This document shows, one piece after another, positions 1 through 11,191 of a DNA stretch of 11,191 nt. The stretch's first letter is position 1. Each line of letters starts with the position of its first letter. Source of the stretch: Minisyncoccota bacterium (GTDB lineage: Bacteria; Patescibacteriota; Minisyncoccia; Minisyncoccales; Minisyncoccaceae); contig JAQVBN010000010.1 of the NCBI GenBank assembly GCA_028690275.1, positions 1 through 11,191 of the forward strand, in the 5' to 3' direction. The translations under genes and the position numbers were made by a program. Below the pieces are notes generated by a model. That model worked only from the letters and a program-made list of their open reading frames with translations. It was not told where the DNA came from and made no database searches.

Positions 1-7
1 AATATAG

Positions 8-886
8 TTATAAAACATCATTTTCTTTTAAATAATAACAACAAATAATACTATCTGGTCCAAGATGACAACCAATTATTGGATTAATATCATCAATAAA
101 TAAAATTTTAGCATTAGGACACTCTACTGACAATTGATCTTTTAAATCTTCTGCCACCGGAAACATGTCAGCGTGTGTAATTGTAACAACCGCCTCTTTA
201 TTTTTTATCGCTCCTTCTAATTCCCTAACCACTGCTGCCGCCTTATCCTTTGCTTTAAACCTAATAGAAGCTACTTTAACTTTTCCTTTTTTAAGAACTA
301 GAAGTGGTCTAATCCCAACTTTTTCTAATTTTCTAATTAAACTTGCACCAGTATGACTCAACCTTCCATTTCTTTCTATCCATTTAGGATCTCCTGGAAA
401 ACCAACAACTTTTACACTTTCCTTAAAAACTTCTAATTTAAAAACTGTTTCCTCTCTTTCAAAACCTTTTTCTATAAACTCTACTGCCTTTAAGGCAATA
501 ATCCCTTCGGCTCCATCAGCACTAAAAGAATCTACAATAGACACTTTGTTTTGTTTATCTTTAGGAAGAAATTTAATCGCTTGAGTGGCAGAATTAAAAG
601 TTCCTGATATTCCTGTGCTCAAAACAATGCAAATAATCTCATCATGATTTTTAAAAGCTTCTTCAAAAGCTTCTTTAAAATCACCTACTGAAGGTTGGGA
701 TGTTTTTGGAGCAATATCAGATTTGGTCTCTCTCATTTTTTTAAACAATTCTTTTGTCTCTATACTTCCATTAATACCTTCTTCTGGCCAAAGAACTTTT
801 AAATTGACAACGCCTATATTATTTTTTTCTATTATTTCTTGCGGAATTGCTGCCGCTGAATCGGTAATAATTTTTATTTTACTCAT
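8..886 (-). CDS. fakB: DegV-family fatty-acid-binding protein (FakB-like), copy 2
   Basis: This 292-residue protein has the usual length of DegV/FakB proteins. These proteins bind one fatty acid and present its carboxylate to the kinase FakA, giving acyl-phosphate; they are cytosolic. Visible signatures are the N-terminal ITDSAA strand (residues 6-12), KTSQPS (61-66), the S-T-G-I-S-G-T loop (90-96) followed by NSA, GRLS (174-177) and the C-terminal GCHLGPD (272-278). By family comparison T62, S94 and H274 fit the residues that hold the fatty-acid carboxylate. The gene starts 8 nt before the end of the upstream paralogue, so translation is probably coupled, and it is the last gene of the lipid operon. 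The sequence is clearly diverged from its neighbour, which suggests different acyl-chain preference (inference). DegV membership is very secure; the FakB role rests on the adjacent fakA. Confidence 0.92.
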   Translation of the reverse strand: MSKIKIITDSAAAIPQEIIEKNNIGVVNLKVLWPEEGINGSIETKELFKKMRETKSDIAPKTSQPSVGDFKEAFEEAFKNHDEIICIVLSTGISGTFNSATQAIKFLPKDKQNKVSIVDSFSADGAEGIIALKAVEFIEKGFEREETVFKLEVFKESVKVVGFPGDPKWIERNGRLSHTGASLIRKLEKVGIRPLLVLKKGKVKVASIRFKAKDKAAAVVRELEGAIKNKEAVVTITHADMFPVAEDLKDQLSVECPNAKILFIDDINPIIGCHLGPDSIICCYYLKENDVL

Positions 887-1739
887 ATATAAAATTTATT
901 AATAATGATCCTGGACCAGCGTGAGCTCCTAAGACAACGTCAAGCATTTTAACATAGAGAACTTTAACATTTTTTAAAGTCTCTACTTTCTCTTTTAACT
1001 TTAAAGCTTCTATTTCGTTGTCTGCATGAACAATAACAACGCTGATTTTCCTTTTTGTTTTTTCAGTAAACTTCTTAAACTCTTCAAATATTGGCTCGGC
1101 TAGTTCTTTTACATTATTCCTTATAGTCATCGGCTTCAAAACGCCTCCTTTTTCTCTCATAACAATGCTAATATTAAAATCTTTCATTTTTTGGAGAACT
1201 ACTTGGGTAATTTTAGGGAATCTTCCTCCTGCCTGAACCCAAATTGGCTTATCATACATAAAAATGATAAAAGTATCTTTGATTCTTCGATTAAAATTAT
1301 CAATAATTTCCTTCAAACTTAAACCCCTAACAATATCTTCTTGAGCTTTAATTACTAAAAGCCCTTCGGCGGCTGAAGATTTTAAACTATCAAGAATATG
1401 AACTTTTGAAGCTTGAGCTCCTAAAAACTTAGTGGCTTGAATAGCAGAGTTGTAAGCTCCAGAAACTTTTGATGAAGTTGAAACATGAATAATTTCTTCA
1501 AAATCATTCAACTTTTCTTTGAACAATTTAACATAATCAGCAATTGATGGTTGAGACGTTTTAACAATACAATCAACTTTCTTTTTCTCTGCCATTCTCA
1601 TTTTTTCAAACATATTTCCAGGAAAATCTTTCACTTTTTCTAAATCAACCTTAAAACTTACAATTCCTATATTGTACTTTTCGATTATTTTTTCAGGTAA
1701 ATCTGCGGCGCTTTCAGTTGTTATTCCTAATTTTTTCAT
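879..1739 (-). CDS. fakB: DegV-family fatty-acid-binding protein (FakB-like), copy 1
   Basis: This 286-residue DegV/FakB protein is a carrier of a bound fatty acid for phosphorylation by FakA. Motifs in order are ITTESAADLPE (6-16), TSQPS (61-65), the S-S-K-V-S-G loop (89-94) with NSA, GGR (171-173) and GAHAGPG (271-277). T61, S93 and H273 match the carboxylate-holding positions expected for the family. The start ATG overlaps the fakA stop codon by 4 nt (ATGA), a classic coupled junction. The region after GGR (FPKITQVV) differs from the GRLS-type continuation in the neighbouring copy, and the loop before the SG pair is also different. Two FakB proteins for one FakA is also the arrangement in Staphylococcus aureus, where FakB1 and FakB2 differ in preference for saturated and unsaturated acids. 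Which chain each copy binds here cannot be read from sequence. Confidence 0.92.
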   Translation of the reverse strand: MKKLGITTESAADLPEKIIEKYNIGIVSFKVDLEKVKDFPGNMFEKMRMAEKKKVDCIVKTSQPSIADYVKLFKEKLNDFEEIIHVSTSSKVSGAYNSAIQATKFLGAQASKVHILDSLKSSAAEGLLVIKAQEDIVRGLSLKEIIDNFNRRIKDTFIIFMYDKPIWVQAGGRFPKITQVVLQKMKDFNISIVMREKGGVLKPMTIRNNVKELAEPIFEEFKKFTEKTKRKISVVIVHADNEIEALKLKEKVETLKNVKVLYVKMLDVVLGAHAGPGSLLINFIYE

Positions 1740-3484
1740 AACTTAATGTAAGAAATCATTAATCCTTTGTATCCCATTTTTAAACTCATTACTGGATCCG
1801 CTAAATTAGTAAAGGAAACAAGAACATTATATTGTTTTAATTGGTCTTTTAATTCCTTTGCCTTATTAATATTGTCATTATGAAGGATAACGGCTAAAGA
1901 TTTTCTGTTTCTACTTAAATCTTTTTTAACCTTATTAACTATTTTATCAACACACTCGTCCTTTTTAACCGTTTCTTGAAGGTTAAATTTTTCATTTGCT
2001 TCAACTAAAACAAATTTGTTCTTCTCCATAATCTTCTTTATCTTTTCATAATTTTTCTCAGAAGAAACATATGGAGAATTAATAACACCAACATTATTAA
2101 CTCTTAAGTCTTTGATTTCTTCTATTACTCCAGCCATATTCATTTGTTCATTGATCAAATCGATAGCTCTTAAAACAACAATTGCTTGTCCTGCCCCAAT
2201 ACTATGAGAATCTATAACCTCAACTTTGTCTTTGTCTCTTCCTAAAAGCTCTCTTCCTAAAATAGCAGAATCATAGGCATTAAAATAATCATTAGAAGAA
2301 GTAACACAAATTACTTGTTTGAAAGTTTTTAATTGTTTCTCAAAAGCTTCTTTAAAAAACTTTGGCTCTATTGGCTTTACTTCTGGAAGCTGTTTAAAGC
2401 CTTCTTCTTTTGCCGTTTTTAATTTTTCTGCCAAAGATTCTCCTTTAAGACTTTCTATTCCGTTCCAATCTATCTTATAAGGAATAGATTCTATTTGATA
2501 ATGTTGAATATTCTTTTCATTTAATCCAGAAGCTTCATCAATAACAAGACCTATTAGATTCTTTGCCACTGATTCTTCTCCTACAACTTCCCTAGCCATA
2601 TCTTCTATTCTCATTGTTTCCTCCTCTCCAAAAGTTCTAATAATATCTCTTACGATATATGGATCATCTGTATGAATATGTATTTTTGCCCTATTACCAA
2701 CTAAAATAATATCTAAACAGTCTCCTAAAGCGTTAAGTTTTTCTCTCATTCCATCTTCACTTAAAGATACTTCTCTCATTAAAGCCACTACTTCATATCT
2801 ATTAGTAAGTATTTGTATAAATCTCTTTGTTGTTGCTATTTTTTTCTTTGGTTTTTTAGAAAAAGGATTTTCATTTTCAACAAGAACATCATAATAGGTT
2901 TCTAAAATCATTAAAAATCCTAATCCTCCAGCATCAACTACCCCAGCCTTTTTAAGTAAAGGCATATTATTAGGAGTTTCTAAAAGAGCTTTATGGGCTT
3001 TTTTAAGAGCTTTTTCGAAATTATTAACAATATTCTTACTCTTTTTACTCTCTTCCTCCATTCCTTGAGCAAAAGCTTCCATAACATCTAAAATTGTTCC
3101 TTTTTTAGGATCTTGTACTGAGTCTTTTGCTCTTTCATATCCTTTTTGGAAAAGCAGAGAAAGTTCTGAAGCGCTTATATTAGAATCTTCCTTAATATCA
3201 TCAAAGAAACCAACCATAAAACCAGTATAAATAATACCGGTGTTTCCTTGGGCTGCCATAAGAGCACCTTCAAGAACAGCTTCTCCTAAATCTTTAAAGC
3301 TTTGAAAAGACTTTTTAAAGATAGCTTCTTTAACTCCACGAAGAGTTCCGTTTAGATTACTCCCTGTGTCTTGGTCTGGTACCGGAAACACATTTATTTT
3401 ATTAATTTCTTCTTTATCTCTTTCGATTCTTTCACAAGAAAAAAGAATCATCTTTTGCAGTTGTTTTTGCGTTAGTTCTTCCAT
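1736..3484 (-). CDS. fakA: Fatty acid kinase FakA (YloV/DAK2 family)
   Basis: This 582-residue protein has three regions, as in FakA, which phosphorylates FakB-bound fatty acid with ATP. The DhaL/DAK2 kinase domain (about 1-205) has NVFPVPDQDTGSN (31-43) with metal-binding D37 and D39, AAQGNTG (77-83) and VVDAGG (182-187). A middle domain (about 218-308) has HIHTDDP (269-275). A C-terminal DegV-like domain (about 309-582) lacks the lipid-site motifs TSQPS, GGR and HxGPG. The usual PVPDGDTG glycine is Q38, and the Cys expected in the middle-domain YCTEF stretch is absent (RYEVVALM, 229-236). I chose the start at 3484: this ATG gives the normal FakA N-terminus, lies 2 nt after the upstream stop, and an open extension to 3664 would only translate the upstream gene in another frame. 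No dhaK is present, so dihydroxyacetone kinase is unlikely. Confidence 0.9.
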   Translation of the reverse strand: MEELTQKQLQKMILFSCERIERDKEEINKINVFPVPDQDTGSNLNGTLRGVKEAIFKKSFQSFKDLGEAVLEGALMAAQGNTGIIYTGFMVGFFDDIKEDSNISASELSLLFQKGYERAKDSVQDPKKGTILDVMEAFAQGMEEESKKSKNIVNNFEKALKKAHKALLETPNNMPLLKKAGVVDAGGLGFLMILETYYDVLVENENPFSKKPKKKIATTKRFIQILTNRYEVVALMREVSLSEDGMREKLNALGDCLDIILVGNRAKIHIHTDDPYIVRDIIRTFGEEETMRIEDMAREVVGEESVAKNLIGLVIDEASGLNEKNIQHYQIESIPYKIDWNGIESLKGESLAEKLKTAKEEGFKQLPEVKPIEPKFFKEAFEKQLKTFKQVICVTSSNDYFNAYDSAILGRELLGRDKDKVEVIDSHSIGAGQAIVVLRAIDLINEQMNMAGVIEEIKDLRVNNVGVINSPYVSSEKNYEKIKKIMEKNKFVLVEANEKFNLQETVKKDECVDKIVNKVKKDLSRNRKSLAVILHNDNINKAKELKDQLKQYNVLVSFTNLADPVMSLKMGYKGLMISYIKL

Positions 3485-3486
3485 AG

Positions 3487-4110
3487 TTATTTTTTCTTTT
3501 TTCCGATCTTCTTTAGATAATTCTTTACTAAATCTTGAGCTCCAAGCCCTACAGCTAAACCAAAAGCTAAAGCAAGAGCTGCCACTACTCCAATAAATAA
3601 AGTCATTATTAGATCGGGAACAATTTGAAGTTGATAAAGAATGGCAAGTGTCGCCAAAATCCAAGTAGCAGAACTTAAAATTTCAGAAAGATCTCCTGAA
3701 TATTTTAAATCTTCACTCGGAAAAACAATCTTTTTGGAAAATTCAGCAATAAATACTGCTAAAATAAAAACAATAGAAGAAATAAAAATGTTAGGATAAT
3801 ACTCTACAATATTTAAGAAAAATTCTCCCAAAACACTCAAATTTAAAATCTCACTTGAAATCATACAAGCCACAAGAAGTAGATATACTTGCACTATAAC
3901 GCCAAACACCCGAGAAGCATTCAACCTTGCGTTATATCTTTCAAAAAAATGATGCCATCCTAAGTTTTTTGTTGCTTGATTTAATCTAAGATTCTCAAGA
4001 AAATTTTGAGAAATTTCACCCATCTTTCGAGAAAAAATAATTCCTACGATAAGAACTATAGTTGCCCAAAATAAGTTTGAAACAATACTTGTTATAACCG
4101 TTAATTCCAT
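3487..4110 (-). CDS. Small MscS-type conserved-TM-helix membrane protein
   Basis: This 207-residue integral membrane protein has about five hydrophobic segments (roughly 9-25, 68-85, 107-128, 143-160, 164-190). The last helix, A-L-A-L-A-F-G-L-A-V-G-L-G-A-Q-D-L (178-194), resembles the glycine/alanine-rich pore helix of MscS and the 'conserved TM helix' repeats found in mechanosensitive-channel relatives. The MscS cytoplasmic beta and C-terminal cage domains are absent; the protein ends in a basic tail (KNYLKKIGKKKK). It could be a stripped-down channel, an osmotic sensor, or a structural membrane protein. It sits inside the lipid operon, 35 nt after the carS-like stop and 2 nt before fakA, so its expression is tied to phospholipid synthesis. 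The 35-nt leader has no Shine-Dalgarno but carries a 13-nt A-rich motif (4125-4137) also found before nusA. The family is moderately sure, the function unknown. Confidence 0.7.
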   Translation of the reverse strand: MELTVITSIVSNLFWATIVLIVGIIFSRKMGEISQNFLENLRLNQATKNLGWHHFFERYNARLNASRVFGVIVQVYLLLVACMISSEILNLSVLGEFFLNIVEYYPNIFISSIVFILAVFIAEFSKKIVFPSEDLKYSGDLSEILSSATWILATLAILYQLQIVPDLIMTLFIGVVAALALAFGLAVGLGAQDLVKNYLKKIGKKKK

Positions 4111-4145
4111 AATTTAAAATTTACTTTTTACTTATTAATCTTAAC

Positions 4146-4697
4146 TCACCATTTGGCATTATGCAAGCCTAAAATGTATCCAAGTCGATTAAAAACACTA
4201 TGGATAATAAATGTTTGAATAAAGATTATTAACCAAATAGATAGATCTAAATGAATAAAACCTTGTAAAACAATAAAGGTTCCAAAAACATAATTTGTTT
4301 GATCGAAAGGAATGAAGGGGGCTCCTGGACGTAAGTTTAATTGTCTTTTAATAAAAGCAAAGATTAAATCTCCTAAAACTACACCTATCGAAAAGATTAT
4401 CCCAAAAACAAAAGAATTCCATTTTAAATAATCAAAACCAATAATCTCATATAAATGAAAACTATTATTAAGCAAGAAAAATAAAGAAATTAAAAAAGTT
4501 CCTAAAATAATAATTCCTATCGCCCCTCTCCATGTTTTATGAGAACCAAAAATCTCTCTATTTCTAAACACTTTATTGTTATCAATTGGAATAGCCAATC
4601 CTTCCAATACTTTAAGTTTGTTTAATAAAGGAGGAACGGCATTAGCAAGATAGGCTGGAGCAAAAAAATATATTGTTGCTAAAAGAACATTAATCAT
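4146..4697 (-). CDS. carS: CarS/DUF46-family lipid cytidylyltransferase (CDP-archaeol synthase family)
   Basis: This 183-residue membrane enzyme belongs to the CDP-archaeol synthase family, a distant relative of bacterial CdsA. The family uses CTP to activate a phosphatidic-acid-like lipid. Motifs seen are PAYLAN (14-19), PID (37-39), GSHKTWRG (51-58), VLGDLI (107-112), KRQLNLRPGAPFIPFDQ (117-133) and the C-terminal N-R-L-G-Y-x-L-G-L ending in W183. Several hydrophobic helices surround these motifs. Length fits the family. Its ATG overlaps the plsY TGA by 4 nt, so the two are translated together. In archaea the substrate is an ether lipid; next to PlsY, which makes ester lipids, the likely product here is CDP-diacylglycerol (inference from context). 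No ether-lipid synthesis gene is visible in the window. Family membership is secure; substrate is not. Confidence 0.85.
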   Translation of the reverse strand: MINVLLATIYFFAPAYLANAVPPLLNKLKVLEGLAIPIDNNKVFRNREIFGSHKTWRGAIGIIILGTFLISLFFLLNNSFHLYEIIGFDYLKWNSFVFGIIFSIGVVLGDLIFAFIKRQLNLRPGAPFIPFDQTNYVFGTFIVLQGFIHLDLSIWLIIFIQTFIIHSVFNRLGYILGLHNAKW

Positions 4698-5272
4698 AAT
4701 TTTAATTCTTTTTGATTATATAATCGATAAACATTCTCTCTATGAGTCCAAAGAATTATTAAGAAAAATGCCACACCTAAAAAGAAATAATCTAAAGAAT
4801 GTGTATGAAACCAAAAAAGAAAAGGCACAAAAAATGCCAAAACTAAATTAACCAAGCTCATAATTTTTGTTGTTTTAAGTAAAACAATCCATAAAGCAAT
4901 TAATGAAACAAAGACAATTGGTCCCAAAAAAACAAAAAGAGCAGGAACGAAGGTTGCCACCCCTTTTCCTCCTTTAAACTTAAGCCATATAGGGAAAATA
5001 TGTCCTAAAACAGGAATAATAGCAATAATAGCAATTTGCCATTCTAGTGTTAAAAAAGTAAAAGCTAAATAAATAGGTAAAGCCGCTTTAAGTGCGTCTA
5101 AAAGAGCAACTACAATCGCCCATTTCAAACCCAAAGCTCTTGAAACATTTGTAGCTCCCGTACTTCCGCTTCCTATTTTTTGAATATCTATCTTATGAAG
5201 TTTTGCTGCTAAATATCCAAAAGGTATAGAACCTAATAAATATGACAACAAAACTAGTAAATAAAAAGTCAT
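4694..5272 (-). CDS. plsY: Acyl-phosphate:glycerol-3-phosphate acyltransferase PlsY
   Basis: This 192-residue membrane enzyme transfers an acyl group from acyl-phosphate to glycerol-3-phosphate, giving lysophosphatidic acid. All three PlsY signatures are present: GSIPFGYL (14-21) followed by GSGSTGATNV (34-43); GHIFPIWLKFKGGKGVAT (90-107), the glycerol-phosphate-binding loop; and HRENVYRL (177-184) with the late glutamate E189. About seven hydrophobic helices fit the family. The common GSGN asparagine is serine (S37); I recall this GSGSTG form from cyanobacterial PlsY, so it is probably benign. It is the first gene of the operon and its predicted promoter lies directly before the ATG with almost no leader. 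FakA/FakB further down supply exactly its acyl-phosphate substrate, which explains why they are co-transcribed. Confidence 0.95.
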   Translation of the reverse strand: MTFYLLVLLSYLLGSIPFGYLAAKLHKIDIQKIGSGSTGATNVSRALGLKWAIVVALLDALKAALPIYLAFTFLTLEWQIAIIAIIPVLGHIFPIWLKFKGGKGVATFVPALFVFLGPIVFVSLIALWIVLLKTTKIMSLVNLVLAFFVPFLFWFHTHSLDYFFLGVAFFLIILWTHRENVYRLYNQKELKL

Positions 5273-5277
5273 TAAAT

Positions 5278-5308
5278 ATTATATATCATTTTTAAAGATT
5301 ATTTTCAA
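5278..5308 (-). promoter_or_regulatory. Promoter of the plsY-carS-fakAB operon
   Basis: On the minus strand, TTGAAA (5303-5308) is followed 17 nt later by TATATA, or 19 nt later by TATAAT, within TATATAAT (5278-5285). Only 5 nt separate this box from the plsY ATG, so transcription would start at or within a base or two of the start codon. No Shine-Dalgarno could fit. This is the only good promoter found before the six-gene run. Confidence 0.6.
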
Positions 5309-5357
5309 TAATAAATATTTTTATTAAATAAAACTTATTATTGTTATTATTAAGGCG

Positions 5358-5377
5358 GTGGAAAAGTGGAAAAGTGG
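5358..5377 (+). repeat. Three GTGG boxes with an 8-bp period
   Basis: GTGG occurs at 5358, 5366 and 5374, the first two copies each followed by AAAA and the last by TTTT. Repeated GTGG boxes with A-rich spacers resemble operators of the regulator MraZ, but those I know usually have a period near 10 bp and stand before mraZ or the division cluster, and no such gene is here. The function is therefore unknown. Confidence 0.55.
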
Positions 5378-5443
5378 TTTTAATCTTTATTTTTAAAGAA
5401 ATTGATGGTGTATAAAATAGTGATAAATTGATCTTTTAAAAGA

Positions 5444-5502
5444 GGATAAAAAATGGAAAATAGTTGAAATCTTTTTCTTCGCATTTTTACAACTTTTTAT
5501 CC
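5444..5502. repeat. Inverted repeat, possible long hairpin
   Basis: GGATAAAAA (5444-5452) pairs perfectly with TTTTTATCC (5494-5502). An inner GTTG (5463-5466) can pair with CAAC (5490-5493), leaving a 10-nt bulge on one side. No T-run follows on either strand, so a simple terminator is not well supported. It could be a 3' structure of the ATPase mRNA or part of a small RNA. Confidence 0.45.
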
Positions 5503-5540
5503 AATAGGCTGTAAGTATTTTTTACACATCTTTTAAACAG

Positions 5541-8087
5541 TTAATTTTCAGTATTCTTTTTGGAGATGAAGATAAATTTTACCAATTCTATCCCAATAAC
5601 ACTTAATAATGAAACAGAGATAGCAACGGCCCAAGCGAAAGCATCCAAAGGAATTGTTTTTAAGAAAGATTGTATTATTGGAGAATAAACAGCGAATAAG
5701 CATAAAGTAAGAACAAAAAGACAAGCAAAGTTTAATTGAGGGTTAGAAAATATGTTTATTTTCCATAAGTTCTTTCGTAAGTTCTTAAAACAAAAGATTA
5801 CAAAAATGGTATCAATAGACATAATAGCAAAAATAGTGGTTCTGATATAATCCAAATCAAAGCCTTTTACAAAATATAAGAAATAGAAAGCGATTAAAAG
5901 GAAAAATTCGTCAATTATTCCTACGGTGAAGATAAGAAATTTCATTTCTTTGGTCATTAAATCTTTTGTTTGGGTTGGCTTTCTTTCCATAACATTGTTT
6001 TCTTTTGGTTCAAAAGCAAAAGCCATTCCTGGGAAAGTATCTTCTATAAGATTATTCCAAAGAAGTTGAACAGCTAATATTGGTAGTGGCCAACCAAAAA
6101 TAATGGTTGAAAAACCAATTAAAATAATAGAAGAAAAAGAGTCAGCCAAAGAATAAGAAAGAGATTTTCTTAAATTATCAAGAGCTATTCTTCCCTCTTC
6201 TACTGTTTTAACGATAGTTCCGAAATCATCATTTAACAATATTAGATCAGAAGCTTCTTTTGCAACATCGGTTCCAGAACCTAAAGCAATTCCAATATCT
6301 GCCTGCTTAATAGCAGGAGCATCGTTAATTCCATCTCCTGTCATGGCAATAATTTTTCCTTTTTTCTGCCAAAGATCAACAATTCTTAATTTATGTCTTG
6401 GCTCTACTCGAGCAAAAACATTAATCTTAGGAAGTCTTTTTGTTAGCTCCGCATCACTTAAAGAGTCTAATTCTTTTCCATCAATAATATTTTCTGGAGC
6501 CACTTCTAACCCTATTTGTTCTGCTATCGTTTTTGCTGTTAAAAGGTGATCTCCGGTAGCAAGAATGGTTTGGATGCCAGCTTTTTTACAAGTTTCTATT
6601 GCATCTTTTGCATCACTTCTTAAAGGATCTATGAAAGAGAGAAGTCCAATAAAAGTAAAACCATTTGCTATTTTATTTAAGTCTTTTGATGTTTTTTTAA
6701 TTTCTTTATATCCTACCCCCACAACACGAAGTCCTTTTTCGGCCAATCTTTCAATTTCTTTTTCCCACAAAGAAGCATTTTTAGATTTTTTTATCAATCT
6801 TTCTGGGGCTCCAGAAATATATAAAAATCTTTTGTCCCCTTCTTTCCTTAAAGAAAGTGAATATTTATTTTCAGAATTAAAAGGTATTTTATTAATCTCT
6901 TCTATTTCTAAAAGTTCTTTTAACTTCAAATTATTGCTAGTTGCAGCTTCGAAAAAGGCAATTCCAGTTGGAGATCCAATAATATTATTATTTTCATCTA
7001 AATAAGCGTCACTACACAAAACACCTGTTTTTAAGGCTAGTTCTCCATGTTCAGAAATTACATTATTTAACTTCATCTTTCCTTCGGTTAAAGTTTTTGT
7101 TTTGTCAAAGCAAATAATTTGAGCAGAACTTAAAGTTTCAACAGAGGATAGTTTTCTGATCAAGCCTTGTTTCCTTAATATTTTTTCAGCCCCAAAAGCA
7201 AGGATAATAGTCATTACTATCGGAAAAGATTCTGGTATTGCTCCAACAGCAATTGCCACAGAAGTTTCAAACATATTAATCCATTCTAGATCTCTTAAAA
7301 AAGTTCCAGATATAAAAATGATAAAAGTAATAATTAAAATAAAAATACTTAGTATTTTTGAAAATTTTAATACTTTCTTTTGGAGAGGAGTTTTTGGTTC
7401 CTTGATTGATTCAATAAGAGTGGCTAATTTTCCAGCCTCTGTTCTAATCCCTGTTGATACAACAACAGCAGTTCCTGTTCCATTTTCAACCAAACTACCC
7501 ATATAAACCATATTGTTTCTATCCACCAAAACGGTTTCTTTTGGTAGAATCTCTGGATTTTTTTCTTTAGCCAACCATTCCCCCGTCATAATAGATTCAG
7601 AAACTCTTAGTTCGTTTGATTGGATTAATCTAGCGTCAGCTGGTATTTTTTTACCAGCTTTTAGATAAATGATATCACCTGGAACAAGATCAGTTTCGTT
7701 AATTTCTTTTTTAATGCCATCTCGGATAACGGTTGTTGTGGTTTTTAAGGTATTTTTTAATTTTTCAAGAATATTAGAGATCTTTTTTTCTTCCCAAAAA
7801 CCAAAACAAGCGTTAATGATGATAGCTAAAAAAATAACAACAGCATCTGTATAACTAGCAAGAAATAGGGTTACAATTCCAGCAAAAATTAAAATATACA
7901 TAAGAGGGTTTTGGAATTGGTTGAAAAATATTTTTAAGTAAGAATTATTTTTATTTTTTTCTAAAACATTCTTCCCAAAACTAACCTCTCTTTGGGCAGC
8001 TTCTTTCTTACTTAGTCCCCTTACTTCATCACTATTAAATATTTTTGTAACAGTTTCTGATGATATATTATAATATAATGGTTCCAT
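5541..8087 (-). CDS. P-type cation-transporting ATPase with divergent catalytic motifs
   Basis: This 848-residue ATPase has the P2-type layout: N-terminal cation-ATPase segment (about 1-60, with GLSKKEAAQREVSFGKN), actuator domain, phosphorylation and nucleotide domains, and C-terminal helices. The aspartyl-phosphate site is D328. TGD (511-513), DPLR (487-490) and GDGINDAPA (584-592) are intact. Four signatures are changed: TGES is TGEW (168-171), PEGLP is PESFP (285-289), DKTGT is DKTKT (328-332) and KGAPE is SGAPE (425-429). In the transmembrane ion site, N679, E682 and D683 correspond to N796, T799 and D800 of SERCA, whereas the SERCA TM5 Asn and Glu positions are serines (S650, S653). The ion transported cannot be assigned. 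The frame is open and full-length, so this looks like a divergent subfamily, not a pseudogene. It is separated from the lipid operon by 268 nt and is probably its own unit. Confidence 0.88.
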   Translation of the reverse strand: MEPLYYNISSETVTKIFNSDEVRGLSKKEAAQREVSFGKNVLEKNKNNSYLKIFFNQFQNPLMYILIFAGIVTLFLASYTDAVVIFLAIIINACFGFWEEKKISNILEKLKNTLKTTTTVIRDGIKKEINETDLVPGDIIYLKAGKKIPADARLIQSNELRVSESIMTGEWLAKEKNPEILPKETVLVDRNNMVYMGSLVENGTGTAVVVSTGIRTEAGKLATLIESIKEPKTPLQKKVLKFSKILSIFILIITFIIFISGTFLRDLEWINMFETSVAIAVGAIPESFPIVMTIILAFGAEKILRKQGLIRKLSSVETLSSAQIICFDKTKTLTEGKMKLNNVISEHGELALKTGVLCSDAYLDENNNIIGSPTGIAFFEAATSNNLKLKELLEIEEINKIPFNSENKYSLSLRKEGDKRFLYISGAPERLIKKSKNASLWEKEIERLAEKGLRVVGVGYKEIKKTSKDLNKIANGFTFIGLLSFIDPLRSDAKDAIETCKKAGIQTILATGDHLLTAKTIAEQIGLEVAPENIIDGKELDSLSDAELTKRLPKINVFARVEPRHKLRIVDLWQKKGKIIAMTGDGINDAPAIKQADIGIALGSGTDVAKEASDLILLNDDFGTIVKTVEEGRIALDNLRKSLSYSLADSFSSIILIGFSTIIFGWPLPILAVQLLWNNLIEDTFPGMAFAFEPKENNVMERKPTQTKDLMTKEMKFLIFTVGIIDEFFLLIAFYFLYFVKGFDLDYIRTTIFAIMSIDTIFVIFCFKNLRKNLWKINIFSNPQLNFACLFVLTLCLFAVYSPIIQSFLKTIPLDAFAWAVAISVSLLSVIGIELVKFIFISKKNTEN

Positions 8088-8123
8088 GTTTTTGTCCGCG
8101 TTTAATTATGTCCGCGTTTAGTA

Positions 8124-8152
8124 ATTATTGTTAATTTTTGTCCGCGTTTCAA
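8124..8152 (-). promoter_or_regulatory. Likely promoter of the P-type ATPase gene
   Basis: On the minus strand, TTGAAA (8147-8152) and AATAAT (8124-8129) are separated by 17 nt. One GTCCGCG repeat unit (8140-8146) lies in the spacer and two more (8110-8116, 8094-8100) would lie in the roughly 30-nt leader. A weaker alternative (TTAACA with CATAAT) lies closer to the ATG. No Shine-Dalgarno is visible before the ATPase ATG. Confidence 0.4.
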
Positions 8153-8261
8153 CCTTGCCGGGTTTGTCCGCGTTTGTCCACATTTGTCCGCGTTTGTCCA
8201 CTTATTTGTCCACATTTAGCTATTTTTATCCCTGTTTGATTATATTAAACCCGGCAAAGTT
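8151..8261. repeat. 15-bp inverted repeat enclosing five repeat units
   Basis: The left arm (8151-8165) ends in TTGCCGGGTTT and the right arm (8247-8261) begins AAACCCGGCAA. The 11-bp core is perfect, and the full arms match at 14 of 15 positions. They enclose 81 bp containing units 4 to 8 of the GTCC array. The arms could form a cruciform or hairpin, or mark the ends of a tiny inserted element. The left arm touches the predicted ATPase -35 box. Confidence 0.6.
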
Positions 8262-8357
8262 TTTAGTTTCATGTCCGCGTTTGTCCGCAATTAAAACTTT
8301 GTCCGCATTTGAATTTGTCCGCATTCATGTCCGCGTTTGTCCGCATTATAACATATA

Positions 8358-8398
8358 ATTAAAAAACAGGAAACAATTTAATGCCCCTGTTTTTTAAT
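8358..8398. terminator. Bidirectional-type intrinsic terminator downstream of cca
   Basis: A perfect 13-bp stem (8358-8370 with 8386-8398) encloses a 15-nt loop. The stem has a CAGG/CCTG core flanked by A6 and T6 tracts, so a T-rich strand follows the core in both directions. It lies about 20 nt beyond the cca stop and separates cca from the repeat array. Confidence 0.75.
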
Positions 8399-8401
8399 GG
8401 G

Positions 8402-8421
8402 AATGTTCTTGTGAGAACATT
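8402..8421 (-). terminator. Hairpin overlapping the cca stop codon
   Basis: AATGTTCT (8402-8409) and AGAACATT (8414-8421) form a perfect 8-bp stem with a 4-nt loop. The cca stop codon (8420-8422) lies in one arm. It has no T-run of its own and sits directly before the stronger terminator, so it may protect or help fold the mRNA 3' end. Confidence 0.5.
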
Positions 8422-9889
8422 ATACCAGCCAGTACTTCTCCTTCGTCATATTATCTTCTTTTGTGATAATACTGTTGACCTCTTTTTTAGATTCTGCTGC
8501 CAATGATTCTAGTTCTTCATCTACGATGGATCCCAGTATCAAAGTTCTTTCTTTTAAATATTTTTTATTATTTTTTTCAGGACTTTCTAATATTTCTGCA
8601 AGTAATATATCTAATATTAATCCAATTTTTTTAGATGGATTAATATCTAAAAGATTCATTATTTCGCTCCCGTCAATTTTGATCATTTTAACAGAAATAG
8701 GATCTTTTGAAACTTTTTCTATTAAATATTTTAAATGTCTTAATTTGTAAGGTTCTGCTTTAGGGCAACCTGATCCAATACGATCGCACATTCTTAATTT
8801 AATCAAATCATTCATATTTTCTAGCCCAACATTTTTAACAAGACGTCTAATTGAAGACTCAGTTACCTCTTCTACATTGTAGTAAAAAAGATGATATCTT
8901 ACAAGATTGACAATCTTATCAATATCTTTTTTAGAAAATTTTAAACGATTTAATATTTTTTTTGTTATTTGAGCTCCAATTATCTCATGGTTATAAAAGG
9001 TAGCATTCTCCCCTTTTCCTCTTTTTGTTTCCGGCTTAGCGATATCATGAAGAAGAGCTGCTATTCTTATATGTAGGTTGTAGTCTTTTTTTACAGCAAA
9101 GCTAAGAGACTCAAGATTATGGGTAAAAACATCATACATGTGATGTTTGTTTTGCATGCAATCATAACCCAACTCTAGTTCTGGGATAATATAATGTAAC
9201 AATCCAGTTTCTTTTAAAAGCAAAATACCTTTTTTAGCATAAGGAGAAGAAATTATCTTAACAAATTCATCTCTTATTCTTTCGTTAGAAACCTTAGAAA
9301 GCCAGTCTTTGTTTTTAACAATACTATTAAAAGTATTTTTTTCAATAATCCATTCCTCTCCTAGCACCGTAGCAAATCTTATTGCTCGAAGCATTCTTAA
9401 AGCATCTTCAGAAAATCTTTCGTCAGGATCTCCTACGGTTTTTATGATTTTATCCTTTAAATCTTTTTTTCCATTAAATAAATCAACTATTTCTGGGGTT
9501 CCACGTAGACCATTCATGGCCATTGCATTGATTGTAAAATCTCTTCTTTTTAAATCTTCTTTTAGGTTTTCAGTCCAGTTAACGTTTTCTGGGTGTCTTT
9601 TGTCATTATAATCCCCTTCTATTCTATAAGTAGTAATTTCGATTGAAGTGTTATCGACAAAAACAACAACTGTTCCAAAAGAATTTTCATAAAGAGTTTT
9701 AATTTTTTCTTCATTGAATACCTTAATCATATCTTCGGGTTTTGCATTAGTAGCGATATCCCAATCTTTTGGTATTTTATTTAAAGAAAAATCTCTCACA
9801 CATCCACCCACCAAAAATGCTTCAAAATTATTTTTTTCTAAGACCTCGATAGCGGTTAAAATATTTTTTGGAATTTGTATTTTATTCAT
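8420..9889 (-). CDS. cca: CCA tRNA nucleotidyltransferase (class II) with HD domain
   Basis: This 489-residue enzyme would add or repair the 3' CCA end of tRNAs. The nucleotidyltransferase head shows LVGGCVRD (26-33), the catalytic carboxylates D42 and D44 in KDWDIAT, RRDFTINAMA (115-124) and EDALRMLRAIRFA (161-173). Its EDxxR (161-165) is the protein template that selects CTP and ATP in class II enzymes. A helical part with ERIRDEF (203-209) follows, then an HD phosphohydrolase domain with ALLHDIAKP (278-286) and H301. The HD domain may remove 2',3'-cyclic phosphate or phosphate from tRNA ends, as in E. coli, though its activity is not proven here. A poly(A) polymerase is the main alternative. 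The start is supported by a promoter placed just before it. The gene is transcribed away from the 81-residue membrane protein gene and ends at a terminator. Confidence 0.93.
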   Translation of the reverse strand: MNKIQIPKNILTAIEVLEKNNFEAFLVGGCVRDFSLNKIPKDWDIATNAKPEDMIKVFNEEKIKTLYENSFGTVVVFVDNTSIEITTYRIEGDYNDKRHPENVNWTENLKEDLKRRDFTINAMAMNGLRGTPEIVDLFNGKKDLKDKIIKTVGDPDERFSEDALRMLRAIRFATVLGEEWIIEKNTFNSIVKNKDWLSKVSNERIRDEFVKIISSPYAKKGILLLKETGLLHYIIPELELGYDCMQNKHHMYDVFTHNLESLSFAVKKDYNLHIRIAALLHDIAKPETKRGKGENATFYNHEIIGAQITKKILNRLKFSKKDIDKIVNLVRYHLFYYNVEEVTESSIRRLVKNVGLENMNDLIKLRMCDRIGSGCPKAEPYKLRHLKYLIEKVSKDPISVKMIKIDGSEIMNLLDINPSKKIGLILDILLAEILESPEKNNKKYLKERTLILGSIVDEELESLAAESKKEVNSIITKEDNMTKEKYWLV

Positions 9890-9896
9890 CCTTTTA

Positions 9897-9925
9897 ATAG
9901 TATCGTAAAACGGTTAAGTTTTCAA
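9897..9925 (-). promoter_or_regulatory. Promoter of cca
   Basis: On the minus strand, TTGAAA (9920-9925), a 17-nt spacer and TACTAT (9897-9902) are followed after 7 nt by the cca ATG. Transcription would begin at or one base before the start codon, giving a leaderless mRNA. The AAAGG that touches the ATG is too close to act as a normal ribosome binding site. Confidence 0.6.
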
Positions 9926-9934
9926 TACGTGTGC

Positions 9935-9963
9935 TTGAAAAGTTCCTATTTCTATGCTAATTT
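9935..9963 (+). promoter_or_regulatory. Promoter of the 81-residue membrane protein gene
   Basis: TTGAAA (9935-9940), a 17-nt spacer and TAATTT (9958-9963) are preceded by a TG extended -10 (TGC just before the box). The ATG begins 9 nt after the -10 box, so the leader would be only about 0-4 nt. Its -35 box is the mirror of the cca -35 box, 9 nt away. Confidence 0.5.
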
Positions 9964-9972
9964 AAAGCAAAT

Positions 9973-10218
9973 ATGTTTTTATACGAAACAATACAAACAA
10001 TTTTCTTTCTGATCATAGGGATGATTGTTTTTTTTATTTTGAGTTTTCTTTTTTTTAACGTTGGAAAATCAGTTCGAAATATGAATAAAAAACTTCATTC
10101 GATTATATATTCAACAATGTTTTTAACTTTTATACTAGCTCTTTTTTTGCTTGGTATACATTGGTATGTTTTTCTTATTCCTCTTGTTGTGGGTTGGTGG
10201 GTTTACAATTTATTCTAG
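9973..10218 (+). CDS. Small membrane protein of unknown function (81 aa)
   Basis: I do not recognise a family. The 81 residues form two or three hydrophobic helices (about 8-30, 44-61 and 63-79), with a short basic loop between the first and second (GKSVRNMNKKLHS, 31-43). There is no signal-peptide cleavage pattern, no cysteine and no catalytic motif. The positive loop suggests that this segment faces the cytoplasm. Support for a real gene comes from a well-spaced promoter with an extended -10 directly before the ATG, and from the nusA promoter starting immediately after its TAG stop. It could be a small accessory membrane protein; nothing in the sequence gives a role. A chance ORF is possible because AT-rich DNA yields hydrophobic peptides, but position and promoter argue against it. 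Confidence 0.65.
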   Translation: MFLYETIQTIFFLIIGMIVFFILSFLFFNVGKSVRNMNKKLHSIIYSTMFLTFILALFLLGIHWYVFLIPLVVGWWVYNLF

Positions 10219-10249
10219 TTGACAAAAACAATAAAATCTGCTATATAAT
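10219..10249 (+). promoter_or_regulatory. Strong promoter of nusA
   Basis: A perfect TTGACA (10219-10224) is followed after 17 nt by TATATA, or after 19 nt by TATAAT, within TATATAAT (10242-10249). It starts on the base directly after the stop codon of the small membrane protein gene. The start site would be near 10254-10257, giving a leader of about 55-58 nt. Confidence 0.75.
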
Positions 10250-10258
10250 AGTTGATAG

Positions 10259-10285
10259 ATGTCGGGACTTGTCTCCGACATTTTT
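10259..10285 (+). terminator. Hairpin plus T-run in the nusA leader (possible attenuator)
   Basis: ATGTCGG (10259-10265) pairs with CCGACAT (10275-10281) around a 9-nt loop, and the inner GA/TC can extend the stem with a bulged T. T-rich sequence follows immediately. It could end transcripts from the small membrane protein gene. Because it lies after the nusA promoter it could also attenuate nusA, or cap and stabilise the mRNA 5' end. Confidence 0.6.
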
Positions 10286-10311
10286 ATTAAATAATAAGTA
10301 AAAAATAATTT

Positions 10312-11191
10312 ATGGATTTTAAGGCATTTACATCAGCAATAACCCAAATTTCAGAAGAAAAGGGAATAATGCACGATAAAGTTTTAGAGATAATTGAACA
10401 AGCTTTAGCTTCTGCTTACAAAAAAGAATACGGTGAAAAAGGGCAGGTTGTTAAGGCAGTTTTAGATTTAGAAACTGGAAAAACAGATTTTTTTAGAGTT
10501 CTTCTTGTGGTAGATCATACTTTAGTATATATGGACGAAGATCAAGTCGTTGAATTTGGTTTAACTCCTGCTCAGACTAAGAAATATCTAAAAACAGAGG
10601 AAGAGGAAGAAGACGTTGAAGGAAAGAGAGTTAAATTTAACTTAGAAAAACACATTTTGTTTAACGAAGCAAAAAAAGACAACCCTGAAATAAAAGTAGG
10701 CGACGAAATAACCACTCTTTTAGAGCAAAAAGAGGATTTTGGTAGAATTGCTGCTCAAACTGCTAAACAAGTTATCTTACAGAAAATAAGGGAAGCAGAA
10801 AAGGAAAATATTATTAGTGAATTTAAAGATAGGGAAGGAGATATTGTTTCTGGAATTATTCAAAGAATTGATGGTAGAAATATCTATTTTGATCTTGGTA
10901 GAGGAATTGGAGTTCTTCCACGTGAAGAGCAAGTAAGGGGAGAGTTTTATAAAGAAGGACAAAGATTAAAATTATATTTATTAAAAGTAGAGCTCACAAC
11001 AAGAGGCCCAAACGTTATTTTGTCTCGAGCTTATCCTAAGTTTATTTCTAAATTGTTTGAATTAGAAGTTCCTGAAATTAATGGGGGACAAATAGAAATT
11101 AAGGCTATTGCTAGAGAGGCAGGATATAGGACAAAGATTGCTGTTGAATCTAAGGCGGAAGGAGTAGATGCTATCGGAGCAATGGTTGGAC
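10312..11191 (+). CDS. nusA: Transcription termination/antitermination factor NusA (3' end outside window)
   Basis: The first 293 codons of NusA are present; the gene runs off the window. NusA binds RNA polymerase and the nascent RNA and promotes pausing and termination. The N-terminal RNA-polymerase-binding domain spans about 1-150 and ends in FGRIAAQTAKQVILQKIREAE (143-163). The S1 domain (about 176-241) has GDIVSGIIQRID and GRGIGVLPREEQ. The first KH domain begins about 246 with LFELEVPEINGG and AREAGYRTKIAV. Between about 60 and 130 the N-terminal domain has an unusually long segment with TEEEEEDVEG (95-104), a feature I recall from CPR NusA proteins. rimP, the usual upstream neighbour, is absent. 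No Shine-Dalgarno precedes the ATG; the leader contains the A-rich motif TAATAAGTAAAAA (10292-10304). Confidence 0.95.
   Translation, partial: MDFKAFTSAITQISEEKGIMHDKVLEIIEQALASAYKKEYGEKGQVVKAVLDLETGKTDFFRVLLVVDHTLVYMDEDQVVEFGLTPAQTKKYLKTEEEEEDVEGKRVKFNLEKHILFNEAKKDNPEIKVGDEITTLLEQKEDFGRIAAQTAKQVILQKIREAEKENIISEFKDREGDIVSGIIQRIDGRNIYFDLGRGIGVLPREEQVRGEFYKEGQRLKLYLLKVELTTRGPNVILSRAYPKFISKLFELEVPEINGGQIEIKAIAREAGYRTKIAVESKAEGVDAIGAMVG

Follow-up and report, generated by a model that had tools for sequence, protein, structure and literature searches.

A predicted fatty acid salvage and lipid-precursor operon combining FakAB, PlsY and a CarS-like cytidylyltransferase in a Minisyncoccota bacterium

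We analyzed an 11,191-nt stretch of DNA (the window) lying at one end of a contig from a Minisyncoccota bacterium, a patescibacterium that probably belongs to the Minisyncoccaceae. Six co-oriented genes occupy its minus strand: plsY1 (4694..5272), encoding an acyl-phosphate:glycerol-3-phosphate (G3P) acyltransferase with a canonical active site; a carS-like gene (4146..4697) for a CTP:lipid cytidylyltransferase, the proposed stand-in for cdsA; a gene for a small membrane protein (msc, 3487..4110); fakA (1736..3484), encoding a fatty acid kinase; and two copies of fakB (first, 879..1739; second, 8..886), encoding DegV-family fatty-acid-binding proteins. Among the open reading frames of the window, plsY1 overlaps the carS-like gene by 4 nt, fakA overlaps the first fakB by 4 nt and the two fakB copies overlap by 8 nt, while the small membrane gene and fakA are 2 nt apart. 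A longer fakA frame opening at a TTG codon (3664) was rejected in favor of the ATG at 3484, because the latter lies 2 bases past the previous stop and the conserved domain begins there. Judged by the overlaps and by a gene order conserved among relatives, the six genes constitute a predicted operon.

The operon is cut by the contig end rather than terminating at base 8. Seven bases (1..7) remain past the stop of the last fakB, and in four same-genus genomes (G001, G002, G003 and G005) two further genes, plsY2 and plsY3, directly follow the fakB pair. A preliminary description of the window could not see them because the contig ends there. Its gene order, orientation and 4-nt and 8-nt overlaps were reproduced, and Pfam matches bore out its assignments of plsY, carS-like, fakA and two fakB genes. 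Its single promoter found no support: the 268-bp gap upstream of plsY1 (5273..5540) is the expected place, but none was demonstrated, and the 39 promoter-like matches in the window were not in excess of shuffled sequences (mean 47.0, s.d. 7.7). Its MscS-type label for the small membrane protein was also abandoned. This protein matched the short transmembrane motif MS_channel_1st_1 (PF05552; 28.7 bits, cut-off 22) and fell below the cut-off of the NCBIfam msc model NF033912 (52.9 versus 100 bits). Its predicted model was all-helical (mean pLDDT 83.2) and matched no PDB structure at E ≤ 0.001, nor was an MscS core (pore helix and beta domain) matched at E ≤ 0.001.

PlsY1 matched PF02660 (E = 4.6e-47), the solved PlsY structure 5xj5 (E = 2.6e-32) and TIGR00023, where its 169.8 bits exceeded the equivalog cut-off of 137.2. 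It retains S35, T41, R45, H92, K104, H177 and N180 of aaPlsY, including the G3P-site residues S35, R45, K104, N180 and H177, and carries N at S142. In FakA, Pfam located a Dak2 domain (PF02734; E = 1.3e-30), the FakA middle domain (PF21645) and a DegV/FakB-related C-terminal domain (PF02645, matched over 2-151 of 280). The protein aligned with the SaFakA structures 7rm7 (E = 5.5e-32) and 7w7h (E = 2.9e-35), its nucleotide/Mg loop PDQDTG facing PDGDTG of 7rm7 and its HIHTDDP, with the middle-domain HIH, facing HVHTEDP of 7w7h. The three-domain plan, the Mg/nucleotide Asp pair and the middle-domain His-x-His were thus all found, and D37, D39, H269 and H271 were invariant in the FakA alignment. 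With 147.4 bits against a cut-off of 975 for the NCBIfam equivalog NF038248, FakA is, by sequence, a protein with the architecture of the Staphylococcus enzyme and not its equivalog. Both FakB copies belong to the DegV fold family and resemble solved FakB proteins, making them predicted fatty-acid binders: the first matched PF02645 (E = 8.4e-43) and aligned with solved DegV and FakB1 chains, and the second matched PF02645 (E = 1.7e-51) and FakB1 6nm1 (E = 2e-25). Against the FakB1 equivalog NF038249 they scored 126.8 and 98.1 bits, under the cut-off of 350.

The CarS-like protein passed PF01864 (E = 1.5e-22; 80.8 bits, cut-off 22) and matched the CDP-archaeol synthase 5guf (E = 1.3e-5), while scoring 106.4 bits against the NCBIfam equivalog NF003114, under its cut-off of 148. 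The F, D, Q and N of its FDQTN motif were invariant in 15 aligned sequences, the window included. CTP_transf_1 matched it weakly and partially (169-230 of 264), rather than in full with the C-terminal signature of CdsA. The GGGP synthase expected of an archaeal lipid pathway was not found beside it: PF01884 (GGGP synthase/PcrB) had no match in its own genome and none above the cut-off in the 21 family genomes, with one sub-cut-off match in G016. We infer that this CarS acts on a diacyl lipid. According to excerpts of PMC9385802, CarS of A. fulgidus has a strong preference for its native isoprenoid lipid compared with phosphatidic acid and failed to rescue an E. coli cdsA mutant.

We compared the gene order with the best 80 of 157 confirmed related loci, comprising 44 patescibacterial-type loci (37 by record title and 7, titled only 'bacterium', placed by list rank) and 36 from other phyla; order was matched by gene name and not by strand. 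The order carS-(small membrane gene)-fakA occurred in 29 of the 44 patescibacterial-type loci and in none of the 36 others, and is therefore not a chance arrangement. The full order plsY1-carS-msc-fakA-fakB-fakB-plsY2-plsY3, counted also where a small ORF was lacking or added, was present in 12/44 and 0/36, respectively. It was found again within the family, so that the shared order which the preliminary description had proposed to look for does recur, both in the family and in other patescibacterial-type loci. The small membrane gene adjoined fakA in 33 of the 44 loci, and in 15 of the 44 the DNA fetched around fakA held no PlsY.

Lipid genes were then sought in 60 genomes, 21 of them from the family and six from the genus (the organism's own, about 90% complete, and five genus-mates). 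PlsX was found in 0/60. Ketoacyl synthase, searched as a group with FabH not taken alone, was found in 2/60 and not in the genus; ACP was likewise found in 2/60, none in the family. CdsA was absent from the six genus genomes, the sole CTP_transf_1 match in the own genome being the carS gene. PlsC/PlsB-type acyltransferases (PF01553) were found in 0/6 genus, 7/21 family and 24/60 of all genomes. Among 14 control genomes, each of the same PlsX, ketoacyl synthase, ACP, CdsA and PF01553 searches gave matches in 8 to 14. GpsA was present in 21/21 family genomes and a PgsA-like CDP-alcohol phosphatidyltransferase in 20/21, the own genome included in both cases. The absences of ketoacyl synthase, ACP, PlsX and CdsA had been anticipated and hold in the genus; the anticipated plsC does not, and since PF01553 is missing from all six genus genomes, the expectation that PlsC adds the second chain is not borne out here. 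Of the route originally sketched, the part from free fatty acid through acyl-phosphate to lysophosphatidic acid has good support from the named families.

PlsC is missing from 14 family genomes. Twelve of these have two or more PlsY matches, and the remaining two, the own genome and G004, are truncated by a contig end at or within the fakB pair. Two or more PlsY matches also occur in six of the seven PlsC-bearing family genomes, the seventh (G019) being cut by a contig end. PlsY2 and PlsY3 are therefore not a simple replacement for PlsC, and this co-occurrence argues against a strict swap. In G033 (98% complete), a single PlsY1-type gene occurs with no match to PlsC, FakA or CarS, which shows that a PlsY can also stand alone, lacking any such partner.

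PlsY2 and PlsY3 formed separate old PF02660 lineages in a tree of 84 rows, built from an 88-row alignment after omitting four PlsY fragments shorter than 170 aa and trimming proteins longer than 300 aa to their first 235 residues; the tree and the lineage labels are not fully independent, because the labels had been set beforehand from residue signatures. Two scanned members of each lineage scored below the TIGR00023 cut-off of 137.2 bits (110.6 and 100.2 for PlsY2; 101.0 and 106.3 for PlsY3), and neither lineage has an intact G3P clamp, although both remain members of PF02660. PlsY2 keeps S35, R45 and H92 in 18/18 sequences and H177 in 16/18, with arginines in place of K104, S142 and N180. 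PlsY3 has the PlsY fold (5xj8, E = 1.4e-7) but bears W at the clamp serine S35, R at H177 and P at N180, and its R45 position is K in 18/24 and R in 3/24. The acyl-phosphate histidine H92 is nevertheless retained in 23/24 PlsY3, and GGRG is invariant in the alignments of both lineages. Moreover, 4 of the 44 patescibacterial-type loci, one of them from a Nealsonbacterium, encode PlsY3 and FakA as a single fusion protein, which ties this lineage to the maker of acyl-phosphate. An apparent PlsY2-PlsY3 fusion in G014 (a 460-aa open frame) was rejected as two separate ORFs. Because H92 is nearly always kept and PlsY3-FakA fusions occur, acyl-phosphate probably feeds PlsY2 and PlsY3 as well as PlsY1. 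One of the two may be the missing second acyltransferase; PlsY3, which has lost the G3P-site residues S35, H177 and N180, may be non-catalytic.

Gene content, order and absences are established at the level of sequence, from the own genome, which is about 90% complete, and those of five genus-mates. On these grounds, we consider it probable that the locus functions as an operon for fatty-acid salvage and the making of lipid precursors. FakB proteins would bind free fatty acids, presumably drawn from outside the cell (host or environment), and FakA would phosphorylate them to acyl-phosphate, which PlsY1 would place onto glycerol-3-phosphate supplied by GpsA. The second acyl chain would be added without PlsC, the best candidates being PlsY2 and/or PlsY3, which were seen in sister genomes beyond the point where the own contig is cut, and not in the own genome itself. 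CarS would then activate phosphatidic acid with CTP instead of CdsA, and a separately encoded PgsA-like enzyme would add the head group. We put forward only tentatively an all-acyl-phosphate pathway, in which both chains come from FakAB acyl-phosphate through PlsY paralogues (PlsY1 at sn-1, PlsY2 and/or PlsY3 at sn-2), one of them fused to the kinase in some lineages, with CarS finishing. If true, the PlsY2 and PlsY3 lineages, together with the fusions of PlsY3 to FakA, would take acyl-phosphate chemistry past G3P, and in the lineages with a fusion acyl-phosphate would be produced and consumed within a single complex. Parasitic Patescibacteria, including some that live on archaea, would build bacterial membranes in this way. 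The membranes of archaeal hosts are isoprenoid.

The identity of the second acyltransferase admits another explanation, which we regard as a serious possibility though short of an even chance: PlsY2 and PlsY3 may be non-enzymes that serve FakA/FakB as docking sites at the membrane or as holders of acyl-phosphate, with the second chain added by PlsY1 or an unrecognised acyltransferase. The replaced clamp of PlsY3 (W, mostly K, R and P at S35, R45, H177 and N180) is consistent with this, as are its fusions to FakA, which would tether the kinase at the membrane, and the co-occurrence of PlsC with at least two PlsY matches in 6/7 genomes. However, PlsY2 keeps S35, R45, H92 and mostly H177, its arginines at K104, S142 and N180 look like a reshaped rather than a dead phosphate site, and both H92 and GGRG persist in PlsY3. 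It is unlikely that there is no second acylation at all, with lysophospholipids made or used, CarS acting on lysophosphatidic acid, and PlsC missing because diacyl lipid is unmade or scavenged whole. PlsC is indeed absent from the genus, and excerpts of PMC7242380 report lysolipids enriched with CPR bacteria, but this reading offers no explanation for the presence of three PlsY genes per genome.

Two further explanations concern the source and type of the lipid rather than its second chain. CarS belongs to the archaeal CDP-archaeol synthase family and could mark an archaeal-type ether-lipid route, or archaeal lipid from a methanogen host, with fatty acids as a side branch. The likely family includes Methanospirillum parasites, and a GGGP-synthase (PcrB) gene lies inside the cluster of three relatives, among which L128/L178 adds a polyprenyl synthase, UbiA and a GGR-like gene. 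Against this, PcrB is missing above the cut-off from the 21 family genomes, all of which carry GpsA, and plsY1 and carS overlap by 4 nt, which leaves this route quite unlikely. GpsA makes the bacterial enantiomer. Likewise improbable is an operon that mainly recycles its own or a partly self-made acyl pool, through CoA-based, ACP-independent chain synthesis, instead of exogenous fatty acids. Outside the family, acyl-CoA carboxylase genes lie beside or fused to plsY2 in L113, L127 and L227, and a thiolase gene adjoins fakA in L127 and lies within 6 kb in L126; FabG/FabK/FabA-like and AccC genes of M. archaeiphilus are given in excerpts of PMC12281837. The genus, however, has no ketoacyl synthase or ACP, and the subset of family-cluster ORFs that was scanned held no carboxylase.

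The salvage reading bears on a gap in the literature. Probst et al. (2020) leave the acyl-phosphate source in such bacteria open, and Nakajima et al. (2025; PMC12281837) state that how Minisyncoccus archaeiphilus 'synthesizes/acquires fatty acids ... remains unclear'; neither main text, when searched by word, mentions a fatty acid kinase, FakA, FakB or DegV. For M. archaeiphilus a two-strain co-culture exists, whose medium contains yeast extract and tryptone. A literature search covering few subscription papers linked CPR, Patescibacteria or Saccharibacteria to FakA, PlsY, fatty acid kinase or CDP-archaeol synthase only in PMC7852524, on archaeal lipid genes, and PMC13014828, which names FakAB within a general module. 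FakAB, which in these lineages, also in Nealsonbacteria, lies next to PlsY or is joined to it in one protein, is by sequence a direct, concrete and testable candidate for both the acyl-phosphate source and fatty-acid acquisition. The cluster, carried by a tiny and probably parasitic bacterium, offers a possible answer to how this group obtains its membranes, apparently by using ready-made fatty acids.

Compared with known systems, the small membrane protein shares with MscS channels only the MS_channel_1st_1 helix motif. The CarS-like protein is of the same family (PF01864) as archaeal CarS (5GUF), and its GD..F.KR...G...P..DQ core aligns, but the second D of the archaeal DQLD is N in 15/15 aligned sequences; unlike archaeal CarS, it sits in a fatty-acid operon, in a family without GGGP synthase above the cut-off. 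Relative to the PlsX/PlsY/PlsC pathway to phosphatidic acid, PlsY1 has the canonical active site, whereas no PlsX or PlsC was found and sister genomes add two PlsY lineages with changed G3P pockets. With the Staphylococcus FakA/FakB route to PlsY, as described in excerpts of PMC9136124, the operon shares the kinase and binding-protein families, the acyl-phosphate intermediate, several FakBs per FakA and the three-domain plan of FakA. In Staphylococcus, Fak works beside type II fatty acid synthesis, PlsX, acyl-ACP and PlsC, whereas the genus here has no match to ketoacyl synthase, PlsX, ACP or PlsC, and its fak genes, unlike those of Staphylococcus, lie in an operon with plsY and a cytidylyltransferase.

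The lipid operon is real and conserved, and the core of the preliminary description, a single operon covering most of the steps from free fatty acid to CDP-lipid, is correct with two corrections: intact relatives have three PlsY genes in the cluster, and PlsC is missing. In the window, which is one of 73 contigs of a 523,799-base genome (estimated at ~90.4% complete), the minus strand carries plsY (5272-4694), a carS-like gene (4697-4146), a small membrane-protein gene, msc (4110-3487), fakA (3484-1736) and two fakB genes (1739-879 and 886-8). These coordinates confirmed the order and overlaps described earlier, with 4 nt shared by plsY and carS and by fakA and the first fakB, and 8 nt by the two fakB genes; carS and msc are separated by 35 nt, and msc and fakA by 2 nt. 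Five of the products were assigned by a Pfam family and a solved relative; the msc product has a Pfam match and is the only one without a solved relative. The neighboring genes encode a P-type cation ATPase, a CCA-adding enzyme and nusA, none of them a lipid gene. The single promoter proposed for the operon remains a guess, because the promoter-like matches in the window did not outnumber those in shuffled sequence.

The contig ends 7 bases past the last fakB. In four genomes of the same genus (G001, G002, G003 and G005), two more PlsY genes (PF02660) directly follow fakB, overlapping by 11 or 14 nt and then by 4 nt as measured in G001 and G002; the clusters of G003 and G005 are each divided between two contigs. 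The operon extends past the window, and intact relatives carry three PlsY genes, which we named Y1 (the window copy), Y2 and Y3 from their residue signatures. One G003 piece (contig C1, locus L119) has a single fakB between fakA and plsY2, not two.

We surveyed gene order in 80 of 157 confirmed related loci, comprising 36 from other phyla and 44 of patescibacterial type, 37 by record title (Candidatus Paceibacterota, Parcubacteria, Nealsonbacteria, etc.) and seven titled only 'bacterium'. The preliminary description had proposed looking for the same order in related genomes, and the full arrangement plsY1-carS-msc-fakA-fakB-fakB-plsY2-plsY3 was present in 12 of these 44 loci, allowing one small ORF more or fewer and with several other loci ending at a contig edge. 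Among the same 44, plsY1-carS-msc-fakA occurred in 16 and carS-msc-fakA in 29, and no PlsY was seen in the fetched DNA of 15; carS was found near fakA in none of the 36 surveyed loci of other phyla. The msc gene immediately precedes fakA in 33 of the 44. Candidatus Microsyncoccus archaeolyticus, placed in Minisyncoccaceae by NCBI taxonomy, has a version of the small membrane protein with 82% identity to the one in G017 and 72% identity to those in G009 and G015. These three genomes belong to the family of the window, whose own protein shows 45% identity. The family is thus probably Minisyncoccaceae, and the described members of Minisyncoccaceae are parasites of Methanospirillum.

Relatives' clusters contain further genes. 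In some patescibacterial-type clusters (L128 in G030:C35, L164, L176 and L178), a PcrB (GGGP synthase) gene adjoins carS-msc-fakA and is flanked by a PlsY2-like and a PlsY3 gene. L128 and L178, which are one contig, add a polyprenyl synthase, a UbiA prenyltransferase and a geranylgeranyl-reductase-like gene, and archaeal ether-lipid and acyl-phosphate genes there share one cluster. GGGP and DGGGP synthases have been described in one Parcubacteria genome (Villanueva et al., PMC7852524). In G034, a Y2-type PlsY domain and an acyl-CoA carboxylase carboxyltransferase domain are fused in a 763-aa ORF (L227:496-2787), and carboxyltransferase and biotin carboxylase genes lie close to plsY2 in L113, which also has mevalonate-pathway genes, and in L127. 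Thiolase genes lie near fakA in two relatives outside the family (L126:7923-9041 and L127:5360-6481). Beside or inside the lipid cluster lie genes for pilin-like N-methylated proteins that carry a concanavalin-A-like lectin domain (L111:2524-3444 and L115:9250-10152), and a T4SS pilin-like gene follows plsY3, above the Pfam cut-off in L110 and slightly below it in L111; these are possible surface proteins.

We then searched eleven lipid gene families in 60 genomes (own, 5 of the genus, 15 more of the family and 39 of the order), with every family search positive in 7 to 14 of 14 control genomes. PlsX was found in none of the 60, ketoacyl synthase in two (none in the genus; the match in G011, a family member, was weak and partial) and ACP in two, neither in the family. 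The only CTP_transf_1 match in the window's genome was carS itself, and a convincing CdsA was found solely in G043. The absences predicted earlier therefore held in the genus, where no PlsX, ketoacyl synthase, ACP or CdsA was found; the predicted plsC did not appear, PF01553 (PlsC/PlsB type) being present in 24 of 60 genomes, 7 of 21 in the family and 0 of 6 in the genus. As these six genomes are 85-97% complete, an assembly accident is not a plausible explanation for the lack of PlsC. Dak2 (32/60), PlsY (33/60) and GpsA (27/60) occurred in all 21 family genomes, and CarS (36/60) and CDP-alcohol phosphatidyltransferase (44/60) in 20. PcrB matched in seven genomes at E<=0.001, four above the cut-off and all outside the family, whose single match (G016) was sub-cut-off. 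A 98%-complete order member, G033, carries a PlsY1-type gene with no PlsC, FakA or CarS match.

In the described aaPlsY structure (PMC5700162), S35, R45, K104 and N180 form a phosphate clamp that, with S142/H177, serves G3P, and the side chains of H92 and T41 serve acyl-phosphate. Read at positions 35, 41, 45, 92, 104, 142, 177 and 180, the window PlsY has the signature STRHKNHN, found in 21 of 28 Y1 (window counted); three further Y1 have the aaPlsY-like STRHKSHN. Y2 reads SLRHRRHR in 15 of 18, and Y3 WSKHRTRP in 18 of 24, the remainder varying at position 45. H92 is retained in nearly all (Y1, 27/28; Y2, 18/18; Y3, 23/24), T41 is replaced by L in most Y2 and by S in Y3, and GGKG becomes GGRG. 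Judged from these signatures, the acyl-phosphate histidine is kept, whereas the predicted G3P pocket has been remodeled in Y2 and has largely disappeared from Y3. In a maximum-likelihood analysis of 84 PlsY rows, the 28 Y1 grouped together (99/93), as did the 24 Y3 (91/95), and the 18 Y2 fell in one 22-row branch (99/96) with four rows set aside as odd; another odd row, from Nealsonbacteria, was the sister of Y3. The Y3 model matched the PlsY fold (5xj8, E 1.4e-7, TM 0.70-0.74), and two Y2 and two Y3 scanned against the NCBIfam PlsY equivalog all fell below its cut-off.

Four loci (L181, L182 from Candidatus Nealsonbacteria RBG_13_42_11, L184 and L186) each have one open frame of 763-867 residues that begins with a Y3-type PlsY domain and continues with the Dak2, FakA middle and DegV domains. 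The fakA gene of L183 (Nealsonbacteria) is immediately preceded by a Y3-related gene. The fusion of a PlsY domain to the acyl-phosphate-making kinase argues that the Y3 lineage would receive acyl-phosphate from FakA, whether as enzyme or dock.

The sequence evidence proper covers gene set, order and absences. Following the known SaFak (PMC9136124) and PlsY families, FakB-bound fatty acid would be converted to acyl-phosphate and then, by PlsY1, to LPA. Y2/Y3 may cover the second acylation, which fits the lack of PlsC in the genus and the PlsY counts: every family genome has at least two PlsY matches, except for three (the window's genome, G004 and G019) in which the contig bearing the lone copy breaks off in the fakB genes or directly behind them. 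Y2/Y3 and PlsC are not mutually exclusive, because six of the seven PlsC-bearing family genomes also have two or more PlsY matches. CarS would then act on the diacyl lipid. Archaeal CarS enzymes described in PMC9385802 strongly prefer isoprenoid lipid, and that of A. fulgidus failed to complement an E. coli cdsA mutant. Three features speak against this precedent and for a diacyl substrate: carS overlaps plsY1, no family genome has an above-cut-off GGGP synthase, and CdsA is lacking. Archaeal hosts have isoprenoid membranes, so theft of whole lipid from such a host would yield no acyl chains. Candidate sources of the acyl chains are the medium, dead cells, the community or the host.

Probst et al. 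2020 (PMC7242380) describe near-complete pathways in some Nealsonbacteria, which have part of FAS-II but no enzymes for ACP processing, and which have PlsY and PlsC but not PlsX; the source of acyl-phosphate was left open. Nakajima et al. 2025 (PMC12281837) leave fatty acid acquisition by M. archaeiphilus open and list a long-chain acyl-CoA synthetase. A word search found no FakA, FakB, fatty acid kinase or DegV in either main text, and PMC13014828 mentions FakAB only within a general module. PlsY and PlsC are described as accepting either glycerol-phosphate enantiomer (Rieche et al. 2026, PMC13400652). The operon makes testable two questions that the first two of these papers leave open, namely the source of acyl-phosphate and the acquisition of fatty acids.
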